Below are positions 1 through 55,699 of a stretch of DNA of 55,699 nucleotides, one piece after another. The notes under the pieces are model-generated. The model worked only from the letters and a program-made list of their open reading frames with translations, made no database searches and had not been told where the DNA came from. Numbering within the stretch: position 1 is the stretch's first letter; each line of letters opens with the position of its first letter. The position numbers and the translations under genes were made by a program. The stretch comes from a virus: the IMG/VR virus record IMGVR_UViG_3300045303_000132, positions 1 to 55,699 of that record; one strand, written 5' to 3'.

Positions 1-30
1 CGCTGTTATCCCCACCCACACACCCCCGGG
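1..30. repeat. 30-nt terminal direct repeat, left copy
   Basis: The first 30 bases are identical to the last 30 (55670-55699). This is either a real terminal redundancy or the overlap left when a circular assembly is opened. The repeat contains TTATCCCCA, one base away from the DnaA-box consensus TTATCCACA. Confidence 0.9.
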
Positions 31-64
31 TTTGTACCACCCGTACCGTCCGTACCCCCCAAAC
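12..64. repeat. Left arm of junction-spanning inverted repeat
   Basis: The reverse complement of 12-64 matches 55506-55558 with two mismatches, and the first 39 bases (26-64 against 55506-55544) match exactly. If the ends are joined, the two arms flank about 110 bp around the junction. The arm holds one inverted GGGTGGTAC iteron at 34-42; a further direct copy lies at 73-81. Confidence 0.9.
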
Positions 65-210
65 CGACTCATGGGTGGTACGTCAGATTCGCCTAGCACG
101 CGGCGCCCGACCGACTCCCCTAGAAGAGCACCGACCGGCCCGAAGAGCCGGACCACCCCCAACTCGCAGAAAACAAAACGACTCAAGCCCTTTCTTTTGA
201 CCGCCCTGGC
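65..210. other. Left non-coding region
   Basis: I see no convincing gene here. The region holds one GGGTGGTAC iteron (73-81) and two degenerate relatives of the TCTCSGAGA site seen at the right end (about 87-97 and 114-125), then runs into the first promoter. Confidence 0.5.
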
Positions 211-247
211 TGCTAGGCTAGCCGTAGGCAGCCCACAAGGGGTCGCC
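211..247 (+). promoter_or_regulatory. Promoter plus 5' hairpin, copy 1
   Basis: An extended -10 element, TGC followed by TAGGCT (214-219), is followed by a hairpin of GGCAGCCC (227-234), loop ACAAG and GGGTCGCC (240-247). The ATG of the first gene is 23 nt downstream. No good -35 box is visible. Confidence 0.75.
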
Positions 248-270
248 TCTCACCAGAAAGTAGGTCCGTC

Positions 271-690
271 ATGGCAACCGCCACGGCTCGCAAGACCAGC
301 ACCAAGAGCAAGGCCGCCCGCTTCAACCCCGACACCCTGCCCCAGACGGGCACGGGTCAGCTCCGCCAGGGCGGCGACTACAAGCCGTCCATCCGGGCGC
401 TGGGCACCTTCGCCAAGGGCGACCCCAAGAACGCCGCCCACGTCAAGGCCCTGATCCACCTGGGCTGGGTGAAGCCCGGTGGCGTCAACGCCGCGAGCAA
501 GAGCCCGGCGTTCTCCACCGCCAACGAGGCGGGCCTCCCCGCCGAGTGCTGGACCGTGGACGCCCCGGCTGGCCCGCAGATCAGCGCCAACCTGCTCGCG
601 CTGGCGGAGGCGGGCGCGCCCGCGGAGGCCCTGGACAGCCTGTGGAGCGCCTACCTCGGCTCCGGCAAGGCCGAGGCGGACGTGCTCTAG
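271..690 (+). CDS. Conserved end protein, paralogue of 53105-53521
   Basis: A 139-aa protein of unknown function with a basic, Ala/Lys/Thr-rich N-terminus (about residues 1-20). It aligns with the protein at 53105-53521: both share LPxTGT near residue 25, a HLGW motif near residue 65, and a C-terminal helix with AGAP followed by a Trp (ALDSLW here, ALATVW in the other). This copy has normal Asp, Glu and Ile use. It starts at the ATG after the first promoter module and ends just before a strong hairpin, so it is probably a monocistronic, possibly abundant early product. The LPQTG string is not a sortase signal because it is near the N-terminus and no membrane helix follows. Confidence 0.85.
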   Translation: MATATARKTSTKSKAARFNPDTLPQTGTGQLRQGGDYKPSIRALGTFAKGDPKNAAHVKALIHLGWVKPGGVNAASKSPAFSTANEAGLPAECWTVDAPAGPQISANLLALAEAGAPAEALDSLWSAYLGSGKAEADVL

Positions 691-697
691 AAGCACC

Positions 698-731
698 GGG
701 CTCGCCCTCGCTGGGGGGTGAGGGCGAGCCC
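698..731 (+). terminator. Hairpin terminator after first gene
   Basis: GGGCTCGCCCTC (698-709) pairs perfectly with GAGGGCGAGCCC (720-731), a 12-bp stem with a 10-nt loop. It begins 8 nt after the stop codon of 271-690. No U tract follows, as is common in high-GC genomes. Confidence 0.75.
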
Positions 732-786
732 ACCCGCTCCGTGGTCGCGTAGGCGACGCCGACGTCATGGTCGGGCGGGGCACTCC

Positions 787-807
787 GGCAAGGGATCAGC
801 CCTCGCC
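787..807 (+). promoter_or_regulatory. Leader hairpin without the TAGGCT box
   Basis: GGCAAGGG (787-794), loop ATCAG and CCCTCGCC (800-807) have the geometry of the promoter hairpins, including one A-C mismatch at stem position 4. It lies 20 nt before the ATG at 828. Only a weak TAGGCG is found upstream, near 750, so it may act on processed or read-through RNA. Confidence 0.55.
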
Positions 808-827
808 ACCACGAAAGGTACGACAGC

Positions 828-1112
828 ATGCAGATCAAGTTCTCCACCGGCGAGTGGGCCATGATCGAGGCCCTGGACGGGCTGCGCCGCGACGCGAACG
901 CCCTGGACGGCGGACACGCCCAGCAGGACAAGACCTACGGCGCGATTTCTGACGCTTTGGAGGTCGCCGTCACCACCGCGATCACCGACGCCGAGCCCAT
1001 GTTCTGGACCGAGGCCCGCGCAATCGCCAAGCGGCTCTGCTACGAGGCCGTGAACAACGGCGAGAACATCTCGTACCAGGTCGCCCTGTGGAACGGAGGG
1101 TTCTTCTCATGA
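828..1112 (+). CDS. Hypothetical protein, 94 aa
   Basis: A mostly alpha-helical, soluble 94-aa protein that I do not recognise. It has an acidic to neutral N-terminal half and a C-terminal segment rich in Ala, Arg and Tyr. It follows a leader hairpin and has a GAAAGG Shine-Dalgarno sequence about 10 nt before the ATG. Its stop overlaps the next ATG (ATGA), so the two are probably translated together. Confidence 0.75.
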   Translation: MQIKFSTGEWAMIEALDGLRRDANALDGGHAQQDKTYGAISDALEVAVTTAITDAEPMFWTEARAIAKRLCYEAVNNGENISYQVALWNGGFFS

Positions 1113-1501
1113 CCACGTACGACGAGTGGGTCGCGGAGATGCACCGGCTCTGCGGGGCGAGCGTGACCCTCGGGGGCAGCGACCCGTACGGCGCGGAGTG
1201 CGAACTGGAGACAGGGCACCGCGGACCTCACGTCAGCGCCAACCCGTTCGGCGGGGACGGCACCTACGAGTGGACCGGCGGAGGGTACTGCGCCGGAGAC
1301 CCGCTCCCCGTCCACAACGCTCGCTTCAACGACCGGCCCTGCGACCGGGAGTTCGGCCCCCACGAGCACGACGACGCCGAGTGCGCCCGCATTCTGCACG
1401 ACATGAGCGGCGGGGACGACGGGTCGTGGCTGGCCGATGCCCTGAACCGCGAGGCCGAGGAGAGCAGCCTGGGCCGTCCCCTGTTCCCCAACGAGTACTA
1501 A
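1109..1501 (+). CDS. Hypothetical Cys/His-containing protein, 130 aa
   Basis: Starts at the ATG overlapping the previous stop; an in-frame ATG at 1088 exists but would overlap the upstream gene more. The 130-aa acidic protein has spaced Cys and His residues (a CELETGHRGPH segment near residue 33, a CDREFGPHEHDDAEC segment near residue 82) that resemble small metal-binding knuckles of actinophage proteins. Function unknown. Confidence 0.75.
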   Translation: MTTYDEWVAEMHRLCGASVTLGGSDPYGAECELETGHRGPHVSANPFGGDGTYEWTGGGYCAGDPLPVHNARFNDRPCDREFGPHEHDDAECARILHDMSGGDDGSWLADALNREAEESSLGRPLFPNEY

Positions 1502-1553
1502 GCACGACCGCCCGACAGGCAGGCTCTCCGGTTCAAGCCCGGAGCGGGCACGA

Positions 1554-1574
1554 GGCGAGGGAACAGCCCTCGCC
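1554..1574 (+). promoter_or_regulatory. Leader hairpin without the TAGGCT box, perfect stem
   Basis: GGCGAGGG (1554-1561), loop AACAG and CCCTCGCC (1567-1574) make a perfect 8-bp stem with a 5-nt loop, 19 nt before the ATG at 1594. It is the fully paired version of the hairpin at 787. A second, weaker hairpin (CTCTCCGG with CCGGAG, about 1524-1544) precedes it and may end the upstream message. Confidence 0.55.
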
Positions 1575-1593
1575 ACAACCGAAGGAGAACAAG

Positions 1594-1902
1594 ATGCTGC
1601 ACGCTCACATGACCGGAAGCAGCCGCGACTGCGACGGGGACTACTCCCGCGGTCACGTCTACGAGATGACCACCCAGGAGAAGGACGACCAGTTCGGCGA
1701 GCACCACTTCAAGCGGCGGGTGATCGGCAACACGATCTCCATCTACGGGACCGGCACTCTCGAGGTCTCGCCGGACGGGATCCACTGGCACGAGGACACG
1801 GACGAGGGATACCGCGCCGCAGACGTCCGCTGGTGCGAGGACGAGTGCCCCACCGAGCGGACGTGGCAGCGGGATCACCGCGCCGAGAGCATGGGCTACT
1901 AG
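1594..1902 (+). CDS. Hypothetical protein, 102 aa
   Basis: ATG chosen because a GAAGGAGA ribosome binding site lies just upstream and the leader hairpin ends 19 nt before it. The acidic protein begins with a His-rich stretch and ends with a Cys-containing WCEDEC segment followed by basic residues. No family recognised. Confidence 0.75.
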   Translation: MLHAHMTGSSRDCDGDYSRGHVYEMTTQEKDDQFGEHHFKRRVIGNTISIYGTGTLEVSPDGIHWHEDTDEGYRAADVRWCEDECPTERTWQRDHRAESMGY

Positions 1903-1918
1903 GGATGGACACCCCGCG

Positions 1919-1955
1919 TGCTAGGCTAGCCATAGGCAGCCCAGGAAGGGTCGCC
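1919..1955 (+). promoter_or_regulatory. Promoter plus 5' hairpin, copy 2
   Basis: TGC plus TAGGCT (1922-1927) is followed by a hairpin of GGCAGCCC (1935-1942), loop AGGAA and GGGTCGCC (1948-1955). It drives the run of overlapping genes from 1976 to 2901. The ATG is 20 nt after the stem. Confidence 0.75.
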
Positions 1956-1975
1956 ACGACAAGAAGGAGAACGAC

Positions 1976-2245
1976 ATGAACGACAACGAATGGTCAGTGG
2001 ACCTGCCGAACTGGCACGGTCAGCCCGACCCGGAGATCGCCGGGTCCACCGTCTGGGTTCTCACGGACTACGACGGCAAGCCGATCCTTGCCATCGCCGC
2101 CGTGATCGGCGACCCGACCCAGGTCTCGGTGGTGGAGAACCCCATGATCCTCCCGGGAGAGATTGACGGGTGCGAACTCGGCACCTTCCCGGACTGGGAC
2201 ACGGCGCTGGACTTCGCCCTCGCGCACGAGGAGGGGACGGAATGA
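1976..2245 (+). CDS. Hypothetical protein, 89 aa
   Basis: An acidic 89-aa protein, first in the unit of promoter copy 2, with an AAGGAGA Shine-Dalgarno. Alternating hydrophobic strands around residues 25-50 suggest a small beta-rich fold. Its stop overlaps the next ATG (ATGA). Not recognised. Confidence 0.75.
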   Translation: MNDNEWSVDLPNWHGQPDPEIAGSTVWVLTDYDGKPILAIAAVIGDPTQVSVVENPMILPGEIDGCELGTFPDWDTALDFALAHEEGTE

Positions 2246-2556
2246 AGATTGCAATCGCAGGGGCCGTAATCGTCGCGGTCGCCGCCGTCGGGGCCGTGAC
2301 CACCGACGCCCACGCGAGCACACCCGACCCCCTGTTCCCTCGGGGCCTGCCGTACGCGCCGACGGACAGCGAGTGCTACACGTACCGATGCGTCTGGGAC
2401 GCGAAGCATCAGGGGAACGGGCAGGGACTGTCCCTGATCCTCACCCGATACCACGGGGACTACATCCCCAAGGAGATCACCCACCGACGCGCCCACCGGC
2501 TCCAGGCTCTGTACTGCGCCCGCCCGACCGTGACCTGTGGAGGCTACGATGACTGA
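2242..2556 (+). CDS. Secreted Cys-containing small protein, 104 aa
   Basis: Residues 1-24 form a classical signal peptide: Lys at position 2, a hydrophobic core AIAGAVIVAVAAVGAV and a likely cut after DAHA. The mature part of about 80 residues has four cysteines in two pairs (CYTYRC and CARPTVTC), suited to two disulfides, and several basic residues. A phage-coded exported protein might act on the cell envelope, on superinfection or outside the cell; the sequence does not say which. It overlaps its neighbours by a few bases on both sides. Confidence 0.8.
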   Translation: MKIAIAGAVIVAVAAVGAVTTDAHASTPDPLFPRGLPYAPTDSECYTYRCVWDAKHQGNGQGLSLILTRYHGDYIPKEITHRRAHRLQALYCARPTVTCGGYDD

Positions 2557-2800
2557 GGAGCCGAAGGGAGCGCAGCCGCCGCGCAGCCTCCACCACCGGA
2601 TCTACCCGTACATGGACGAGATGGTGCAGTACGCGACGGAGACGGCGGACGAGGTCTCCGACCCGGACGCCCGCCCTTGGATTGTCCGGGACCGGAGCAC
2701 CGCCCTGCGGAACGAGCGACAGGGTCGGGGGCGGGCGCTGGTCCGCGTGTGGATCCCCACGTCCTGGGAGTACGTCAACGTCGAGGAGGAGGACAAGTGA
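2549..2800 (+). CDS. Hypothetical protein, 83 aa
   Basis: ATG at 2549 overlaps the upstream stop; a slightly earlier in-frame ATG at 2537 is less likely. A charged, soluble protein with an acidic N-terminal half and a basic central segment. Not recognised. Confidence 0.65.
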   Translation: MTEEPKGAQPPRSLHHRIYPYMDEMVQYATETADEVSDPDARPWIVRDRSTALRNERQGRGRALVRVWIPTSWEYVNVEEEDK

Positions 2801-2901
2801 GGTACGGCTGGTGGAAGTCGCCCGACTTCTGGAACCTTGTCATCCCAGCGATCCTGATCGGAGGTGTCGCCTTCTTCCTGTTCTGGGCGTGGTTTCTGTA
2901 G
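2797..2901 (+). CDS. Single-pass membrane peptide, 34 aa
   Basis: A GTG start overlaps the previous stop (GTGA). The peptide has a short basic N-terminus and one hydrophobic helix from about residue 13 to the end, very rich in Phe, Ile and Trp. Its coupling suggests it is translated with the upstream cytosolic protein. Role unknown. Confidence 0.6.
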   Translation: MRYGWWKSPDFWNLVIPAILIGGVAFFLFWAWFL

Positions 2902-2931
2902 ATCCCACCCCTACTCTGCGGACTGGCCGCC

Positions 2932-2972
2932 TGCTAGGCTAGCCGTAGGCAACGCGGGGGGAGGTCCCTCGC
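2932..2972 (+). promoter_or_regulatory. Promoter plus 5' hairpin, copy 3
   Basis: TGC plus TAGGCT (2935-2940) is followed by the second hairpin type: GCGGGGG (2954-2960), loop GAGGT and CCCTCGC (2966-2972), a 7-bp stem with one G-U pair. The ATG at 2995 follows a GAGAGAAAGG leader. Confidence 0.75.
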
Positions 2973-2994
2973 TACCAGAGAGAAAGGCAAGAAC

Positions 2995-3105
2995 ATGATT
3001 GCGAAGTGTGTTCAGTGCAAGAAGCAGCGTCCCGTCTTCCACGGCATTCGGGACTTCCGTCTCTGCCGGGCGTGCTGGCTCGTGTGGCGCGGGACGGTGG
3101 GCTGA
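2995..3105 (+). CDS. Zinc-ribbon mini-protein, 36 aa
   Basis: Two Cys-x-x-Cys pairs (CVQC near residue 5, CRAC near residue 26) separated by about 20 residues make a minimal zinc ribbon. The rest is basic with a C-terminal Trp-rich tail. It is the first gene after promoter copy 3. Confidence 0.7.
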   Translation: MIAKCVQCKKQRPVFHGIRDFRLCRACWLVWRGTVG

Positions 3106-3108
3106 CCC

Positions 3109-3279
3109 ATGAACCAGACCTGCGAAATCCACACCACCGTGGACGACACCGACGCGGGGGGTCCGTACGACTTCACCCCCTGCACGAACGAGGCCACCAC
3201 CACGATCGAGTGGGTGACCCCGGGAGGCAGGACCCTCACCCTCGGGGTGTGCGCCTTCCACGCGACAGGAGAACTGTGA
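3109..3279 (+). CDS. Hypothetical Cys-containing protein, 56 aa
   Basis: Begins 3 nt after the previous stop. Cysteines at about residues 5, 25 and 48 and a terminal His suggest a small metal site. The pattern (a C-E-I-H start and a V-C-A-F-H end) recurs among small actinophage proteins, but no function is known to me. Confidence 0.65.
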   Translation: MNQTCEIHTTVDDTDAGGPYDFTPCTNEATTTIEWVTPGGRTLTLGVCAFHATGEL

Positions 3280-3467
3280 TGTACTGCGAGGACTACCCGA
3301 GCTGCGGACACACCCCGCAGGACCCGTGCGAGCGACAGCCGTACGACGAGCCGGGATACTACGACACCAGCATCCCGGGCCAAGAGCACCGCCTCTGCGA
3401 CCACGAGAACGGAGAGTGCGACGTGTGGTACGACGAGGAGGACGAAGAGGAGGAGGAGGACAAGTGA
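3279..3467 (+). CDS. Acidic-tailed Cys-containing protein, 62 aa
   Basis: ATG overlaps the upstream stop (TGATG). Six cysteines and several His lie in the first 48 residues, followed by a run of Asp/Glu up to the last residue. Very acidic overall. Not recognised; a nucleic-acid mimic is a formal possibility only. Confidence 0.65.
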   Translation: MYCEDYPSCGHTPQDPCERQPYDEPGYYDTSIPGQEHRLCDHENGECDVWYDEEDEEEEEDK

Positions 3468-3694
3468 TCATCCACTTCTTCAAGGCGAAGCGGCTGCACG
3501 CGACCACCGCCAAGCCGCTTCGCTCGGTGGAGTTCTTCACGTTCGCCGAGCGGGACGACCACATCAATCTGTGGTTCGAGGAAGCCCGATCGAGGATCGG
3601 CTACTCGGTCTCGCGTGCCGATCTCACAGCGGCGTTGGAGTACGCCGAGAAGCACCGCGTGAGTGAGCAGGCGGGGGACGACGATGACGAATGA
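3464..3694 (+). CDS. Hypothetical protein, 76 aa
   Basis: GTG start overlapping the previous stop. A basic N-terminal part with aromatic residues, a middle helical part, and a short acidic C-terminus. No family recognised. Confidence 0.65.
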   Translation: MIIHFFKAKRLHATTAKPLRSVEFFTFAERDDHINLWFEEARSRIGYSVSRADLTAALEYAEKHRVSEQAGDDDDE

Positions 3695-3947
3695 CTTCCG
3701 GAAGTGCGAGGGCAGCGGGGGGATGCAGATGCTCGACTGGTTCCCGGACAAGGACTACGCCGGGGCGGTGGTCTGCATCCACTGCTCCTTCGGCGTGATG
3801 ATCGTGAAGAACAGCGATCACAACGCGGTCTCCCAGTCTGGTGTTGACGGCCGAGCGGGCAAGGTCCGCGTCCACTACGTCACTCGGGGCACCCGCACCG
3901 AGGAGCCGCGCATGAAGTACGCCACGACGAAGGGAGTACCGTCATGA
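3684..3947 (+). CDS. Zinc-finger-like protein, 87 aa
   Basis: ATG at 3684 is preferred over 3663 because it overlaps the upstream gene less. A KCEGSGG segment (residue 7) and a CIHC pair (residue 32) form a split metal site like that of small zinc-binding phage proteins; the C-terminal half is basic and could contact nucleic acid. Confidence 0.65.
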   Translation: MTNDFRKCEGSGGMQMLDWFPDKDYAGAVVCIHCSFGVMIVKNSDHNAVSQSGVDGRAGKVRVHYVTRGTRTEEPRMKYATTKGVPS

Positions 3948-4294
3948 GTGACTACGGATACACGGATCGCTTCCTCGACATCACCGCGCCGATGGGGCAG
4001 GTGGAGATCGAGGTCAAGGACGACGGCTCGGTGGTCTGGGTCCACACGGACGGGCGCACGGTCCTGCGGCTCTGCCGCATCACCGACAGGGTGATCCTCA
4101 ACGACCACCGGCCCGACGAGCGGCTGATCGAGGATGCCTGCAAGGTGATGCACGACGCCTACGAGAAGGCCGCGCTCGGGGCCGGGTGGGAGACGAACCC
4201 CGCCAGCCGGAAGCCGTGGGCCGACGTGCCCGAGGCGAACAAGGAGACCATGCGCGCAGCGGTGATCGCCCTGCTGGGGTGGCTCGATGAGTGA
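3944..4294 (+). CDS. Conserved actinophage protein, 116 aa
   Basis: The C-terminal half (about residues 66-113) has the pattern His-Asp-Ala-Tyr, then GWETNPASRKPWADVPEANK, then a helix with MRAAVIALL. I recognise this as a segment found in many small actinophage proteins, where it resembles the RyR-type signature of a W-x-D-x-P core. The molecular role is unknown. Overlaps its neighbours by 4 and 8 bases. Confidence 0.75.
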   Translation: MSDYGYTDRFLDITAPMGQVEIEVKDDGSVVWVHTDGRTVLRLCRITDRVILNDHRPDERLIEDACKVMHDAYEKAALGAGWETNPASRKPWADVPEANKETMRAAVIALLGWLDE

Positions 4295-4379
4295 CGAGCG
4301 GTGGGTGCGAGCCGGGTTCATCGCATGGTACGTCGCCGTCCTGGTCCTCATCCTCATCGGGTGTCAGCGATGGGCATAG
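4287..4379 (+). CDS. Single-pass membrane peptide, 30 aa
   Basis: Starts at ATG 8 nt inside the upstream gene. A charged N-terminus is followed by a hydrophobic helix FIAWYVAVLVLILIG and a short basic end. The Cys after the helix might suggest a lipobox, but no typical signal architecture precedes it. Confidence 0.55.
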   Translation: MSDERWVRAGFIAWYVAVLVLILIGCQRWA

Positions 4380-4528
4380 ACTACGAGGAGTTGGCCGCAA
4401 GCGTCGAGGCCATGCGGGAGATCTACCGGGCGATGGTCGCCGCCCTCGTGGCCGACGGCTTCACCGACGAGCAGGCCCGCGCCCTCATCGTCGCGATCAC
4501 CACGAACCAGGGAGGCGACGATGAGTGA
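4370..4528 (+). CDS. Hypothetical helical protein, 52 aa
   Basis: Starts at ATG overlapping the membrane peptide. It consists of two predicted helices with an F-T-D-E-Q-A-R-A-L segment typical of short helix-turn units in small phage proteins. It overlaps the next gene at GATGAGTGA. Confidence 0.6.
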   Translation: MGIDYEELAASVEAMREIYRAMVAALVADGFTDEQARALIVAITTNQGGDDE

Positions 4529-4721
4529 CGAGGTAGTCGACGAGGCCACCCTGCTTCTCCTTCGCATCAGCGACGAGGGCTTGCTCCGGACCTTCGCGGC
4601 CCTGACCCACCGACTGCACGCTGCCGATCGCCTACGAGGCCCCCAGAGCGAGTTGCTGGCTCTCCGAGTGCGATCACAGCGCGACCGCGTGCAGGTCGAG
4701 ATCCTCAGGAGGATGCAGTGA
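4521..4721 (+). CDS. Hypothetical helical protein, 66 aa
   Basis: An all-helical 66-aa protein: acidic N-terminus, then amphipathic helices rich in Leu and Arg. Possibly oligomeric. Not recognised. Confidence 0.65.
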   Translation: MSDEVVDEATLLLLRISDEGLLRTFAALTHRLHAADRLRGPQSELLALRVRSQRDRVQVEILRRMQ

Positions 4722-4999
4722 CCGAACTCCACGACTCACACCGCTGGGGTGAGAAAGACTACGAGGGTGACCGGCTGGCGTACTGCGTCAACTGTCTGGT
4801 GGAGGGCTACGAGGATGAGCCCGCCGCCTTCGCTCCCTGCCCCGGACCACCGAGCAAGCCCACCGCCAAGCCGACGACCTTGTGCTGGCGGACCTACGAG
4901 TCTCAGTACCTCCCGGGCCACACCCATCTCTGCGAACTCGCGCCGCACGAGGGAGACCACATCTGCGACGACTGCGGGCGGAGGTTCGGCAAGCGATGA
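4718..4999 (+). CDS. Multi-Cys zinc-binding-like protein, 93 aa
   Basis: GTG start overlapping the previous stop. It has a CVNC pair near residue 22, further single Cys residues, and a C-terminal CELAPHEGDHICDDCG segment with a His in the middle, which looks like a zinc knuckle or ribbon. It directly precedes the VRR-NUC nuclease with a 4-base overlap. Confidence 0.7.
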   Translation: MTELHDSHRWGEKDYEGDRLAYCVNCLVEGYEDEPAAFAPCPGPPSKPTAKPTTLCWRTYESQYLPGHTHLCELAPHEGDHICDDCGRRFGKR

Positions 5000-5268
5000 G
5001 AGAGAATCATGTAGAGAAGACCCTGCGACTCCGGGTCAAAGACCGCGGAGGCTGGGCCATCAAACTCCTGCCCTCCGTGTCCGGCCTGCCTGATCGAATG
5101 GTCCTCCTCCCCGGAGGGCGGATCTACTTCGTGGAACTGAAGTCGCCGACGGGCACCGTCCAGCCTCACCAGACGGTGATTCACACTCGGCTGCGGACTC
5201 TCGGGTTTTCCGTAGAGGTCCTGAAGGATCCTCAAGCCGTGGAAGCCTGGGTCAACAGCCTCCCCTGA
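4996..5268 (+). CDS. VRR-NUC domain nuclease
   Basis: A 90-aa protein made almost entirely of a VRR-NUC domain (PD-(D/E)xK superfamily). Visible features are an N-terminal E-K-x-L helix, a G-x-P-D-R segment near residue 34 supplying the first acidic residue, V-E-L-K near residue 50 as the E-x-K motif, and a following Q-P-H-Q segment. Stand-alone phage VRR-NUC proteins of this size are known or proposed structure-specific endonucleases acting on branched DNA, which suits a replicating phage. ATG at 4996 is chosen by its 4-base overlap with the previous stop and by family length. Last gene of the copy 3 unit. Confidence 0.88.
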   Translation: MRENHVEKTLRLRVKDRGGWAIKLLPSVSGLPDRMVLLPGGRIYFVELKSPTGTVQPHQTVIHTRLRTLGFSVEVLKDPQAVEAWVNSLP

Positions 5269-5457
5269 CCCGCGTACAGCCCCTCTCAGACTCGCACACC
5301 CACGGGTGGCAGTAAGGCCCCACCCCGCCTCCCGCGACGCCCCACGCCGCCTCTCCGAGTCGCTGGCGGCGCACCCTGCCTTCACCCGCGTACGCGCACG
5401 CGGGGGGCGAGGCCCGCCAACAAAACGAGTCCGGCCCTGGGGCGCGACACGCCCGGC
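5269..5457. other. Intergenic region before promoter copy 4
   Basis: No gene seen. It contains TCTCCGAGT (5352-5360), a one-mismatch copy of the right-end TCTCSGAGA site, about 100 bp upstream of the promoter. Confidence 0.5.
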
Positions 5458-5494
5458 TGCTAGGCTAGCCGTAGGCAGCCCATCAGGGGTCGCC
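5458..5494 (+). promoter_or_regulatory. Promoter plus 5' hairpin, copy 4
   Basis: TGC plus TAGGCT (5461-5466), then GGCAGCCC (5474-5481), loop ATCAG and GGGTCGCC (5487-5494). The ATG at 5515 follows an AGGAAGG ribosome binding site. Confidence 0.75.
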
Positions 5495-5514
5495 ATCACA
5501 GGAAGGTCTTAGCC

Positions 5515-5736
5515 ATGGATCAGTACGAAGGTGCAGAAGTCTACCCCCCGAAGTCCTGGGTGGATCAGTGCAGGGCGCTCGTGCCGAACGAGCAGGTGTG
5601 GGTGCTCTTGGCCGGGTGGTCCTGGCTGGAGGCGTGGGACACCGGCGTCGCCCCGGCGCTGGCCGTCCGGTGCGCTCTGCTCGACGTTCTGGCCCCCGAG
5701 GTCGGCGCGAACTACGTGATCGACCCGCGAGCCTGA
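5515..5736 (+). CDS. Hypothetical protein, 73 aa
   Basis: A 73-aa Trp-rich, acidic protein under promoter copy 4. Its central stretch VWVLLAGWSWLEAW is hydrophobic but interrupted by Glu, so it is more likely a buried helix than a membrane span. Not recognised. Confidence 0.7.
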   Translation: MDQYEGAEVYPPKSWVDQCRALVPNEQVWVLLAGWSWLEAWDTGVAPALAVRCALLDVLAPEVGANYVIDPRA

Positions 5737-5737
5737 G

Positions 5738-5914
5738 ATGGATCTCTGCAAGCGCCTCATCCTCATTGCGATCGAGGACAACACCTCGCCGGATCGGGTG
5801 ACGTGCGGCCACCCCGTCGGTCACTCCGGGTGGCACCTCGGCACGTTGACCGACGGACGCCAGTACGAATGGACCCTTCCGCGTGGGGAAGCCGCACTCG
5901 GTCGTTTCGTCTAG
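5738..5914 (+). CDS. Hypothetical protein, 58 aa
   Basis: ATG one base after the preceding stop. A short N-terminal helix is followed by a segment with Cys, three His and Trp (CGHPVGHSGWH) that could bind a metal, then a beta-rich end. Not recognised. Confidence 0.55.
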   Translation: MDLCKRLILIAIEDNTSPDRVTCGHPVGHSGWHLGTLTDGRQYEWTLPRGEAALGRFV

Positions 5915-5958
5915 CCCACAACTGATGGAGCCTACGGCTAGCCCGGCGATGCCCCGCC

Positions 5959-6000
5959 TGCTAGGCTAGCCACAAGGCAACGCGGGGGGAGGTCCCTCGC
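5959..6000 (+). promoter_or_regulatory. Promoter plus 5' hairpin, copy 5
   Basis: TGC plus TAGGCT (5962-5967), then the GCGGGGG (5982-5988), loop GAGGT, CCCTCGC (5994-6000) hairpin, the same as copy 3. The sequence CAACTGATGGA about 35 nt upstream of the box also occurs upstream of copy 7. Confidence 0.75.
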
Positions 6001-6022
6001 TACTGAAGAGAAAGGCACCATC

Positions 6023-6169
6023 GTGTTCACACTCCGCTACCGCGCCGACGCACCAATCCAGCCTCGGCCGCACGCACCCACCATCGCCAAGTTCACCACT
6101 CACGCCGAAGCCGCGGCTCACCTCGACGACCAGCCGAACGCCGAGTTCTTGGAGGTGGTGGAGCGATGA
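6023..6169 (+). CDS. Hypothetical protein, 48 aa
   Basis: GTG start, placed by the GAGAAAGG ribosome binding site and the leader hairpin. A small beta-then-alpha protein with a Thr-x-x-Glu-Ala-Ala segment like short phage proteins that modify or sense small ligands, but with no identifiable function. Confidence 0.6.
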   Translation: MFTLRYRADAPIQPRPHAPTIAKFTTHAEAAAHLDDQPNAEFLEVVER

Positions 6170-6462
6170 CCACCACGAACCCGTGGTTCGACACCCTGCC
6201 CGGTCCGCGTATCGAGCAGATGATCGAGAAGCACGGCGCTGCCCTGAAGGAGCGCTACTACACCAACGACGTGTACTTCGCCCTCTGGCTGCACGCCCTC
6301 AACCGCGCAGTCCAGCGGCGGGTGCTCGTGTCGTTCGACGACCTCGAGGACTGGAACTACCGGGACAACTACGACGCGGGCATGATGCCCGTGGACGCCG
6401 CGAAGGAGATGCTCGCGGACAACGGGTGGGACAGCGCCTACGACGTGGGCGTGATCGGATGA
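6166..6462 (+). CDS. Hypothetical protein, 98 aa
   Basis: ATG overlaps the previous stop by 4 bases. An alpha-helical protein rich in Tyr and Trp, with a central FALWLHALNRAVQRR helix followed by an acidic part. Not recognised. Confidence 0.7.
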   Translation: MTTTNPWFDTLPGPRIEQMIEKHGAALKERYYTNDVYFALWLHALNRAVQRRVLVSFDDLEDWNYRDNYDAGMMPVDAAKEMLADNGWDSAYDVGVIG

Positions 6463-6704
6463 CCACCTGTCAGCACGAGGCCGGGATGGTGCCGAACGAC
6501 GCGGCGGGCACGTGGGAGTGCGAGTTGGGCTGCGGCCACTCGGTCCCCCCGAAGGAGAAGCAGTACCTCGTCTGCATCAACTGCGGCGAGGCGTTCGACA
6601 GCATCACCGCCGCGCACGAGCACGGCGTCTTCATCCCCGGACCGGACCCGTCCTGGTGCGGCGAGGACGGGTTCAACATCCTACCAGAGAGTGAGGCATT
6701 CTGA
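6459..6704 (+). CDS. Zinc-binding-like protein, 81 aa
   Basis: Cys/His pattern: CQHE near residue 4, CELGCGH near residue 21, CINC near residue 38 followed by HEHG, and a later Cys. These could hold one or two zinc ions as in C2H2 or ribbon folds. Overlaps upstream by 4 bases. Function unknown. Confidence 0.7.
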   Translation: MTTCQHEAGMVPNDAAGTWECELGCGHSVPPKEKQYLVCINCGEAFDSITAAHEHGVFIPGPDPSWCGEDGFNILPESEAF

Positions 6705-6847
6705 TGTTCAAGGAAGACCTGGAGTACTACGTCGGGCGCAAGGTGTCCGACGTGGAGTTGGCGGAGGCCGACGAGTGGCAGATGGACCACCCCGGCGTTG
6801 ACCTCTCGGAGTACGTGTCCGCGATGCGCGAGATCGGAGCGTTGTGA
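6704..6847 (+). CDS. Hypothetical acidic protein, 47 aa
   Basis: ATG shares one base with the upstream stop. A highly acidic, mostly helical short protein. Not recognised. Confidence 0.6.
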   Translation: MFKEDLEYYVGRKVSDVELAEADEWQMDHPGVDLSEYVSAMREIGAL

Positions 6848-7038
6848 TGGACGAGACCACCGAGTGGACCACCAAGGAGATGCAGGAGGAGTTCGAGGTC
6901 ATGGGCTTCGCCGCTGGCTTCTGCGTGGTCAAGCGCAAGAGCGACGGGGTGGTGGGGTCGCTGACCTTCCACGCCACGTACGACGACGAGGGCCACCTCG
7001 GCCAGCGTATCTACACCGGATGGACGGAGGACAAGTGA
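6847..7038 (+). CDS. Hypothetical protein, 63 aa
   Basis: ATG overlaps the previous TGA (TGATG); a GTG three bases earlier is also possible. Acidic N-terminal helix followed by beta strands. Not recognised. Confidence 0.6.
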   Translation: MDETTEWTTKEMQEEFEVMGFAAGFCVVKRKSDGVVGSLTFHATYDDEGHLGQRIYTGWTEDK

Positions 7039-7178
7039 AGAAGCGAGTGACCTGCGACTGGTGCGGGTATCCCTTCGTCATCGGCACCGTCGACGCCGAC
7101 GGCGTGCTGATCGGCGACCCGTGCCCGAAGTGCGGGTACTACGTGACGAGATACCTACCGGGACAGGAGCCGAAGTGA
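7035..7178 (+). CDS. Zinc-ribbon protein, 47 aa
   Basis: A short zinc ribbon: CDWC near residue 6 and CPKC near residue 29, with a beta hairpin between them and a basic N-terminus. GTG start overlapping upstream stop. Confidence 0.7.
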   Translation: MKKRVTCDWCGYPFVIGTVDADGVLIGDPCPKCGYYVTRYLPGQEPK

Positions 7179-7489
7179 GCGCGTTCGACCACCTCACCCT
7201 GGAGGAGAAGCAGGCCCTCGAGCGGGAGTTCGAGGACAAGAGCACCACGCGGGAGCGCAGGATCGAACTGCTCACGCTGCTGCAAGAGGGGGCGAACGAG
7301 GCCAAGATGGGACGGCCCTGCCCCCGCTGCAAGAACTACCTGTTCTACGCACCGCACGACGAGGCGCTCATCGAGGGCCACGTCTACAGCCGCGACGGGT
7401 TGGCAGAGATCCGGATCACCGGGTACTGCGAGTGGTGTTTCGATCTCATCACCCAGGAGCACGACGAAGAGGAGAACGACAGTGAGTAG
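7175..7489 (+). CDS. Hypothetical zinc-binding-like protein, 104 aa
   Basis: An N-terminal charged helix of about 45 residues precedes CPRC (near residue 49) and CEWC (near residue 84), so a zinc ribbon is likely split by an insertion. The C-terminus is acidic. GTG start chosen by GTGA overlap. Confidence 0.7.
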   Translation: MSAFDHLTLEEKQALEREFEDKSTTRERRIELLTLLQEGANEAKMGRPCPRCKNYLFYAPHDEALIEGHVYSRDGLAEIRITGYCEWCFDLITQEHDEEENDSE

Positions 7490-7691
7490 CGGCAGCGTGC
7501 GATACCCGGACGTCGCGGTCCAGTTGACCGGCGAGGACGGGAACGCCTACGCGATCATGGGCGCGGTGGAAGCCGCACTCCGGCGGGCCGGTGTGTCGGC
7601 CGAGGAGATCGCGAAGTACAGGGAGGAGAGCATGTCGGGTGACTACGACAATCTCCTCGTCACGGCGATGCGCTGGGTGGACGTGTCGTGA
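7482..7691 (+). CDS. Conserved small actinobacterial/phage protein, 69 aa
   Basis: It has the pattern V-Q-L-T-G-E-D-G-N-A then A-L-R-R-A-G-V-S-A-E-E-I then S-G-D-Y-D-N-L-L, ending in a M-R-W-V-D-V segment. I recognise this arrangement from many actinophage and prophage small proteins of unknown function. GTG start; overlaps both neighbours. Confidence 0.75.
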   Translation: MSSGSVRYPDVAVQLTGEDGNAYAIMGAVEAALRRAGVSAEEIAKYREESMSGDYDNLLVTAMRWVDVS

Positions 7692-8887
7692 CCACTGATC
7701 AGGCACAGGCGACGTACGCCGCCGAGGATCTGTGGGAGAAGGAGGAGCCGCAGGCCCGGATCAAGTTCGGGGACTGGCACGAGGTCCAGCCCTTCTACGC
7801 CAGACTTGCGGCCATGTTCCGCGACGCCGGCGACGAGGTCTATCCGCCGACCGTGTACCCCCGGAGGGGTGCGCTCAACGCCCACTACGACGCGGCCACC
7901 TCCGCGGTCTACATCCCGCCGTACGACCAGGGCGGGTCGTGGGCGCTGATGACCAGCACCGCGATCCACGAGTTCGCGCACCACCTCACGCCGGGCGCGG
8001 GTCACGGACCGGACTTTCGGGCTGCGATGATCGAGTGCCTGGAGGTGATGGGCTGGAACGCCGAACTGCTGGCCGACTGCTACGCGCAGGCCGGTCTGTC
8101 GACCAGCGACAAGGTGGACGGGATCACCGACAAGGTGGCTCGGCTGATCACTCACGCGGAGGGCAAGGGCCGCACCCTGGAGGAGAAGAAGACCTTCCTC
8201 GAGAAGGCCGAGCGGCTGGCCGCCGAGAACTCCATCAACCTCGCGCTCATCCGGAAGCGGCAGGCCGACGCGGACGGGGAGGGGAAGAACGGGCGAGACC
8301 GACCCATGACCGGCAAGTTGTTCTCGCTGACCGCCCTGTCCAACGTGACGTACCGCAATCTCGCGGTGGAGTTGGGCAGCGCGATCAGCCGGGCGCACGG
8401 CGCGGAGTGCGCCATCCGGGGAAAGTCTCAGTGGCTGACGTTCTACGGGTTCCCCGAGGACGTCCACCTGACCGAGCTCATGCTCACCCGCGTCACGCCC
8501 ATGATGTTCGAGGCCGCGGATGAGTATCTCCGGTCCCCCGAGCACCGCGTCTCCGGGGCGGCAACGGTCAGCGCACGGATCACCTTCTGCAAGAACTTCT
8601 CGTGGGAGGTGGGCAAGCGGCTGAGGGAGGCGGTGAGGCAGGCCGAGCGCGACGTGGTGGAGACACTGGAACTCACCGACGGCAACGCCAGCGTGAGCAC
8701 CGAACTCGTCCTGCGGGAGAAGGCCGTCGAGGTGAGGGACTACGTCTTCCACGAGTTCAAGCGTCAAGGCGTGAAGGGTTCCTGGAAGGGAAGCAGCACG
8801 AACTCCTGGAGCGGCGGGGCAGCCGACGCGGGCCGGTCTGCCGCGAAGAGTGCCAATCTGTACGGAAGGAAGGAACTAGGATCATGA
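7688..8887 (+). CDS. HEXXH metallohydrolase-like protein fused to DUF2786
   Basis: A 399-aa protein in two parts. Residues 1-150 resemble TIGR04338/SprT-like metallohydrolases: IHEFAHHL near residue 98 is an HExxH zinc motif with a third ligand plausibly in GHGPDF about 12 residues later. Residues about 145-185 (KVARLITHAEGKGRTLEEKK and beyond) match the DUF2786 helical domain, followed by a longer C-terminal domain with basic and helical segments. Such proteins are common in actinobacteria and their phages; the substrate is unknown, and a protease or regulator-cleaving role is inference. The last 40 residues are Ser/Gly-rich and probably disordered. Confidence 0.75.
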   Translation: MTTDQAQATYAAEDLWEKEEPQARIKFGDWHEVQPFYARLAAMFRDAGDEVYPPTVYPRRGALNAHYDAATSAVYIPPYDQGGSWALMTSTAIHEFAHHLTPGAGHGPDFRAAMIECLEVMGWNAELLADCYAQAGLSTSDKVDGITDKVARLITHAEGKGRTLEEKKTFLEKAERLAAENSINLALIRKRQADADGEGKNGRDRPMTGKLFSLTALSNVTYRNLAVELGSAISRAHGAECAIRGKSQWLTFYGFPEDVHLTELMLTRVTPMMFEAADEYLRSPEHRVSGAATVSARITFCKNFSWEVGKRLREAVRQAERDVVETLELTDGNASVSTELVLREKAVEVRDYVFHEFKRQGVKGSWKGSSTNSWSGGAADAGRSAAKSANLYGRKELGS

Positions 8888-9099
8888 CAACCGAGCACCT
8901 GAGTGACCAGCAAATCGCCCGAGTGGAGGCACTCCAGGCGGCGAAGGCGGTGGGCGTCAAGACCACTGGTCCGTTCGGGGGCTCCACCCCGCCGGACACC
9001 ACGGACCTCGTGAACCTCGCCGAGTACATCCTCAACGGGACCCACCCGATGGACCGATACGGGAAGAAGGAGGAAGAGAAGAATGGAGACCATGCCTGA
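8884..9099 (+). CDS. Hypothetical protein, 71 aa
   Basis: ATG overlaps the upstream stop. An N-terminal helix, a Thr/Pro-rich middle and a D-L-V-N-L-A-E-Y-I helix, ending in a charged tail. This layout is typical of small actinophage proteins of unknown function. Confidence 0.65.
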   Translation: MTTEHLSDQQIARVEALQAAKAVGVKTTGPFGGSTPPDTTDLVNLAEYILNGTHPMDRYGKKEEEKNGDHA

Positions 9100-9334
9100 G
9101 AACCTGCGGGGGCGACGGGCCGGGGGTGAGGAGGCCCGCTTCAAGTGGGCGTTCTACGAGTGCCTCCGGCGCGAGCCGAACAAGGCCCCCAGCCCCACGG
9201 CGATCAACCTGCTGCTGGACAAGCCGCCGCCCCTGAACGTACTGACCGGGCGCAAGTCGGTACTTCGTCGCGAACTCCTCGTCAAGGAGGGCTTCGTCCA
9301 GGAACGGAAGTTCTCCCGGTGGTACAGACGATGA
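9083..9334 (+). CDS. Hypothetical basic protein, 83 aa
   Basis: ATG at 9083, or 9 bases later at 9092. A basic protein with a PTAINLLLDKPPP segment and a LRRELLVKEGFVQERKFSRWYRR end that looks like a winged-helix or ribosome-binding type basic fold. Possible DNA-binding accessory; uncertain. Confidence 0.6.
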   Translation: METMPENLRGRRAGGEEARFKWAFYECLRREPNKAPSPTAINLLLDKPPPLNVLTGRKSVLRRELLVKEGFVQERKFSRWYRR

Positions 9335-9501
9335 CCGAGAACATCTACTTCCTCCAGACGGTGGACGGCAAGTCGTATCGTCACACCACGCGGGAGAAGG
9401 TCAACGCAATGATCGAGGCAGGTAAGGCCGAGTGGGTCGGCACCGACGGCGACGAGGAGACCAACATCGTCGCCCACTATGCAGATAGGATCGAGGAGTG
9501 A
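9331..9501 (+). CDS. Hypothetical protein, 56 aa
   Basis: A short beta-alpha protein (residues 4-25 strand-rich, then a helix with KVNAMIEAGKAEW) and an acidic end. Overlaps its neighbours by 4 bases. Confidence 0.6.
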   Translation: MTENIYFLQTVDGKSYRHTTREKVNAMIEAGKAEWVGTDGDEETNIVAHYADRIEE

Positions 9502-9719
9502 AGAAGATGTCAAGGGACGCCAGCCTGCACGAGAAGACGGTACAGAAGGCAGCCGCCATCGACCAGCCGAGGCGCAGGCGGGCCGCGCCCACCCGACGCG
9601 CAGTCACTACCCGCGTGGTGAAGGTCGATCGGCGTGTGATGGCGACAGCCCGTAGGCTCGCCGGTGGGGACATGACCCGCATCGAGATCCGTAACTCACA
9701 GGAGGTGATTGTCCGATGA
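9498..9719 (+). CDS. Strongly basic protein, 73 aa
   Basis: GTG start. About a quarter of residues are Arg or Lys, concentrated at 24-60 (PRRRRAAPTRRAVTTR), with no Cys or Trp. It may bind nucleic acid or the host transcription machinery; family not recognised. Confidence 0.6.
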   Translation: MKKMSRDASLHEKTVQKAAAIDQPRRRRAAPTRRAVTTRVVKVDRRVMATARRLAGGDMTRIEIRNSQEVIVR

Positions 9720-9979
9720 GCCACTGCCCATCGTGCGGCCAGGACGAGGGCGTGCCCGTGGAGGTATCCTGCCTCGACGAAGAAGGCGAGCCGATGGTGT
9801 TCATGGTCTGCCGGAACTGCGACTACGGGATCAACGAGCACACCGAGGGAGTCTGCGACTGCGCGCCCCGGTGCGAGGCCACCGTCATCAAGGGGGGCGA
9901 GTCCGCGTTCTGCGATAGGCCGCTCGACGAGCGGGGATACTGCGGCCACGAGCGGAGCCACGTCGATGCGCGAGACTGA
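9716..9979 (+). CDS. Multi-zinc-ribbon protein, 87 aa
   Basis: CPSC near residue 4, CRNC near residue 32, then CDCAPRC and CGHERSH in the C-terminal half. The first two pairs form a classic ribbon; the rest suggests a second metal site. Precedes the SNF2-type helicase region. Confidence 0.7.
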   Translation: MSHCPSCGQDEGVPVEVSCLDEEGEPMVFMVCRNCDYGINEHTEGVCDCAPRCEATVIKGGESAFCDRPLDERGYCGHERSHVDARD

Positions 9980-10250
9980 ACGAACGCATTATCGCAGCCA
10001 GTACGGACCGCCTGTCGTCGTGGTCAATCCGAAGCGGTTCTGGCTCAGTTGCGGGATCGTGGGTGGGTTTGACGTGAAGGTCGCCATCGGACCTAAGCCT
10101 AAGAGCGATTACGGGGTGGTGGCTTCCGTGACAGTGAGCAACGGTGGCCCGATCACCTACGGCTCCACTACTGACGACCCCGCCGTACTTCGGGAAGCCG
10201 CTCGAAGGCTACTATCGGCGGCTCGTCTACTGGAGCGCGAACGTGGTTGA
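9966..10250 (+). CDS. Hypothetical protein, 94 aa
   Basis: ATG lies 14 bases inside the upstream gene. Beta-strand-rich with a central VKVAIGPKPKSDYG loop and a C-terminal helix of alternating Ala, Arg and Leu. Not recognised; overlaps the helicase start by 8 bases. Confidence 0.6.
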   Translation: MRETERTHYRSQYGPPVVVVNPKRFWLSCGIVGGFDVKVAIGPKPKSDYGVVASVTVSNGGPITYGSTTDDPAVLREAARRLLSAARLLERERG

Positions 10251-11685
10251 GCACACGTCCGCTGTGAGAGAACCACTGATCGACCCGATGGATGCGCTCC
10301 AACTCGCGCTGGATGTCGCCGCCGTTCCGCATCACCCGCTGGATCCGCGGCTGCACCCGTATCAGGTGGACGCGGTGGCTCACCTGCACGCGCACCCTCG
10401 AGCCGGACTGTTCCTGATCCCCGGCCTCGGCAAGACTGCGATCTGTCTGTCGGCCATGACTGAGGTCCACTTCCCGGTGCTAGTCGTCGCGCCGAAGAAG
10501 GTGGCCGAGGAGGTGTGGCCTGTGGAGATCGCCAAGTGGAGACCCGACCTGACGTACAGCCTGATCCGCGGCAACCCCGAGCAACGGCAGGCTCGGCTCC
10601 GGGAGGACACCGACATCCACATCATTACCCGCGACACCTTCGGCGGTGACCTGATCAGCAGGAAGAAGCCGAGGTACAACACGGTCATCCTCGACGAGTT
10701 GTCCGGCTTCAAGAACCGGGCGTCGCAGCGGTGGAAGCACGCGAACCGACTGGTGAAGAACATGCCCTACGTCTGGGGCCTGACCGGCACGCCCACCCCG
10801 AACAGCCTGCTCGACCTTTGGCCTCAGGTGTATCTCCTGGACAGGGGCGCTCGGCTGGGGCGTACTCTCACGGCCTACCGGACCCACTACTTCGCGCCGG
10901 GGAAGCGCCTGCCCAACGGGATCATCACGAACTGGACGCTGCGACGCGGCTCCCAGAAAGCGATCGAGGGCTTGGTCAAGGACCTCTGCGTCTCGGTCGA
11001 CAAGAGCAACGTGAAGATGCCCTTGCAGAACGACGTCTACCACCGCTTCGATCTCCCGGCTGCGGCTCGCAAAGCGTACGACAAGATGAACGAGGACTTC
11101 GTGGCTGACATCGGGGAGACCCTCGCCAGCGTGGAGCACGCCGCCGCGAAGACGAACAAGTTGAGCCAGATCGCCAGCGGCTTCATGTATCACAGCGGAC
11201 TGGTGGGTGCGGAGGAGTCAGACGAGGCTGAGATCACGCACCATCACATGCTCCGCATGGAGATGATCCACGAGATCCTCGACGACGCGCAGGGTGCCCC
11301 GGCCCTCATCTTCTACCGCTTCCAGGAGGACCGGCGCAGGCTGCTCCACCTGGACGGGGCGGTGGACATCAAGACGCCGAACTCAGTCGAGCGATGGAAC
11401 CGGGGCAACATCCCCATCCTCCTCGCGCACCCGGCGTCCGCGGGTCACGGGCTCAACCTTCAACATGGCGGTAGCCTACTCATCTGGTACGGCATGACGT
11501 GGTCCAGCGAGGAGTACGTCCAGGGCACCGGGCGACTGGTCCGTCAGGGGCAGCCGTCGCCAGTGGTGGCTGTCCATCACATCCTCGCGAACGACACCGT
11601 GGACGAGCAGGTGCTCGACGTAGTGCAGGGCCGCATCACCCGACAGGACGCACTCCTGGAAGTGCTGAAGAGGGGGAAGCGGTGA
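10243..11685 (+). CDS. SNF2-type DEAD/DEAH-box helicase
   Basis: A 480-aa superfamily 2 helicase. Seen in order: motif I GLGKT (about residue 62), motif II DELS (about 150), motif III GLTGTP (about 180), then in the second RecA domain a HPASAGHGLNLQ motif and motif VI QGTGRLVRQGQ (about 427). This is the short phage SNF2 form, likely a DNA translocase or annealing/unwinding motor used in replication or recombination. GTG at 10243 is chosen because GGAGCG lies 8 nt upstream; GTG at 10264 is an alternative. The Asp of the DExx box is present, so it should be active. Confidence 0.9.
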   Translation: MVEHTSAVREPLIDPMDALQLALDVAAVPHHPLDPRLHPYQVDAVAHLHAHPRAGLFLIPGLGKTAICLSAMTEVHFPVLVVAPKKVAEEVWPVEIAKWRPDLTYSLIRGNPEQRQARLREDTDIHIITRDTFGGDLISRKKPRYNTVILDELSGFKNRASQRWKHANRLVKNMPYVWGLTGTPTPNSLLDLWPQVYLLDRGARLGRTLTAYRTHYFAPGKRLPNGIITNWTLRRGSQKAIEGLVKDLCVSVDKSNVKMPLQNDVYHRFDLPAAARKAYDKMNEDFVADIGETLASVEHAAAKTNKLSQIASGFMYHSGLVGAEESDEAEITHHHMLRMEMIHEILDDAQGAPALIFYRFQEDRRRLLHLDGAVDIKTPNSVERWNRGNIPILLAHPASAGHGLNLQHGGSLLIWYGMTWSSEEYVQGTGRLVRQGQPSPVVAVHHILANDTVDEQVLDVVQGRITRQDALLEVLKRGKR

Positions 11686-11888
11686 GGGAGCTCGCCATCC
11701 TACTGGACGACGGCGTGGTCATCCGGGACTCGGGCTGGCGATGCATCGCCGACGTGATGAAGTCCTACCATGCGTTCGACTGCACTCTGGCCTACGGAGT
11801 CATCGTGGACGCGGAGACACTGGTGCAAGTCTACCCCAAAGTGACTGAGGCCAGCCCTACTCACAGGACAGCCCACCCGCTAGGCTAG
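11682..11888 (+). CDS. Hypothetical protein ending inside the next promoter, 68 aa
   Basis: GTG start overlapping the helicase stop. A mixed alpha/beta 68-aa protein, not recognised. Its TAG stop (11886-11888) lies in the TAGGCTAG of promoter copy 6, so the last codons overlap the -10 box. Confidence 0.6.
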   Translation: MRELAILLDDGVVIRDSGWRCIADVMKSYHAFDCTLAYGVIVDAETLVQVYPKVTEASPTHRTAHPLG

Positions 11889-11921
11889 CCGTTGGCAACG
11901 CGCCGGGGGACGTCCTCGGCG
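11878..11921 (+). promoter_or_regulatory. Promoter plus 5' hairpin, copy 6
   Basis: CGC plus TAGGCT (11881-11886), then CGCCGGGG (11901-11908), loop GACGT and CCTCGGCG (11914-11921), an 8-bp stem with one G-U pair. It lacks the TG of the extended -10 form. Drives 11942 onward. Confidence 0.75.
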
Positions 11922-11941
11922 GGACAACAGAAAGGCAAGAA

Positions 11942-12160
11942 ATGATCATCGTCATCATCCTTCTAGTGGCGGCTCTCGCCCTCATCTCCGGGTGGGCCGC
12001 ACGCCAGATGCAGGCCGATCGGGAGAACACTGCCCTGATCGAGCAGCAGCGGCTTGAGAATGAGCGTCTGGTCCGCGAGAACGAGGGCCTGCGCCGCGAC
12101 AAGCGGGACCACGAGGCCAGCCTCGAGATGGTGCTCACCGAACTCGGCACTTCCGCCTGA
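11942..12160 (+). CDS. Membrane-anchored coiled-coil protein, 72 aa
   Basis: An N-terminal hydrophobic helix (about residues 2-18, IIVIILLVAALALISGW) is followed by a long charged coiled coil rich in Arg, Glu and Leu (residues 20-68). This is the layout of membrane-anchored scaffolds or of i-spanin-like proteins, but spanins are not expected in a Gram-positive host and the gene lies next to replication genes, so it may tether a phage complex to the membrane. First gene after promoter copy 6. Confidence 0.75.
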   Translation: MIIVIILLVAALALISGWAARQMQADRENTALIEQQRLENERLVRENEGLRRDKRDHEASLEMVLTELGTSA

Positions 12161-12188
12161 CCGCCCACTACCCCCCGAGGAGCACGCT

Positions 12189-12599
12189 GTGACGTCGATG
12201 TCCAACGAAGAGTGGAAAAGCGTGCAGGAGGCCCTCGTGATCGGGGGCCTCCGGGCGTGTATCGACGACATCATCGCCAGTCGGTTCCAAGCGTCGTGCC
12301 TCGTGTCCATCAGCGATGCGAACCGTTGGATCCTCGATCAGGCGTACGACGATGGCGACGGCAACACCATCACCCTCGAGTCGACGAACGACAGTCCGTG
12401 GTTCGCGGGTATGTACGACGACAGCGAAGTGATGCTGGGCATGGAGCACAACGGCACGCTCTACTCCATCGTCTCCCTCAGTGGCGGGGGCATGGTCGCC
12501 GTGATCGTGGGGAACGGTTTGATCGAGAACGAGATGGGCGTCGCGTTTCACGGAACCGCCGAAGCCAAGGCATACGTCCAGGGCCTGACGGCGAAGTGA
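12189..12599 (+). CDS. Hypothetical protein, 136 aa
   Basis: GTG at 12189 is preferred because GAGGAG lies 7 nt upstream; ATG at 12198 is possible. A mixed alpha/beta acidic protein with a Gly-rich SLSGGGMVAVIVGNG stretch near residue 95. The stop overlaps the primase start (TGATG), so the two are translationally coupled. Not recognised. Confidence 0.7.
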   Translation: MTSMSNEEWKSVQEALVIGGLRACIDDIIASRFQASCLVSISDANRWILDQAYDDGDGNTITLESTNDSPWFAGMYDDSEVMLGMEHNGTLYSIVSLSGGGMVAVIVGNGLIENEMGVAFHGTAEAKAYVQGLTAK

Positions 12600-14857
12600 T
12601 GTCGATGCCGGTGCCCGCACCCGATGCCCCGACCCTGAGTTGGTCAACGGGGCGCAATCGGACGACCGCGACTTGGTCTCAGGTACACGACAAGTCGTGG
12701 TCGTCTTTCGTTGAGTGGCTCTGCCCTGAGAAGCCAGCAGCGAGCAAGGAGGTCCGACCTTACGTGGGCGGCACCCTCGAGCATGGGCGACGCACCATCC
12801 GCACGGTGGAGCAGCGGTTCTTCCTGACTCTAGACGCGGACTATGCCAACGCGCTCTTCCCGACCGATGTGGGACTCGAGTTCCTGGACACGCCCTACCT
12901 GATCCACACGACGTGGAGGCACACCCCCGAGGCGCACCGCTACCGGCTGATCATTCCGCTGTCGCGAGGCATCACCCCTAACGAGTACAAGGAACTCACC
13001 TGGACGGTGATGAACCGGCTGGACGGGGACCGGTTTGACAAGACCACCGCGCAGGCGGAGCGGTTCATGTGGAGTCCGTCCAGCGCAGACCCGTCGACGT
13101 ACTTCTGGATGTCGGCCAACGCGGGCGCGCCGTACCTGCCCGTGGACACGTGGCTGGACGGCCAGCACGGTACTTCTGAGACTCCCGCAGCCAACGGGCG
13201 GGCCAACCCCCCACCCACCCCTCCTGCGACCGGCTCCGAGGCTTACACGGCTTCGGCTGAGGATAAGGAACGGGCCGCGGAAATCCTCGGGTCCGCGGTG
13301 AACTCTGTGCTGCACCTGAACGAGAGGGACGAGTTCGCCGGGCGGAACGAGGCGGTCTTTCACCTGATGCCCATGCTTCTCCGGTTCGCAGACGCTGGAG
13401 CACTGGACGAGGATCTGGTGCTGGACAGTCTCTTCAACGCGGCACAGAGTGTCCCCGCGGACGAGGCGTACACGCGACAAGAGTTCGACGCCAGCGTGCG
13501 GTCGGCCCGGCAGTACGCCGACGAGACCGGGCCGGTGCTGCCGGAGACCACCCCGACCAAGAACGCGCAGCGGGACTTTGAGGACGTGGAGCCGGAACCG
13601 GAGATCGACATCTGGTCCCGCACGCCGCAACTCCGCAACATCGCGCAGGCGGCAGACGCGATGGGCCGGAACCGGCTGGCTCTGCTCGCCGTGGTGCTCA
13701 CGCGTGTCCTGGTCGAGGTAGATCCAGGTGTGTGCCTCCCCGGTGTCCGGGACGGGGCTATCGGCTCTCGTGCCCCGCTCAATCTCGGCGTGGCGATGGT
13801 CGGGGCCAGCGGTCAGGGCAAGACCACTTTCTCCGACGAGAGTGCGGCGGTGCTAGGGCGAGATCAGAAGGATCAGACCAAGATCCCGTCCACCGGGCAG
13901 GGTTTGGTCCAGTCATACCTGTATTGGGACGCGGATGCCGGCGAGAATCGACTCATTGCAGAGCCACGACGCATCTTCATAGTCGACGAGATCGACAAAC
14001 TCGGCGCATTGACCAAGGATCAGGGCAGTACGCTCATGGCAGAGCTCCGTACTCTCTTGTCAGGCGGCTTGACGGGTTCTACGAACGCGAGAAAGGAGTT
14101 GGACCGGACCTTGCACGCCCGGACGTACAACTTCCAGATCGTGATCGGTGTTCAGCCCGCCCGCGCAGAGCCACTGCTCTCGGGGCGGGATGCGGGCACC
14201 CCGCAGCGGTTCATCTGGGTGAACGTCACCGACCCGAAGACTGCGCTGCACCCCAACGAGCGACCCCCGTCCCCCGAACCACTCAACTGGAACTCCGACT
14301 TCCTGATGCACTTCGAGTTCTTCGATCCGATCGTGGATTACCCGAAGTGGCTGAAAGAGGAGTTGCTGGACTACGACCACAAGGTCAGCCTCGAGACGTC
14401 GCAGGGCGGTGAGATGAGCCGCTTCGGCCACCAGAACCTCCTCCGGTTGAAGGTAGCAGCGGGGATCGCATTCTTACACGAGTCAGTCCGCATTGAGGAC
14501 GAGCACGTGGAGATCGCAGACCAGATCGTAGCCGCGAGCAGGCGGGTCCAGGTCGAGTGTGAGAGGGTAGTGGCCGAGAAGAACTTCCTGTCTAAGAAAC
14601 TCCAGGCCAGGACTGAGGAGCGTGTACGTGACGAGGTCGGTCAGGAGAGGTTGACACGGCTTCTCAAGGTCACGAGGGACAAGATCGTCGCGGCGGGCGG
14701 TGAGTGGGTGTTCGGGCGCGACCTGAGACTGGCCCACCGTGACCGGGAGGAGTACACGGATTCGGTGTGGGAGGCGCTCTCCAAGGACGAGACCATCGAG
14801 GTCGAGATGCACGAGACACCCAGACAGGTAGAGAAGAAAGCGAGGTTGAAGAAGTGA
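12599..14857 (+). CDS. Primase/helicase fusion
   Basis: A 752-aa protein with a primase-like N-terminal part and a C-terminal AAA-type ATPase. About residues 70-175 carry FFLTLDAD and a later H-R-Y-R-L-I-I-P-L and E-R-F-M-W-S-P segment, consistent with an archaeo-eukaryotic-type primase (PrimPol) core. Walker A GASGQGKTT lies near residue 402 and Walker B IFIVDEIDKLG near 458, as in DUF3987-type helicases fused to primases. It would synthesise primers and unwind DNA at the phage fork, with the polymerase at 19953 and the ssDNA-binding protein at 19181. The C-terminal third is helical and charged. Confidence 0.75.
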   Translation: MSMPVPAPDAPTLSWSTGRNRTTATWSQVHDKSWSSFVEWLCPEKPAASKEVRPYVGGTLEHGRRTIRTVEQRFFLTLDADYANALFPTDVGLEFLDTPYLIHTTWRHTPEAHRYRLIIPLSRGITPNEYKELTWTVMNRLDGDRFDKTTAQAERFMWSPSSADPSTYFWMSANAGAPYLPVDTWLDGQHGTSETPAANGRANPPPTPPATGSEAYTASAEDKERAAEILGSAVNSVLHLNERDEFAGRNEAVFHLMPMLLRFADAGALDEDLVLDSLFNAAQSVPADEAYTRQEFDASVRSARQYADETGPVLPETTPTKNAQRDFEDVEPEPEIDIWSRTPQLRNIAQAADAMGRNRLALLAVVLTRVLVEVDPGVCLPGVRDGAIGSRAPLNLGVAMVGASGQGKTTFSDESAAVLGRDQKDQTKIPSTGQGLVQSYLYWDADAGENRLIAEPRRIFIVDEIDKLGALTKDQGSTLMAELRTLLSGGLTGSTNARKELDRTLHARTYNFQIVIGVQPARAEPLLSGRDAGTPQRFIWVNVTDPKTALHPNERPPSPEPLNWNSDFLMHFEFFDPIVDYPKWLKEELLDYDHKVSLETSQGGEMSRFGHQNLLRLKVAAGIAFLHESVRIEDEHVEIADQIVAASRRVQVECERVVAEKNFLSKKLQARTEERVRDEVGQERLTRLLKVTRDKIVAAGGEWVFGRDLRLAHRDREEYTDSVWEALSKDETIEVEMHETPRQVEKKARLKK

Positions 14858-15372
14858 GACTTATCGACCGTGATGACTTCAACGCGCTAGGGACGCACAG
14901 TCTCGCGGTGAGCGTCACCATGAATGAGGACGGCACCCAGGATCCGGGGCCGTATCTCTACTGCGTGAACGACACCGGGGCGTGGGTGAGTCGCATGATC
15001 GGTGACGACATACCCGGCATGGAGTCCCACCTCCTTACCATGCCGATCGACACGGCCACGGTGGACAAGGACGTGCGGTGGCAGCGGGCGGTGGACCTCT
15101 GGCTCCGGGATGCGCCGATCAACAGGAGCGCCATGCTCCGGCGATACAAGTCGATCAGGCGGCATCTTGAGAAGGTGGGGCCGAAGACGTGGTCTCCCTG
15201 GGACGAGGTGTATCACTGGCCCGAAGCGTCCGACCTGATGTGGGACGGCCTCGCGATCCACACCTTCATCACACGGCGCGAGATCAACGGTGTGCGAGAA
15301 GTCGTGATCTCCGGAACCATCTGGGACAAGCGGCTCCGTGAGCGAGAGGAACGCGAACGTGTCAGCGCGTGA
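14854..15372 (+). CDS. Hypothetical protein, 172 aa
   Basis: GTG overlaps the primase stop (GTGA). A soluble alpha/beta protein with an acidic N-terminal half and a strongly charged C-terminal helix (KRLREREERERVSA). Not recognised; its coupling to the primase suggests a replication accessory. Confidence 0.7.
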   Translation: MRLIDRDDFNALGTHSLAVSVTMNEDGTQDPGPYLYCVNDTGAWVSRMIGDDIPGMESHLLTMPIDTATVDKDVRWQRAVDLWLRDAPINRSAMLRRYKSIRRHLEKVGPKTWSPWDEVYHWPEASDLMWDGLAIHTFITRREINGVREVVISGTIWDKRLREREERERVSA

Positions 15373-15856
15373 TGACCGGCTTGAGTTCGTAGCCGAACTG
15401 ACCTTGCTGGGGTTCAGCCCCGAGAAGATCGCGGAGCGGCTGGGGGTCAGCGTAGGCGTCGTGAAGAGCGACCTGGAGCAGATCCGCATCCGGTGGCAGA
15501 AGAACCGCCAGAAATCCTACTCGCAGTTCATCGAGGAGGAGTTGGCGACCCAGCAGATGCTGATGCGCTCTCTCGAGGACGGCATCAAGTTGGGATCGTG
15601 GAAGCACGTCGAGACGGCTCTCAAGATCACCGAGCGCCGCGCTCGAGTGTTTGGCCTGGACCACACCGATCGTATGGAGCAGGCGCGGGTGGAGATCGAG
15701 GCACGGCAACTCGACATGATCAGTCGTGCGCTGGAGCGCGTGATGGAGGTGCTGGGGCTGACTGACGAGCAGCGTGAACTCGCCACGGAGACACTGATTC
15801 TGGAACTGGAGGAGGGCGACATCGTAGTCGACCCAGATGGAGAAGAGGACGAATGA
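15359..15856 (+). CDS. Helix-turn-helix DNA-binding protein
   Basis: A 165-aa protein. Residues about 5-45 carry a helix-turn-helix (LTLLGFSPEKIAERLGVSVG, then VVKSDLEQIRIRWQ), like the sigma-70 region 4 or small-terminase type; the rest is long amphipathic helices that probably oligomerise. GTG at 15359 has AGAGGA upstream and is preferred over 15338. It could be a transcription regulator or the small terminase subunit, although the large subunit is 36 kb away. Overlaps its neighbours on both sides. Confidence 0.7.
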   Translation: MSARDDRLEFVAELTLLGFSPEKIAERLGVSVGVVKSDLEQIRIRWQKNRQKSYSQFIEEELATQQMLMRSLEDGIKLGSWKHVETALKITERRARVFGLDHTDRMEQARVEIEARQLDMISRALERVMEVLGLTDEQRELATETLILELEEGDIVVDPDGEEDE

Positions 15857-16785
15857 GTGTACTGACGGTCATCTCAACCACGTCGCAGCGGAAGAACCAT
15901 GCTGCGATCGCGTGTGCGAGATACAACGCGGATCACGGGTCGGTGGTGGTGCTCGATCAAGGGGGCGGCACCGTGCTCGACGGGTACGTGGAGGGGGACA
16001 CGTGGGTCCGCACGAAGCACGACAACCTCCTCGCGCAGTTGAGGACAGGGTGTGACCTCGCGCTCCTCGACGGCCACGACTACGTCGTCCTTCTCGATGA
16101 CGATGTCACCTACCTGACCCCGATCGAGCCGTCGGGCAACTCGTACCGCATCCGTTCGAAGAAGAACGTACCGGACGACCCGGACTGGCGGGGTGCCCTC
16201 ACGTACGAGAGCCTCTCATTCATCGACGACAACGTGGACACGTGGTTCCCCGGCGATCAGTCCATGCTGGTGGTGTCGTCCCGCCTGTTCTTCCCGAAGC
16301 CGAACGAGGTGGTCCCGCACTTCACTCCACTCACCATCGAGCGGTTCCCGTCCGTATTCAACGATCACGTCGTATGGAAGACTTCCAGGCTGGACGAGGT
16401 GCTCGGCGTGTTCGAGGACCTCGGGGTGCTGAACTACTCCGCGGGCGTGGACAAGGCGGGCGCGCTGGTGAACAACATCCTCGGCTACACGGTGGGTCGG
16501 CTCCAGTGGATCCGTGCCACGAAGTGGGACATCACCGGCAACGACGACTCCACGATCTACGACTTCGAGGACATCCCTGTCGACCAGAGGAACGTGTACC
16601 GGAACCAGGAGGATGCGAAGGCGCTGTTCAAGTTGCGCCCGTTCGTCGAGGAGAGCGGCCTGTCGTTCAAGGCGTCGATCACCAAGAACGGCAGCCTGAA
16701 CTCCTTCACCCGTACGACAGGCGTGTCTCTGGACAAGATGGTGGCGGACTATGTCCGCGGATCTGAGATGAAGGCGCTCATCTAG
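15853..16785 (+). CDS. Glycosyltransferase-like protein (GT-A fold)
   Basis: A 310-aa protein with an N-terminal Rossmann-like segment (LTVISTTSQRKNHAAIACAR) and a DYVVLLDDDVTYL motif near residue 80 that matches the D-x-D of GT-A transferases. The rest has further acidic and aromatic residues typical of sugar-binding pockets. It is separated from the other three transferases (25209-27549) by several genes, so it may glycosylate a different acceptor, or the same one at another step. Confidence 0.65.
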   Translation: MSVLTVISTTSQRKNHAAIACARYNADHGSVVVLDQGGGTVLDGYVEGDTWVRTKHDNLLAQLRTGCDLALLDGHDYVVLLDDDVTYLTPIEPSGNSYRIRSKKNVPDDPDWRGALTYESLSFIDDNVDTWFPGDQSMLVVSSRLFFPKPNEVVPHFTPLTIERFPSVFNDHVVWKTSRLDEVLGVFEDLGVLNYSAGVDKAGALVNNILGYTVGRLQWIRATKWDITGNDDSTIYDFEDIPVDQRNVYRNQEDAKALFKLRPFVEESGLSFKASITKNGSLNSFTRTTGVSLDKMVADYVRGSEMKALI

Positions 16786-16827
16786 TGCAACTGATGGACG
16801 CCAGCCCTAGCGTGAGGATAGCCCACC

Positions 16828-16871
16828 CGCTAGGCTAGGCATAGGCAACGCGCCGGGGGACATCCTCGGTG
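16828..16871 (+). promoter_or_regulatory. Promoter plus 5' hairpin, copy 7
   Basis: CGC plus TAGGCT (16831-16836), then CGCCGGGG (16851-16858), loop GACAT and CCTCGGTG (16864-16871). Relative to copy 6 the stem has one C-to-U change (giving a G-U pair) and the loop one G-to-A change, so pairing is kept. The CAACTGATGGA motif of copy 5 recurs at about 16787. Confidence 0.75.
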
Positions 16872-16893
16872 GACCAGAGAAAGGTGAAGCCAG

Positions 16894-17220
16894 ATGGCGA
16901 CTATCAGAGCCGTGATCGTAGACCCCGACGGCACCGTCCGAGACACCGAGATCGAGAGCAGCCTCGGCGCTTTCCAGGCCGTCGTTGGCGGCTACATCGA
17001 GGGTGTGTTCGGCAGGGTGGCGACGATGTACGTGAACGAGGAGGGCCTGCTTCTGCGGCTCCCGTTCAACCCTTCCGCGACCCTGTTCGCGCAGCACATC
17101 CTGGGGTTCGCCGAGATGCAACTCTTCGGCACGGCCCTGATCCTGGGGACGAGTGACGAAGAGGGTAACGACACACCTGTTCGGCCAGCCGTGGTCGAAT
17201 ACTTCACGAAGGAGAACTGA
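16894..17220 (+). CDS. DUF3846 protein
   Basis: A 108-aa protein that matches the DUF3846 family: an N-terminal RAVIVDPDGTVRDTEI strand, the core GGYIEGV near residue 30 and a conserved MYVNEEG with L-P-F-N segment near residue 50. DUF3846 proteins are widespread in actinophages; the function is unknown. First gene of the unit that leads to the DUF2800, DUF2815 and polymerase genes. Confidence 0.85.
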   Translation: MATIRAVIVDPDGTVRDTEIESSLGAFQAVVGGYIEGVFGRVATMYVNEEGLLLRLPFNPSATLFAQHILGFAEMQLFGTALILGTSDEEGNDTPVRPAVVEYFTKEN

Positions 17221-17639
17221 TGCACATCTCGATCAACACCGCCGAGGAAATCAGCGACCTGGACCGTCAGGTCTTGGGGCTGCTGGCCGGAGGTTCCTTC
17301 AGTCTCGGTGCCGTGGCGGAGACCTTCGAGGACGAGCCGGAGCCGGAGCCGGAGCCGGAGCCTAAGAAGGCACCGGCCAAGAAGGCGGCGGCGAAGAAGG
17401 CCGAGCCCACGCCGGAGCCGATGGCGGAGGAGCCGGTCGAGGATGACGACGTCCTGGGCGAGGACCCCGACGAGACCTCCGACGAGGACCTCCTGGCGCT
17501 GGCCGTCAAGAAGGCGACCGAGATGGTGGCCGCTGGTGAGGCCGCGAAGGTGCGCGAGGCGCTGGACGCCGCTGGCGCAGGTCGGGTCCGCGAACTGAAC
17601 GCCGACAACGTGCGGGCGTTCTTCGAGGCGCTGCCGTGA
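17220..17639 (+). CDS. Disordered linker protein, 139 aa
   Basis: A 139-aa protein with three parts: an N-terminal helix (1-35), a low-complexity EPEPEPEP/KK-Ala linker with acidic and basic blocks (about 36-85), and a C-terminal helical domain with VREALDAAGAGRVRELNADN. This looks like a short phage chromatin-type or scaffold protein. ATG overlaps the upstream stop (TGATG). Not recognised. Confidence 0.7.
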   Translation: MHISINTAEEISDLDRQVLGLLAGGSFSLGAVAETFEDEPEPEPEPEPKKAPAKKAAAKKAEPTPEPMAEEPVEDDDVLGEDPDETSDEDLLALAVKKATEMVAAGEAAKVREALDAAGAGRVRELNADNVRAFFEALP

Positions 17640-17842
17640 AGGTAGCCGTCTACCTCCGAGACGAGTTCACGGATGCCCATCGCGAGCAGATCGCCGTCAT
17701 CAACGACGACGCTCGGCTTGACCGGCTGGCGACGCGTGACGAGATCAAGGAGTTCTACGAGCAGCACGGGAACCAGTGGCGGGCGGTGCTGGAGATGCAG
17801 TTCGCCAAGTATGTCCAAGCCGACCTGGAGGACTTGATATGA
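17636..17842 (+). CDS. Hypothetical protein, 68 aa
   Basis: GTG start in a GTGA overlap. Acidic, helical, with a QWRAVLEMQFAKYVQADLEDL C-terminal helix. Not recognised. Confidence 0.65.
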   Translation: MKVAVYLRDEFTDAHREQIAVINDDARLDRLATRDEIKEFYEQHGNQWRAVLEMQFAKYVQADLEDLI

Positions 17843-18003
17843 AGGCGCTCTTCGTTATCAGTGTGGACCTGCCCAACCCGGAAGCGACGTTGGATGTCAT
17901 GGAGTATCTGGACCCGCCTGCCATCCCTTACTTCACGGGAGACGTGCGCGTGGTGGTAGGCCCCGAAGTGGACAACACGATCAAGTTCCTGGACGAGGGG
18001 TAG
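17839..18003 (+). CDS. Hypothetical protein, 54 aa
   Basis: ATG overlaps the previous stop. A short alpha/beta protein, beginning with a hydrophobic strand (ALFVISVDLP). It ends 2 nt before the GTG of the DUF2800 gene. Not recognised. Confidence 0.6.
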   Translation: MKALFVISVDLPNPEATLDVMEYLDPPAIPYFTGDVRVVVGPEVDNTIKFLDEG

Positions 18004-18005
18004 CG

Positions 18006-19181
18006 GTGACGGACAACGGCCACGCGATCCTCGGCCCGAGTGCCAGCGGCAGGTGGATTCAGTGCCCCGCCTCGGTGCGGATGGTACGGGATCTGCCTCC
18101 GCAGGTCGACAGCGTGTACGCCCGAGAGGGCACTCAGTTCCACACGCTCTGCGAGGTCGTGGCCTCTCGGCGCATCCTGGACAAGGAGCCGAGCGACTAC
18201 GCGGTGGGCTACCTGGAGTGGGCGCTCGAGACTGAGGAGGACTGGCACGAGGACCAACTCATCTACGTCGAGAAGTGGATCACTCTGCTGAAGGAGTACC
18301 TCGCCGAGGAGGAGGGTGCCCAACTCTTCCTGGAGGTCGTCGTGGACACGGGCATCCCAGGATGCTGGGGCACCGCCGATGCGATCATCCTCTACAGCGA
18401 TCGCATCCGCGTGATCGACATCAAGTACGGCGCGGGCATCCGGGTCTCGGCGATCAAGAACAGTCAGGCTCGTCTCTACGGGGTGGGTGCGCTCGAGACG
18501 CTGGTCAAGGACCCGCTGACCATCAGGGAGATCACGAACACGATCTGGCAGCCCCGGATGAACAACCTGTCCGAAGAGACGCTGACGCGGATAGAACTCG
18601 TACAGTGGCGGGACGAGATCCGGCCCATCGCGCTGCTCGCGCTGACTGACGATGCGCCGTTCGGCCCTAGCGAGGATGCGTGCCGGTTCTGCCCCATCGC
18701 CGGGGAGTGCGTCCCGCGCACGCGGTTCATGCTGGCGCAGGACTTCGGTGACCCGAACATCCTTACTGGCGAGGAGTTGGCCGACGCCTACGACCGAACG
18801 TCACACCTGAAGCGGTGGATCACCGACATTGAGGACACCGCGCTGAAGCGGGCCTACGAGAAGGATGGGTCGGTGCCCGGCTTCAAGGTCGTGCGGAGCG
18901 GTGGCCGTCGCGGTATCACCGACAACGAGGCGGCGGTGGATCGGTTGCTCGAAGAGGGCTACCCGCCCGACAAGGTCTTCAGCCGCAAGCCCGCGACCCT
19001 CGGTCAACTGGAGAAGTTGGCAGGGTCGTCCGAAGAACTCCAACAGGTCTTGGGTGACCTGCTGGTCAAGAGTGAGGGACGCCTGTCCCTTGCCAAGGAT
19101 AGCGATCCTCGGCCACCGGCCGACGCTATTCACGACGCGAAGAGTGACTTTGCGTTGATCACCGATGAAGGAGAAGCCTGA
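18006..19181 (+). CDS. DUF2800 Cas4-like PD-(D/E)xK nuclease
   Basis: A 391-aa protein recognised as DUF2800. Visible: an N-terminal S-A-S-x-x-x-R-W-x-x-C-P segment near residue 12, a G-T-x-x-H motif near 43, G-x-x-D-A-I near 123 and I-D-x-K-Y-G near 138 as the D-(x)n-D-x-K active site, and a Cys cluster (CRFCPIAGEC, about 221-230) typical of the iron-sulphur-type Cas4 fold. It probably processes DNA ends for recombination or repair, together with the DUF2815 ssDNA-binding protein directly downstream. GTG start. This pair is a common actinophage module. Confidence 0.85.
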   Translation: MTDNGHAILGPSASGRWIQCPASVRMVRDLPPQVDSVYAREGTQFHTLCEVVASRRILDKEPSDYAVGYLEWALETEEDWHEDQLIYVEKWITLLKEYLAEEEGAQLFLEVVVDTGIPGCWGTADAIILYSDRIRVIDIKYGAGIRVSAIKNSQARLYGVGALETLVKDPLTIREITNTIWQPRMNNLSEETLTRIELVQWRDEIRPIALLALTDDAPFGPSEDACRFCPIAGECVPRTRFMLAQDFGDPNILTGEELADAYDRTSHLKRWITDIEDTALKRAYEKDGSVPGFKVVRSGGRRGITDNEAAVDRLLEEGYPPDKVFSRKPATLGQLEKLAGSSEELQQVLGDLLVKSEGRLSLAKDSDPRPPADAIHDAKSDFALITDEGEA

Positions 19182-19702
19182 TGGCGAAGGTAGTTACGAA
19201 GAAGCCGGTGCGGCTGACGTTCACGTTCTTGCCGGACGAGGACGGTATGTTCCGCACCAGCGCGTTGATCCCCAAGAAGGACAAGGCGCAGATCGCCCAG
19301 ATCGAAGAGGCGATCGAGGAGGCCAAGGACTACGGCAAGACCGCGAAGTGGGGCGGCAAGATCCCGCGCAACCTGAAGATCGCGTTCCAGGACGGCGACG
19401 ACACCGACCTCGACAAGTACCCGGAGAACGAGGGGCACTTCCTCCTCAACTGCCGGTCCAAGAAGAAGGTGGGTCTGGTCGACATCGACCGCCAGCCCAT
19501 CCTCGACGCGAGCGAGGTCTACTCGGGATGCTGGGCCTACCTCAGCGTCACGTCATTCGCGTACGACAACGAGAGCAAGGGTGTCTCGTTCTTCCTGAAC
19601 AACATCATGAAGGCTCGTGACGACGAGAGCTTCGGCGGCACCACGTCCACGCCGGACGAGGACTTCGCCGACATCGAGGTCGACGAGGACGACCTGATCT
19701 GA
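19181..19702 (+). CDS. DUF2815 single-stranded DNA-binding protein
   Basis: A 173-aa protein with the DUF2815 pattern: V-R-L-T-F near residue 10, a W-G-G-K-I-P segment near 57, D-x-R-x-x-P near 105, and a G-C-W-A-Y/N-x-x-x-K-G-V-S-F-F-L-N-N segment near 115-140, ending in a long acidic tail (a common ssDNA-binding-protein feature). Works with the nuclease at 18006, the start of which overlaps its upstream partner by one base. Confidence 0.85.
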   Translation: MAKVVTKKPVRLTFTFLPDEDGMFRTSALIPKKDKAQIAQIEEAIEEAKDYGKTAKWGGKIPRNLKIAFQDGDDTDLDKYPENEGHFLLNCRSKKKVGLVDIDRQPILDASEVYSGCWAYLSVTSFAYDNESKGVSFFLNNIMKARDDESFGGTTSTPDEDFADIEVDEDDLI

Positions 19703-19711
19703 GCCAAGGTC

Positions 19712-19725
19712 AGGTAGCATAGACC
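19712..19725 (+). promoter_or_regulatory. Putative promoter of the structured RNA at 19726
   Basis: TAGCAT (19715-19720) has the TANNNT form of a -10 hexamer and lies about 6 nt before the first base of a long perfect stem. No -35 is obvious. Confidence 0.4.
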
Positions 19726-19818
19726 GCAGCCGGGGCGGGGTCGTTCAGTCCGCGGGGAGTTGCCCCCCAACGACAGCCCATGATGATCGGGCGAGCCTTT
19801 CTCCCCCGCCCCGGCTGC
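19726..19818 (+). ncRNA. Structured leader RNA with a closed multi-branch fold
   Basis: A perfect 15-bp stem closes the structure: 19726-19740 (GCAGCCGGGGCGGGG) with 19804-19818. Inside are a two-step hairpin (TCGTT 19741-19745 with AACGA 19769-19773, and GGGG 19754-19757 with CCCC 19763-19766, loop AGTTG) and a small hairpin (GCCC 19776-19779 with GGGC 19789-19792). This is the only long intergenic structure in the replication region and lies 24 nt before the ATG at 19843. It could be a cis-regulator of the polymerase operon, a terminator/antiterminator, or a small RNA. I find no match to a tRNA or a riboswitch class I know. Confidence 0.5.
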
Positions 19819-19842
19819 TCTTCCGTTTGAGAGGAGAGCAGT

Positions 19843-19956
19843 ATGAGCGACCAACATGATTGTCTGGAAGATGGTTGCCAGTACGACGGCGCAGACAGCA
19901 ACCGGGCGTCGATGTTCTGCATCTGGTGCGGGCTGACCAGAGAAGACCTGGAGTGA
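19843..19956 (+). CDS. Zinc-finger mini-protein, 37 aa
   Basis: A 37-aa protein starting after a GAGAGGAG Shine-Dalgarno. Cysteines at 7 and 12 and a CIWC pair near residue 28 form a compact metal site. It ends in GTGA overlap with the polymerase start, so it is translationally coupled to it and may serve as an accessory or just as a coupling leader peptide. Confidence 0.65.
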   Translation: MSDQHDCLEDGCQYDGADSNRASMFCIWCGLTREDLE

Positions 19957-21989
19957 GCACGACACTCGAGATCAACAGCGTGACCCTCTCGGACACGGCA
20001 AAATCCATCATCCGCACGGCGTCCACCGCTGTCCTGGGTGGCCCGCTCCGGGTGACCCGCACCAAGGGGGACGCCGATCTTGCGTTTGACCTCCAGGACC
20101 AGAACGCCGCCGTGCGTACTCTCGGCCCGAAGCAGTTCCACGACACGGTCTGGATCGCCGGCAACGACGGGCAGGGCTTCCGCAAGGAGGTCGGCTACCC
20201 GAACGCTCAGTACTACGTCCGGTTCGCGCTGAAGCAGGCGTTCGGCATGGACCTGCACCTGTTCGACGACGACGTTCTCATCCTGGATACGGAGACGTTG
20301 GGGTCGGAGCACCGCTGGAACACCCATCCCCGTGACTTCTTCCGGCTGGGTCAGTACGCATGGGGCGAGGGTGAGGTAGTGCTCACCGAGGATTTCGACG
20401 AGGTGATCGAGGCGCTACGGTCGGCCCGGTTGATCATCGGGCACCAGATCCACACCTACGACCTGTCCTACCTGATGGGCGACGAGGCCCTCCACCTTCC
20501 GGTGTTCGACACCTTCGTCCACGCAACCTGCGTCACCCCCGCGCCCGACCGCTTTCTCAACGCGAAGGGTGTGACCCAACTCTCCAACTCGCCAGGGTCC
20601 GCGCTGGCGTTCCACTCGCTCGAGAACACCTGCTTCACCTTCGGCATCCCGGGGAAGCACGGCAACCTGAAAGAGATGGCGAAGCGCCACGGTTGTGACA
20701 TAGGCGAGATCCCCATGGACGACGAGTACCGCGACTATGCGCGACAGGACGTGGTGGCGAATCGGGAGTTGGCGCGGGCCATGTTCAGCGTTGCCGAGCC
20801 CACGGACTACGAGTGGCGTGAGCAGGAGGTAGCAGCGATCAACGCGCAGATCAGCCGTAACGGGTTCCGCGTGGACCGGGCGGTGGCCGAGGCGCGGGTG
20901 GAGGAACTCCAGCACCGGAAGAACGCCCTGCTCGTGGACCTCGCGCTGGACCACGGGTTCCCGATGACGGGGAAGCAGCCGTGGCGGAGCAACGCGGGGA
21001 AACAGGCGATCCTCGACATCCTGGGGCCGGACGCGAAAAGGCTGCCCAAGACGAAGAAGGGCGCACCGTCCCTGTCCGGTGACGCGATCAAGTCCGTGAC
21101 CGTAGGCACCGCGAACGAGGAGATGGGGGAGGCGCTCGGCGAACTGCTGGGTCAGCGGTCGCTGGCACAACTCGCGCTGGACAACGTGCAGGACGATGAG
21201 TTCGTCCACCCGGAGATCACCTCACTTCAGCGGTCACGGCGGTTCTCGGTGTCTGCCCCCGGCCTGTCCGTCTGGACAGCGCACGGCCCCGGCGCGATTG
21301 AGAAGTCCTACTTCGTGGCGGACGACGAGGACCACGTCCTGTACGAGATGGACTTCTCCGCGGCTGACGCTCGCGTGGTCGCGGCGTACAGCGGCGACAA
21401 GCGGTATCTCCGGGACATGACCAACCCGATGTTCGACGCTCACATCCAAACAGCGAGATGGTGCTTCGGGGCGAAGTTGGACGAAGACCCTAAGAAGTAC
21501 CGTCAGATCGCGAAAGACGTCACCCATGCCATCCCCTACGGCGCGGGAGGCAAGCGGGTCAGCGAGACGGTGGGCATCCCGGTGTCCCAGGGCCACGAGG
21601 TGATCAAGAGGTTCGGGAGCACCTACCCGTCGGTGGCTCGGTGGATGAAGCGCTCTCGTGAGGAAGGGAAGACCGGCACTCTGAAGAACGCATGGGGTGG
21701 GGTGCTCTACCTGGAGCCGGGCCGCGAGTACACGCAATCGCCCGCGCTGTTCGGTCAGAACGGCACCCGCGAACTCCTGGTGGACGGGATGATCCGGTGC
21801 CGGGATGCGGGGCTGCTCTGCTACTTGAAGATCACAGTCCACGACGCCGTGGTCTTCTCGTTCCCCAAGAGCAACCATGAGGCGATGAAGGCGAAGGCCG
21901 AGGCCTGCTTCACCACGAAGTTCCGGGAAGTTCCCTTCCCATTGACGAGCGGAAAGCCCGCTCATGACTGGTACAGAGCGGGGCATTAG
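19953..21989 (+). CDS. Family A DNA polymerase with 3'-5' exonuclease domain
   Basis: A 678-aa family A polymerase. The exonuclease domain begins with LILDTETLG near residue 109. Palm motif A is MDFSAADARVVAAYSGD (about 466), motif B is in RQIAKDVTHAIPYGAGG (about 515-530), and motif C is VHDAVVF (about 630). The usual VHDE is VHDA here, so the Glu next to the essential Asp is replaced. GTG start at 19953, overlapping the previous stop. It is the replicative polymerase of the phage and would have to copy templates carrying modified bases if the downstream cluster does modify DNA. Confidence 0.92.
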   Translation: MSTTLEINSVTLSDTAKSIIRTASTAVLGGPLRVTRTKGDADLAFDLQDQNAAVRTLGPKQFHDTVWIAGNDGQGFRKEVGYPNAQYYVRFALKQAFGMDLHLFDDDVLILDTETLGSEHRWNTHPRDFFRLGQYAWGEGEVVLTEDFDEVIEALRSARLIIGHQIHTYDLSYLMGDEALHLPVFDTFVHATCVTPAPDRFLNAKGVTQLSNSPGSALAFHSLENTCFTFGIPGKHGNLKEMAKRHGCDIGEIPMDDEYRDYARQDVVANRELARAMFSVAEPTDYEWREQEVAAINAQISRNGFRVDRAVAEARVEELQHRKNALLVDLALDHGFPMTGKQPWRSNAGKQAILDILGPDAKRLPKTKKGAPSLSGDAIKSVTVGTANEEMGEALGELLGQRSLAQLALDNVQDDEFVHPEITSLQRSRRFSVSAPGLSVWTAHGPGAIEKSYFVADDEDHVLYEMDFSAADARVVAAYSGDKRYLRDMTNPMFDAHIQTARWCFGAKLDEDPKKYRQIAKDVTHAIPYGAGGKRVSETVGIPVSQGHEVIKRFGSTYPSVARWMKRSREEGKTGTLKNAWGGVLYLEPGREYTQSPALFGQNGTRELLVDGMIRCRDAGLLCYLKITVHDAVVFSFPKSNHEAMKAKAEACFTTKFREVPFPLTSGKPAHDWYRAGH

Positions 21990-21991
21990 CG

Positions 21992-22858
21992 ATGAGCGAT
22001 GAGACAATGGACCTCTACCGAGGGATGGTGGTGGAGCGGCACAACATCTGGTGCGCCCGCCAGATGGGCGAGCCCCAGCCGTGGACTCACGACGTGGTGC
22101 TGGCGAACCGGAAGTTCACCAATATGTTCCGCGTCCTCGACCCCGGCTCGCAGTTCGTGTTCGACCTTGACAACGAGGACCCGGTGACCGTGATCGCCCG
22201 GCTGGTCTTCTACCGGATCACGAACCTGCCGTCTACGTGGTACGCGATGCGGGCCGCGCACGGACGCTACCCCACCGCCAATGACTTCACCCACTCGTCG
22301 GCATTCCTGTTCCAGATTCTCGACGCGCACCGGCTGAGTGGGAATCGCATCTTCAGCGGGGCGTACATCATCGTCCCTGAGCCCGGAACCGCGAACGACA
22401 AAGTGAGCGGGGCGCTACGCCTGACGGCCCTGTTCGTCAGGGAGAGGGCCGAGGCGTTCCTGGACGCCACCACTCAGGACGAGCGGTTCGACGTGCTGCG
22501 GTCCACCCCTGGTCTCGGGCCGTTCCTCTCGATGCAGATCCTCACCGATTGGGGCTACCTCCAGACCGCGGAGCCGGACCTGTCGTTCATCGTGGCTGGC
22601 CCCGGTGCTCGCCGTGGTGCCGCGCTGCTCTACCCGGCCAAGAAGCCGGAGGACGTGATCTACGACCTCGCCTTCGACTGGATGGATCATCCTTCCGTTA
22701 GGCTGGTCGGTCGCTCCCTCACGCTGATGGACGTGCAGAACACTCTCTGCGAGTTCAGCAAGTACGCGCGAGAACTCGTCGCCCCCCGCAAGAAGACGAC
22801 GTACCAGCCCTCGCACCCCGGCGCTCAGCCGGTCCCCGTTATCCCCCGATGGTGGTAG
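21992..22858 (+). CDS. Hypermodified-thymine biosynthesis protein (5-hmdU kinase / thymine pyrophosphorylase helical family)
   Basis: A 288-aa protein whose N-terminal part, W-C-A-R-Q-x-G-x-P-Q-P-W-T then L-A-N-R-K-F-T-N-M-F-R-V-L-D, matches the helical domain shared by predicted 5-hydroxymethyl-dU DNA kinases and alpha-glutamyl/putrescinyl thymine pyrophosphorylases. Later features are a GLGPFLSMQILTDWGYL segment (a helix-hairpin-helix-like G-x-G-x-F-x-x-x-Q-x-x-x-D motif, about 172) and a GPGARRG stretch (about 205). The family acts on 5-hydroxymethyl pyrimidines in DNA. No P-loop kinase domain is attached, so the pyrophosphorylase branch is the closer analogue. Directly upstream of the hydroxymethylase. 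Confidence 0.75.
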   Translation: MSDETMDLYRGMVVERHNIWCARQMGEPQPWTHDVVLANRKFTNMFRVLDPGSQFVFDLDNEDPVTVIARLVFYRITNLPSTWYAMRAAHGRYPTANDFTHSSAFLFQILDAHRLSGNRIFSGAYIIVPEPGTANDKVSGALRLTALFVRERAEAFLDATTQDERFDVLRSTPGLGPFLSMQILTDWGYLQTAEPDLSFIVAGPGARRGAALLYPAKKPEDVIYDLAFDWMDHPSVRLVGRSLTLMDVQNTLCEFSKYARELVAPRKKTTYQPSHPGAQPVPVIPRWW

Positions 22859-22891
22859 TGGAACACCCGACCACCACGAGCCTAGCCTGCC

Positions 22892-22922
22892 TGCTAGGCT
22901 AGGGGTACGGCAACGCCCCTAG
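22892..22922 (+). promoter_or_regulatory. Promoter plus 5' hairpin, copy 8 (variant)
   Basis: TGC plus TAGGCT (22895-22900). Here the hairpin is shifted upstream: CTAGGGG (22899-22905) pairs with CCCCTAG (22916-22922), a 7-bp stem with a 10-nt loop, so the stem overlaps the -10 box. GAGAAAGG follows and the ATG is at 22936. It drives the DNA-modification genes. Confidence 0.7.
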
Positions 22923-22935
22923 AGAAAGGTGACAC

Positions 22936-24459
22936 ATGACCCAGACATACACGTTCGCCACGGCAAGCGAGGCGCTCCCATTCATCTGCTCTCGTATCCT
23001 GGACGTCGGCGACGAGGTCGGCAGCAGGAACGGGCGGGTGAAGGAATTCCTGAACACCCAGATCGTGCTGACCGACCCGCAGCGGCGGGAGATCCTCACT
23101 CTCAACCGCAAGGCCAACGTCTTCGCGCAGATTGCTGAGACGATGTGGGTGCTGGCCGGGCGCAACGACATCGAGTGGCTGAGCGCCTACCTCCCACGCG
23201 CCAAGGACTACAGCGACGACGGGGAGACGTGGAGGGGCGGCTACGGCCCGCGGATCCGCGACTTGACCTTGTTCAACGGACACCGGCTTGATCAACTCGC
23301 CTACGTCGTGGACGTACTTCAGGCCGACCCACTGTCCCGGCGTGCGGTGATCGCGATCTACGACCCTGCCGTGGATACGGAGCCGGGTAAGGACATTCCC
23401 TGCAACGACTTTCTCCAGTTCCAGAGTCGCCTCGGTGCCCTGCACATGACGGTGACCGTGCGGTCGAACGACCTGATGTGGGGCTGGTCGGGCATCAACG
23501 CATTCGAGTGGAGCACCATCCAGGAGATTGTGGCCCACCTGCTCGGCATCGCCGTGGGCACGCTGACGTTCAACATCGGCAGCCTGCATCTCTATGACCG
23601 GCATTGGGACAAGGCCAGTCGTCTCAAGTACGAGGCCGACCCGTGGGCGATCACTCCGTTCCAGATACCGGACGCGGTGGATCGGACGTTGGAGTGGGTG
23701 GACATCTACATCGACCGTTGGTTCGAGTGGGAGGCGTTGTGCCGGAAGGGCGAGGCCACGCTGGAGGGTCTGGGTGAGATCGAGGAGCCGCTGTTCCAGT
23801 CCTGGGCGGCGGCGATTGCGTACTTCTGGCAGCGCGAGGACCACTGGCTCCAGATGCTCCGGCGCACGGCGTTGGCAGCAGCCATAGCCAGGACCCCTGC
23901 CAGCGTGCTCTCAGAGGCCCGTACAGCGTCGTCCAGCGGTGCGCCGGGGGTAACCCACAACCTAGCCGCGCACGAGCGCACACGGGCGTTCTACGCCTTC
24001 GTTACCGACCTGCACGCCAAGAAGCACGCGTCGTACGGGAACTCGTGGATGAAGCGGGGCGAGAAGCTCTCCATTCTGGCGAACATGGCTCGTAAGGTGG
24101 ACCGGCTGGGGGTCGGCGATGAGTACGACAGTTCGGCGGACACCCTGATCGACCTCCTGGTCTACGCGAGCAAGTATCACTGCTGGCTCCTCGGCTGTGA
24201 GGCGAGCCCGGAGAACGTGAATCAGGGGCTGGCCGTGGCTTTGGCAGAAGAAGAGGAGACCGTGGGGCAGGCGGCGGACATCGCCATCGTGGACATCGTC
24301 GACGACTTCAACCTCTACTGCAACAACATCGACACGTACATCACCGACGAGAAGGTGGACTTCATAGGCGAGCTGATCCTCCGAGTGACGCCCATCGCCC
24401 GCGATGTCTGGTACGAAGAGACCCACGGCACCGAGTACCGCGGAGCGGACGTAGACTGA
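22936..24459 (+). CDS. Thymidylate-synthase-like pyrimidine hydroxymethylase fused to Nmad1/DUF1599
   Basis: A 507-aa, two-domain protein. Residues 1-270 are a thymidylate synthase/hydroxymethylase fold: S-R-R-A-V-I-A-I-Y-D-P near residue 134 (phosphate Arg), I-P-C-N-D-F-L-Q-F near 153 with the catalytic Cys, R-S-N-D-L-M-W-G near 175 and S-G-I-N-A-F near 184. The Asn in GIN is the residue that selects dUMP in thymidylate synthase (Asp in dCMP hydroxymethylases), so a dUMP substrate is suggested; the W in DLMWG is hydroxymethylase-like. Residues 330-500 resemble Nmad1/DUF1599 (KKHASYGNSWMKRGEKLS, then N-M-A-R-K-V-D-R-L). The linker holds a 25-nt repeat (see 23907). Forms a pathway with the 21992 gene and the transferases. 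Confidence 0.8.
   Translation: MTQTYTFATASEALPFICSRILDVGDEVGSRNGRVKEFLNTQIVLTDPQRREILTLNRKANVFAQIAETMWVLAGRNDIEWLSAYLPRAKDYSDDGETWRGGYGPRIRDLTLFNGHRLDQLAYVVDVLQADPLSRRAVIAIYDPAVDTEPGKDIPCNDFLQFQSRLGALHMTVTVRSNDLMWGWSGINAFEWSTIQEIVAHLLGIAVGTLTFNIGSLHLYDRHWDKASRLKYEADPWAITPFQIPDAVDRTLEWVDIYIDRWFEWEALCRKGEATLEGLGEIEEPLFQSWAAAIAYFWQREDHWLQMLRRTALAAAIARTPASVLSEARTASSSGAPGVTHNLAAHERTRAFYAFVTDLHAKKHASYGNSWMKRGEKLSILANMARKVDRLGVGDEYDSSADTLIDLLVYASKYHCWLLGCEASPENVNQGLAVALAEEEETVGQAADIAIVDIVDDFNLYCNNIDTYITDEKVDFIGELILRVTPIARDVWYEETHGTEYRGADVD
23907..23931 (+). repeat. 25-nt dispersed repeat inside the hydroxymethylase linker
   Basis: These 25 bases are the exact reverse complement of 27620-27644, in the terminator region after the glycosyltransferases. 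In the protein they encode the linker between the two domains. Shorter related pieces (CCTCTGA, ACAGCGTC, ACCCACAAC) occur near 42420-42480. Confidence 0.7.
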
Positions 24460-24776
24460 TGACGACCTACACCGCACTTCTTGCGCTGCCGGACGGGCTC
24501 ATGGCGGCAGATGCTGCCGCCCGTATCCCCGGAGCAGTGGTCGTCGACAACGTCCAGGCTGGTGTGTGGGTGTCTTGGAGCACCGAGGCCGACACCGACA
24601 ACGAGGGGATCCAGGCCCTCCAGGAAATCCGGCTTCGGGCTGAGATGTTCGCCGAGTTCGCGGATGGAGGCGTCACCCCGTCCGGTGCCGATCCCTCCTT
24701 GTTCCAGACTACCCCGTTCATCATCCTGCGAGGTGCTGCATTCATCGTCCACACGGAAGAGGTGCTATGTCTGTGA
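24459..24776 (+). CDS. Hypothetical protein, 105 aa
   Basis: ATG overlaps the hydroxymethylase stop (TGATG). A small alpha/beta protein with an N-terminal LLALPDG strand and a VVVDNVQAGVWVSW core. Position in the modification operon suggests an accessory; not recognised. Confidence 0.65.
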   Translation: MTTYTALLALPDGLMAADAAARIPGAVVVDNVQAGVWVSWSTEADTDNEGIQALQEIRLRAEMFAEFADGGVTPSGADPSLFQTTPFIILRGAAFIVHTEEVLCL

Positions 24777-25015
24777 CGATCAACCACGGCACGAGAAGCG
24801 GGTACTACGCTCATCGCCGCCTGAGCGAGCCGCCGTGCGACGACTGTCGTGCGGCGATCAACGAGTACATCCGGGAGTACCGGAGCAGGACTGGCCTATC
24901 CCGCAATCGGGCTGGTGAGAAGATCCGGCGGAAGGCGTTGGCCGCGCTGCGGGACCGACACCGCGAGGAGTACGAGGATCTCCTGGTCGAGTTCCGTGCG
25001 GAAGAGATGATCTGA
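24767..25015 (+). CDS. Zinc-binding-like basic protein, 82 aa
   Basis: HGTRSGYYAHRRLSEPPCDDC near the N-terminus is a pattern I recognise from many small actinophage proteins: a His and a C-x-x-C pair that may hold zinc. The remaining helices are charged with Arg and Glu. Possibly DNA-binding. Overlaps its neighbours. Confidence 0.65.
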   Translation: MSVTINHGTRSGYYAHRRLSEPPCDDCRAAINEYIREYRSRTGLSRNRAGEKIRRKALAALRDRHREEYEDLLVEFRAEEMI

Positions 25016-25209
25016 TGGACCATCCGACGTTTGTCACCATCGAATACTGGCACCAGATGACTGCTTCCTGGGAGACCGGGCACGCCGGGATCAACCTGAT
25101 GAACCCTGCCACCTACGTCCAGAAGTTGGCGAAGCGCGGGGTCATCGCACGAGCCGTCGAGAAGGACACCGGGGTGACCGTGTACGGCGAAGGTGCAGAC
25201 CTCCTCTGA
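25015..25209 (+). CDS. Hypothetical protein, 64 aa
   Basis: ATG overlaps upstream stop. Small, aromatic-rich N-terminal half and a Lys/Arg helix in the middle. Not recognised. Ends one base into the first glycosyltransferase of the cluster. Confidence 0.6.
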   Translation: MDHPTFVTIEYWHQMTASWETGHAGINLMNPATYVQKLAKRGVIARAVEKDTGVTVYGEGADLL

Positions 25210-25907
25210 TGGACGTGGTCTACGTGTGCCGAAACGGGGACAACCCCGAACTCCGGTACTCCCTCCGCACGCTGGCGAACGTGGATCACGACCGCGTGTG
25301 GATCTTCGGCGGCGCGCCCACCTGGATCGACTTCACCGCCGTCACTCACCAGAAGCGAGCGCAGTGTGGGACCCCGTACTCCTCCACCCGGAGCCATATC
25401 GCAGCCGCGTGCAACACCCCAGAGGTGAGCGACCCCTTCGTACTCTGGAACGACGACTTCTTCGCGATGCACCCGGTCGGCACCGTGCCGCTCTACCACC
25501 GTGGCCCGCTGGAGCCCCTACTCGAGAAGTACGTCAAGATCAGGACGCCGTGGGGGAAGGGGTTACTCCAGACAGCCGCGATGATGGGAGGGCGCGGACT
25601 GCTGGCGGGCGCGATGTGCTACGACGTTCACCTCCCACTGGTTGTCTGCAAGGCAGAGATGCGGGAGGCGCTGCGGTTGGCGAAGAACGCTTCGACCGAC
25701 GCCATTCACGTGAGGACGTTGTACGGGGCCTTGTCAGGGCTGGACGGAGTGGAGCACCATGACCCGAAGTTGATGCGTCGAAGCGACCCGTTCCCGCGTG
25801 GTGCGTGGCTGTCTTCCAGCGACGACACATTCCGTTCAGCCGTGGAGCCGGTGCTGAGATACCTGTTCCCGGACGCATCACTCTACGAGAAAGCGATGTT
25901 CAGGTGA
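25209..25907 (+). CDS. Glycosyltransferase, Stealth-like
   Basis: A 232-aa protein beginning VVYVCRNGDNPELRYSLRTL, followed by VWIFGGAPTWI and LWNDDFFAM (about 79-87), an Asp-Asp motif like the CR2 region of Stealth-type phosphosugar transferases. It is overlapped by the next transferase (GTGA). Three such genes in a row beside base-modifying enzymes suggest that a sugar is added to modified DNA, though a cell-surface or virion acceptor is not excluded. Confidence 0.7.
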   Translation: MDVVYVCRNGDNPELRYSLRTLANVDHDRVWIFGGAPTWIDFTAVTHQKRAQCGTPYSSTRSHIAAACNTPEVSDPFVLWNDDFFAMHPVGTVPLYHRGPLEPLLEKYVKIRTPWGKGLLQTAAMMGGRGLLAGAMCYDVHLPLVVCKAEMREALRLAKNASTDAIHVRTLYGALSGLDGVEHHDPKLMRRSDPFPRGAWLSSSDDTFRSAVEPVLRYLFPDASLYEKAMFR

Positions 25908-26581
25908 CCCTCGGGATCCTACTCCCCACGCGGGGACGACCAGATAACCTCCACCGCTTCCTCTCGGCCACCGAGGACACTGCCGACGACTGGCACTTGT
26001 ACCTTCGGCTCGATTACGACGACCCGCAGGCACCCGCGTACGACGAAGTCATCGGGCGGGCGTACCGGCGCATCACGGTCCGCCACGGTCCCCGAGTCGG
26101 TTTCGGGGCGTCCCTGAACGAACTCGCCTTCCGGGCCGAGCGGGACGGGGTGTCGCACCTCGGCATGTTCGGCGACGACGTAGTGCCGGAGACCCCGCAT
26201 TGGGACACCCGGCTGGTCGAGGCGCTGGGCGACGACCTCGGCATCGCCTACGGTGACGACGGCCTACGGCACAAGCATGGACGCGACCTGCCGACGCACT
26301 ACGTCACCCACGCGGAGGTCTACCGCCGCCTCGGCTACCTGTCGCCACCCACGATCCGTCACCTGTATCTGGACAACGTGGCGAGGGACGTGGGTCTGTA
26401 TCTGAAGAACTTCGTGTTCGTGCCGGTCAGCATCAGGCACCTCCACCCGTGGGCCGAGGGCGAGCAGATCCACGACTCCACCTACGCCGAGGGCGGGCGC
26501 AACGCCGACCTCCGCCTCGCCGACCGGAGGGCGTACATCCAATGGACGCAGGACCGTGAGTGGAAGCGCCGCCTTCGGTGA
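25904..26581 (+). CDS. Glycosyltransferase, GT2-like
   Basis: GTG start. The 225-aa protein opens with LGILLPTRGRPDNLHRFL, the typical beta1-alpha1 of GT2 enzymes, with an acidic LRLDYDDP near 37 and a MFGDDVVPETPHWD near 92 that carries the D-x-D/D-D nucleotide-sugar motif. The C-terminal half has H-L-Y-L-D and H-P-W acceptor-like segments. Sits between the other two transferases with coupled start and stop. Confidence 0.75.
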   Translation: MTLGILLPTRGRPDNLHRFLSATEDTADDWHLYLRLDYDDPQAPAYDEVIGRAYRRITVRHGPRVGFGASLNELAFRAERDGVSHLGMFGDDVVPETPHWDTRLVEALGDDLGIAYGDDGLRHKHGRDLPTHYVTHAEVYRRLGYLSPPTIRHLYLDNVARDVGLYLKNFVFVPVSIRHLHPWAEGEQIHDSTYAEGGRNADLRLADRRAYIQWTQDREWKRRLR

Positions 26582-27549
26582 CACTGACCGCGTTCCTCCA
26601 CGGCTACCCGCCGCTCTGGTCCATGGGCGGAGAGATGTCTACGCACCGCACCCTCCGCGCCGTGCCGGGTTCCATTGTTTACACGAAGACGCTCGAGGAC
26701 TATCAGTTCGACGGGGTCTCGGTGAAGCCAGCGACGGGTACGTCCTTCCAGTGCATCAAGGACGACGCAAGATCCGCCGGGGCGACTGTCCTGTTCGGGC
26801 ACTCGACATTGTCCATGGACACTATCCGGGCTGCGAGGCAGTTGAAACTCCCGTCCATCCTCGCCGTCCACGCGCCACGCCGATTCGGGGCAGACCTGCA
26901 TCGGGCGAAGTCGTCAGCCACCGTGCGTCTCTACAACACGGAGGCCGCTCGGAAGGACTGGCACGACCCGAGGGGGTGGCTGCTGCACCCGCCTGTCGGT
27001 GGTCCGTCCGACTTGCCGGAGGGGCCGGGCAACGCGATAACGCTGACCTCGTCTCTCGTGAACAAGGGGGCGGCTCGCGTGCTCAAACTGGCGACACGGC
27101 GCTGGGACCAGAGGTTCATCATCGTGGAATCGCCTGCGCATCCCACCCACGGCGACCCTGACTTCTGGCACGATGCGCAGAAACTCGACAACGTGGAGAT
27201 CTGGCCGCGCCTGCACCCCGACGAGATGGGCAAACTCTGGGCCGAGACTCGCGTGCTGCTGGTCCCATCGCGGTACGAGACCTACGGCATGGCCGCGATG
27301 GAGGCGGCGTGGCACCATATCCCCTCGGTACACGTGGACACCCCCCACGTCCGCGAGGGAATCGGCACGGCGGCGTGCCTCATCAAGACGACGCATCTCG
27401 AGGAACTGGACCACGCGCTCACCGAGGTAGAACTAGAGCACGACGTCTGGGCAGACCGGGCCTTCCACCGCGCTGAAAGCCTCGCGCAGCGAGAATCAGA
27501 TGAGTTGGCCCTGTTTGCGGCGGGTGTGGCCGGGCTCACACCCCTGTAG
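26578..27549 (+). CDS. Glycosyltransferase, GT4/GT1-like (GT-B)
   Basis: A 323-aa GT-B fold protein. The C-terminal domain shows W-P-R-L-H-P-D-E-M-G-K-L-W then VLLVPSRYETYGMAAMEAAW (about 222-241), the E-x7-E-like donor-binding region of GT4 enzymes, followed by an I-P-S-V-H-V-D-T-P segment. GTG at 26578 is used because it overlaps the preceding stop. It is the last rightward gene; a strong hairpin lies right behind it. Probably transfers a hexose to the acceptor made by the upstream genes. Confidence 0.8.
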   Translation: MTLTAFLHGYPPLWSMGGEMSTHRTLRAVPGSIVYTKTLEDYQFDGVSVKPATGTSFQCIKDDARSAGATVLFGHSTLSMDTIRAARQLKLPSILAVHAPRRFGADLHRAKSSATVRLYNTEAARKDWHDPRGWLLHPPVGGPSDLPEGPGNAITLTSSLVNKGAARVLKLATRRWDQRFIIVESPAHPTHGDPDFWHDAQKLDNVEIWPRLHPDEMGKLWAETRVLLVPSRYETYGMAAMEAAWHHIPSVHVDTPHVREGIGTAACLIKTTHLEELDHALTEVELEHDVWADRAFHRAESLAQRESDELALFAAGVAGLTPL

Positions 27550-27551
27550 AC

Positions 27552-27645
27552 GGCTCTCAGAGGCCCTCAGAACGCTCGCGGGGCCGGTAGTGGGGCACGG
27601 GTGCCCACCGCCAGCCCCGCGACGCTGTACGGGCCTCTGAGAGCC
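27552..27645. terminator. Long nested hairpin between converging units
   Basis: GGCTCTCAGAGGCCC (27552-27566) pairs perfectly with 27631-27645 over 15 bp, and inside it CGCGGGGC (27577-27584) pairs with GCCCCGCG (27614-27621). It begins 3 nt after the last rightward gene and faces the leftward lysis genes (ending 27701), so it would stop transcription from both sides. Bases 27620-27644 repeat inside the gene at 22936. Confidence 0.8.
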
Positions 27646-27700
27646 ACCCCCGACCCCTGCTGCCTACTCGAGTTCACAACGGTGGGGCCGAGGGTGGGGT

Positions 27701-28528
27701 CTAGATGAGGGGACGCACCCTGAACTCGGCCTCGATGACGTAGTGGTCGCCGTGCTGGAAGAACTCCTTGTCGTCCAGAGCACGAGCAGCCTTCGCCGTC
27801 ACGCGTCCGTCCGCCTTGTAGGAGGCGATCACGTCGATGTTCCCGTGGCCGGTGTTCTCCCACTTCTTCAATTCATCCCACGCGGACGTGAACGGCTGGC
27901 CGAAGAACGTGTCGTCCTCGCGGTCCACGATGTTCTGGTCTCCACCGTAGAAGGCGAGGGCCTTGCCCTTCCCGTGCTCACGGCCCCAATCGCCGATCAC
28001 CTTGGCGAGCTTCTGGTTCCACTCGTAGTGGTTCACACCCTTGATCGGCTGGCCCTTGGGACTCCGGCCTTTCGTGAGGTAGTGGGCAGCGGCCACGCTG
28101 ACGCGGCCGACGTCCACGTTCGCGAAGGACACCCAGACGACGCCCTTCGGTCCCCAGCGAGGGAACTCGGCGTTCACGCCCGCCTGCGCGTAGAGCGCCT
28201 TGGAGCCGGGGATCCCTGGCTCGAAGCCGGTCTTCCACGAGTCCTTCTTGATGCGTCTGGTGTCGACCGCGACCCACGAGTCGGTGGCACCTTCCACACC
28301 CTTACCGTTCTCGCTCGGAACCCAGACCTTGTAGCCCATCGCCTTGCCCACGCGAAGCAGGAGTTGACCGGTCGGATCGGCACCAGGACCGGCCTCGGTG
28401 CCGGTGACCCACCAGATGTCGCGCTTCTTGGCGCGCTCGAACAGATCGGTGATATCCGCTTCTTGCTGCTTCGGCGTGTCGCTGAACTGGAGAGAGGCGT
28501 GCATCGCCCTGACGATGAAGTCCGTCAC
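27701..28528 (-). CDS. Endonuclease/exonuclease/phosphatase (EEP) family protein
   Basis: A 275-aa protein with the EEP signature set: V-T-G-T-E-A near residue 40 (the metal Glu), H-Y near 149, Y-G-G-D-Q-N near 194 (catalytic D-x-N) and H-G-D-H-Y-V-I near 260 (the final D-H pair). This superfamily includes DNase I-like nucleases and inositol-phosphatase-like enzymes. It lies last in the late unit, just after the holin and endolysin, which is unusual; roles in host-DNA degradation or DNA release at lysis are inference. GTG start overlaps the upstream stop. Confidence 0.75.
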   Translation of the reverse strand: MTDFIVRAMHASLQFSDTPKQQEADITDLFERAKKRDIWWVTGTEAGPGADPTGQLLLRVGKAMGYKVWVPSENGKGVEGATDSWVAVDTRRIKKDSWKTGFEPGIPGSKALYAQAGVNAEFPRWGPKGVVWVSFANVDVGRVSVAAAHYLTKGRSPKGQPIKGVNHYEWNQKLAKVIGDWGREHGKGKALAFYGGDQNIVDREDDTFFGQPFTSAWDELKKWENTGHGNIDVIASYKADGRVTAKAARALDDKEFFQHGDHYVIEAEFRVRPLI

Positions 28529-28746
28529 AGCGATTCTCCCTTCGGGTATTGAGGCCCGGTCACCGGCGTGACGAACATCCGAGCGATGATTGCCAGAATC
28601 ACCGTGGTGACGGCCATGATCGCGCCAACCGCCTCGTTGCTGATGTCTACCCCGAAAGCGAGGAACAGTCCCAGGATCGCCTCCACCAGACCGATGATCA
28701 ACACCGGCTCGTTGCGTATCACGTTGCCTTGGAATGGACTTGCCAT
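28525..28746 (-). CDS. Holin-like two-helix membrane protein
   Basis: Two hydrophobic helices (about residues 12-27 and 34-54) with a short turn and a charged C-terminus form a class II holin layout. ATG at 28746 is preferred, with AGGGAG just upstream; a GTG at 28752 is the alternative. It follows the endolysin in the leftward unit. Confidence 0.75.
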   Translation of the reverse strand: MASPFQGNVIRNEPVLIIGLVEAILGLFLAFGVDISNEAVGAIMAVTTVILAIIARMFVTPVTGPQYPKGESL

Positions 28747-28748
28747 GA

Positions 28749-29156
28749 TCACTCCCTATTGAAGACAGGCTTGCGGTGGTTCCAGTAGCCGAAGGGCGAC
28801 TTCCGCTCTTCGTAGTGGAGGTGAGGCCCTGTAGAGTTCCCGGTGTTGCCCGAGTAGCCGATGATCTGGCCCTTCTTCACACGCTGACCGGCCTTGACCT
28901 TGATCGAAGACAGGTGGCAGTAGCCGACCTTGATCGCGCCGCCCGGTGCCTTCGGGTGGCGGATGACGATGTGATTGCCGTAGGACGATCCCCAGGCGTT
29001 GTTGACCGAGTCGATCGTGCCGCTTCGGGAGGCTCGGACCGGGACGCCGGTCTTACCATGCGTGGAGTAGTCGTCGCCGGTGTGATAGCCCGCCATCCAC
29101 GAGCCCGGCTTCCCGAAGGGCGTGGTGATCGTGTACGGCGGGATCGGGTTACTCAT
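28749..29156 (-). CDS. M23-family peptidase endolysin
   Basis: A 135-aa protein consisting of the M23 (lysostaphin-type) zinc peptidase core: H-T-G-D-D-Y near residue 25 supplies H and D, and H-L-H-Y-E near 115 supplies the H-x-H pair. No signal peptide, no separate wall-binding domain, so it would need the neighbouring holin to reach the wall. It cleaves peptide cross-bridges of peptidoglycan. ATG at 29156 has GGAGG upstream and overlaps the previous gene by a few bases. Confidence 0.88.
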   Translation of the reverse strand: MSNPIPPYTITTPFGKPGSWMAGYHTGDDYSTHGKTGVPVRASRSGTIDSVNNAWGSSYGNHIVIRHPKAPGGAIKVGYCHLSSIKVKAGQRVKKGQIIGYSGNTGNSTGPHLHYEERKSPFGYWNHRKPVFNRE

Positions 29157-29388
29157 CCTTGTCCTCCCACTCGATGTGTGTCTGTCCGTTGTGGCCGTGG
29201 AGATGCTCAACGTTGGCGATATTGGGGTGGAGAACGGTGGTCGGCTCGATCAGGCCCCACGGCTGCTGGATTGGACCTTCCCACCGCATCGCGACTGTGC
29301 CGTCGTCGAACTCCACGCCCTCTGCGACGGATCCGGTGCCCGAGATGCCGGTGACGTCGGTATCGCGGATCAACCGGAACGTCCTCAC
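29149..29388 (-). CDS. Conserved small protein, 79 aa
   Basis: A beta-rich 79-aa protein with D-V-T-G-I-S-G-T-G-x-V-A-x-G-V-x-F-x-D-G near the start, a R-W-E-G and an H-L-H-G-H-N-G-Q-T end. I recognise this layout in many actinobacterial phage proteins; its function is unknown. GTG start with GTGA overlap. Confidence 0.7.
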   Translation of the reverse strand: MRTFRLIRDTDVTGISGTGSVAEGVEFDDGTVAMRWEGPIQQPWGLIEPTTVLHPNIANVEHLHGHNGQTHIEWEDKDE

Positions 29389-29486
29389 GAGGGCTTGTCT
29401 TCCTCGTCGTCAGGCCCTTCGAACCCGGTGGTGTCGTCGTCCGGGTCGTCCAGGTTCGGGTCGTATTCGGGATTCTGCTCGCTCAT
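29385..29486 (-). CDS. Very acidic peptide, 33 aa
   Basis: A short peptide with about 14 Asp or Glu in 33 residues, preceded by an AAAGGTGG ribosome binding site. First gene after the putative lysis promoter. Role unknown. Confidence 0.55.
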   Translation of the reverse strand: MSEQNPEYDPNLDDPDDDTTGFEGPDDEEDKPS

Positions 29487-29518
29487 GTTGCCACCTTTCT
29501 CGTAGTGCCTTAGACCTT

Positions 29519-29527
29519 ACCATAGCA
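29519..29527 (-). promoter_or_regulatory. Putative leftward promoter for the lysis genes
   Basis: On the minus strand TGCTATGGT is an extended -10 (TGN plus TATGGT). It lies about 33 nt before the ATG at 29486 and inside the stretch between the collagen-like gene and the lysis genes. No clear -35. Confidence 0.45.
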
Positions 29528-29537
29528 GGCGTGCTAG

Positions 29538-30050
29538 TCACTGTCCGTCTTGAACACACACCTGGATGACGAGGTCCCTGTCGATCGGTGCTCGCTGGTG
29601 GACAGCCACCACCTGGAAGGTGAATCCAGGGGGACAGGCTCCTGGAGGCTGCGCGGGGCCGGGTGGTCCTCGCCGTCCTCGTGGCCCTTCCTGTCCGGGC
29701 TTACCTCGTGGTCCTGTCACGCTGCGGCCACGAGGACCAGGGCGACCATCACGCCCGTCAGCACCACTGCGCCCAGGAGCGCCAGTGTCACCAGTACGAC
29801 CATCAGTGCCTGGAGGCCCAGGAACACCAGCACGACCCGGAGGGCCGGGAGGACCCACCTCACCTTGGATTCCTTGCGGCCCCGGTGGGCCGGGCTCTGG
29901 TGTCGTGTCATGGGTGGGAGTGCTGACCGCGCTGATGGAGTCCCCGGTGTCGGCTCGGGCTACTGCGATCGTCCCGGCGAAGGCCACGAGCATCAGGACG
30001 CCGGCGAGGCCGTAGCCGATGATCGGGTTACCGTAGACTCTCTGCATCAT
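29538..30050 (-). CDS. Membrane-anchored collagen-like protein
   Basis: A 170-aa protein: an N-terminal hydrophobic helix (about residues 11-30), then about 28 Gly-x-y repeats (residues 53-137) broken only at a few positions, and a C-terminal Cys-containing globular part ([10 protein letters not shown], then VIQVCVQDG). Such collagen-like triple helices occur in phage tails and host-surface proteins and may form a trimeric fibre. The N-terminal helix may be a signal or anchor. ATG overlaps the upstream stop (ATGA). Confidence 0.8.
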
Positions 30051-30301
30051 GTCGGCGGGTCGTCTTCTTTCTTAGCCGTCATTGTCGACCCGGTCTTGCC
30101 CGCCAGGAACCCGGCGATCAGACCGATCATGGTGTTGATGATCCCCGTGATGCTCTGTAGTCCATCGGTGGTGTCCGTCTTAGGGTTGACGATCTCCACG
30201 ATCACGATGGTCACCCCACTGGCGAAGATGGCGAGGCAGACGGTAGCCGTTACCATCAGCACCAGCAAGTCTCCCGTGCTGCGATCCCGAAGTCGCGACA
30301 T
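30047..30301 (-). CDS. Holin-like small membrane protein, 84 aa
   Basis: Two hydrophobic segments (about 12-34 and 51-68) around a polar turn, with a short basic N-terminus and a charged tail. A second holin-like candidate, so it may be a holin/antiholin partner of 28525-28746. Confidence 0.65.
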
Positions 30302-30302
30302 C

Positions 30303-32195
30303 TCAGACCTTGATCAAGTAGTTCACAGTCACGAACGGAGGCCGGTTGTCATCCGGAAGCGGACCGGATCCCTCGGTAGCAGTGTGTCCCCCGATGGTGT
30401 GATCGTGACCACTGCCGGACGTGCCGGTGTTGTCGTCGGCCTGAGCGGCGCCGCCGCCCTGAGCAGCGCCGGTGCCGGGGCCGGTGGTGGCGCGACGGGT
30501 GTAGTTGTGGAAGTGCCCACCGGCAGAAACAGTGACGAGGGTTCCGTCGCTGCCGTTGGGTCCGGTGGCCGCCGAGTGCCAGTGTTTCGGCATCTTGGCC
30601 TGACCACCCGTAGCACCGAGAACGTTTACCGGACCTGCGCCCTGCGGGAACGTGTCCTGGAGGTTCGGCAGGCTGAAGTGCGTGCTGTCGACCGCGCCGT
30701 ACACCGTGCCGATCACCCCGAACAGATCCAGATAGTCAGCCCGCAGAAGCGACTGCCCTTGACAGAGCATCCACCCGGACGGAGCCGCCGCACCGCCGAA
30801 CATCACCATCGAGCCGATCGGTGGGAGCACGCCGACCGTCGCAGTCTCCGGCTTGCCGGTCTCCAGATTCATCCGCATGACGCGCTTCTGCTCGCGCAGC
30901 GCGTTCGGGTCGCCGACGGTCTTGAACTCCGCGATGGCAGAATACGGGCCGAATGTCCCGTTGGCTCCTCGGGTGGCGACTTGCCACTCAATCGTGGAAG
31001 TGTCTGGGAACGTGTTCGAAGGAGCAGCCCACACGGCGTTCGCCGACGAGACCGGGGCCAAGACTGTGAACGACGGAGCGCCCTTCACCCGCCACCCGAT
31101 CTGATACTGCGTCTGGGCCGTGGTGTCCGAGGAGTTGTATTGCCACGTGAAGTTACGAGCCTGCGTCGGGTTGATGATCGCGTCGTTCGTGGGCGCGAGG
31201 TTCGTTGGCGCGAGAGGCGGCGTCGTGACGCCAGCGGTCTCCGTCGTCTCGTTCGAGTACGCCGAGTAGAGCGTGCCCTGCACTCCGCTCACCGCACGGG
31301 TCCGGACGCGATACTTGAACTTGATCGACGGGTTCGCTGCCGGGAACGTGTCAGTCCACGTCTCGACGTTCTTCGCCAGCGTGACGATGACCGCCCACGG
31401 TCCACCGTTGTCCGACCGCTCGATCTGGTTCTGTGTTCCGGGTGCGACCGCCGAGTTGTCGGTGAACGTGATGACCTGATTCGCTCCGTTGTTCCCCGTT
31501 CGTAGAGCGTTCGTCGGCGCAGCGGGAGTGGTGTAGATCAGATCGCCCTCAACCCACGCTGAGTTCCCGAGCCCGTTCGAGGACCGGACTCGGTAGCGAT
31601 ACGCCGCGTTCGGCCCCGTTGTCGAGTCGGTGAACGAGGACGCCGAGCCGGACGGCGTTCCCACGAACGAGTTCCACACGTCGTTCGCGCCATCGTCGCG
31701 CTGGACGTCGATGTTGTTCCACGGCTCACCAGCCGTGTCCCTGTTCGTCCACGTCGTCTTGATCGAGCCATCCGAGATACGGGTGGTATTGACGTTCGTG
31801 GGGGGCGCTGGAGGACCGTACGGACGACCGGGGATCGCCTTCGTGACCGACTTGCTCGGGGTCGCTCCGTTGTACGCACCGGACAGGCTCGCGCCGAAGG
31901 TCCGGGTCCCGGGACTAGAGCCGTACGACGACGCGGGATAGGTGTACGTATACGTGTCGGTCTTGCGGAGGACCGAGTTGTTGTTCTGATTGTTGGAGAA
32001 GGTTGTCGAGCCGCTGGCCGAGCCAGTCAGGGTGATCGTCTGGGTGTCCGACCACTGGCCGTCCACGTCGAGGTAGACCTTGATCGTCGCCGTTGCACCG
32101 GGCTCGCCGTGGGTGATCGCCTCCCACGACACGTCGATCCCGATGCGAAGTTGCTGGTTGGTCCCACCCTCCCACGGTCCCCACTCAATCGGCAT
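30303..32195 (-). CDS. Tail fibre with fibronectin III repeats and collar domain
   Basis: A 630-aa protein. The first about 400 residues contain repeated FN3-like modules (each with P-x-x-P-T-N start and R-Y-R-V-R-S or K-Y-R-V-R-T strand). Near residues 450-530 a phage tail-collar pattern appears: G-S-M-V-M-F-G-G, then P-S-G-W-M-L-C-Q-G, then D-S-T-H-F-S-L-P-N-L. The end is a Gly/Asn/His-rich region, H-x-H repeats possibly coordinating metal. It probably forms a host-recognition fibre at the tail tip. Confidence 0.85.
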   Translation of the reverse strand: MPIEWGPWEGGTNQQLRIGIDVSWEAITHGEPGATATIKVYLDVDGQWSDTQTITLTGSASGSTTFSNNQNNNSVLRKTDTYTYTYPASSYGSSPGTRTFGASLSGAYNGATPSKSVTKAIPGRPYGPPAPPTNVNTTRISDGSIKTTWTNRDTAGEPWNNIDVQRDDGANDVWNSFVGTPSGSASSFTDSTTGPNAAYRYRVRSSNGLGNSAWVEGDLIYTTPAAPTNALRTGNNGANQVITFTDNSAVAPGTQNQIERSDNGGPWAVIVTLAKNVETWTDTFPAANPSIKFKYRVRTRAVSGVQGTLYSAYSNETTETAGVTTPPLAPTNLAPTNDAIINPTQARNFTWQYNSSDTTAQTQYQIGWRVKGAPSFTVLAPVSSANAVWAAPSNTFPDTSTIEWQVATRGANGTFGPYSAIAEFKTVGDPNALREQKRVMRMNLETGKPETATVGVLPPIGSMVMFGGAAAPSGWMLCQGQSLLRADYLDLFGVIGTVYGAVDSTHFSLPNLQDTFPQGAGPVNVLGATGGQAKMPKHWHSAATGPNGSDGTLVTVSAGGHFHNYTRRATTGPGTGAAQGGGAAQADDNTGTSGSGHDHTIGGHTATEGSGPLPDDNRPPFVTVNYLIKV

Positions 32196-32208
32196 ACGTC
32201 ACCCCCTC

Positions 32209-34683
32209 TCAGTAGAGCAGAACGGACTGCTTCGGGTTGAAGTGGATAGTGGTGACATCGCTTGCCGTGCCGAGGTCCTGGATGAACTGACCGGCCACGT
32301 TCGGGACCGCCGAGGTCGCCCGGCCCGGCTGTGTCGCGGAGAGGAACACCGTGCCCGGTGACTGCGCGGTCCCATACGGATTGTACCCCCACGTATAGAC
32401 CGCGACTGCCACGCCCACCGCCGCGTCTTGGAGCACGAAGCCATGAGCCTCCATGCCCGGCGTGTCCGCACGGGCGGGGCGGAGAAGGAACAGGCCCCCG
32501 TTGTTCCAGATGTTGACGAACATGCCCTGAGTCACCGCCGTCGAGCACTTGACGATGTTGGTCTTCGACTTGCCGATTGCGATGGACTGCTCGCCAATCC
32601 GTGCAGCCGGGAGAATGCCCTGTGTCAGATCGCTGGCGTCACCGTCGTACTGCGTCGATCCGGTGAAGTCCAGCCGCACCCAGCCACCGTCAGTCAGTTC
32701 GTAGACCGAGATGATCTTGCCACCGAACATCGTGGAAAACGACGCGTGCGGAGCGCCGAGACCGGGCTTCTTACCGGGGTGCGCCGGGTCCTCCTCGCCC
32801 CACACCGCATCGTAGGAGTCGCCGTCGAAGTACCTTCCTGTGTACTCCGCCGCCTCGACCAACGCCGCGTCCACAATCCACTGAGCACTCGGGTTCGGGT
32901 TGTGCAGGTTGATCGGCGAGACGAAGGCCGCGTTGTCTGGCACCGTGCAGGTCACCTTCAACTCGGTCCACTCCGTCGTCGAGAGCGCGACAGCCTGCCC
33001 CTCGACCTCATCGATGAACGCGCCGCCGGAAGTGTAGAAGCGAACCGAGGCAAACGCCCCCGCGCCAGAGCCCGTCTCCAACAGCGCGTAGCCGGTCGCC
33101 GAGTACGACTCGGCAGGGCTGACCGGCATCCCCGGAGCGCCTCCGGCAAACTCGACCCGGTGATCGCCCGCCGCTGCGGAGTTCACCACACGGATCACGT
33201 ACTGACCGGTCTGTTCGACCATCAACTCGTCAGGGTCTACACGGGTGAACGGGGCCGCAACGTGGGACCAGCCGGTCGTGTCCAACTCGAAGGACGGGTT
33301 CGTCACGAGGTTCTTGCGAGCGCGGGTCCGGGTGAACCAGATCGAACCCTCGACGCGAGCCTGGATGATCGTGTTGAAGCCGAAAGCGTTGTCCGGTGCG
33401 TCATGCATCGCGACGTTAGCCTCATTCGGGATGAGATACTGCACCGCATAGAGGCTCGCCGTACCGATCGCCGGCTGCGACGCAACGTTCGCCGGGCTGC
33501 CCGCCACCGCGTAAGTGATCGAGGTTCCGGTGACGGCGGTCAGGGTGACCTCGCCATCGAAGATCGGGTCCACACCGGAGACGATGATGTTCTGGCCGAC
33601 CACCCACGGGTGAGCGGCGGTCAGGTCCAACGTCGCCACCCCGGAGGTAAGCGCCATGTTCGACACGTCACGAGTCGTCTCAGCGTAGGCGTCCACGATG
33701 TGCTCACCGTCGAACGGGAAGCCAAGGCCGAGAATAACGATGTACTCGCCGACACTCATGGACATACCCGCATCGCCGACCCGGAGTCCGGCCACACCAT
33801 TCTGGAGTTCGGCCTGTAGAATCGCCCACGCCGTACCCCGTGCCAGCGAACCGTCACCGTTCTCGACGTAGTACGACATATCGTCGGCGGTCGGGTCGTA
33901 GTCGCTGAACGACACGCGACCGTCAGCCGTAGAAGCGAGACTACGGGCGTTGTCGGCAGTCGCGCTTGCGCCGATCGCTACGATGCCGATCGCACCGACG
34001 GTAGTGTCCCCGACAGGGGCCTGCGTCAAGTCGTCGAGGAGGTCCAACTTTGGGTCGCTCACGTCCACCCAGATCAGACGATCGGTATCCCAGATGAACG
34101 GAACCGTGACGTCCGGGTCTTGCGTGTTGTACCAGATCGCGTCGGGGTGACCAGCCTCGCCGTCCGACCACGGAGGAGTCGGACCGGAGTAGACTTCCTG
34201 CGAACCGATTGGCAGAGACTCGGGCGGGATGTAGATCCCGTCGACGACCGGCAGTGATCCGGGCAGGTTCTCTACGTGCTCAAGATCGTCCGACAGGACA
34301 ATGACAACGGGAGGGTCGTAATGGCCCTCGGGCATGACAGAGAGGTCGTGGATCGTGAGTGGAACCTCGATGGGCGCGTCAGCGTCGGCAAGAATGACCT
34401 CGCACACCCACGCCCGACCCGGCTGGCCGCCGATGTCGTTCGCCACCTCGGTCCCGCTGTCCACGTCAATCTCGAGTCCCGGCGTGATGGTAAAGGTGGA
34501 CGCGTCCACGTCCGCCATGACGATCTCGTAAGGCCCGGTCCCCGCAATCCAGACGGACTCGTCCTCTGTAATAGACTCAGGGTCGAGGACGGGGATGACG
34601 GTCGTGCCGATGGTCAGGTCCGCGGTGGTCTCGGTGCCCGTCCATTCCCAGCGGACGTCCGTGAGAAGACCGTTGACTCCCAT
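32209..34683 (-). CDS. Minor tail protein with carbohydrate-binding-like module
   Basis: An 824-aa protein. The middle part (about residues 460-620) begins with N-L-V-T-N-P-S-F-E-L-D-T-T-G-W, the typical start of a CBM4/9-like carbohydrate-binding beta sandwich. Other segments are Val/Thr/Ile-rich beta structure. Likely a tail-tip or baseplate protein that binds host wall sugars. Overlaps the upstream tail gene (ATGA). Confidence 0.75.
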   Translation of the reverse strand: MGVNGLLTDVRWEWTGTETTADLTIGTTVIPVLDPESITEDESVWIAGTGPYEIVMADVDASTFTITPGLEIDVDSGTEVANDIGGQPGRAWVCEVILADADAPIEVPLTIHDLSVMPEGHYDPPVVIVLSDDLEHVENLPGSLPVVDGIYIPPESLPIGSQEVYSGPTPPWSDGEAGHPDAIWYNTQDPDVTVPFIWDTDRLIWVDVSDPKLDLLDDLTQAPVGDTTVGAIGIVAIGASATADNARSLASTADGRVSFSDYDPTADDMSYYVENGDGSLARGTAWAILQAELQNGVAGLRVGDAGMSMSVGEYIVILGLGFPFDGEHIVDAYAETTRDVSNMALTSGVATLDLTAAHPWVVGQNIIVSGVDPIFDGEVTLTAVTGTSITYAVAGSPANVASQPAIGTASLYAVQYLIPNEANVAMHDAPDNAFGFNTIIQARVEGSIWFTRTRARKNLVTNPSFELDTTGWSHVAAPFTRVDPDELMVEQTGQYVIRVVNSAAAGDHRVEFAGGAPGMPVSPAESYSATGYALLETGSGAGAFASVRFYTSGGAFIDEVEGQAVALSTTEWTELKVTCTVPDNAAFVSPINLHNPNPSAQWIVDAALVEAAEYTGRYFDGDSYDAVWGEEDPAHPGKKPGLGAPHASFSTMFGGKIISVYELTDGGWVRLDFTGSTQYDGDASDLTQGILPAARIGEQSIAIGKSKTNIVKCSTAVTQGMFVNIWNNGGLFLLRPARADTPGMEAHGFVLQDAAVGVAVAVYTWGYNPYGTAQSPGTVFLSATQPGRATSAVPNVAGQFIQDLGTASDVTTIHFNPKQSVLLY

Positions 34684-35915
34684 CAGTTCTTATTCCCACC
34701 CTTCTTCTTGTCGCGCTTCACGGTCGTCTTCGACTTGATCCGCTTGACATTCGTCGGCTTGCTGACCCACTGGTGTGCGCCGATGCTCATGTTGCCACCC
34801 GTTCCTAGCGGTACGGAGGCACCACCGGCAAGCAGGACGTTCCCCACGCCCTCGGGCAACTTCAGGTAGTCGAAGGGATCCAAGTGGAATATCGGGATGA
34901 TCTCGAAGGTCTTGGCCGCGTCCAGTCCCGAGTGGTTCTTCAACTCGTTGGTCGCTGACGTCAGGGTGTCCTTGAGCGACTTGAGATCATCGTTGGTGAC
35001 CACGAGAGGGAGCGTCCTCGGGATGCCGTTGCGCTGGAGGCTCTGCTCAGAGAGTTCGTTGCCAGCAGGCAGCGCGACGATGCTGTCGTAGGTGTAGTGG
35101 ATACGAGACTCGTCCACCTTCTTCGTGGACTTCTTGTTGACCGGGGTGCGATGACTGGTGACCCGGACGTAGTTCGAGAGGTCCGTGAAGGGAGTGCCCG
35201 CTGCGGGGAGCGCCAGCAGAGAGTGGACGTCGACCGGGTTCTTGGCGTTCGAGATCGAATCCGCCACGGCCCATCCCAGGCCGTCGTAGTAGGCCCTCCA
35301 GTTCATCTCCTGCTCGGCGATGCGCTTGAACAGATCCCACGGGGTGAGCGAGTCCTCACCCATCCCGACCGCGTAGGTCCGGCTCAGGGTCTTCTTGGTC
35401 TTAGGGATTCGCATGTGCTTCTCACCCGTGCAGTCCCCCAGGATCGAGCGCAGGACGAGGTCCACGCGCTGGCCCTTCTTGTAGGTGCGGGGACGAACAC
35501 CGTGGTCAGCGAGCAGCGACTTGTCCCCCAACTCGAAAGAGACCTCCGCGCCTGAGCGGGAGACCGACATAGGCAGCCCCACGATGCAGGACGTGGTGAA
35601 GTCGCTATAGCCCGGGACGCTGATCTCGTGCCAGACCTGGATCAGCCGGTTGATCCAGATGATGCCCTTCGGGTCGCGCATGTAGTCGGCCCCGTAGTTG
35701 AACGCGCCGTCGGGGTCAGACACGGTGACGGAACCCGTGCGGCACGGCCCGTCGTTTCCGTTCGAGTAGTTGATCTGCCCGTCAAGCAGTTCCATCGTCC
35801 CGACGTACGTCTGCTCGATCGTGAGGATGTCGACCCAGACCCGATAGTCATGGTCAGACTGGAGGTGTTCGTGATAGGCCGTAAGAGCCTCCAGCGTGCG
35901 GCCCTGATGCTGCAT
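34683..35915 (-). CDS. Tail-associated protein, 410 aa
   Basis: A 410-aa protein; ATG at 35915 follows the stop of the upstream gene, in-frame codons before it look untranslated. It has an N-terminal VDILTIEQTYVG and C-R-T-G-S-V-T-V-S-D-P-D-G segment typical of siphovirus tail-tip hub proteins, and a basic, Lys-rich C-terminal tail. Its place between the distal-tail-like gene and the receptor-binding protein supports a tail hub role. Confidence 0.65.
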   Translation of the reverse strand: MQHQGRTLEALTAYHEHLQSDHDYRVWVDILTIEQTYVGTMELLDGQINYSNGNDGPCRTGSVTVSDPDGAFNYGADYMRDPKGIIWINRLIQVWHEISVPGYSDFTTSCIVGLPMSVSRSGAEVSFELGDKSLLADHGVRPRTYKKGQRVDLVLRSILGDCTGEKHMRIPKTKKTLSRTYAVGMGEDSLTPWDLFKRIAEQEMNWRAYYDGLGWAVADSISNAKNPVDVHSLLALPAAGTPFTDLSNYVRVTSHRTPVNKKSTKKVDESRIHYTYDSIVALPAGNELSEQSLQRNGIPRTLPLVVTNDDLKSLKDTLTSATNELKNHSGLDAAKTFEIIPIFHLDPFDYLKLPEGVGNVLLAGGASVPLGTGGNMSIGAHQWVSKPTNVKRIKSKTTVKRDKKKGGNKN

Positions 35916-35917
35916 CG

Positions 35918-37708
35918 CTAGTCGTCCAGCCTCTCCCACCAGTTGAGCGCCACGAGGACGAGGGTGTCGTCGCACTTGGGATCTGGGTGGGCGTAGAAGA
36001 CGTCAGTCGGGCTGTAGTCGCCGAAGATGATGGGCCAGTTCACCTTGCCGAAGATCAGCCGGTACTTCAAGCCCGAGTCAGCGAGCGCCCATGAGTTGAG
36101 CCTCCCCTCGTGGCCATTGAGGACGAGACCCTCGACGCTGCCCGAGCGGGTGGTCCGCATCAGCCTGCGACGCACCGGCTCGACCACGAGATTGCCGTGG
36201 ACCGGAGTGTGCAGGATGGACCCTTCCTCCGTGATCTGTGCCACGACGGGTCGATCGTTGTTTCCGAGAATCTCGATCTTGTTGCCTGTCCTCGGGTTCA
36301 CCATCCACACGCTCGCGGTGGTGAAGGTGTCCTTGACCTGAGGACCCATCACTGAGGTTACGCCGTCGATCCGGGTCAGCACGTTCCAGGTGTGCTCCAC
36401 GCGGAGGTCCGCGGTGATGTCCCGGATGCTGAAGTTCGTGCCAATGAAGAAGTCAGTGGCAGGAGCCCACTTACGAGGAACACCGTCAGCATCCCAGATT
36501 GTGACCGCCACCCCGTCACGCCAGAGCGAGATCTCGTCGGGAGTGCCGAGAACACGGGTGCCGGTGATGACGGGGAAGGGGTCGCTGAACGTGACGGCGA
36601 GATTCGTGACCGCCGGACCGTTGCCAGTGTGAACGGTGTCGAACTCCTTCTCCACGTACGACCAGATAGGCGCTTCTTCTGCCGCCACACGCGGATGGAT
36701 GGAGTCGGTCGTCCGCAGAACCACCTTGCCGTGACCACCTGGCACGGGCACACCCTTGGACGGGAACCAGTCGCGAGTTGCAGAGTCCACATCCCACGTC
36801 GACTTCGCGATGGTATCGGAACCCTGATGGAGTTCGGCCTGCCACGACACCTGATCGGCCACTGTCCAGGTCACGGTGGGGCTGCCGTCGTCAGTGACCG
36901 AGGGCGGGTTGACGATCACCGGCTGAACGATGGGCCGGTAGGAGTACGAAACCCACGGGCTCCAAGGACTCGTGCCGCCCCCTCCAGTGGTCATGACACG
37001 CCAGTAGGTGGATGCCCCCGACGCCAGCACCGGAGCGCCCGCAGCGGGCACGTAGCGACCTGAGGGAGCCGGTATCGAGCCGGTGTCGAAGGTGATGCCG
37101 CCGACCGTGCCGTCCGAGGAATACTGGATCTGCTGGTGATCCATATCCTCATCGCCCGTATAGGACAAGATGGGAGTAGGCACCGAGACCGCCCCGCCCT
37201 GCGGAGAGAGGCCGACAGGCTGTGAGTTCGGCGTGTAGTAGTCCACGACCATGACCGGCTTGTTGAGAGCCGCCGACGAGCCCCTGAGGGCGATCGCCGT
37301 GGTGAGGGTGGTGTCGAGCGCCAGACCGAGACGACTCCGGGTGTTGGCCCACGCCGTGACGGAGAAGGAGTAGGGCTGGTCCACGACCGGGGCGGTGATC
37401 GAGGTCGTGGTGATGACAGCACCGAGTGGAGGTCGGTTAGACCACGTGACCGAAGACTTCCACGCCGCCGTGATCGGGAAGATGCGAATGGGCACCGCAC
37501 CCGTCTTGGCCGCAGCCGTCCAGAACTGGACGTTCGCCGCCGTGACCACGGCCCCCTCGGGGATCTGGTCAATGGGGACACGTATCAGAACGCGCTGAAC
37601 AGCGTTGCTCGTGTTCTGGATGGTCAAGGTGCCCGGCGACCCGATAGGGTACGCGGGTCGGTTCTGCTTGATCAGGTAGGTCGTCAGCGGGATGATGATC
37701 TGTGGCAT
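35918..37708 (-). CDS. Minor tail protein with DNRLRE-like N-terminal domain
   Basis: A 596-aa beta-rich protein directly after the tape measure gene. Its N-terminal region (about 1-160: L-I-R-V-P-I-D-Q-I-P, then T-A-A-W-K-S-S-V-T-W-S-N-R-P) is the DNRLRE/CBM96-like beta domain found in surface and tail proteins. The position suggests a distal-tail or baseplate protein. Confidence 0.75.
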   Translation of the reverse strand: MPQIIIPLTTYLIKQNRPAYPIGSPGTLTIQNTSNAVQRVLIRVPIDQIPEGAVVTAANVQFWTAAAKTGAVPIRIFPITAAWKSSVTWSNRPPLGAVITTTSITAPVVDQPYSFSVTAWANTRSRLGLALDTTLTTAIALRGSSAALNKPVMVVDYYTPNSQPVGLSPQGGAVSVPTPILSYTGDEDMDHQQIQYSSDGTVGGITFDTGSIPAPSGRYVPAAGAPVLASGASTYWRVMTTGGGGTSPWSPWVSYSYRPIVQPVIVNPPSVTDDGSPTVTWTVADQVSWQAELHQGSDTIAKSTWDVDSATRDWFPSKGVPVPGGHGKVVLRTTDSIHPRVAAEEAPIWSYVEKEFDTVHTGNGPAVTNLAVTFSDPFPVITGTRVLGTPDEISLWRDGVAVTIWDADGVPRKWAPATDFFIGTNFSIRDITADLRVEHTWNVLTRIDGVTSVMGPQVKDTFTTASVWMVNPRTGNKIEILGNNDRPVVAQITEEGSILHTPVHGNLVVEPVRRRLMRTTRSGSVEGLVLNGHEGRLNSWALADSGLKYRLIFGKVNWPIIFGDYSPTDVFYAHPDPKCDDTLVLVALNWWERLDD

Positions 37709-37709
37709 C

Positions 37710-40700
37710 TCAGGCTCCCTGCCATGCGAGGCTGTCCGAGGCGCTGATCCGGTTGTCTGCCAACTCTTCGACGTACGCCTCGAAGTCTCGAGAACCGATG
37801 CGGAGGATCACGCGCTTCGGGAGGCCGTTACCCATCATCTTCTTGCTGTCGGCGTTCGAGTGGACTCGCGATCCACGGGCGAGGTTCACGAGTTCAGGAC
37901 CACCCTCACCGACGAGGGCCATGCCACCTGGAACGATGCCGCCCTTCTCGAAGCCTGGGATGGTGAACCCGATCGACTTACCCAGCACCTTGAAACTCAG
38001 CGACTTCGGCAGTCCGATCGCGTTGTTGATGCCGGTCTTCAGGCTGGAGGCGATGCTCCCGGCCATATCGCCGATCGCGGAGATGCCGCTGCGGATACCC
38101 TCGAGGATCTTGCCGCCCAACGTCTTCCCGGCCGAGAGCAGTTCCCCACCGAGGCCGAGCAACTTCCCGGGGAGGCCCTTGATGATGTTCACCACTGAAG
38201 TGACGACGTCGCTCGCGATGCGCTTCAGGGCACCGATCCCACGGCTGATGGCGCTTCCCAACTTCGAGACAGACTGCTGGCCCAGAGTCGACAGGCGACC
38301 AGGCAACTTCACGATCCAGTTGATGACACCCGCGACGATCCTGCCCGCTGCCGCCAGGATCTTCGGCGTGCCCTTGATGACGGCGTTGCCCAGGAACTTG
38401 ATCGCCCGCACACCGAGGCTGAGCAACTTCCCGGGGAGACTGATGTACCACTTGAGGAAGCCGACGACCAGACGGCCCGCTGCCCTCAACACGACCGGCG
38501 CGTACTTGACGACGGCCTTGCCCAGCGCCACGATCGCCTCGCCGCCGAGTTTCGCCAACTTGGGGACCAACTCCAAGAATCCCTTGCCAATGAAGACGAG
38601 GAACCGACCGAGCCCCTTCAAGATCGCAGGCATGGCTGCCTTCATCCCAGCGCCGAGACCCTTGAGCGCGAAGAGACCCAACTTCAGGAACTTCGCAGGG
38701 GCGAAGAACGTGATGAACAGGCCGAACAGTCCCTTCAGCAGCGGCCAGACACCGCTCGCCATCTGCTTGATCCCCTTCCACATCATCCCCCAATCCAGGG
38801 TGAACAGGGCGATCAGGAAGGTGATGAGACCGGCGATGATGTGACCCAGACCCTCGATCACGAGCCCCAACGACTTGAAGCCGTAGATCATCATGTCGAG
38901 GACCACGCCGATAGCGAGTGTGGCGATCTTGTCGATGATGTCGAAGACGAAGCCGAGCGCCTTGCCCACGCCCTTCGCAACCGGGGCGAGAGGCTTGAGC
39001 GCCGTACCGATCTCGCTGAAGGCCCCGCCGAGCGAGGAGAACACGCCTTTGATCGAGTCCCAGAGTTCGCCCAACTTCGCCTGAAGAGCCTTGGACTTCG
39101 CTATGAGGATGACGATCCAGACCACGAAGCCAGCCCAGCCAGCGAACTTCGCGATCTTAGTGAGAACCCCCGTCATCGGCTTGAAAGCGGAGACAAGCCT
39201 TCCGACCTTGGACGACGTCTCTCCCGTGGCCGCGTTGGTCTTCCCGAAGAAGCCGAGAACCTTGCTGACAGCGCCCTTCACCTTTTCGAAGACCTTGAGG
39301 ATCAGTTCCCAGGCCCGCCGCAGAAGGCCGACCTTCTTCGTCGCCTCCCCGGCAGGGCCGCCCATGTTCTTGAGGATGTTCGTGAGGATCTTGAACCGGA
39401 TGATCTTGGCGATGATGCTGACAAAGCCGCCCATCTGGCCGATCAGGCTGCCGATCATGATGTTGACAGCCACACCCGCAATGATGAAGGCGAGGAAGAA
39501 ACTGCTGATCGGCTGGAGCGCGTCCGAAACCTTGAGGAAGGCGTTGACCATCGCCTCCAACGGCAACTTGTTGAGAAGTTTGAACGCGCCCTCCACCGTC
39601 TTCAGGAACGACCCCATCACGCGAGGATCAGAGAGTTTCACCATGACCGGCCAAATCGCCTCGATGGTGTGGCCGACCTGCTTCATCATCTCGTTCGCGG
39701 CATCGGCCCACTTCGCGATGGTGTTCTGCCCGCCAACGCTCTCCGTCCAGTCCTGGAACCTCTGGGTGATATCGATGATCATGTCAAGGAAGTTGTTCGT
39801 GGACGGGTTCGCGGCGTTGAAGACATTGGTGAGCGCCGAGGTGAGGTTGCCCAGGATCTCCCAGAGTTTGCCCGCCGTCTTGGCCGCGCCCTTCATCGCG
39901 GTGTCGATCCGCTTGTTGAAGCCCTCGCCCTTCGTCCATTCCTGGAACTGCTCAGCGACCTTCTGGATGGCCCCGGCGAGCCGAATGGCTGAAGGCGTGA
40001 GCGCGTTGGTGAGACGGAGGAATCCATCGAGGAACGGGACGGCGATCTTGGACAACGCTGCGAAGACATCCGCGTTGTTCTTGAAGAACTTGTTGAGGGT
40101 CTTGGTCCCCTCCGCCGAGTTGGCGTACCGGAGGACTGACTTCGCCAGCCCGTTCAACGACTCTGCCATGAGGCCGAGACCGCGCTGGATCACTCCCGTG
40201 TTGCGGAGATTCTCGATCCCGTCCGACAGCCCCTTGAACAGCACCGGCCAGACAGCCGCCCGCATCTCATTGGAGAGTTTGCGGGTCGCCATGACCGCGT
40301 CCTGCATGGACTTCGGCATCCCCTTGAGAAGGAGTTCCAGTTTCTTCGGGTCGACCTCAGACACGGCAGCGGCGAAGTTCCGCATACCGATCTTCAGGGT
40401 GAGGCCCGCGACGCCGAGGCTGGTGAAGATGGGGAGCAGGGCACCCGACTCCTGGCCTACGGAGTAGAGCGCTCCAGCCAACTCAGTCGCGACCCCTGTA
40501 ATCCCGCTGATCGCGCCGCCGATGAGCGGGGCACCCGTGATAGCCGCGCCGACCGCTGCTCGCCACGCGGTGACCGCGTTTTGACCGATCCCACGGTAGA
40601 CCTTCGTGTTCTGCTGGCCGACCTTTTCGAGTTGCTTCGTCAGGCTGGTGAGTTGCCGCTTGATGTCCTTGCCGACTTGCTTGAGCGAGTTGTCATCGAA

Positions 40701-40754
40701 CCTCATGTTGACGTCGACGTGTGCCCCGCCGACGCGTGGCCCGAGGGCTACCAT
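37710..40754 (-). CDS. Tape measure protein
   Basis: A 1014-aa protein, the longest in the genome, largely helical with Ala/Gly/Leu/Lys repeats and several hydrophobic stretches (for example around residues 425-460 and 545-560). It follows the frameshifted chaperone pair, as in other siphoviruses. The length predicts a moderate tail of about 150 nm using the usual 1.5 Angstrom per residue rule. Confidence 0.9.
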   Translation of the reverse strand: MVALGPRVGGAHVDVNMRFDDNSLKQVGKDIKRQLTSLTKQLEKVGQQNTKVYRGIGQNAVTAWRAAVGAAITGAPLIGGAISGITGVATELAGALYSVGQESGALLPIFTSLGVAGLTLKIGMRNFAAAVSEVDPKKLELLLKGMPKSMQDAVMATRKLSNEMRAAVWPVLFKGLSDGIENLRNTGVIQRGLGLMAESLNGLAKSVLRYANSAEGTKTLNKFFKNNADVFAALSKIAVPFLDGFLRLTNALTPSAIRLAGAIQKVAEQFQEWTKGEGFNKRIDTAMKGAAKTAGKLWEILGNLTSALTNVFNAANPSTNNFLDMIIDITQRFQDWTESVGGQNTIAKWADAANEMMKQVGHTIEAIWPVMVKLSDPRVMGSFLKTVEGAFKLLNKLPLEAMVNAFLKVSDALQPISSFFLAFIIAGVAVNIMIGSLIGQMGGFVSIIAKIIRFKILTNILKNMGGPAGEATKKVGLLRRAWELILKVFEKVKGAVSKVLGFFGKTNAATGETSSKVGRLVSAFKPMTGVLTKIAKFAGWAGFVVWIVILIAKSKALQAKLGELWDSIKGVFSSLGGAFSEIGTALKPLAPVAKGVGKALGFVFDIIDKIATLAIGVVLDMMIYGFKSLGLVIEGLGHIIAGLITFLIALFTLDWGMMWKGIKQMASGVWPLLKGLFGLFITFFAPAKFLKLGLFALKGLGAGMKAAMPAILKGLGRFLVFIGKGFLELVPKLAKLGGEAIVALGKAVVKYAPVVLRAAGRLVVGFLKWYISLPGKLLSLGVRAIKFLGNAVIKGTPKILAAAGRIVAGVINWIVKLPGRLSTLGQQSVSKLGSAISRGIGALKRIASDVVTSVVNIIKGLPGKLLGLGGELLSAGKTLGGKILEGIRSGISAIGDMAGSIASSLKTGINNAIGLPKSLSFKVLGKSIGFTIPGFEKGGIVPGGMALVGEGGPELVNLARGSRVHSNADSKKMMGNGLPKRVILRIGSRDFEAYVEELADNRISASDSLAWQGA

Positions 40755-40755
40755 C

Positions 40756-41193
40756 TCAGCCCCCCGCCATCGCGCTAAGCGCGTCCCGGAGGAACGGCTG
40801 CGCGGGTGTTCCGGGGTGCATGACGAAATCGCGGTAGACGATGTCGCCAGCCGACCCGCGGAACTTCATCACCTTCCGGTTGGTCGGCCAGCGGGGAGAA
40901 GGGCCGGTTCCCTCGTGGACGTAGTATCCGTACGAGGTCCCGGCGGAGACCTTGAAGCCGAAGGCGAATCGACCCTTCTCGTCTCGGTTCCGGTCGACTG
41001 AGATGGAAGACTTCAGCCGCCCGGTCCGAACGGGAGCGAGAACGCGAGCCAGAGCCGCCACGGCCTCTGTCTTCTTGCGGAGGTGACGGTCGGGGCCAGA
41101 GCCCGTGAAGAAGACCTTCAAGTAGACGATGGGAGCCGGGTCCATGATGACGACCACGCCGCCTCCGGCGTAGACGCCCCCTGCGCCTGCCAT
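40756..41193 (-). CDS. HK97 gp10-like tail/neck protein, 145 aa
   Basis: It has V-R-T-G-R-L-K-S-S-I near residue 54, then a Y-G-Y-Y-V-H-E-G-T-G segment near 88 and a P-A-Q-P-F-L-R-D-A end. This T-G-x-L-x-x-S-I / Y-x-H-x-G / P-x-P-F-L set is that of HK97 gp10-like tail-completion proteins. It lies unusually after the chaperones rather than before them. Confidence 0.7.
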   Translation of the reverse strand: MAGAGGVYAGGGVVVIMDPAPIVYLKVFFTGSGPDRHLRKKTEAVAALARVLAPVRTGRLKSSISVDRNRDEKGRFAFGFKVSAGTSYGYYVHEGTGPSPRWPTNRKVMKFRGSAGDIVYRDFVMHPGTPAQPFLRDALSAMAGG

Positions 41194-41208
41194 GAACCCA
41201 CCTCCCGC

Positions 41209-41798
41209 CTACTTGTCTTTCGAGTCCTTCAGTTGAGACTTGTCCCACTCACGTAGCGCAGTGTAGTCCTTGGTCTGGGTGAGGTACATGCGAACCTGAT
41301 TGGGCTTGTCTTCCTTCAGCCGTTCGATGGTTGACAGGTGTACCATCCAGAGCACTTCTGCGAATGAGAACTCCCTCCACTTCACACCGTTGAGGTTCCA
41401 CGATGTGACCAGGCTTATCCAGTTGCTTTCGATCCCTTCCCAGACGGCGATTGCCGCGTCGTAGGGAACCCCGTCCAGATCCCCATGAGCGCCTCCGAGA
41501 TCGCCTGCTGGGGGCCGAGTCCGTACTCCTTCTTGATCCACTGCTTCTGCTGAGCGGCACCGACCAGCATCTTCGACATCGCCTCTGTGAAGCCGGCGAG
41601 AGCGGACTTGAAGGCCTCTCCCCCGAAGTCGTCGTCCTCGAACTTCGTGAACTGCTTCAGGGCGTCCACGAGGGTGGCCCACTGCTCGGGCGTGGGGTCC
41701 GGGTCGAACTCCCACTCGATGCCGTCGCCCAGATCGACCGGAATAGCCCGGAAGTCGAGGCCCAACTTGACTACGTCACGGCGTACTTCGTCGGTCAT
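41209..41798 (-). CDS. Tail assembly chaperone GT fusion by -1 frameshift
   Basis: The frame of 41415-41798 and the overlapping frame down to 41209 are offset by -1. G-runs at 41484-41481 and 41472-41469 (reading TGGGGAT and CGGGGTT on the minus strand) lie shortly before the zero-frame stop and offer slippage sites. The -1 extension encodes a continuous acidic protein (DLDGVPYDAAIAVWEGIESN, then KWREFSFAEVLWM, ending in KDSKDK), while the zero frame after the runs is short and Lys/Ser-rich. Position before the tape measure gene is the classic place for this device. Confidence 0.75.
41415..41798 (-). CDS. Tail assembly chaperone G
   Basis: A 127-aa protein; ATG at 41798 has GGAGAA upstream. 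Acidic helical protein (an FDPDPTPEQW segment near residue 30, a K-F-E-D-D-D-F-G-G-E-A-F segment near 52) typical of the first chaperone of the pair. Translated to its own stop in most rounds. Confidence 0.8.
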   Translation of the reverse strand: MTDEVRRDVVKLGLDFRAIPVDLGDGIEWEFDPDPTPEQWATLVDALKQFTKFEDDDFGGEAFKSALAGFTEAMSKMLVGAAQQKQWIKKEYGLGPQQAISEALMGIWTGFPTTRQSPSGKGSKATG

Positions 41799-41833
41799 CG
41801 CTGTTCTCCTTTGTTCTAGCGATTGAGCCGTAA

Positions 41834-41863
41834 GCCGGGGAGAACTGAAGGAGAACCCCCGGC
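41834..41863 (-). terminator. Hairpin before the tail chaperones
   Basis: GCCGGGG (41834-41840) pairs with CCCCGGC (41857-41863) across a 16-nt loop, in the gap between genes 41887-42405 and 41415-41798. It may attenuate read-through or process the late message. Confidence 0.5.
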
Positions 41864-41886
41864 CCACGGTGACCGCAGCGTAGCAA

Positions 41887-42405
41887 TCATGCTGACTCGT
41901 CGACGGAGAGCGCAGGGATCTGCACCTGTACCGTCAGATCCACGAACGTCACCGAGCACATGCCGGGTTCGCTGAGGTCGGCGGAGACATCGTCGATCCG
42001 GACGTCCATGCCGCAGCACGCGAGGCTCTGCCAGAGCAATTCCACGTCACGGAGTTGGTCCTGGGTGTGGTCGGTGAGTTCCTCAGGTGTTGGGATCTCA
42101 CCCTTCTCGTCGATGATGGGGCGGCACCGAGCCAGCACGATCCGGAACTGAGCGGCTGTCACCCCGCCCTTGCACGGACGGATGCGACGTACCTCGTCGA
42201 GCGAGTTGGCCTCCGCGTCGTAGAGGCGGCGGAAGTGGATGCTGACCTCGCCGTTGGCCCCCTCTTCGTCGCACTCACAGCACATGAAGATCACCGGAAT
42301 GCCATGCGTCTGGTACACCTTGCAGACCGGACGCAGGTCCGCGGCCAGCGCATCCGCCACCGCGTCCAGCAGGGTGCCAGCCACTACCGCCAAGGGTTCA
42401 GCCAT
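41887..42405 (-). CDS. Head-tail connector or tail terminator candidate, 172 aa
   Basis: An acidic alpha/beta protein with two Cys pairs (CCEC near residue 42, ACC near 128). It has the size and place of a tail-terminator-type protein, but no decisive motif. Between the 240-aa connector candidate and the tail chaperones. Confidence 0.5.
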   Translation of the reverse strand: MAEPLAVVAGTLLDAVADALAADLRPVCKVYQTHGIPVIFMCCECDEEGANGEVSIHFRRLYDAEANSLDEVRRIRPCKGGVTAAQFRIVLARCRPIIDEKGEIPTPEELTDHTQDQLRDVELLWQSLACCGMDVRIDDVSADLSEPGMCSVTFVDLTVQVQIPALSVDESA

Positions 42406-42467
42406 AACGACCCCCTGAGGGCCTCTGACAGCGTCCTGAGGTCTCTACGGGGCGGCGGGTGGGGTAC

Positions 42468-43190
42468 TTACCCACAACGGCACCCCGAGCCGCTCAGAGC
42501 GCCCATACGGGCCGCAGCGAGGTCGGGGCTGAACACGGCACCGGGCAGCCGAGCGTCGTGGGGGTTGACAGCGTGCATCCACGCTCCGAGTTCCGGGATG
42601 AAGGTGTTGACCTCGTCGTCTCGGAGGCGGACCGTGATGCCCTGACTGGTGACCGAAGTGACGTTGGTCGGCAGACGGCACTTCCCGCCCGTGCAGGACA
42701 GGTAGAGTTCCTTCGTCAGCCGAGCGGCTACGTCCAGTGCCCATGCGTCCGGCGGGACACCGATCTCGGCGTCCACCACGAACGCCTCGCCCTCGCCTGC
42801 GTCGGACCACTTCTCGTCCTTCTTCGGCCAGACATCGGGCGGCACCCGGTATAGCGTGGACGAGTCGCGGTCGAACCGCCACGAGGTGTCCGGGTACTCG
42901 TCCGCGCCCAGCCGAACACGAGTGACGTCCCAGACAGAGATGCTGTACGGTCCTCGAATGGCGATGGCGTCACCGCCACCGCAGCACCACGAGCGGCACT
43001 CGGGGCACAGATTCAGCGGGCGGATCTCGGCCTCGCACAGCCCGACCGTATACGCCGACAGCCTCGTCATGATCGACGAGGCTGTCGCAACGGAAGCGAT
43101 GAAGATCGGGTCCTCGGCGTCGAGTTCGGCCAACCCGCAACTGTCAGCGTCTACGGGCCAAGGACACGAGGCCTCGCTCAGGAGAGCCAT
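42468..43190 (-). CDS. Head-tail connector candidate, 240 aa
   Basis: A 240-aa protein with an N-terminal A-S-x-I-M-x-R-L-S-A-Y helix and later W-A-L-D-V-A-A-R-L-T-K-E-L-Y-L, typical of adaptor-type proteins. It has a Cys-rich segment (CPECRSWCCGGG, about 62-73), possibly a metal or disulfide site. Leftward neighbour is the tail terminator candidate. Confidence 0.55.
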   Translation of the reverse strand: MALLSEASCPWPVDADSCGLAELDAEDPIFIASVATASSIMTRLSAYTVGLCEAEIRPLNLCPECRSWCCGGGDAIAIRGPYSISVWDVTRVRLGADEYPDTSWRFDRDSSTLYRVPPDVWPKKDEKWSDAGEGEAFVVDAEIGVPPDAWALDVAARLTKELYLSCTGGKCRLPTNVTSVTSQGITVRLRDDEVNTFIPELGAWMHAVNPHDARLPGAVFSPDLAAARMGALSGSGCRCG

Positions 43191-43203
43191 CGTGTCCCCC
43201 TGC

Positions 43204-43884
43204 TCAGGCCGAGCCGGGGTCGACGGTGGTGACCGCGCCGCAGCCGTCGGGAGCCACGCCGCCGACGAAGCGGAAGCGGTGGGTGCCGTCCGGCAGTTCG
43301 TCGGACAGCCACTCGGCGTCGCCGGTCGTGGTGTCCAGCGCCAGCGGGATCGGACCGAAGCCGATGTTGTGACTGTCGGAGGTCGAGCCGGTGATGCGGA
43401 CGTAGTTGTCCTCACTGCCCGGCGTGCCCTCTTCGGTGACCGTCGCGCCCTTGACCGGGTAGATCCGGACGAAGTCGCCGGTGACGCCACCGCCGCACTC
43501 GCCGAGGATCTCCTGCCACACGACGACCACCACGTTGAAACGATCGGCCTTGCCGTCCGCCCAGCCGATGACCTCGCTGTCGTGCTCGATCGCCGTGGCA
43601 CCGCCCGCGTTCGCAATCCACTCAGGGTCGAGCCAGTGGAGGTCGACGTTCACCTCGATGGACTGGAGGCTCTTCACGCCCGGGATGTACCGCTTGATAG
43701 AGCCGTCGGCGCAGCGGCGAGTGAACTCCTCACCGTCGTCCACGTTGTCGCTGGTCTCGAAGGCTGCGGGACAATCATCAAGATAGCCCATATCGGCCCC
43801 GTACAGCGGGGTCAAGCACTCGTCGGCGAGGAACAGCCCCACCTTCTTGATTCGGCCCAGATCGGGCGTGGTGCAGGTTCCCAT
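43204..43884 (-). CDS. Major tail protein candidate
   Basis: A 226-aa protein, ATG at 43884 with a GGAAGCGAG site upstream. It has alternating beta strands (S-I-E-V-N-V-D-L-H-W, then F-N-V-V-V-V-V-W-Q-E) and ends with G-T-H-R-F-R-F-V. This fold type, size and position after the head genes fit a siphovirus tail tube protein. An HNH gene lies just upstream on the opposite strand. Confidence 0.65.
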   Translation of the reverse strand: MGTCTTPDLGRIKKVGLFLADECLTPLYGADMGYLDDCPAAFETSDNVDDGEEFTRRCADGSIKRYIPGVKSLQSIEVNVDLHWLDPEWIANAGGATAIEHDSEVIGWADGKADRFNVVVVVWQEILGECGGGVTGDFVRIYPVKGATVTEEGTPGSEDNYVRITGSTSDSHNIGFGPIPLALDTTTGDAEWLSDELPDGTHRFRFVGGVAPDGCGAVTTVDPGSA

Positions 43885-43914
43885 TGTGTCACTCGCTTCC
43901 GAAGTGGGGGTATG

Positions 43915-43930
43915 TGGTAAACTGCCCGGT
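43915..43930 (+). promoter_or_regulatory. Leaderless promoter for the HNH gene
   Basis: An extended -10 TGG plus TAAACT (43918-43923) lies 7 nt before the ATG at 43931, so transcription would begin at or next to the A of the start codon. No Shine-Dalgarno is present. The string TAAACTGCCCGG resembles TACACTGCCCGC before the terminase. Confidence 0.55.
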
Positions 43931-44371
43931 ATGCCTCGACCCGCTGGAAGCATCCCGGAGATCTTGCTGGAGACCGCCAAGACGGTCACTGACGAATGCC
44001 TCTACCCGCTGGATCGCGGGAAGCGAACACCCGTTTCCTACGACGGCCATGTGACTCCGGCGTCGAGGCTTCAGTGGGAACTCGTGACTGGCGAGTCTCC
44101 CGGTCCGCTGATGGTTCTGCACACCTGCGGGAATGGATCGTACGGATGCCTGAACTTCGGGCACCTGTACCTCGGCACTCAGGCCGACAACCATCTCGAC
44201 CGCTGTCTCGACGGACTGGCTGCCCGAGGACTGGATGAAGATCGGGTCCGCGCCATCCGCAGCCGAGCGGCCGAGGGCGTAGGCACGATGGCCCTCACTC
44301 GGGAGTTCGGCGTAACGAAGCGCACTATCCGGCAGGTCGTGACCCGCAAGACGTGGGCTTGGCTGGACTGA
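43931..44371 (+). CDS. HNH endonuclease with C-terminal helix-turn-helix
   Basis: A 146-aa protein with V-L-H-T-C-G-N-G-S-Y-G-C-L-N-F-G-H-L-Y-L-G-T-Q-A-D-N near residues 60-85, the HNH fold with a Cys pair of the homing-endonuclease kind. A helix-turn-helix (TREFGVTKRTIRQVV, about 124-138) follows. It is the only plus-strand gene in the 25-kb leftward structural region and has its own leaderless promoter, so it is probably a free-standing homing element inserted between the capsid-type and tail genes. Confidence 0.85.
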   Translation: MPRPAGSIPEILLETAKTVTDECLYPLDRGKRTPVSYDGHVTPASRLQWELVTGESPGPLMVLHTCGNGSYGCLNFGHLYLGTQADNHLDRCLDGLAARGLDEDRVRAIRSRAAEGVGTMALTREFGVTKRTIRQVVTRKTWAWLD

Positions 44372-44382
44372 CATCTTCAACC

Positions 44383-45141
44383 TCACGGACTGGCCGGAAC
44401 AGTGACATCGATGTGGAGATTGATGCAGGGGTCGAACGCAACGATGGCGCTGCGATTGGCGAAAGCCTCGTCCGTGTTGCTACGACGGTCCAGGTCGTTG
44501 AGGACGAAGGGCTCGTCCACCCCCGCCCACACTGAGCCGGTGGCCCAGAGACGGACGGTGGTTGCTCCCTGGACCGGGTAGCCGACGCTGATGACCCACG
44601 GAGCGCCGGTTGGAGAAACCTTCCCGAGAAGGGAACGCGACTCCGTGAGGAACGCCGCTGCCAAGACCGGACCGTGGAGCCACCACTGAGTGCCGAAGCC
44701 AGCATCGGCCGCAGCCTGCTCCAGCGTTCCCACGGCTAGAGCGAAGTTCCCGTCCGCAACGGTGCCGAGGCTGGTCCCATCTTCGAAGGACGGGCTGCCG
44801 AGGCCTACACCGTCCGTCGCCAGTTGACGGGCGACAGCCCACTCGGTCGTCGAGTCGAGCCGCCCCGTCGCGTGTTTCTTCTGGTCGAGCCTGGACAGGC
44901 TGCTGCACGCCGCGCTCTGCGTGATGCCGAACGGCATGAACTCCGCGACAGAAGGCTTGTTCAGCGGGAGGGTGTCATCGGCCGTGACACACCGATCCAT
45001 GAGCACCGGCTCGCCACACCCGTAAAACGGGATGGAAAGGCCCTGCCTCCAGCCCTGCGGAACAGGGAGCGCACGGTCGAGGATGCCACCGGATCGAGTG
45101 TCAACCTCGACCTCGACGCCCTCCATGAGACCTTGAGACAT
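44383..45141 (-). CDS. Head-associated protein, 252 aa
   Basis: Follows the capsid gene with only 32 nt between. A 252-aa protein with an acidic N-terminus, two Cys residues early, and long Gly/Ala/Thr-rich beta and helical parts. Possibly a minor capsid or decoration protein; not recognised. The inserted HNH gene comes up against its 3' end. Confidence 0.5.
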   Translation of the reverse strand: MSQGLMEGVEVEVDTRSGGILDRALPVPQGWRQGLSIPFYGCGEPVLMDRCVTADDTLPLNKPSVAEFMPFGITQSAACSSLSRLDQKKHATGRLDSTTEWAVARQLATDGVGLGSPSFEDGTSLGTVADGNFALAVGTLEQAAADAGFGTQWWLHGPVLAAAFLTESRSLLGKVSPTGAPWVISVGYPVQGATTVRLWATGSVWAGVDEPFVLNDLDRRSNTDEAFANRSAIVAFDPCINLHIDVTVPASP

Positions 45142-45173
45142 CAGGGCCTCTCCTTCCTAGTAGAGCCGGCGAT

Positions 45174-46808
45174 TCAGGACGGGCAGGCGACGTTGTCGCA
45201 GATCTCGACCGGGATGTCCAGGCCGAGGGAGTTGCACCCACGGGCCAGGATACCCTCGTAGGACTCGGCGAACGCCGCGACCTTGTTCTGGCGGTTGAGG
45301 TTGTGGTCCCGGATCTCGGTGCCGAGGTCCAGCGTGCCACCGTCGAGGAAGGTGAAGAACCCGTTGGGGGCCAGCACCGAACCGAGGGTGAGCGGGAACT
45401 GCGGGTCCGTGCCGCCGGAGCCGAAGGACACCGGGTCCAGGTCCTGCGAGTAGACCACGTTGATGCCCTCGTTGGAGAACGCCGTGGAGAGCAGGCTGGC
45501 CGCGATGTTGGGGTCATCGACCGCCGAGGAGAAGACTCGACGGTTGATGAGGTCGAGCCGGACCGCCGTGAGCAGCGACTCGCCCACGAAGTAGTCCAAC
45601 TGGATGTCGCCGAGGCGCTGGTCCGAGCGGAGCGCGGCAGCGGCGGTGCCGACACCGTTCACCACGTTGGCGAAGACGGAGCCGAGGGCCTCGACCGTGT
45701 AGGTCGACATGACCGCGTCCCGCATCTTCTCGAAGAGCAGGACCTCACCGCGCCGGGCGTTCTGAATCGCCAGAGCGGCGAGGTAGCCCTGCCACTGCTC
45801 GGGGGCGAACCGGGTCTGGTAGTTTCCGACGGTGACGCAGGAGTAGACCGCGTCGACGCCGACCTCGTCGGTGTCACCGCAGTCGACATCGGCACACACC
45901 TTCCAGGTGTCGGGGTCAGCCTCGTCCACGAGCTCGTCGTCCTCACAGGTCCACACACCGAAGCCGTCCACCGGGAGGCAGATGGCGTTGAAGAACGTGA
46001 ACTTGCCGTGCGTCGCACCCAACGTCGGCAGCGCGTCCCGGATCGGACGAGCCGTGCTGCCCTGCACCGGGTTCGTGTAGATCGGCTGCGGCAGCGAGCA
46101 GCAGCCACCCGACGCGACCACGGCCTCCGGGCTGACGAACGCGTCCACCATCCGGGTGTCGGCGTTGATCTTGCCGGTGAGCGTGCGGTCCTCGGCGAAC
46201 GAGGTCTCGAAGCGGGCGACCCGCTCCTTGCCGGTCTTCAGGCTGCGACCCGAGGAGTCACGGAAGGCCTCGGCCAGCATGTAGAGCGTGGCGTCCTGGA
46301 GGGTGTCCCCGTTGACGATCACGCGGGTCGTGGTGGTGGCGAGGTCCTTCGCCGGCTCGTTGACGGACAGACCGGGGGTGCCGGTGAGGCCGAGGCGGGC
46401 GACCGCCTCCTGGACGGAGAGCATCTTGCCCTTCTTCGGCTTGGACGAGAGGGACTTCTCGGCGGGGTCCTTCTCCGGGTCTTCCTCGTCCTCAGGGTCG
46501 GCCTCGGGGTCCTCCTCCTCGGGGTCCTTCTCGGTGGCCTCCTCGTCCGGGTCGGGGATGTCGGCCAGCGCGGCGTCCACGTCGTTCGCGGCTGCCTGCT
46601 CCTGCTCGGCGACGGCCTTGACGGCGGCGTCAGCGGCGAAGTAGGACTCGCGGAGGGTGGTCAGAGCGTCGAGGTCCGGGGCCGAAGCACCGCGGAGCGA
46701 GTGGAGTTGGCGGGCGATGACGTCGCGTGCCTGAGTGAGTTCGGACAGCGAGAGAGTCTCTCCCGCGCCAACCCGACCCAGAATGCTGAGAGCCTGCTGG
46801 AGATCCAT
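45174..46808 (-). CDS. Major capsid protein with N-terminal scaffolding domain
   Basis: A 544-aa protein. The first about 125 residues are helical then extremely acidic (an E-E-D-P-E run with Asp/Glu/Pro/Lys), as in scaffolding domains fused to HK97-type capsids. After a K-K-G-K hinge near 125-128, where the protease would cut, the mature part (about 130-540) has an HK97-like pattern (A-V-A-R-L-G-L start, ending D-N-V-A-C-P-S). Cleavage by the product of 46914 is expected. Confidence 0.82.
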   Translation of the reverse strand: MDLQQALSILGRVGAGETLSLSELTQARDVIARQLHSLRGASAPDLDALTTLRESYFAADAAVKAVAEQEQAAANDVDAALADIPDPDEEATEKDPEEEDPEADPEDEEDPEKDPAEKSLSSKPKKGKMLSVQEAVARLGLTGTPGLSVNEPAKDLATTTTRVIVNGDTLQDATLYMLAEAFRDSSGRSLKTGKERVARFETSFAEDRTLTGKINADTRMVDAFVSPEAVVASGGCCSLPQPIYTNPVQGSTARPIRDALPTLGATHGKFTFFNAICLPVDGFGVWTCEDDELVDEADPDTWKVCADVDCGDTDEVGVDAVYSCVTVGNYQTRFAPEQWQGYLAALAIQNARRGEVLLFEKMRDAVMSTYTVEALGSVFANVVNGVGTAAAALRSDQRLGDIQLDYFVGESLLTAVRLDLINRRVFSSAVDDPNIAASLLSTAFSNEGINVVYSQDLDPVSFGSGGTDPQFPLTLGSVLAPNGFFTFLDGGTLDLGTEIRDHNLNRQNKVAAFAESYEGILARGCNSLGLDIPVEICDNVACPS

Positions 46809-46861
46809 GGTGGACTTCTTTCGCGTCTGGTGTGTTCAGGGACGCGGTGCCACCGCCAGGA

Positions 46862-46903
46862 GGCTCTACACAGAGCCGATTGCCCGAAGGGTAGCCCCCC
46901 TTC
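46862..46903 (-). promoter_or_regulatory. Double hairpin between protease and capsid genes
   Basis: Two hairpins follow one another: GGCTCT (46862-46867) with AGAGCC (46872-46877), and GAAGGG (46886-46891) with CCCTTC (46898-46903). In the leftward mRNA they come right after the protease gene, which could attenuate or process the message or protect the capsid mRNA 5' end. No U tract. Confidence 0.5.
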
Positions 46904-46913
46904 AGGTTTCGCG

Positions 46914-49169
46914 CTACTCCTTGGGAGAATCTTCTGGAACCGGGACGTCCGTGAGCAGGTCTTCGGCAAGCATGGCGACCGCCTTCTCGATCCGCTTCAG
47001 GCTCGCCATGACCTCATCCATGCTAGGCGATTTCTCATCTGGCTTGTCACCCTCAGACGGGAACTCGAAGTGCTCGCTGTGCTCACCACACTCAGCGCAG
47101 AAGCCGCCCTCCGGGTTGAGGACGTGGACGTGCTCCGGCCCGGTCAGGATCTGTGCGTCGCCGCCCGCGCTGGCCGCGACGGGCCATGCGGGAGTGGGGA
47201 CAAGGTGGAGGCCGACCAGCGTGCGACCACGCCCAGCGGGCCACAGTTCCACGCTCGGGGCGGACGCGGCGGCACGGAGCAGGGCGTCCCGGTCCACACC
47301 GGGCATCACAACGCCGCTGATGGCGAGGCCGAAGGGGGTCTCCCACGCCCGGACCATCGCGAAGATGGTGTTCGCGTCGTCACGATGACGACCCACCTCC
47401 AGCGCACCCACGCCCTGACGAGCGAGTGCCGGGTCGAGGTGCCGCCCACCAAGGGTGAGCGCACCCGGCTGGAACGTAGTGCCGTCGGAGAGCGTGATCA
47501 ACTGCCCCGTGTGGAAGCCCCGGTGCCGAGAGTCCACGTCGCCGGGGTACTGGAAGCACGCGCCCATGTCGCTTCGGTGACACACGCCCTTCGGTGCGGC
47601 GATGCCGTAGATGCGACGAAGGCCGTTGGCGTCCTCATCGCCGACGGAGAGCGGCACCAACTTCTTCGGCTTGAAGTCGGCGAAGTACTCCGCCGGGAGA
47701 GACGTCGAGCCAGCCGCAGCCGTCACCGCCTCGACGTCCTCCCCGGTGAGTGCCTCTGGGCGGACGGCGGTCTCCATGCCGTCGACCCGCTCGAGGGCGC
47801 TGATGGACCCGACCACCACGCCGTCGTGATCGTTGTTGTCCGGGTCCCAGATGATTGGGATGGGGAGGAGGTCGTCGTCCCAGGTGAGGCTGCCGTACTT
47901 CAGCGTCCGGACGTCGCCGGTGTAGACGCCCTCGAACGTCACCGGGCCAGACACGCCGTAGCCGTCCTCGTTGAGGGCGAGGCGGGCGTTGCTGAACGCC
48001 GCCGTGTCGACGATCGCGACGTGGCGCGGGCGGATCTCGGCGTTCTCGAAGATGTCATTCGCCTCCGCCATCTTCGCCGCCATCGCCTCCTCATCGTCGT
48101 CCGGGCTGGGCTCCAGCGCGGCCAACTTCTCGGCGACCTCGGGCGTGAGGTCGTGTTTGATGGACACCGCCACCGCACCCTCACGGAGGAGTTCCTGCAC
48201 ACGGGCCACCAGAGCCTGAGTGCGAGGATCCTCAGACAGAGACAGGGTGCCCGTGCCGATGATGCCTGCGGTCTTCTTCTCGTCAGCCACGGGGGGCTCC
48301 TCTGTCTCTTCGGTGGTCCAGCCGTCCGGAAGATCGACATCACACTTGAGGGCGCTCCTCCGCTTCTTGATGTGAGCCTTCGCCTTGGCCGGGTCACTCG
48401 CCCGACCGATGGCCTGAATCGCGTTCTTCAGGTCAGCGCAGTCGCCGATCGGGAACGACCCGTCCGGAAGCGCCCTGCCGTCCTTCGCCATCGCCTTCCG
48501 GGCCTCGGGGGAGTAGTCCTTGAAGTCCACGCCATCGCCTTCCGTGTCGTTGCGACGTTCCTTGCGCTCGGGGCGCGTGCCGTCCGGACTGAACGGGCAG
48601 TCGGGCCAGTCGTCGTACTTCTCGACGATCCGAACGTAGATCGTACAGATCTTCCGCTTGATCGCGTCTTTCTCGGCCTTGGACGCGCCCGTCATCTTGT
48701 CGACGCCATGCCCTCCGGACACGGCCGACATTCCACGAGGGACGATATGCAATCCGGCGTCGGCTACGTCGGTGAAGGGGAGTTTGTACGCCTGTCGGGT
48801 GTGGAGGTCCTTCGACGTGTCGATGAAAAAGAACGCCTGACGGAGTTTGTCCGGGTCAAGCGTACCGTCTTCCTCCGTGGCCCACTCGAACACACGATTC
48901 GTTGCGGCCTCGCCGTCCCACGGCTCGTCACGCCCGCCAATGGGGAGTTCGACACTCCCTCCGATCTTGAACTCGGTGGCATCCATCTCCAACCACTCCA
49001 TCAGAGCCTTGAGACTGCGAGGTCCGGGGAGCCTGCCCTGCTTCAGACGGCTGAAAGCGGCCTGATGGATCCCTACTTCCTCTGCAACCTCGCTCCAAGA
49101 GAGCGGAATGCCCGATCCTCGGGTCACACGGGCGTCCTCGAGGGCTGCCAGTAGCGCATAGACGTCCAT
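46914..49169 (-). CDS. Capsid maturation protease with N-terminal Xre-type HTH
   Basis: About 751 aa from the ATG at 49169; a TTG at 49190 overlapping the portal stop would add 7 residues. Residues about 20-55 (EEVGIHQAAFSRLKQGRLPG) are a helix-turn-helix of the Xre type. Around 240-280 is D-L-K-N-A-I-Q-A-I-G-R-A-x-D-x-A-K-A-K-x-H-I-x-K-R, a segment common in phage prohead proteases, and near 380 H-V-A-I-V-D-T-A-A-F-S-N-A, a Ser-protease-like core of the prohead-protease family. The C-terminus has Cys/His segments (CAECGEHSEHFE). A DNA-binding-like domain on a head protease is unusual. Confidence 0.65.
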   Translation of the reverse strand: MDVYALLAALEDARVTRGSGIPLSWSEVAEEVGIHQAAFSRLKQGRLPGPRSLKALMEWLEMDATEFKIGGSVELPIGGRDEPWDGEAATNRVFEWATEEDGTLDPDKLRQAFFFIDTSKDLHTRQAYKLPFTDVADAGLHIVPRGMSAVSGGHGVDKMTGASKAEKDAIKRKICTIYVRIVEKYDDWPDCPFSPDGTRPERKERRNDTEGDGVDFKDYSPEARKAMAKDGRALPDGSFPIGDCADLKNAIQAIGRASDPAKAKAHIKKRRSALKCDVDLPDGWTTEETEEPPVADEKKTAGIIGTGTLSLSEDPRTQALVARVQELLREGAVAVSIKHDLTPEVAEKLAALEPSPDDDEEAMAAKMAEANDIFENAEIRPRHVAIVDTAAFSNARLALNEDGYGVSGPVTFEGVYTGDVRTLKYGSLTWDDDLLPIPIIWDPDNNDHDGVVVGSISALERVDGMETAVRPEALTGEDVEAVTAAAGSTSLPAEYFADFKPKKLVPLSVGDEDANGLRRIYGIAAPKGVCHRSDMGACFQYPGDVDSRHRGFHTGQLITLSDGTTFQPGALTLGGRHLDPALARQGVGALEVGRHRDDANTIFAMVRAWETPFGLAISGVVMPGVDRDALLRAAASAPSVELWPAGRGRTLVGLHLVPTPAWPVAASAGGDAQILTGPEHVHVLNPEGGFCAECGEHSEHFEFPSEGDKPDEKSPSMDEVMASLKRIEKAVAMLAEDLLTDVPVPEDSPKE

Positions 49170-49186
49170 GGGACGCAGGGTAGGGC

Positions 49187-50881
49187 TCAATCAGTGGAGT
49201 TTGCAAGCCCTTGCAGCAGATTTGCAAGATCTTCGTCCTGCAAAGCGACCGGATCGACGCTGTCCAGCGTTGCCAGCACATGCTCGGTCAGCCCGTCGAC
49301 GAGGTTGTCCCCAGCGCAGGACCGTGGACCCAAGAACAGGAGGCTGTCGGACACCACCGAGGCGGCGTCGATCCCCGCGCTCTCGAGCGCCTGAAGTCCC
49401 AGATGCGCTGGCACCGCGTCATTGGACAGGGAGGTCGGCAGCACGTCCCTCAGAGACGAGTGCGTACGGGCCTTGGCTCCCAGCCGGTCTCTCGCTCGGA
49501 ACGTGGCGACATCGATCTTGCCGCGCCACTCCGCGAGGACGGTGGGGTCGATCGACTTCTGGTCAGCGGGGGCACCGCTGGGGTCTTCTCGGTCGGAGCG
49601 TGCGGCCCGCTGGCGGGGGGTCTCGGTGGTCGGACTGTGCGCGCCTTCGCCCTGGTTCTCGGGCTTGTCCACTCCAATGGTCTGGCGGCGTGCCCGCTCC
49701 TCGTCCGACGGTGCTGCCCACGCCGGGATTCCGAGCACCTCGCGGAAGTAGTCGCCGCTCACCTCGCCTCGGTCGTAGGCGTCCTTGACGTCCTGGACCG
49801 TCGACCTCTTCGCCAGCAGCAGCGTCGGGTCCGGCTTCACCAGGATCTCCACGTCGGGGAACAGAGTGTTCAGAACGTCGGTCGCGACCTGCGCGACGAT
49901 GTTGGCCGGAGGCTCGATGTGCGCCCGGTACGAGTTCTCCTCGACCTGGAAGGCGGTGGCCCGCGACTGCGCCGACAGCCCCAGCAGGATCTCCGGCGGG
50001 ATGGGCAGGCCGTACGCCAGCCGGTGGATCATGGCCTCCATGCGACCCTCGACGCGGGCGTCGTAAGGGAAGTCAGGCACGACCCAGGACAGCCCGCCCA
50101 TGCCCCGGCCACTCGCCATCGGCTCGACGAGTTCCTTCGCGCCGCGGAGATGCACCGGCCCCACGTCAGTCGGGTCGGTCATCTTGGCCCGGAGCGACTT
50201 GTCCCACTCCTCCCAGAAGTCCCCGCCCCCGGCGAAGTTCAGGCCGTCGGCAGAACCGAGAATGCCGCGCATCCCCACTCGGTTCGCGGACTGAGCACGG
50301 CTCAAGCGGCCAAGCCAGTCCATGTCGGAGAGGATGGACAGGACCCCGAACAGGGGCGCGTCCGGCTGCGACGGGTCGATCGGTGACGGCCAGAGCCCGC
50401 GGAGAACGTGCTCTGCCTCCTTGAACCAGGAGTTCTGGTCGGGGTGGATCACGGACAGGACGTGCCAGCATTCGTCCTTGTAGACGTAGAACAACTCCCC
50501 CGCGACGTACAGGTTCGTCGTGACGAGCCGGACCATGCCGACCGTCCAGCCGATGGATTTCAGCACCTCAGCAGACGCCTTGCCGTGCGGGTTCTTCTTC
50601 TCGCCCTGACCACCGGACACGACGACGGTGCCGTCGGCGAGTTCCAGTTCCCAATCCGTGCTCCCGTCGACGAAGACGTCCCACTGCATCCGGGACATCT
50701 GGTCCGCGGCCCACCCCACGATGTAGCGCACTTCGCCGACGGCCTCGGTCTGCGGGATGGCCCCGTAGATGCTGGTCTTCGGCGTGGCAGCCGCAGCCGC
50801 CGCCGCTCCGTAGGCTCCGTAGTATCCCCACGCCTGGATCTGTTGAGTCCGGACAAGAGATGTCGGCGGTGCATAGGCCAT
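49187..50881 (-). CDS. Portal protein
   Basis: A 564-aa portal-like protein: an N-terminal G-W-A-A-D-Q-M-S-R-M-Q-W segment near 56, a tryptophan-rich V-G-M-V-R-L-V-T-T-N-L-Y-V-A-G-E-L-F-Y core near 112, and a Y-G-L-P-I-P-P-E-I-L-L-G-L segment near 285 that is typical of portal stem regions. The C-terminal part is polar and charged. Position between terminase and protease supports this. Confidence 0.82.
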   Translation of the reverse strand: MAYAPPTSLVRTQQIQAWGYYGAYGAAAAAAATPKTSIYGAIPQTEAVGEVRYIVGWAADQMSRMQWDVFVDGSTDWELELADGTVVVSGGQGEKKNPHGKASAEVLKSIGWTVGMVRLVTTNLYVAGELFYVYKDECWHVLSVIHPDQNSWFKEAEHVLRGLWPSPIDPSQPDAPLFGVLSILSDMDWLGRLSRAQSANRVGMRGILGSADGLNFAGGGDFWEEWDKSLRAKMTDPTDVGPVHLRGAKELVEPMASGRGMGGLSWVVPDFPYDARVEGRMEAMIHRLAYGLPIPPEILLGLSAQSRATAFQVEENSYRAHIEPPANIVAQVATDVLNTLFPDVEILVKPDPTLLLAKRSTVQDVKDAYDRGEVSGDYFREVLGIPAWAAPSDEERARRQTIGVDKPENQGEGAHSPTTETPRQRAARSDREDPSGAPADQKSIDPTVLAEWRGKIDVATFRARDRLGAKARTHSSLRDVLPTSLSNDAVPAHLGLQALESAGIDAASVVSDSLLFLGPRSCAGDNLVDGLTEHVLATLDSVDPVALQDEDLANLLQGLANSTD

Positions 50882-50882
50882 G

Positions 50883-51155
50883 TCATTCTCCTTGGACGTA
50901 CATGCCGACGATTCCGGCGATGGCGGCAGCGGCGAAGGCGGTGATGATGGAGTGGCTCCAGTCCGGGTGGTACAGGATCAGCGACGGAATGATGGCGAAC
51001 CATGCGCCGGAGCACCACGGACACATCAGCCACTTCTCCGACCACGGGTGTCGGTAGAGCAGGCGGGGCACGGGCGCGAACATGCCGTCCTCGTCGTTCA
51101 GGTTCGCGTGCCACCAGACGCTGAACAGCCCGCAGATCACGGCGATCGTGATCAC
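50883..51155 (-). CDS. DUF1360-type membrane protein, 90 aa
   Basis: Two to three hydrophobic segments with the pattern W-L-M-C-P-W-C-S-G-A-W between them, the hallmark C-P-W-C-S-G-x-W of DUF1360 membrane proteins. GTG start overlaps the upstream stop (GTGA). DUF1360 proteins appear in bacilli and actinobacteria and in some phages; function unknown. Next to the portal, it may act at the membrane in assembly or at lysis. Confidence 0.7.
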   Translation of the reverse strand: MITIAVICGLFSVWWHANLNDEDGMFAPVPRLLYRHPWSEKWLMCPWCSGAWFAIIPSLILYHPDWSHSIITAFAAAAIAGIVGMYVQGE

Positions 51156-51472
51156 AGCAGGTCCTCGAGGATCTCGTCCTCGGTCTTCAGCGAGTCGTTC
51201 CATCGCTGCGTCATCGTCTCGGTGGAGACCTTGCACTTCGCGAGTTTGTACTGACACGAAGACCCGCGCCGACGCCACGTGATCTCGCCGTCGGCGGTGT
51301 TGCCGGTGCCCCGCGACGTGCTGGAGTTCTGCACGGTGAACGAGGCGTAGGGCTTGTCCGAGCCGGCGATGAACACCACCCCCTCGCCTTCGTCGTTGAC
51401 AAGGATGCGACTCAGCCCGAACTTCCAGCCGGGTCCGGTCACGGCGGCGATGATGTCATGTGTCACGTTCAT
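51152..51472 (-). CDS. Hypothetical protein, 106 aa
   Basis: ATG at 51472 has AGAGGA upstream. An alpha/beta 106-aa protein with two Cys in the middle (CQYKLAKC) and an acidic C-terminal helix. Between terminase and the DUF1360 protein; not recognised. Confidence 0.6.
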   Translation of the reverse strand: MNVTHDIIAAVTGPGWKFGLSRILVNDEGEGVVFIAGSDKPYASFTVQNSSTSRGTGNTADGEITWRRRGSSCQYKLAKCKVSTETMTQRWNDSLKTEDEILEDLL

Positions 51473-51484
51473 GAACAAGTCCTC

Positions 51485-52843
51485 TCAGAACCGGCCCATT
51501 CTCACAGAACTGAGGGCCGAGGGAAGCCCGACAGGCCCCGGTGCCGGAACCATACTGCCACGGACGGTCGCCGTGTGCCGCGACCGCAGATACCACATCG
51601 CCCAGACGAGCGCGTCCACCCGGTCGGGAGACGCTCCGACCCCCGGCACCCACTCGCACATCTGGTCCCAGAGCGGCGTGCTCTGCGTCACCATGTGGAC
51701 GATCTGCTCCTCGACCTCCCAGAGCAGGGCGATCGGCTCGGCTCGCGTCTTCTTCGACTTCGTCGCGTTCACCGTGTGAATCGGGAGCGCGTGACCCGCG
51801 GAGTTGATCACCTCCTTCACCATCTGCCCGCCCTGATTGATCTCCGCGACCACGATCCCGTCGTACGAGTCGGCAGCGGACTTCACCCGCGCCGCCCAGA
51901 CGTGCGGCGACGCCTCTTCCACGCTCCGGTCGTCCAGGACATACATGTGACCTCCGGCGTCTTGCCCCACGACGACGATGCCGCACGTCCCGTTTCCGGT
52001 GGGCGGGTCAACACCCACCACGACCCGATCGCAGATCGCGGCCACGGCCGACCCCGGTCCGTTGACCCGACTCCTCTCGAGGTCGTTCGCCTTCCAGAGC
52101 GCCCCCTCGACGTCCTCGATGACTTCACCCAGAACCTCCTGTCGGTACAGCCGAGTTCCGTAGTAGAGCGTGTTCAGGGTGTGCAGCCAGTCCAGCGGGA
52201 TGTGCTTGTTGTCCATCGACGTGCCACGTCGGACAACAACGTTCGGGTCAGCCTCCCACTTCTTGATCAGATGGTGGGGCCGGGGCGTACTCGAAATCAG
52301 CCATCGCCGGGAACCACGTCGTCTACTCAGCGATGCCTGCTCGAACGCCTTCTCGGCACAGGGATTCGCGAAGAACTCCTCGAACACGTCGAAGTCTACG
52401 TTCGTCAGAGCACGAAGCCTGTCCACGTCCTTCTCGGTGGGTGTCCCAACGATCCACACCCGAGACCCGTTCGGGTAGCGCACACAGGCTCCTCCGGGGG
52501 CACTCGGGAGCCACTTCGCCTGATTCTTCGACAGAGTCAGCAGTCCGTTCGGCCCGTCGACCGCAGCCGCGATTCCGTCACCGAGTGTCGGAGCAATGAC
52601 CCGCGCTCGGACGTTGCTGGTCTCGGACAAGGTGAGGTGGAGCTCCCACATCGCTGCGAAGGACTTGCCCGCTCCTCGTCCGGCCATCATGGCGAAGCCG
52701 AGGGCGTTGGGGTTCTCTCCCGGATCGCGGGCAGAGCCAGGGGAGACTCTCCACGGGGGGATTTGGTGGTGCTGGAGAATCACTCTGCCCGCTAGGCGCT
52801 CTCTCAGTCCGTCCGCGAGGGCGGTGGACGAAAGGGAGGCCAT
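51485..52843 (-). CDS. Terminase large subunit
   Basis: A 452-aa protein; ATG at 52843. ATPase motif I A-G-R-G-A-G-K-S (about residue 52), Walker B F-D-V-F-E-E-F-F (about 132), motif III S-S-T-P-R-P (about 165), and in the nuclease domain V-V-V-G-V-D-P-P-T-G (about 252), a later E-I-N-Q-G-G (about 311) and D-R-V-D-A-L-V-W (about 413). It cuts and packages DNA. The usual neighbouring small subunit is missing; the HTH protein at 15359 is a candidate. Confidence 0.92.
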   Translation of the reverse strand: MASLSSTALADGLRERLAGRVILQHHQIPPWRVSPGSARDPGENPNALGFAMMAGRGAGKSFAAMWELHLTLSETSNVRARVIAPTLGDGIAAAVDGPNGLLTLSKNQAKWLPSAPGGACVRYPNGSRVWIVGTPTEKDVDRLRALTNVDFDVFEEFFANPCAEKAFEQASLSRRRGSRRWLISSTPRPHHLIKKWEADPNVVVRRGTSMDNKHIPLDWLHTLNTLYYGTRLYRQEVLGEVIEDVEGALWKANDLERSRVNGPGSAVAAICDRVVVGVDPPTGNGTCGIVVVGQDAGGHMYVLDDRSVEEASPHVWAARVKSAADSYDGIVVAEINQGGQMVKEVINSAGHALPIHTVNATKSKKTRAEPIALLWEVEEQIVHMVTQSTPLWDQMCEWVPGVGASPDRVDALVWAMWYLRSRHTATVRGSMVPAPGPVGLPSALSSVRMGRF

Positions 52844-52856
52844 GCGGGCAGTGTAG
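52844..52856 (-). promoter_or_regulatory. Leaderless promoter for the terminase gene
   Basis: On the minus strand TACACT is followed by GCCCGC and then the ATG at 52843. A -10 hexamer six bases before the ATG puts the start site at the initiation codon. It resembles the HNH promoter. Confidence 0.5.
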
Positions 52857-52903
52857 GTCCATGTGTGGGTCGGAGATAGTGGGACGGATGATCGGATATT
52901 CGG

Positions 52904-52968
52904 TCCATGCGCGTAGATCGGCCATTCGCGTGAAGAAAAGCGGATCCATGCGCGTGACGAAAAGCCGG
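52904..52968. repeat. 24-nt tandem repeats upstream of the terminase
   Basis: CCATGCGCGTAG (from 52905), CCATTCGCGTGAAGAAAAGC (from 52922) and CCATGCGCGTGACGAAAAGC (from 52946) form three head-to-tail imperfect copies, the second and third full length with a 24-nt period. They lie 60-125 bp before the terminase start. A binding or cleavage site for terminase is a reasonable guess, as is a regulatory site. Confidence 0.65.
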
Positions 52969-53027
52969 TGAGGTCTACCACGGTGATTCTCCGCGCGCAA
53001 ATAAGATGCCGCGCGGCGCCATTTTCC

Positions 53028-53083
53028 TTGGGTTTGGCCGGGCGCCGGGTAGGCTAGCCATAGGCAAGCCAACGGGGCCTGCC
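53028..53083 (+). promoter_or_regulatory. Promoter plus 5' hairpin, copy 9 (GA/TC-free)
   Basis: -35 TTGGGT (53028-53033), 16-bp spacer, -10 TAGGCT (53050-53055), then GGCAAGCC (53063-53070), loop AACGG and GGCCTGCC (53076-53083). Relative to other copies the hairpin keeps its shape with changed bases on both arms (GGCAGCCC to GGCAAGCC; GGGTCGCC to GGCCTGCC), and the whole module has no GA or TC dinucleotide. Confidence 0.8.
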
Positions 53084-53104
53084 ACTAGTAGTTAGGGGCC
53101 ACCA

Positions 53105-53521
53105 ATGGCCAGCACACCCAAGCCGCGCGCACCGCGCGCACCCAAGGCACCCGCGTACGCGGTTGCCAGCCTGCCCACCACGGGCACCCAATACCGGCTT
53201 GCCAGCGGGGGCACGGGCACCGCGCAGCAAACCGCCTACCAGCAGGCGGTGCGCACCCTGCACGCATGGGGTGGTGGCCCCACCACCGCCAACGGCCCGC
53301 TTGTGTTTGCGCTTGTGCACCTTGGGTGGTGCGCAGGTGGCGGTGCCCGTGCCTTGTGTAAGGCCAGCAGCAGCGCAGCCTGCCAACACGGCACGCCGCA
53401 CCTGCAGCATGGCAAGCCTGCCGCGCCACAGGTGTGCGCCACGCTGGCAGCGCTGGCAGCCGCCGGGGCACCCGCTGCCGCGCTGGCAACCGTGTGGGCC
53501 ACCTACACGGGCAAGGCATAG
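53105..53521 (+). CDS. GA/TC-free paralogue of the first gene, 138 aa
   Basis: A 138-aa protein of unknown function aligned with the product of 271-690. Because GA and TC are excluded it has no Asp, Glu or Ile, all Ser are AGC codons, Phe is TTT and the stop is TAG. Acidic positions of the paralogue are replaced, for example ALAEAGAPAEALDSLW becomes ALAAAGAPAAALATVW. The protein is strongly basic. It starts at ATG 53105 after an AGGGG site instead of AGGAAGG. Ala, Thr, Gly, Pro and His are enriched, and four Cys are present. Confidence 0.8.
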   Translation: MASTPKPRAPRAPKAPAYAVASLPTTGTQYRLASGGTGTAQQTAYQQAVRTLHAWGGGPTTANGPLVFALVHLGWCAGGGARALCKASSSAACQHGTPHLQHGKPAAPQVCATLAALAAAGAPAAALATVWATYTGKA

Positions 53522-53541
53522 CCCGGCAGGTGCAACAACCG

Positions 53542-53670
53542 GCCCGGCCCGCCCCCACGGCGGGCCGGGCTACCCGCCTAGCACGCCAGCTAGGCGCCCG
53601 GCCCGGCCCGCCCCCCCACGGCGGGCCGGGCCACCCCCGGCCCGGCCCGCCCCCACGGCGGGCCGGGCCG
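53542..53670 (+). terminator. Three tandem GC hairpins
   Basis: Hairpin 1: 53542-53553 with 53559-53570 (12 bp, loop CCCAC). Hairpin 2: 53600-53612 with 53620-53632 (13 bp, 7-nt loop). Hairpin 3: 53638-53651 with 53657-53670 (14 bp, loop CCCAC). All have the same GGCCCGGCCCGCC stem. They follow the stop of 53105-53521 and probably end its transcript; none has a U tract. Confidence 0.75.
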
Positions 53671-53821
53671 GATCTGCGCGCCCGACGGACGCCCCGCGAC
53701 TCTCCGAGACCGCGCCGGAGGCGCGACTCTCCGAGACGCGGCCGGACGGCCCCGACTCTCCGAGACGCGGCCCGACGGCCCCGACTCTCGGGGAGCCCGC
53801 CCACTCTGCCGAGTCCGGCCC
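53671..53821. promoter_or_regulatory. Cluster of TCTCSGAGA sites before promoter copy 10
   Basis: The 9-bp palindrome TCTCCGAGA occurs at 53701-53709, 53728-53736 and 53757-53765, with an imperfect copy near 53786. The three perfect sites are 27-29 bp apart and lie upstream of the -35 of copy 10. No gene is seen. Confidence 0.6.
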
Positions 53822-53878
53822 TTGGGTGCGACCAGCCCACCGGGTAGGCTAGCCGTAGGCAGCCCACCGGGGGTCGCC
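53822..53878 (+). promoter_or_regulatory. Promoter plus 5' hairpin, copy 10
   Basis: -35 TTGGGT (53822-53827), 17-bp spacer, TAGGCT (53845-53850), then GGCAGCCC (53858-53865), loop ACCGG and GGGTCGCC (53871-53878). ATG at 53896 after CGAAAGG. Confidence 0.8.
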
Positions 53879-53895
53879 ATCACGAAAGGCTCACC

Positions 53896-54045
53896 ATGAC
53901 AGACTGTGACTTCCCGCAAGACGTGGACGCCGCTGGGAACCTGACGCACGCCGAGTGCGCCTGCCCGACGCCGGGGGCCGGGCCGTGCCCCTGCGAGGTG
54001 GAGAACGAGGTGTCCTGGCGCGCCAGCGCGCACCCGCTGTCGTAA
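53896..54045 (+). CDS. Cys-rich peptide, 49 aa
   Basis: Five cysteines in 49 residues (C4, C21, C23, C31, C33), including two C-x-C pairs, with an acidic character. Probably metal-binding. Has its own promoter module; not recognised. Confidence 0.65.
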   Translation: MTDCDFPQDVDAAGNLTHAECACPTPGAGPCPCEVENEVSWRASAHPLS

Positions 54046-54108
54046 GTCCGCCCGGCCCCGGCCCTCGTACGCGAGGTCCGGGGCCGCTTTCGTACGTTCG
54101 TACGCGAT

Positions 54109-54117
54109 TCTCCGAGA
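54109..54117. promoter_or_regulatory. TCTCSGAGA site before promoter copy 11
   Basis: TCTCCGAGA, here within GATTCTCCGAGAGG, lies about 30 bp upstream of the -35 of copy 11. Confidence 0.5.
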
Positions 54118-54145
54118 GGGTCGTACTCTTTGAGGAGCAGAGCCC

Positions 54146-54202
54146 TTGGGTGCGACTAGCCCGCCGGGTAGGCTAGCCGTAGGCAGCCCACCAGGGGTCG
54201 CC
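54146..54202 (+). promoter_or_regulatory. Promoter plus 5' hairpin, copy 11
   Basis: -35 TTGGGT (54146-54151), 17-bp spacer, TAGGCT (54169-54174), then GGCAGCCC (54182-54189), loop ACCAG and GGGTCGCC (54195-54202). ATG at 54222 after GGAAGG. Confidence 0.8.
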
Positions 54203-54221
54203 ACTCACCGGAAGGTCCATC

Positions 54222-54455
54222 ATGGCCCTCAAGTCCAAGCGGGACAACGTCTCCGCCAGCACCACCATTGTCACCACTGTCGTTGTCCACGTCGACCTCG
54301 CCGCGCTGCTGGCCGCGTACGACGTGACGGACAACGTGGTCCTGATGCTCGCCACCCCCAGCGGCCGCGACAAGCGTGTCGTTCTCGGCGGGAACTTCCT
54401 GGTGCCGCCGCACCAGGACCTGAACCTGGACGTGGAGTACCGGGGCACCTACTGA
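54222..54455 (+). CDS. Hypothetical protein, 77 aa
   Basis: A beta-rich protein with basic N-terminus (ALKSKRDNV), a Thr/Val-rich strand block (TTIVTTVVVHVDL) and an end rich in Pro and Asp. Not recognised. Monocistronic between copies 11 and 12 of the promoter module. Confidence 0.7.
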   Translation: MALKSKRDNVSASTTIVTTVVVHVDLAALLAAYDVTDNVVLMLATPSGRDKRVVLGGNFLVPPHQDLNLDVEYRGTY

Positions 54456-54514
54456 TCCACACGGGGGCGGCGGCTGGGGGGCCGTCGCCCCTTTCGTGGC
54501 CCCCGGCCCGCGAT

Positions 54515-54523
54515 TCTCGGAGA
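54515..54523. promoter_or_regulatory. TCTCSGAGA site before promoter copy 12
   Basis: TCTCGGAGA lies about 20 bp upstream of the -35 of copy 12; again each right-end promoter has such a site just upstream. Confidence 0.5.
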
Positions 54524-54544
54524 CCACAAAACCGAGTCCGGCCC

Positions 54545-54601
54545 TTGGGTGCGACTAGCCCACCGGGTAGGCTAGCCCTAGGCAGCCCACCAGGGGTCGC
54601 C
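54545..54601 (+). promoter_or_regulatory. Promoter plus 5' hairpin, copy 12
   Basis: -35 TTGGGT (54545-54550), 17-bp spacer, TAGGCT (54568-54573), then GGCAGCCC (54581-54588), loop ACCAG and GGGTCGCC (54594-54601). ATG at 54622. Confidence 0.8.
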
Positions 54602-54621
54602 ATCACAGTAAGAGGTCCATC

Positions 54622-54843
54622 ATGATCCACATCCACGCGGGTGGCACCACCCGCACCCTTTGCGACCAGCCGCTCGTGCTGGGCACCAACGTGTCGTGGG
54701 AGCAGGCCACCGACGCGACCTGCACCGTCTGCGCCTCCCACTTCGGGCGGCGCGTGCCGCAGTACGGACCCGAGTGGGTGGCCCACGCCACCGGCGGCGG
54801 GCGGATCCTCGACGGGAACCTCCTGGTTGGCGGTGCCGCGTGA
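54622..54843 (+). CDS. Zinc-binding-like protein, 73 aa
   Basis: H-I-H near the start, a single Cys at 14 and CTVC near 34, followed by a His in a S-H-F-G-R-R segment: a compact C/H metal site. The second half is Gly-rich. Its stop overlaps the next GTG (GTGA), coupling the two. Confidence 0.7.
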   Translation: MIHIHAGGTTRTLCDQPLVLGTNVSWEQATDATCTVCASHFGRRVPQYGPEWVAHATGGGRILDGNLLVGGAA

Positions 54844-54935
54844 TCCGCCGGGTGCGGGCGTGGTGGTGGTGCCGCCGGGAGTGTGGCGTCACTGACATCG
54901 CGGTCTACACCTGCGACCGGTGCCGGGTGCGCTGA
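54840..54935 (+). CDS. Zinc-ribbon mini-protein, 31 aa
   Basis: GTG start in a 4-base overlap with the upstream stop. Very basic (Arg and Trp-rich start), with CRREC near residue 11 and CDRC near 25. Last gene before the non-coding end. Confidence 0.6.
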   Translation: MIRRVRAWWWCRRECGVTDIAVYTCDRCRVR

Positions 54936-55276
54936 CCGACACGAGGGGCGGGGCCTGCGGGCTCCGCCCCTTCCGCGGGGCCGGGGCCGCGATTCTCCGA
55001 GAACTCACGGCGGGGCCGCGATTCTCGGAGAACTCACGGCGGGGCCGCGATTCTCCGAGAACTCGCCCGAGGCCCCCGGCAGGAGCGACAGCCCGCCGGT
55101 CTACGGCGGCGACTCTCCGAGAGGAGCCCGCGCCGCGACGAGCGCGCGCCGCGAAGAGCGGCGGGCCGCGACTCTCGGAGACCTCAGGGCGGGCCGGGTC
55201 TTCGCGCCGACGAGCGGCCCCTCCTCACCGCAGGGAGGAGCAACGCTCGTCGGGAGCGGCCCAGCCGCGGAGGTCG
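54936..55276. other. Right non-coding end, repeats and sites
   Basis: No credible gene. It contains a short GGCGGGGCC/GGCTCCGCCCC hairpin right after the last stop (about 54948-54970), the 29-bp tandem repeats (54982-55068), and further TCTCSGAGA sites at 55114-55122 and 55173-55181. It is rich in GCGC runs. Confidence 0.6.
54982..55068. repeat. 29-bp tandem repeat, three copies, each with a TCTCSGAGA site
   Basis: Units at 54982-55010, 55011-55039 and 55040-55068. Units 1 and 2 differ only at the centre of the palindrome (C or G), and unit 3 diverges in its last bases. Each unit contains GATTCTCSGAGAA. Confidence 0.85.
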
Positions 55277-55357
55277 CGGGACACTCGGAGAATCGCCCCC
55301 GCTGCCCCGCCGATCCTCGGCTGGCGGGGCAGCGGTGGCGATTCTCCGAGTGTCCCG
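55277..55357. repeat. 81-bp near-perfect palindrome
   Basis: 55277-55311 pairs with 55323-55357 over 35 bp with a single mismatch (C at 55298 against T at 55336) and an 11-nt loop. The outer part contains GGGACACTCGGAGAATCGCC, so it holds two inverted copies of the TCTCSGAGA-type site. Confidence 0.85.
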
Positions 55358-55397
55358 GCGAGACCGCGCTGACGACGCCCGTCGTACGTCGTACGTC

Positions 55398-55578
55398 GGG
55401 TGGTACGGGTGGTACACTCGCCCCGCGTGTCGTACGCCTAACATCGTAAGCGAAGTCGTAAGCCCGACTCTTGGCGATGTCTGGGTGGTACACGGAATGA
55501 TAGGCGTTTGGGGGGTACGGACGGTACGGGTGGTACAAACCCGGAGGTGTGTGGGGGGCCATATGTCGCGGGTGGTAC
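55398..55578. repeat. GGGTGGTAC iterons at the right end
   Basis: Copies at 55398-55406, 55407-55415, 55483-55491, 55528-55536 and 55570-55578, all in the same orientation. Together with 34-42 (inverted) and 73-81 they make seven around the joined ends. GTAC-rich spacers (GTACGTC, TACGG) lie between. Confidence 0.7.
55506..55558. repeat. Right arm of junction-spanning inverted repeat
   Basis: Reverse complement of 12-64 with two mismatches; the first 39 bases match exactly. See the left arm. Confidence 0.9.
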
Positions 55579-55669
55579 GGGATCAGGGTCCAGAACGGAT
55601 TTCTCTGGGGGAAGGTGATCTCTCTCTTACCTCTCACGCCCCCTACGGCTAGCGGATTCTCCACTAACA
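55579..55669. other. Spacer between the inverted-repeat arm and the terminal repeat
   Basis: No gene. It contains a pyrimidine-rich TCTCTCTCTTACCTCTC stretch near 55619-55635 and GATTCTCC at about 55655-55662, a half copy of the right-end site. A terminase cut site could lie here. Confidence 0.35.
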
Positions 55670-55699
55670 CGCTGTTATCCCCACCCACACACCCCCGGG
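55670..55699. repeat. 30-nt terminal direct repeat, right copy
   Basis: Identical to 1-30. Confidence 0.9.

What the first reader, a model, noticed from the sequence alone, without database searches (positions are those of the whole stretch)
21992..27549. Candidate DNA hypermodification and glycosylation cluster
Gene order: helical-family protein of the hmdU kinase / thymine pyrophosphorylase group, thymidylate-synthase-like hydroxymethylase fused to an Nmad1/DUF1599-like domain, small accessory genes, then three glycosyltransferases of different folds (Stealth-like, GT2, GT-B). The hydroxymethylase keeps Asn where dCMP enzymes have Asp, pointing to dUMP. No P-loop hmdU kinase is seen, so the chemistry may differ from the characterised phages. 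A sugar on a thymine-derived base is the simplest prediction.
Basis: partly seen in the sequence, partly recalled or inferred. Interest (0 to 1): 0.85.

Follow-up and report, generated by a model that had tools for sequence, protein, structure and literature searches.

The report
Phage genes that sugar-coat its thymine
A phage genome from environmental DNA carries a run of genes that probably makes a modified thymine and hangs sugars on it, keeping half of a known DNA-modifying kinase but swapping the other half for sugar-transferring enzymes; the product has not been measured.

Summary
The cluster is real: nine tightly packed + strand genes, 19953-27549, in a 55.7-kb phage record. Gene 21992 belongs to PF18723, the helical half of the 5-hmdU DNA kinase. 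It is not the amino acid transferase, which is a separate family (PF18724) absent here. Gene 22936 is a TS-like hydroxymethylase with the dUMP-type Asn, fused to an all-helical domain.

Relatives show a pattern. Helical protein plus hydroxymethylase form a constant core that comes either with the P-loop kinase (23 of 40 loci) or with TET-associated-type DNA glycosyltransferases (11 of 40), never both. Six loci, the window among them, have neither by profile; the window has other glycosyltransferases. On the helical-protein tree the label changes about six times, and 14 residues stay invariant on both sides.

Best reading: glycosylated 5-hydroxymethyl-dU in phage DNA, the helical protein kept as a base-flipping partner of glycosyltransferases (inferred). 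New variant of a known kind. LuckyBarnes, an isolated phage with a kinase-less core, makes it testable. Microbacterium relatives carry the dCMP-type Asp, so the base may differ there.

The parts
19953..21989 (+). DNA polymerase A family gene, first gene of the run; 2 bp before the helical gene (start chosen by coding score; an upstream start at 19860 is also open)
   Evidence: PF00476 E 2.5e-24; spacing
21992..22858 (+). HMUDK_hel protein (PF18723, aGPT-Pplase clade 1), HhH-glycosylase-like all-helical fold; predicted 5-hmdU recognition/base-flipping partner
   Evidence: E 1.7e-46; AF2 pLDDT 90; best structural match 8z2n Z 10.5, then HhH DNA glycosylases; 14 residues invariant in 29 rows
22936..24459 (+). 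dUMP-type pyrimidine hydroxymethylase (TS fold, Cys156, Asn188) fused to an all-helical Nmad1-like domain (about residues 342-497)
24459..24776 (+). small accessory gene, 105 aa, no family; conserved in sister contigs
24767..25015 (+). small accessory gene, 82 aa, similar to the C-terminal stretch of WhiB-like phage proteins
   Evidence: phrog_12112 E 7.5e-9
25015..25209 (+). small accessory gene, 64 aa, conserved in sister contigs
25209..25907 (+). Stealth-like transferase; candidate sugar-1-phosphate or sugar transferase
   Evidence: Stealth_CR2 E 2.5e-4, under cut-off; profile A8 vs GNPTAB catalytic domain E 2.6e-5
25904..26581 (+). GT-A/GT2-like glycosyltransferase
   Evidence: phrog_14945 E 1.9e-33; weak profile similarity to TAGT over 94 columns
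26578..27549 (+). GT-B (GT4-like) glycosyltransferase; GTG start at 26578 favoured by relatives
   Evidence: Glyco_trans_1_4 E 3.1e-8; alignment; spacing
15853..16785 (+). probable fourth glycosyltransferase (GT-A-like, YVVLLDDD), about 4.1 kb before the polymerase, where sister contig L004 has a second TAGT
   Evidence: no Pfam match

Best explanation
The run encodes a post-replicative DNA base modification. Step 1 (inferred from family and active-site residues): the TS-like enzyme turns dUMP into 5-hydroxymethyl-dUMP; host kinases and the phage polymerase put 5hmdU into DNA in place of thymine. Step 2 (inferred): the HMUDK_hel protein, which has a helix-hairpin-helix DNA-glycosylase-like fold and in other phages is the helical half of the 5-hmdU DNA kinase, flips out or presents 5hmdU. 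Step 3 (inferred): instead of the P-loop kinase acting on the exposed hydroxymethyl group, glycosyltransferases do: a first one sets a sugar (or, through the Stealth-like enzyme, a sugar-1-phosphate) and the others extend it. The result would be a glycosylated 5-hydroxymethyluracil, base-J-like, shielding the DNA from nucleases. Shown here: gene content, fold prediction, residue conservation, and the kinase-or-glycosyltransferase pattern among relatives. Not shown: any chemistry.
For: Gene identities. TS domain nearest to a hydroxymethylase in structure (MilA Z 35.9 against 24.5 for the best thymidylate synthase), under all thymidylate synthase equivalog cut-offs that it matches, with Asn at the base-reading position, as in M6, a known 5hmdU-derived phage, and SBSphiC; T4 dCMP hydroxymethylase has Asp. 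PF18723 and the kinase PF18748 are one protein in SBSphiC. Of 40 distinct loci with the helical protein, 23 have the kinase, 11 TAGT-type GTs, 0 both, 6 neither. Whole-record searches of 35 records: kinase 17, TAGT over cut-off 11, overlap 0. 42 Microbacterium records have the helical protein; listed kinase hits 13 at 78% identity or more, GT hits 18, no name in both. Six label changes on the tree, at least 3 forced by well-supported branches. 14 residues invariant across 17 kinase-linked and 12 kinase-less rows. Nine genes with gaps from -10 to 77 bp, the last six starts overlapping the gene before.
Against: The window has no TAGT; its own three cluster GTs were found only in its close sister contigs (the Stealth-like one also on three short contigs, L048-L050, at 34-35% identity), so the link of these particular GTs to DNA rests on position and on sisters L004, L006 and L020 that carry both sets. 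Actinophage GTs can glycosylate virion proteins (PMC11256854, passages). L015 and L074 have the core with neither kinase nor TAGT. The structural matches are moderate for a helical model (Z 10.5; Foldseek E 0.12), and the profile comparison with the amino acid transferase found nothing. Microbacterium relatives have Asp, so the helical protein is not strictly tied to uracil.
Confidence: 0.55

Rival explanations
1. The DNA is modified on cytosine: the enzyme makes 5hmdC and the sugars go on it, T-even style.
For: TAGT is known from T6, where it adds a second glucose to glucosyl-hmC (PMC13216743, passages); the closest solved structure of the TS domain is a CMP hydroxymethylase; LuckyBarnes' authors call its enzyme a dCMP-hydroxymethylase (PMC6588365, passage); 7 of 7 Microbacterium loci have the dCMP-type Asp.
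Against: Asn at the base-reading position in the window, in 21 of 21 rows of A3 and in M6 and SBSphiC; Asp in T4.
Confidence: 0.15
2. The hydroxymethylase and helical protein modify DNA, but the three GTs glycosylate virion proteins or other targets.
For: Capsid glycosylation is reported for mycobacteriophages (PMC11256854, passages); the GTs lie next to the structural arm; they were found only in the window's close kin.
Against: The GTs overlap one another and the small genes behind the hydroxymethylase, on the strand opposite to the structural genes; three sister contigs insert a TAGT inside the same run.
Confidence: 0.2
3. The helical protein is a second, kinase-independent transferase that itself adds a group to 5hmdU or to the sugar.
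For: Its best structural match is the PaMx11 glycinyltransferase (8z2n, Z 10.5); invariant residues kept without the kinase.
Against: It occurs beside a separate transferase (PF18724) in M6 and in most kinase-type loci, and is fused to the kinase in SBSphiC; no leaving group is made without the kinase (inference); no sequence similarity to PF18724-type proteins.
Confidence: 0.12
4. The helical gene is a decaying leftover of a lost kinase system and the phage carries plain 5hmdU or thymine.
For: The kinase, PF18724 and PLP genes that usually go with it are absent.
Against: The same 14 residues are invariant in kinase-less rows; 69-75% identity over full length in sister contigs.
Confidence: 0.06

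Closest known systems
M6-type thymidine hypermodification (Pseudomonas phage M6, 5-NedU)
   Same: TS-like hydroxymethylase with Asn, HMUDK_hel protein (gp055), both near the polymerase gene
   Different: M6 has the P-loop kinase gp054 (PF18748), the amino acid transferase gp051 (PF18724) and tailoring enzymes (M6-like cassette in PMC9476957, passages); the window lacks kinase and transferase and has glycosyltransferases
Brevibacterium phage LuckyBarnes
   Same: TS/Nmad fusion, helical protein, two GTs, no kinase, same genome plan
   Different: its GTs are TAGT family, in another gene order; its paper suggests DNA modification by a dCMP-hydroxymethylase and two GTs (PMC6588365, passage)
Glutamicibacter phage Montesquieu
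   Same: polymerase, helical protein, TS fusion in the same order
   Different: followed by transferase, PLP enzyme and kinase instead of GTs
T-even glucosylation (alpha-GT, beta-GT, TAGT on 5hmC)
   Same: hydroxymethyl base made at nucleotide level, then DNA glycosyltransferases (PMC13216743, passages)
   Different: cytosine; T4 enzyme has Asp; no helical protein that I know of (recalled)
SP-15 glucosyl and phosphoglucuronyl dihydroxypentyluracil; base J
   Same: sugars on a thymine-like base; SP-15 also has a sugar phosphodiester (PMC5977210, passages)
   Different: SP-15 uses Thy1-type synthases and a different side chain; base J is made by thymine hydroxylation (PMC6449724, passages)

Membership tests
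Kinase-dependent thymidine hypermodification (M6/ViI/PhiW-14 type) | TS-like dUMP hydroxymethylase | tested here: met
   PF00303, Asn188, MilA-like fold; activity itself not testable
Kinase-dependent thymidine hypermodification (M6/ViI/PhiW-14 type) | P-loop 5-hmdU DNA kinase | tested here: not met
   no match of A4 or PF18748 in the whole 55.7-kb record; Walker A scan; A4 does find kinases it was not built from (for example L010, L019, L065, L072, L073)
Kinase-dependent thymidine hypermodification (M6/ViI/PhiW-14 type) | amino acid:DNA transferase PF18724 | tested here: not met
   0 matches in window (where 10 of 27 records match; A11, a call without a positive control)
HMUDK_hel family PF18723 | profile match over the curated cut-off | tested here: met
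   159 bits against 25
HhH DNA glycosylase fold | overall fold | tested here: inconclusive
   top matches almost all HhH glycosylases or the glycinyltransferase, but Z about 8-10 for a helical model
TET-associated DNA glycosyltransferase (TAGT, PF20691) | profile match over cut-off in the window | tested here: not met
   no match in G000; 11 of 35 records over cut-off
Stealth sugar-1-phosphate transferases | Stealth conserved regions over cut-off | tested here: inconclusive
   CR2 21.6 bits against a cut-off of 39.4; profile similarity to GNPTAB E 2.6e-5
Nmad1 / DUF1599 | profile match over cut-off | tested here: not met
   0 of 21 members, domain alone 0
Nmad1 / DUF1599 | distant similarity through SBSphiC | tested here: inconclusive
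   A3 profile to SBSphiC gene 8e-11; that gene to DUF1599 E 0.02
Glycosylated phage DNA | sugar on virion DNA base | not testable with these tools
   needs LC-MS

The most novel reading that the evidence does not exclude
A kinase-less branch of thymidine hypermodification in actinophages: the helical half of the 5-hmdU DNA kinase has become a general base-flipping adaptor that hands 5-hydroxymethylpyrimidines to glycosyltransferases, giving a base-J-like glycosyl-hmU in phage DNA; in the window the Stealth-like enzyme sets a sugar through a phosphodiester, so that a sugar-1-phosphate transferase has taken over the kinase's phosphate-setting step.
Probability: 0.2. Interest if true: 0.9.

Novelty: new variant of a known kind. 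Interest (0 to 1): 0.68.

Why it matters
[quoted passage not shown] It would assign a job to a protein family usually filed as part of a kinase, by showing that it works without the kinase, and give a substrate to some of the solitary TAGT glycosyltransferases, which were counted in 288 of 753 genomes and left unassigned (PMC13216743, passages). Isolated relatives (LuckyBarnes, Neferthena-type Microbacterium phages) make both points testable at once, including a natural uracil-versus-cytosine comparison.

Tried and rejected
Considered and rejected: that the 21992 product is the amino acid transferase. M6 carries both families (PF18723 and PF18724) and the solved glycinyltransferase belongs with PF18724. 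Considered: that the kinase is only hidden. PF18748 alone would have misled, since it finds 3 of 35 records over cut-off and misses all the actinophage kinases; the home-made profile A4 finds 17 of 35 but is built from 13 of these proteins, so its hits on those are by construction; matches outside its training set are.

Led nowhere: phmmer of the helical protein against PDB sequences (0 matches); the Nmad part against PDB (2 chance-level matches); GT2 profile against PDB (0); TAGT profile against PDB (1 weak, to an entry named transcriptional regulator); profile comparison of the helical protein with PF18724-type proteins (E 0.14); the upstream GT against GT2 (E 0.21); the helical profile in the genome collection (33 pattern stretches, none a relative). 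DNA similarity to named phages is slight (3 records). Domain fold of the Nmad part was not searched alone: the VIA list for the whole model was filled by the TS domain. M6 shows a TAGT match of 13.3 bits, under cut-off and on the strand opposite to its ribonucleotide reductase gene, which I treat as chance. The hypergeometric values (7.6e-5 and 9.8e-5) treat related records as independent and are not used as evidence of more than a pattern. Three of 16 Microbacterium kinase records were not in the listing, and 6 of the 11 Microbacterium records with neither listed hit were not opened; the 5 opened are. Key papers (Lee 2018, Lee 2021, Iyer 2013, Wen 2024, Hutinet 2021) are not held; what I say of them beyond cited passages is recalled.
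Full report
What is there. The window is a whole IMG/VR virus record of 55,699 bases with early genes on + and structural genes on -, the plan of LuckyBarnes and Montesquieu. From the polymerase to 27549 nine genes follow with gaps of 2, 77, -1, -10, -1, -1, -4 and -4 bp, so they are very likely one transcription unit.

The helical gene. 21992-22858 is PF18723. The AlphaFold2 model (21 sequences, mean pLDDT 90.2) is all-helical. Foldseek against the PDB is weak (best E 0.12) but its top eight rows are HhH DNA glycosylases and the PaMx11 glycinyltransferase. The structural realignment puts the glycinyltransferase 8z2n first (Z 10.5, rmsd 4.1, 218 residues), then glycosylases such as AGOG and Ogg (Z 9.7) and endonuclease III (Z 8.4), with the queuine salvage enzyme 7ugk (Z 9.6) among them. 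The tool warns that such Z values are moderate for helical models. By eye the stretch LRSTPGLGPFLSMQIL looks like a helix-hairpin-helix motif (motif recalled). In the viral structure library the SP10 5-hmdU DNA kinase is third (E 1.8e-9). In the phage SBSphiC (an SP10 relative, recalled) one 636-aa frame holds PF18748 (P-loop kinase, 35-193) and PF18723 (312-597), and in M6 the two are neighbouring genes gp054 and gp055, with the PF18724 transferase as gp051. M6 gp051 matches the solved glycinyltransferase at 1.2e-90. So the window keeps the helical half of the kinase and lacks both the P-loop half and the transferase.

The hydroxymethylase. Sequence and structure are nearest to MilA, a CMP hydroxymethylase. 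Cys156, Asp179, Asn188, His218 and Tyr220 are invariant in the 21 rows of A3. The base-reading position a few residues after RS(N/M)D is Asn in 34 and Asp in 7 of the 41 distinct loci with a TS gene, read by eye from its motif column, the 7 being all the Microbacterium loci; T4 gene 42 has Asp. That this residue tells dUMP from dCMP enzymes is recalled; it is calibrated here by M6, whose 5hmdU-derived base is established (PMC6449724, passages), and by T4.

The glycosyltransferases. Stealth-like, GT2-like, GT-B, and a probable fourth at 15853 with a DDD motif, matched only weakly by PHROG glycosyltransferase 2456 (E 0.046, and 0.002 for its L003 homologue) and by profile comparison with TAGT (probability 79%, 71 columns). 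Sisters L004, L006 and L020 carry a TAGT between the hydroxymethylase and the small genes; the window, L003 and L025 do not (the L025 contig is cut before its helical gene).

The pattern. Of 43 loci reported, one is a duplicate contig (L066 of L036) and two lack the helical gene (L025, L048), which leaves 40. Kinase: 23. TAGT: 11. Both: 0. Neither: 6 (window, L003, L015, L067, L074, L056). L067 is cut inside the hydroxymethylase and L056 (Pikmin) has a TAGT-like gene under cut-off. These are stretches, not whole records. Whole-record searches of 35 records give 17 with the kinase and 11 with TAGT over cut-off, none with both. Among Microbacterium phages 42 records carry the helical protein; the listed kinase (13) and GT (18) hits do not overlap. 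On a tree of 32 helical proteins the kinase label needs 6 changes, at least 3 forced by starred branches; the labels are clustered (shuffled mean 10.2), and several long branches are placed unsurely. Fourteen residues are invariant in 17 kinase-linked and 12 kinase-less rows. The helical protein thus stays under the same constraint whichever enzyme accompanies it, which fits a role in recognising or presenting the base.

What is inferred. That the helical protein flips the base, that the GTs act on DNA, which sugar is used, and the order of the GTs. The Stealth-like enzyme's nearest solved relative transfers GlcNAc-1-phosphate, so a phosphodiester-linked sugar is possible; SP-15 DNA has such a linkage (PMC5977210, passages).

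Limits. The window lacks TAGT itself; virion glycosylation is a live rival; the LuckyBarnes paper already suggested DNA modification by its hydroxymethylase and two GTs, naming cytosine (PMC6588365, passage). I found no paper on glycosylated hmU in phage DNA in the searches, in a library that lacks most subscription journals and the main papers on thymidine hypermodification.

Noticed in passing
L043, L045, L056-L060 (Microbacterium phages): The TS-like enzymes have the dCMP-type Asp although they go with PF18723 and, in SirVictor (L043), with the kinase: possibly phosphorylated or glycosylated hmC.
   Followed up: partly
L015 4631-7261; L074 9968-11974: Helical protein plus hydroxymethylase with neither kinase nor TAGT in the fetched stretch.
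   Followed up: partly
35 records: Pfam PF18748 misses all the actinophage hmdU-kinase-like proteins that profile A4 finds; the family model looks too narrow.
   Followed up: yes
L044 15924-16871: Montesquieu has two adjacent kinase-like genes.
   Followed up: no
L048, L049, L050: Distant Stealth-like homologues (34-35% identity) on short contigs; context not studied.
   Followed up: no
PMC13092281 figure legend: A validated bacterial defence system is drawn with thymidylate synthase, dNMP kinase, 5-hmdU kinase and NMAD domains in its legend: the same kinds of parts on the host's side.
   Followed up: no
window 29538-30050, - strand: Frame with collagen-like GPP repeats among the lysis/tail genes.
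   Followed up: no
window 7688-8887, + strand: DUF7168 protein with a weak SprT-like stretch.
   Followed up: no

What the first reader, a model, noticed from the sequence alone, without database searches (positions are those of the whole stretch)
53026..53670. A complete transcription unit with no GA and no TC dinucleotide
In 645 consecutive bases neither GA nor its complement TC occurs. From the base composition of the block I would expect very roughly 60. The boundaries fit a biological unit: from just before the -35 box to the last base of the third terminator hairpin. The promoter hairpin, ribosome binding site, codon choice (AGC Ser, TTT Phe, TAG stop) and amino acids (no Asp, Glu or Ile) all fit the same rule. 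Because both a dinucleotide and its complement are missing, the pressure acts on double-stranded DNA or on both strands, not only on the mRNA. I know of no described precedent.
Basis: seen in the sequence. Interest (0 to 1): 0.96.

Follow-up and report, generated by a model that had tools for sequence, protein, structure and literature searches.

The report
Virus gene purged of GA/TC steps
A bacterial virus that carries the genes to chemically decorate its thymines keeps one whole gene, from its start signal to its stop signals, without a single GA or TC step, and distant relatives keep the same ban while the rest of the sequence changes, as if that gene must stay undecorated so that it can always be read.

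Summary
No GA or TC occurs from 53026 to 53671. By composition 59 are expected, and other 645-nt windows of this genome hold 61-124. The void runs from 2 nt before the -35 box to the last base of the third hairpin terminator.

The orthologous unit next to the terminase gene is also completely GA/TC-free in IMG/VR contigs L003 and L004, although 104 of 408 coding bases differ. A second, more diverged set (L066/L071 and L073) is free of CTC, GTC, GAG and GAC in the gene and nearly free of GA/TC. So the void is conserved while the sequence changes, and the forbidden motif differs slightly between lineages. Three other relatives have the gene without a void, and every phage in which the left arm is held also has a GA/TC-rich paralogue there.

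The genome encodes a 5-hmdU DNA kinase, a thymidylate-synthase-like protein and glycosyltransferase-like proteins. Published 5-hmdU kinases act at TG and TC, and 5-hmdU phosphorylation switches off transcription by E. coli RNA polymerase in vitro.

Best explanation: thymine in TC is hypermodified in this phage, and this unit was recoded to stay unmodified and hence transcribable. The TC specificity, the timing and the protein's function are inferred. I found no precedent.

The parts
53026..53671 (+). GA/TC-free transcription unit (the finding)
53028..53055 (+). promoter-like site TTGGGT-16-TAGGCT, GA/TC-free version of an element found 10 times in the genome
   Evidence: sequence; family of elements
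53105..53521 (+). R gene: 138-aa basic protein (no Asp, Glu or Ile), predicted all-helical
   Evidence: orthologues
53541..53571 (+). hairpin 1 (13-bp stem), terminator-like, no T run
   Evidence: z -4.3
53600..53632 (+). hairpin 2 (13-bp stem)
   Evidence: z -2.6
53637..53671 (+). hairpin 3 (15-bp stem); the void ends with its last base
   Evidence: z -5.2
271..690 (+). L gene: paralogue of the R gene, full of GA/TC (40 in the CDS), same promoter element in front
21992..22858 (+). 5-hmdU DNA kinase (HMUDK_hel)
   Evidence: Pfam PF18723 E 1.7e-46
22936..24459 (+). thymidylate-synthase-like protein with extra C-terminal part; candidate dUMP hydroxymethylase
   Evidence: the hydroxymethylase role is inferred
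15853..16785 (+). glycosyltransferase-like protein (from its sequence, no family hit)
25209..25907 (+). glycosyltransferase-like (weak Stealth CR2, below its cut-off; phrog_7999)
25841..26581 (+). glycosyltransferase-like (phrog_14945; also phrog_2675, named DNA methyltransferase)
26560..27549 (+). family-4 type glycosyltransferase
51488..52843 (-). large terminase, the syntenic neighbour of the R unit in all relatives

Best explanation
The block is a modification-free transcription unit. The phage hypermodifies thymine in the dinucleotide TC: 5-hydroxymethyluracil is made and incorporated, phosphorylated by the phage 5-hmdU DNA kinase at TC, then probably extended by the glycosyltransferases. 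About 44% of all its thymines lie in TC. DNA carrying such bulky groups is a poor template for bacterial RNA polymerase. One unit, from the -35 box to the last terminator, has been stripped of every TC on both strands, so it can be transcribed from virion DNA, or late from fully modified DNA, when other genes cannot. It encodes a small basic helical protein that is a recoded relative of the first left-arm gene. I favour the reading that it is a start-up copy expressed first from the injected modified genome. Shown: the void, its exact promoter-to-terminator extent, its conservation, the lineage-specific motif, and the kinase and related genes. Inferred: the TC specificity of this kinase, the transcription block by this phage's own final modification, the timing, and the protein's role.
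For: Void spans exactly what RNA polymerase reads, including untranscribed promoter DNA. Conserved with zero GA/TC in L003/L004 despite 104/408 CDS differences. A diverged lineage keeps a near-void in which the inferred forbidden motif is STC/GAS, as expected if an enzyme with evolving context preference is the agent. The same genome carries a 5-hmdU DNA kinase. Published 5-hmdU kinases phosphorylate in a sequence-specific way, and resistant sites carry TG/TC (PMC6449724; PMC7653180). Phosphorylating 5-hmU templates cut E. coli RNA polymerase output to 10% of the 5-hmU template (PMC6457204), and bulky major-groove groups block bacterial RNA polymerases (PMC11550810). The -10/+30 region of the other copies of the promoter element is also GA/TC-poor: nine of the 14 next-largest GA/TC gaps examined are these or similar elements. 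The paralogue with ordinary composition shows that the protein family does not need the bias.
Against: Three relatives have the gene without a void, and one of these appears to carry the kinase too: G006 overlaps G028 at 99.8% over 1,968 nt. Kinase presence alone therefore does not produce a void. More distant kinase phages show no void in the stretches read. The kinase's specificity and the modified base are not measured. Early genes with GA/TC must be expressed somehow, which the start-up model has to explain. No fold match for the protein. The phage has no isolate.
Confidence: 0.58

Rival explanations
1. Damage-proof counter-defence gene. A host defence attacks the phage's modified thymines, for example a glycosylase that excises them or a nuclease that needs them. 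The rest of the genome is broken or abasic at every TC, but this unit stays intact and readable and expresses an inhibitor of that defence.
For: Explains the same promoter-to-terminator extent on both strands. The R unit sits in a region swapped between phages about 95% identical in the flanks: G024 and G030 have 98% TerL and 99% L-gene identity but 43% R identity, as expected in an arms race. It also explains why some phages lack the void.
Against: No defence of this kind was identified. Known anti-restriction and DNA-mimic proteins are acidic (own knowledge), whereas the void proteins have 0-1 acidic residues. The paralogue without a void exists in every phage in which the left arm is held.
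Confidence: 0.17
2. Late-phase gene. The unit stays unmodified so that it is still transcribed after the progeny DNA has been fully modified, for example as a timer or lysis-stage regulator.
For: Same modification logic; the unit lies beside the late (structural) operon.
Against: It carries the same promoter element as the early-type rightward genes and is a paralogue of the first left-arm gene.
Confidence: 0.12
3. RNA-level selection: the transcript avoids GA and UC because a phage or host ribonuclease, or a translation constraint, acts on them.
For: Both motifs are absent from the mRNA and the protein composition is reshaped.
Against: An RNA-level agent need not remove both a motif and its complement, nor clear the promoter, which is not transcribed, and the hairpins beyond the first terminator.
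Confidence: 0.05
4. Mutational or compositional accident: APOBEC-like TC to TT hypermutation, low complexity, or recent insertion of foreign DNA.
For: GC-rich block with repeats in its 3' hairpins.
Against: No excess of TT/AA of the needed size (TT 12 vs 6.6 expected, AA 16 vs 14.3). The unit is orthologous and syntenic with GA/TC-rich genes. The void persists through 104 differences when 33% of substitutions would break it.
Confidence: 0.02
5. Packaging or replication site that must stay unmodified, next to the terminase gene.
For: Adjacent to the large-terminase gene in all relatives.
Against: Limits coincide with promoter and terminators, the ORF is conserved, and three relatives lack the void at the same place.
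Confidence: 0.04

Closest known systems
Hypermodified-thymine phages with 5-hmdU DNA kinase (Pseudomonas M6, Salmonella ViI, Delftia phi W-14)
   Same: 5-hmdU kinase family; TG/TC context of hypermodification reported from restriction data (PMC6449724)
   Different: No modification-free unit is described for them; an M6-like genome scanned here (Pa-C, 50 kb) has none
Restriction-site avoidance in phage genomes (own knowledge)
   Same: A short motif removed by selection on DNA
   Different: There 4-6 bp sites are thinned genome-wide; here one dinucleotide is removed completely from a single unit, at the cost of all Asp, Glu and Ile, and is normal elsewhere
7-deazaguanine (DpdA) phages such as CAjan, with GA and GGC contexts (own knowledge; no paper read on the motif)
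   Same: A dinucleotide-context base modification of phage DNA, GA among them
   Different: No DpdA seen among the genes scanned here; the chemistry would fall on guanine, not thymine
Base J (glucosyl-hmU) and RNA polymerase II termination in kinetoplastids (PMC7055916, abstract)
   Same: A glycosylated hydroxymethyluracil whose position controls transcription
   Different: Eukaryote; there the mark is placed to stop transcription, here its motif is erased, presumably to allow it

Membership tests
5-hmdU DNA kinase (Pfam PF18723) for window 21992-22858 | match to the family profile above the curated cut-off over most of its length | tested here: met
   159 bits vs cut-off 25, profile 3-275 of 281
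5-hmdU DNA kinase (Pfam PF18723) for window 21992-22858 | phosphorylates 5-hmdU in DNA, in TS context | not testable with these tools
   known for other members (PMC6449724, PMC7653180)
Thymine-hypermodification phage | kinase together with a thymidylate-synthase-like enzyme and further tailoring enzymes | tested here: met
Thymine-hypermodification phage | modified thymine present in virion DNA | not testable with these tools
   no isolate, no raw signal data
Modification-motif-free transcription unit (proposed here) | complete absence of the motif on both strands from -35 to terminator, conserved in relatives | tested here: met
   (window, L004; L003 to the contig end)
Modification-motif-free transcription unit (proposed here) | present in all phages that share the gene | tested here: not met
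   G023, G029, G024 lack the void
Any known protein family for the R gene product | match in Pfam, PHROGs or NCBIfam, or to a solved or viral fold | tested here: not met

The most novel reading that the evidence does not exclude
Phages that block their own transcription with sequence-context DNA hypermodification can encode a 'bootloader': a transcription unit purged of the modification motif that is read first from the injected modified genome and whose product opens the rest. The void then reveals the modification context directly from sequence (TC here, STC in a sister lineage).
Probability: 0.35. Interest if true: 0.96.

Novelty: categorically new. Interest (0 to 1): 0.9.

Why it matters
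If right, DNA hypermodification in phages is not only armour but also a switch that the phage itself must work around, and motif voids would let one read the sequence context of unknown DNA modifications from genome sequence alone. It would also give an extreme natural case of DNA chemistry dictating protein composition: acidic residues lost from the whole protein. The kinase and transcription steps can be tested in vitro with established assays.

Tried and rejected
No match to the unit or its protein in 50,697 phage records, nor for the family profile in 84,980 prokaryote genomes. Whole or part contigs of more distant kinase phages hold no GA/TC void; a large SWW gap in L032 is a collagen-like repeat. 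The idea that non-void relatives avoid TG instead was tested: the gene shows a mild CTG/CAG depletion, lowest of its contig in three of three (z -3.6, -2.6, -1.9), but no frequent motif is absent, so I do not rely on it. APOBEC-like mutation rejected (no TT/AA gain). Structure search of the confident model (pLDDT 88) found nothing. Comparing kinase sequences of a void and a non-void phage (69% identical) gave no readable specificity region. Literature searches found no described precedent; the library lacks most subscription papers, and Lee 2018 and 2021 were not held.

Full report
Observation. The window is a 55,699-base virus record with a 30-bp direct terminal repeat, so it is probably a complete circular map. 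Between 53026 and 53671 neither GA nor TC occurs. Composition predicts 59; other 645-nt windows hold 61-124; the next largest gap is 45 nt. Recoding the same protein with the genome's codon usage gives about 28 in the CDS, observed 0. The start lies 2 nt before TTGGGT of a TTGGGT-16-TAGGCT promoter-like site, and the end is the last base of the third hairpin.

What it encodes. The ORF 53105-53521 (138 aa, no Asp, Glu or Ile, pI 10.1) has a paralogue at 271-690, the first left-arm gene, which has 40 GA/TC in its CDS and 11 acidic residues. Both have the same promoter element, present ten times in the genome. No family, solved structure or viral fold matches; AlphaFold gives a confident six-helix model.

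Relatives. The orthologue beside the terminase gene was found in several IMG/VR contigs. L003 and L004 (74% amino-acid identity) are void from just before the -35 box: L004 through all its terminator hairpins, 605 nt, and L003 to the end of its contig. Between the window and L004, 104 of 408 aligned CDS bases differ, and one third of all single substitutions in the unit would create GA or TC, yet none is present. L066/L071 and L073 hold a second subfamily of the protein with a near-void: within the CDS every remaining TC is ATC or TTC, and an unbiased motif scan returns STC/GAS absent over 476-499 nt. One GTC remains in the L073 promoter spacer. G023, G027-G029 and G024 have the gene with ordinary GA/TC content. 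On the terminase tree void and non-void phages are mixed. The pair G024 (no void) and G030 (near-void) has 98% identical terminases and 99% identical left paralogues but 43% identical R proteins, inside a hypervariable stretch of about 2 kb. So the state switches, at least in part by module exchange.

Agent. A symmetric void that includes untranscribed promoter DNA points to double-stranded DNA. The same genome encodes a 5-hmdU DNA kinase (E 1.7e-46), a thymidylate-synthase-like protein with an extra domain, and glycosyltransferase-like proteins. Flodman et al. [quoted passage not shown] kinase treatment of SP8 DNA gave the same (PMC7653180). Here 43.8% of thymines are in TC, close to the modified fractions that Flodman et al. 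report for ViI and phi W-14. A TG void is impossible in a gene starting with ATG, GTG or TTG, but a TC void is possible. TC specificity of this kinase is an inference.

Consequence. 5-hmU is tolerated by bacterial RNA polymerase, bulkier groups block it (PMC11550810), and kinase phosphorylation of 5-hmU templates reduced E. coli RNA polymerase output to 10% of that from the 5-hmU template (PMC6457204). A unit free of TC from -35 to terminators would therefore remain readable. I favour a start-up gene read first from modified virion DNA, because of its early-type promoter and its kinship to the first left-arm gene. A counter-defence gene that survives attack on modified bases is the main rival, supported by the hypervariability.

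Weak points. A phage with the kinase but without the void seems to exist: contig G006 carries the kinase and overlaps G028 at 99.8% over 1,968 nt. G006 has an additional TET-associated-type glycosyltransferase, so its final modification or context may differ; this is not shown. No isolate exists and no modified base has been measured. How other early genes escape the block is open.

Verdict. The feature is real, selected and very unusual. The modification-free-unit explanation fits most features seen but rests on unmeasured chemistry.

Noticed in passing
window 214, 1922, 2935, 5461, 11881, 16831, 53845, 54169, 54568 (and 53050): Gene-start element around TAGGCTAGCCGTAGGCA with paired arms that seem to covary (GCGAC/GTCGC, GGAC/GTCC, GGAT/ATCC). 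The R unit has the GA/TC-free form (GGCC/GGCC). Each of the other nine has a GA/TC 13-14 nt upstream of TAGGCT and the next one 22-29 nt downstream of its start.
   Followed up: partly
G024:6850-9050 against G030:7380-9500: About 2 kb hypervariable stretch between terminase and left paralogue in phages about 95% identical on both sides; it holds the R unit, small genes and an intergenic repeat region.
   Followed up: partly
window 53690-55400: Many copies of CGACTCTCCGAGA-type palindromic repeats in the intergenic region; G004 and G024 have different palindromes at the same place.
   Followed up: no
L003 against L004, last third of the R gene: Ten differences in the CDS between contigs that are 99.8% identical over 5.7 kb; they appear clustered near the end of the gene and keep the void.
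   Followed up: no
L050:6053-7075 (G006): Additional TET-associated glycosyltransferase (TAGT, E 4e-10) in the modification cluster of a relative whose R gene has no void.
   Followed up: partly
G023, G029, G024 R genes: Mild depletion of CTG/CAG; in G023 and G029 also a strong preference for CTC, GTC and TCN codons, the opposite of the void genes; unexplained.
   Followed up: partly
L032:7685-7964: Collagen-like tandem repeat in a related kinase phage, giving a compositional gap.
   Followed up: yes
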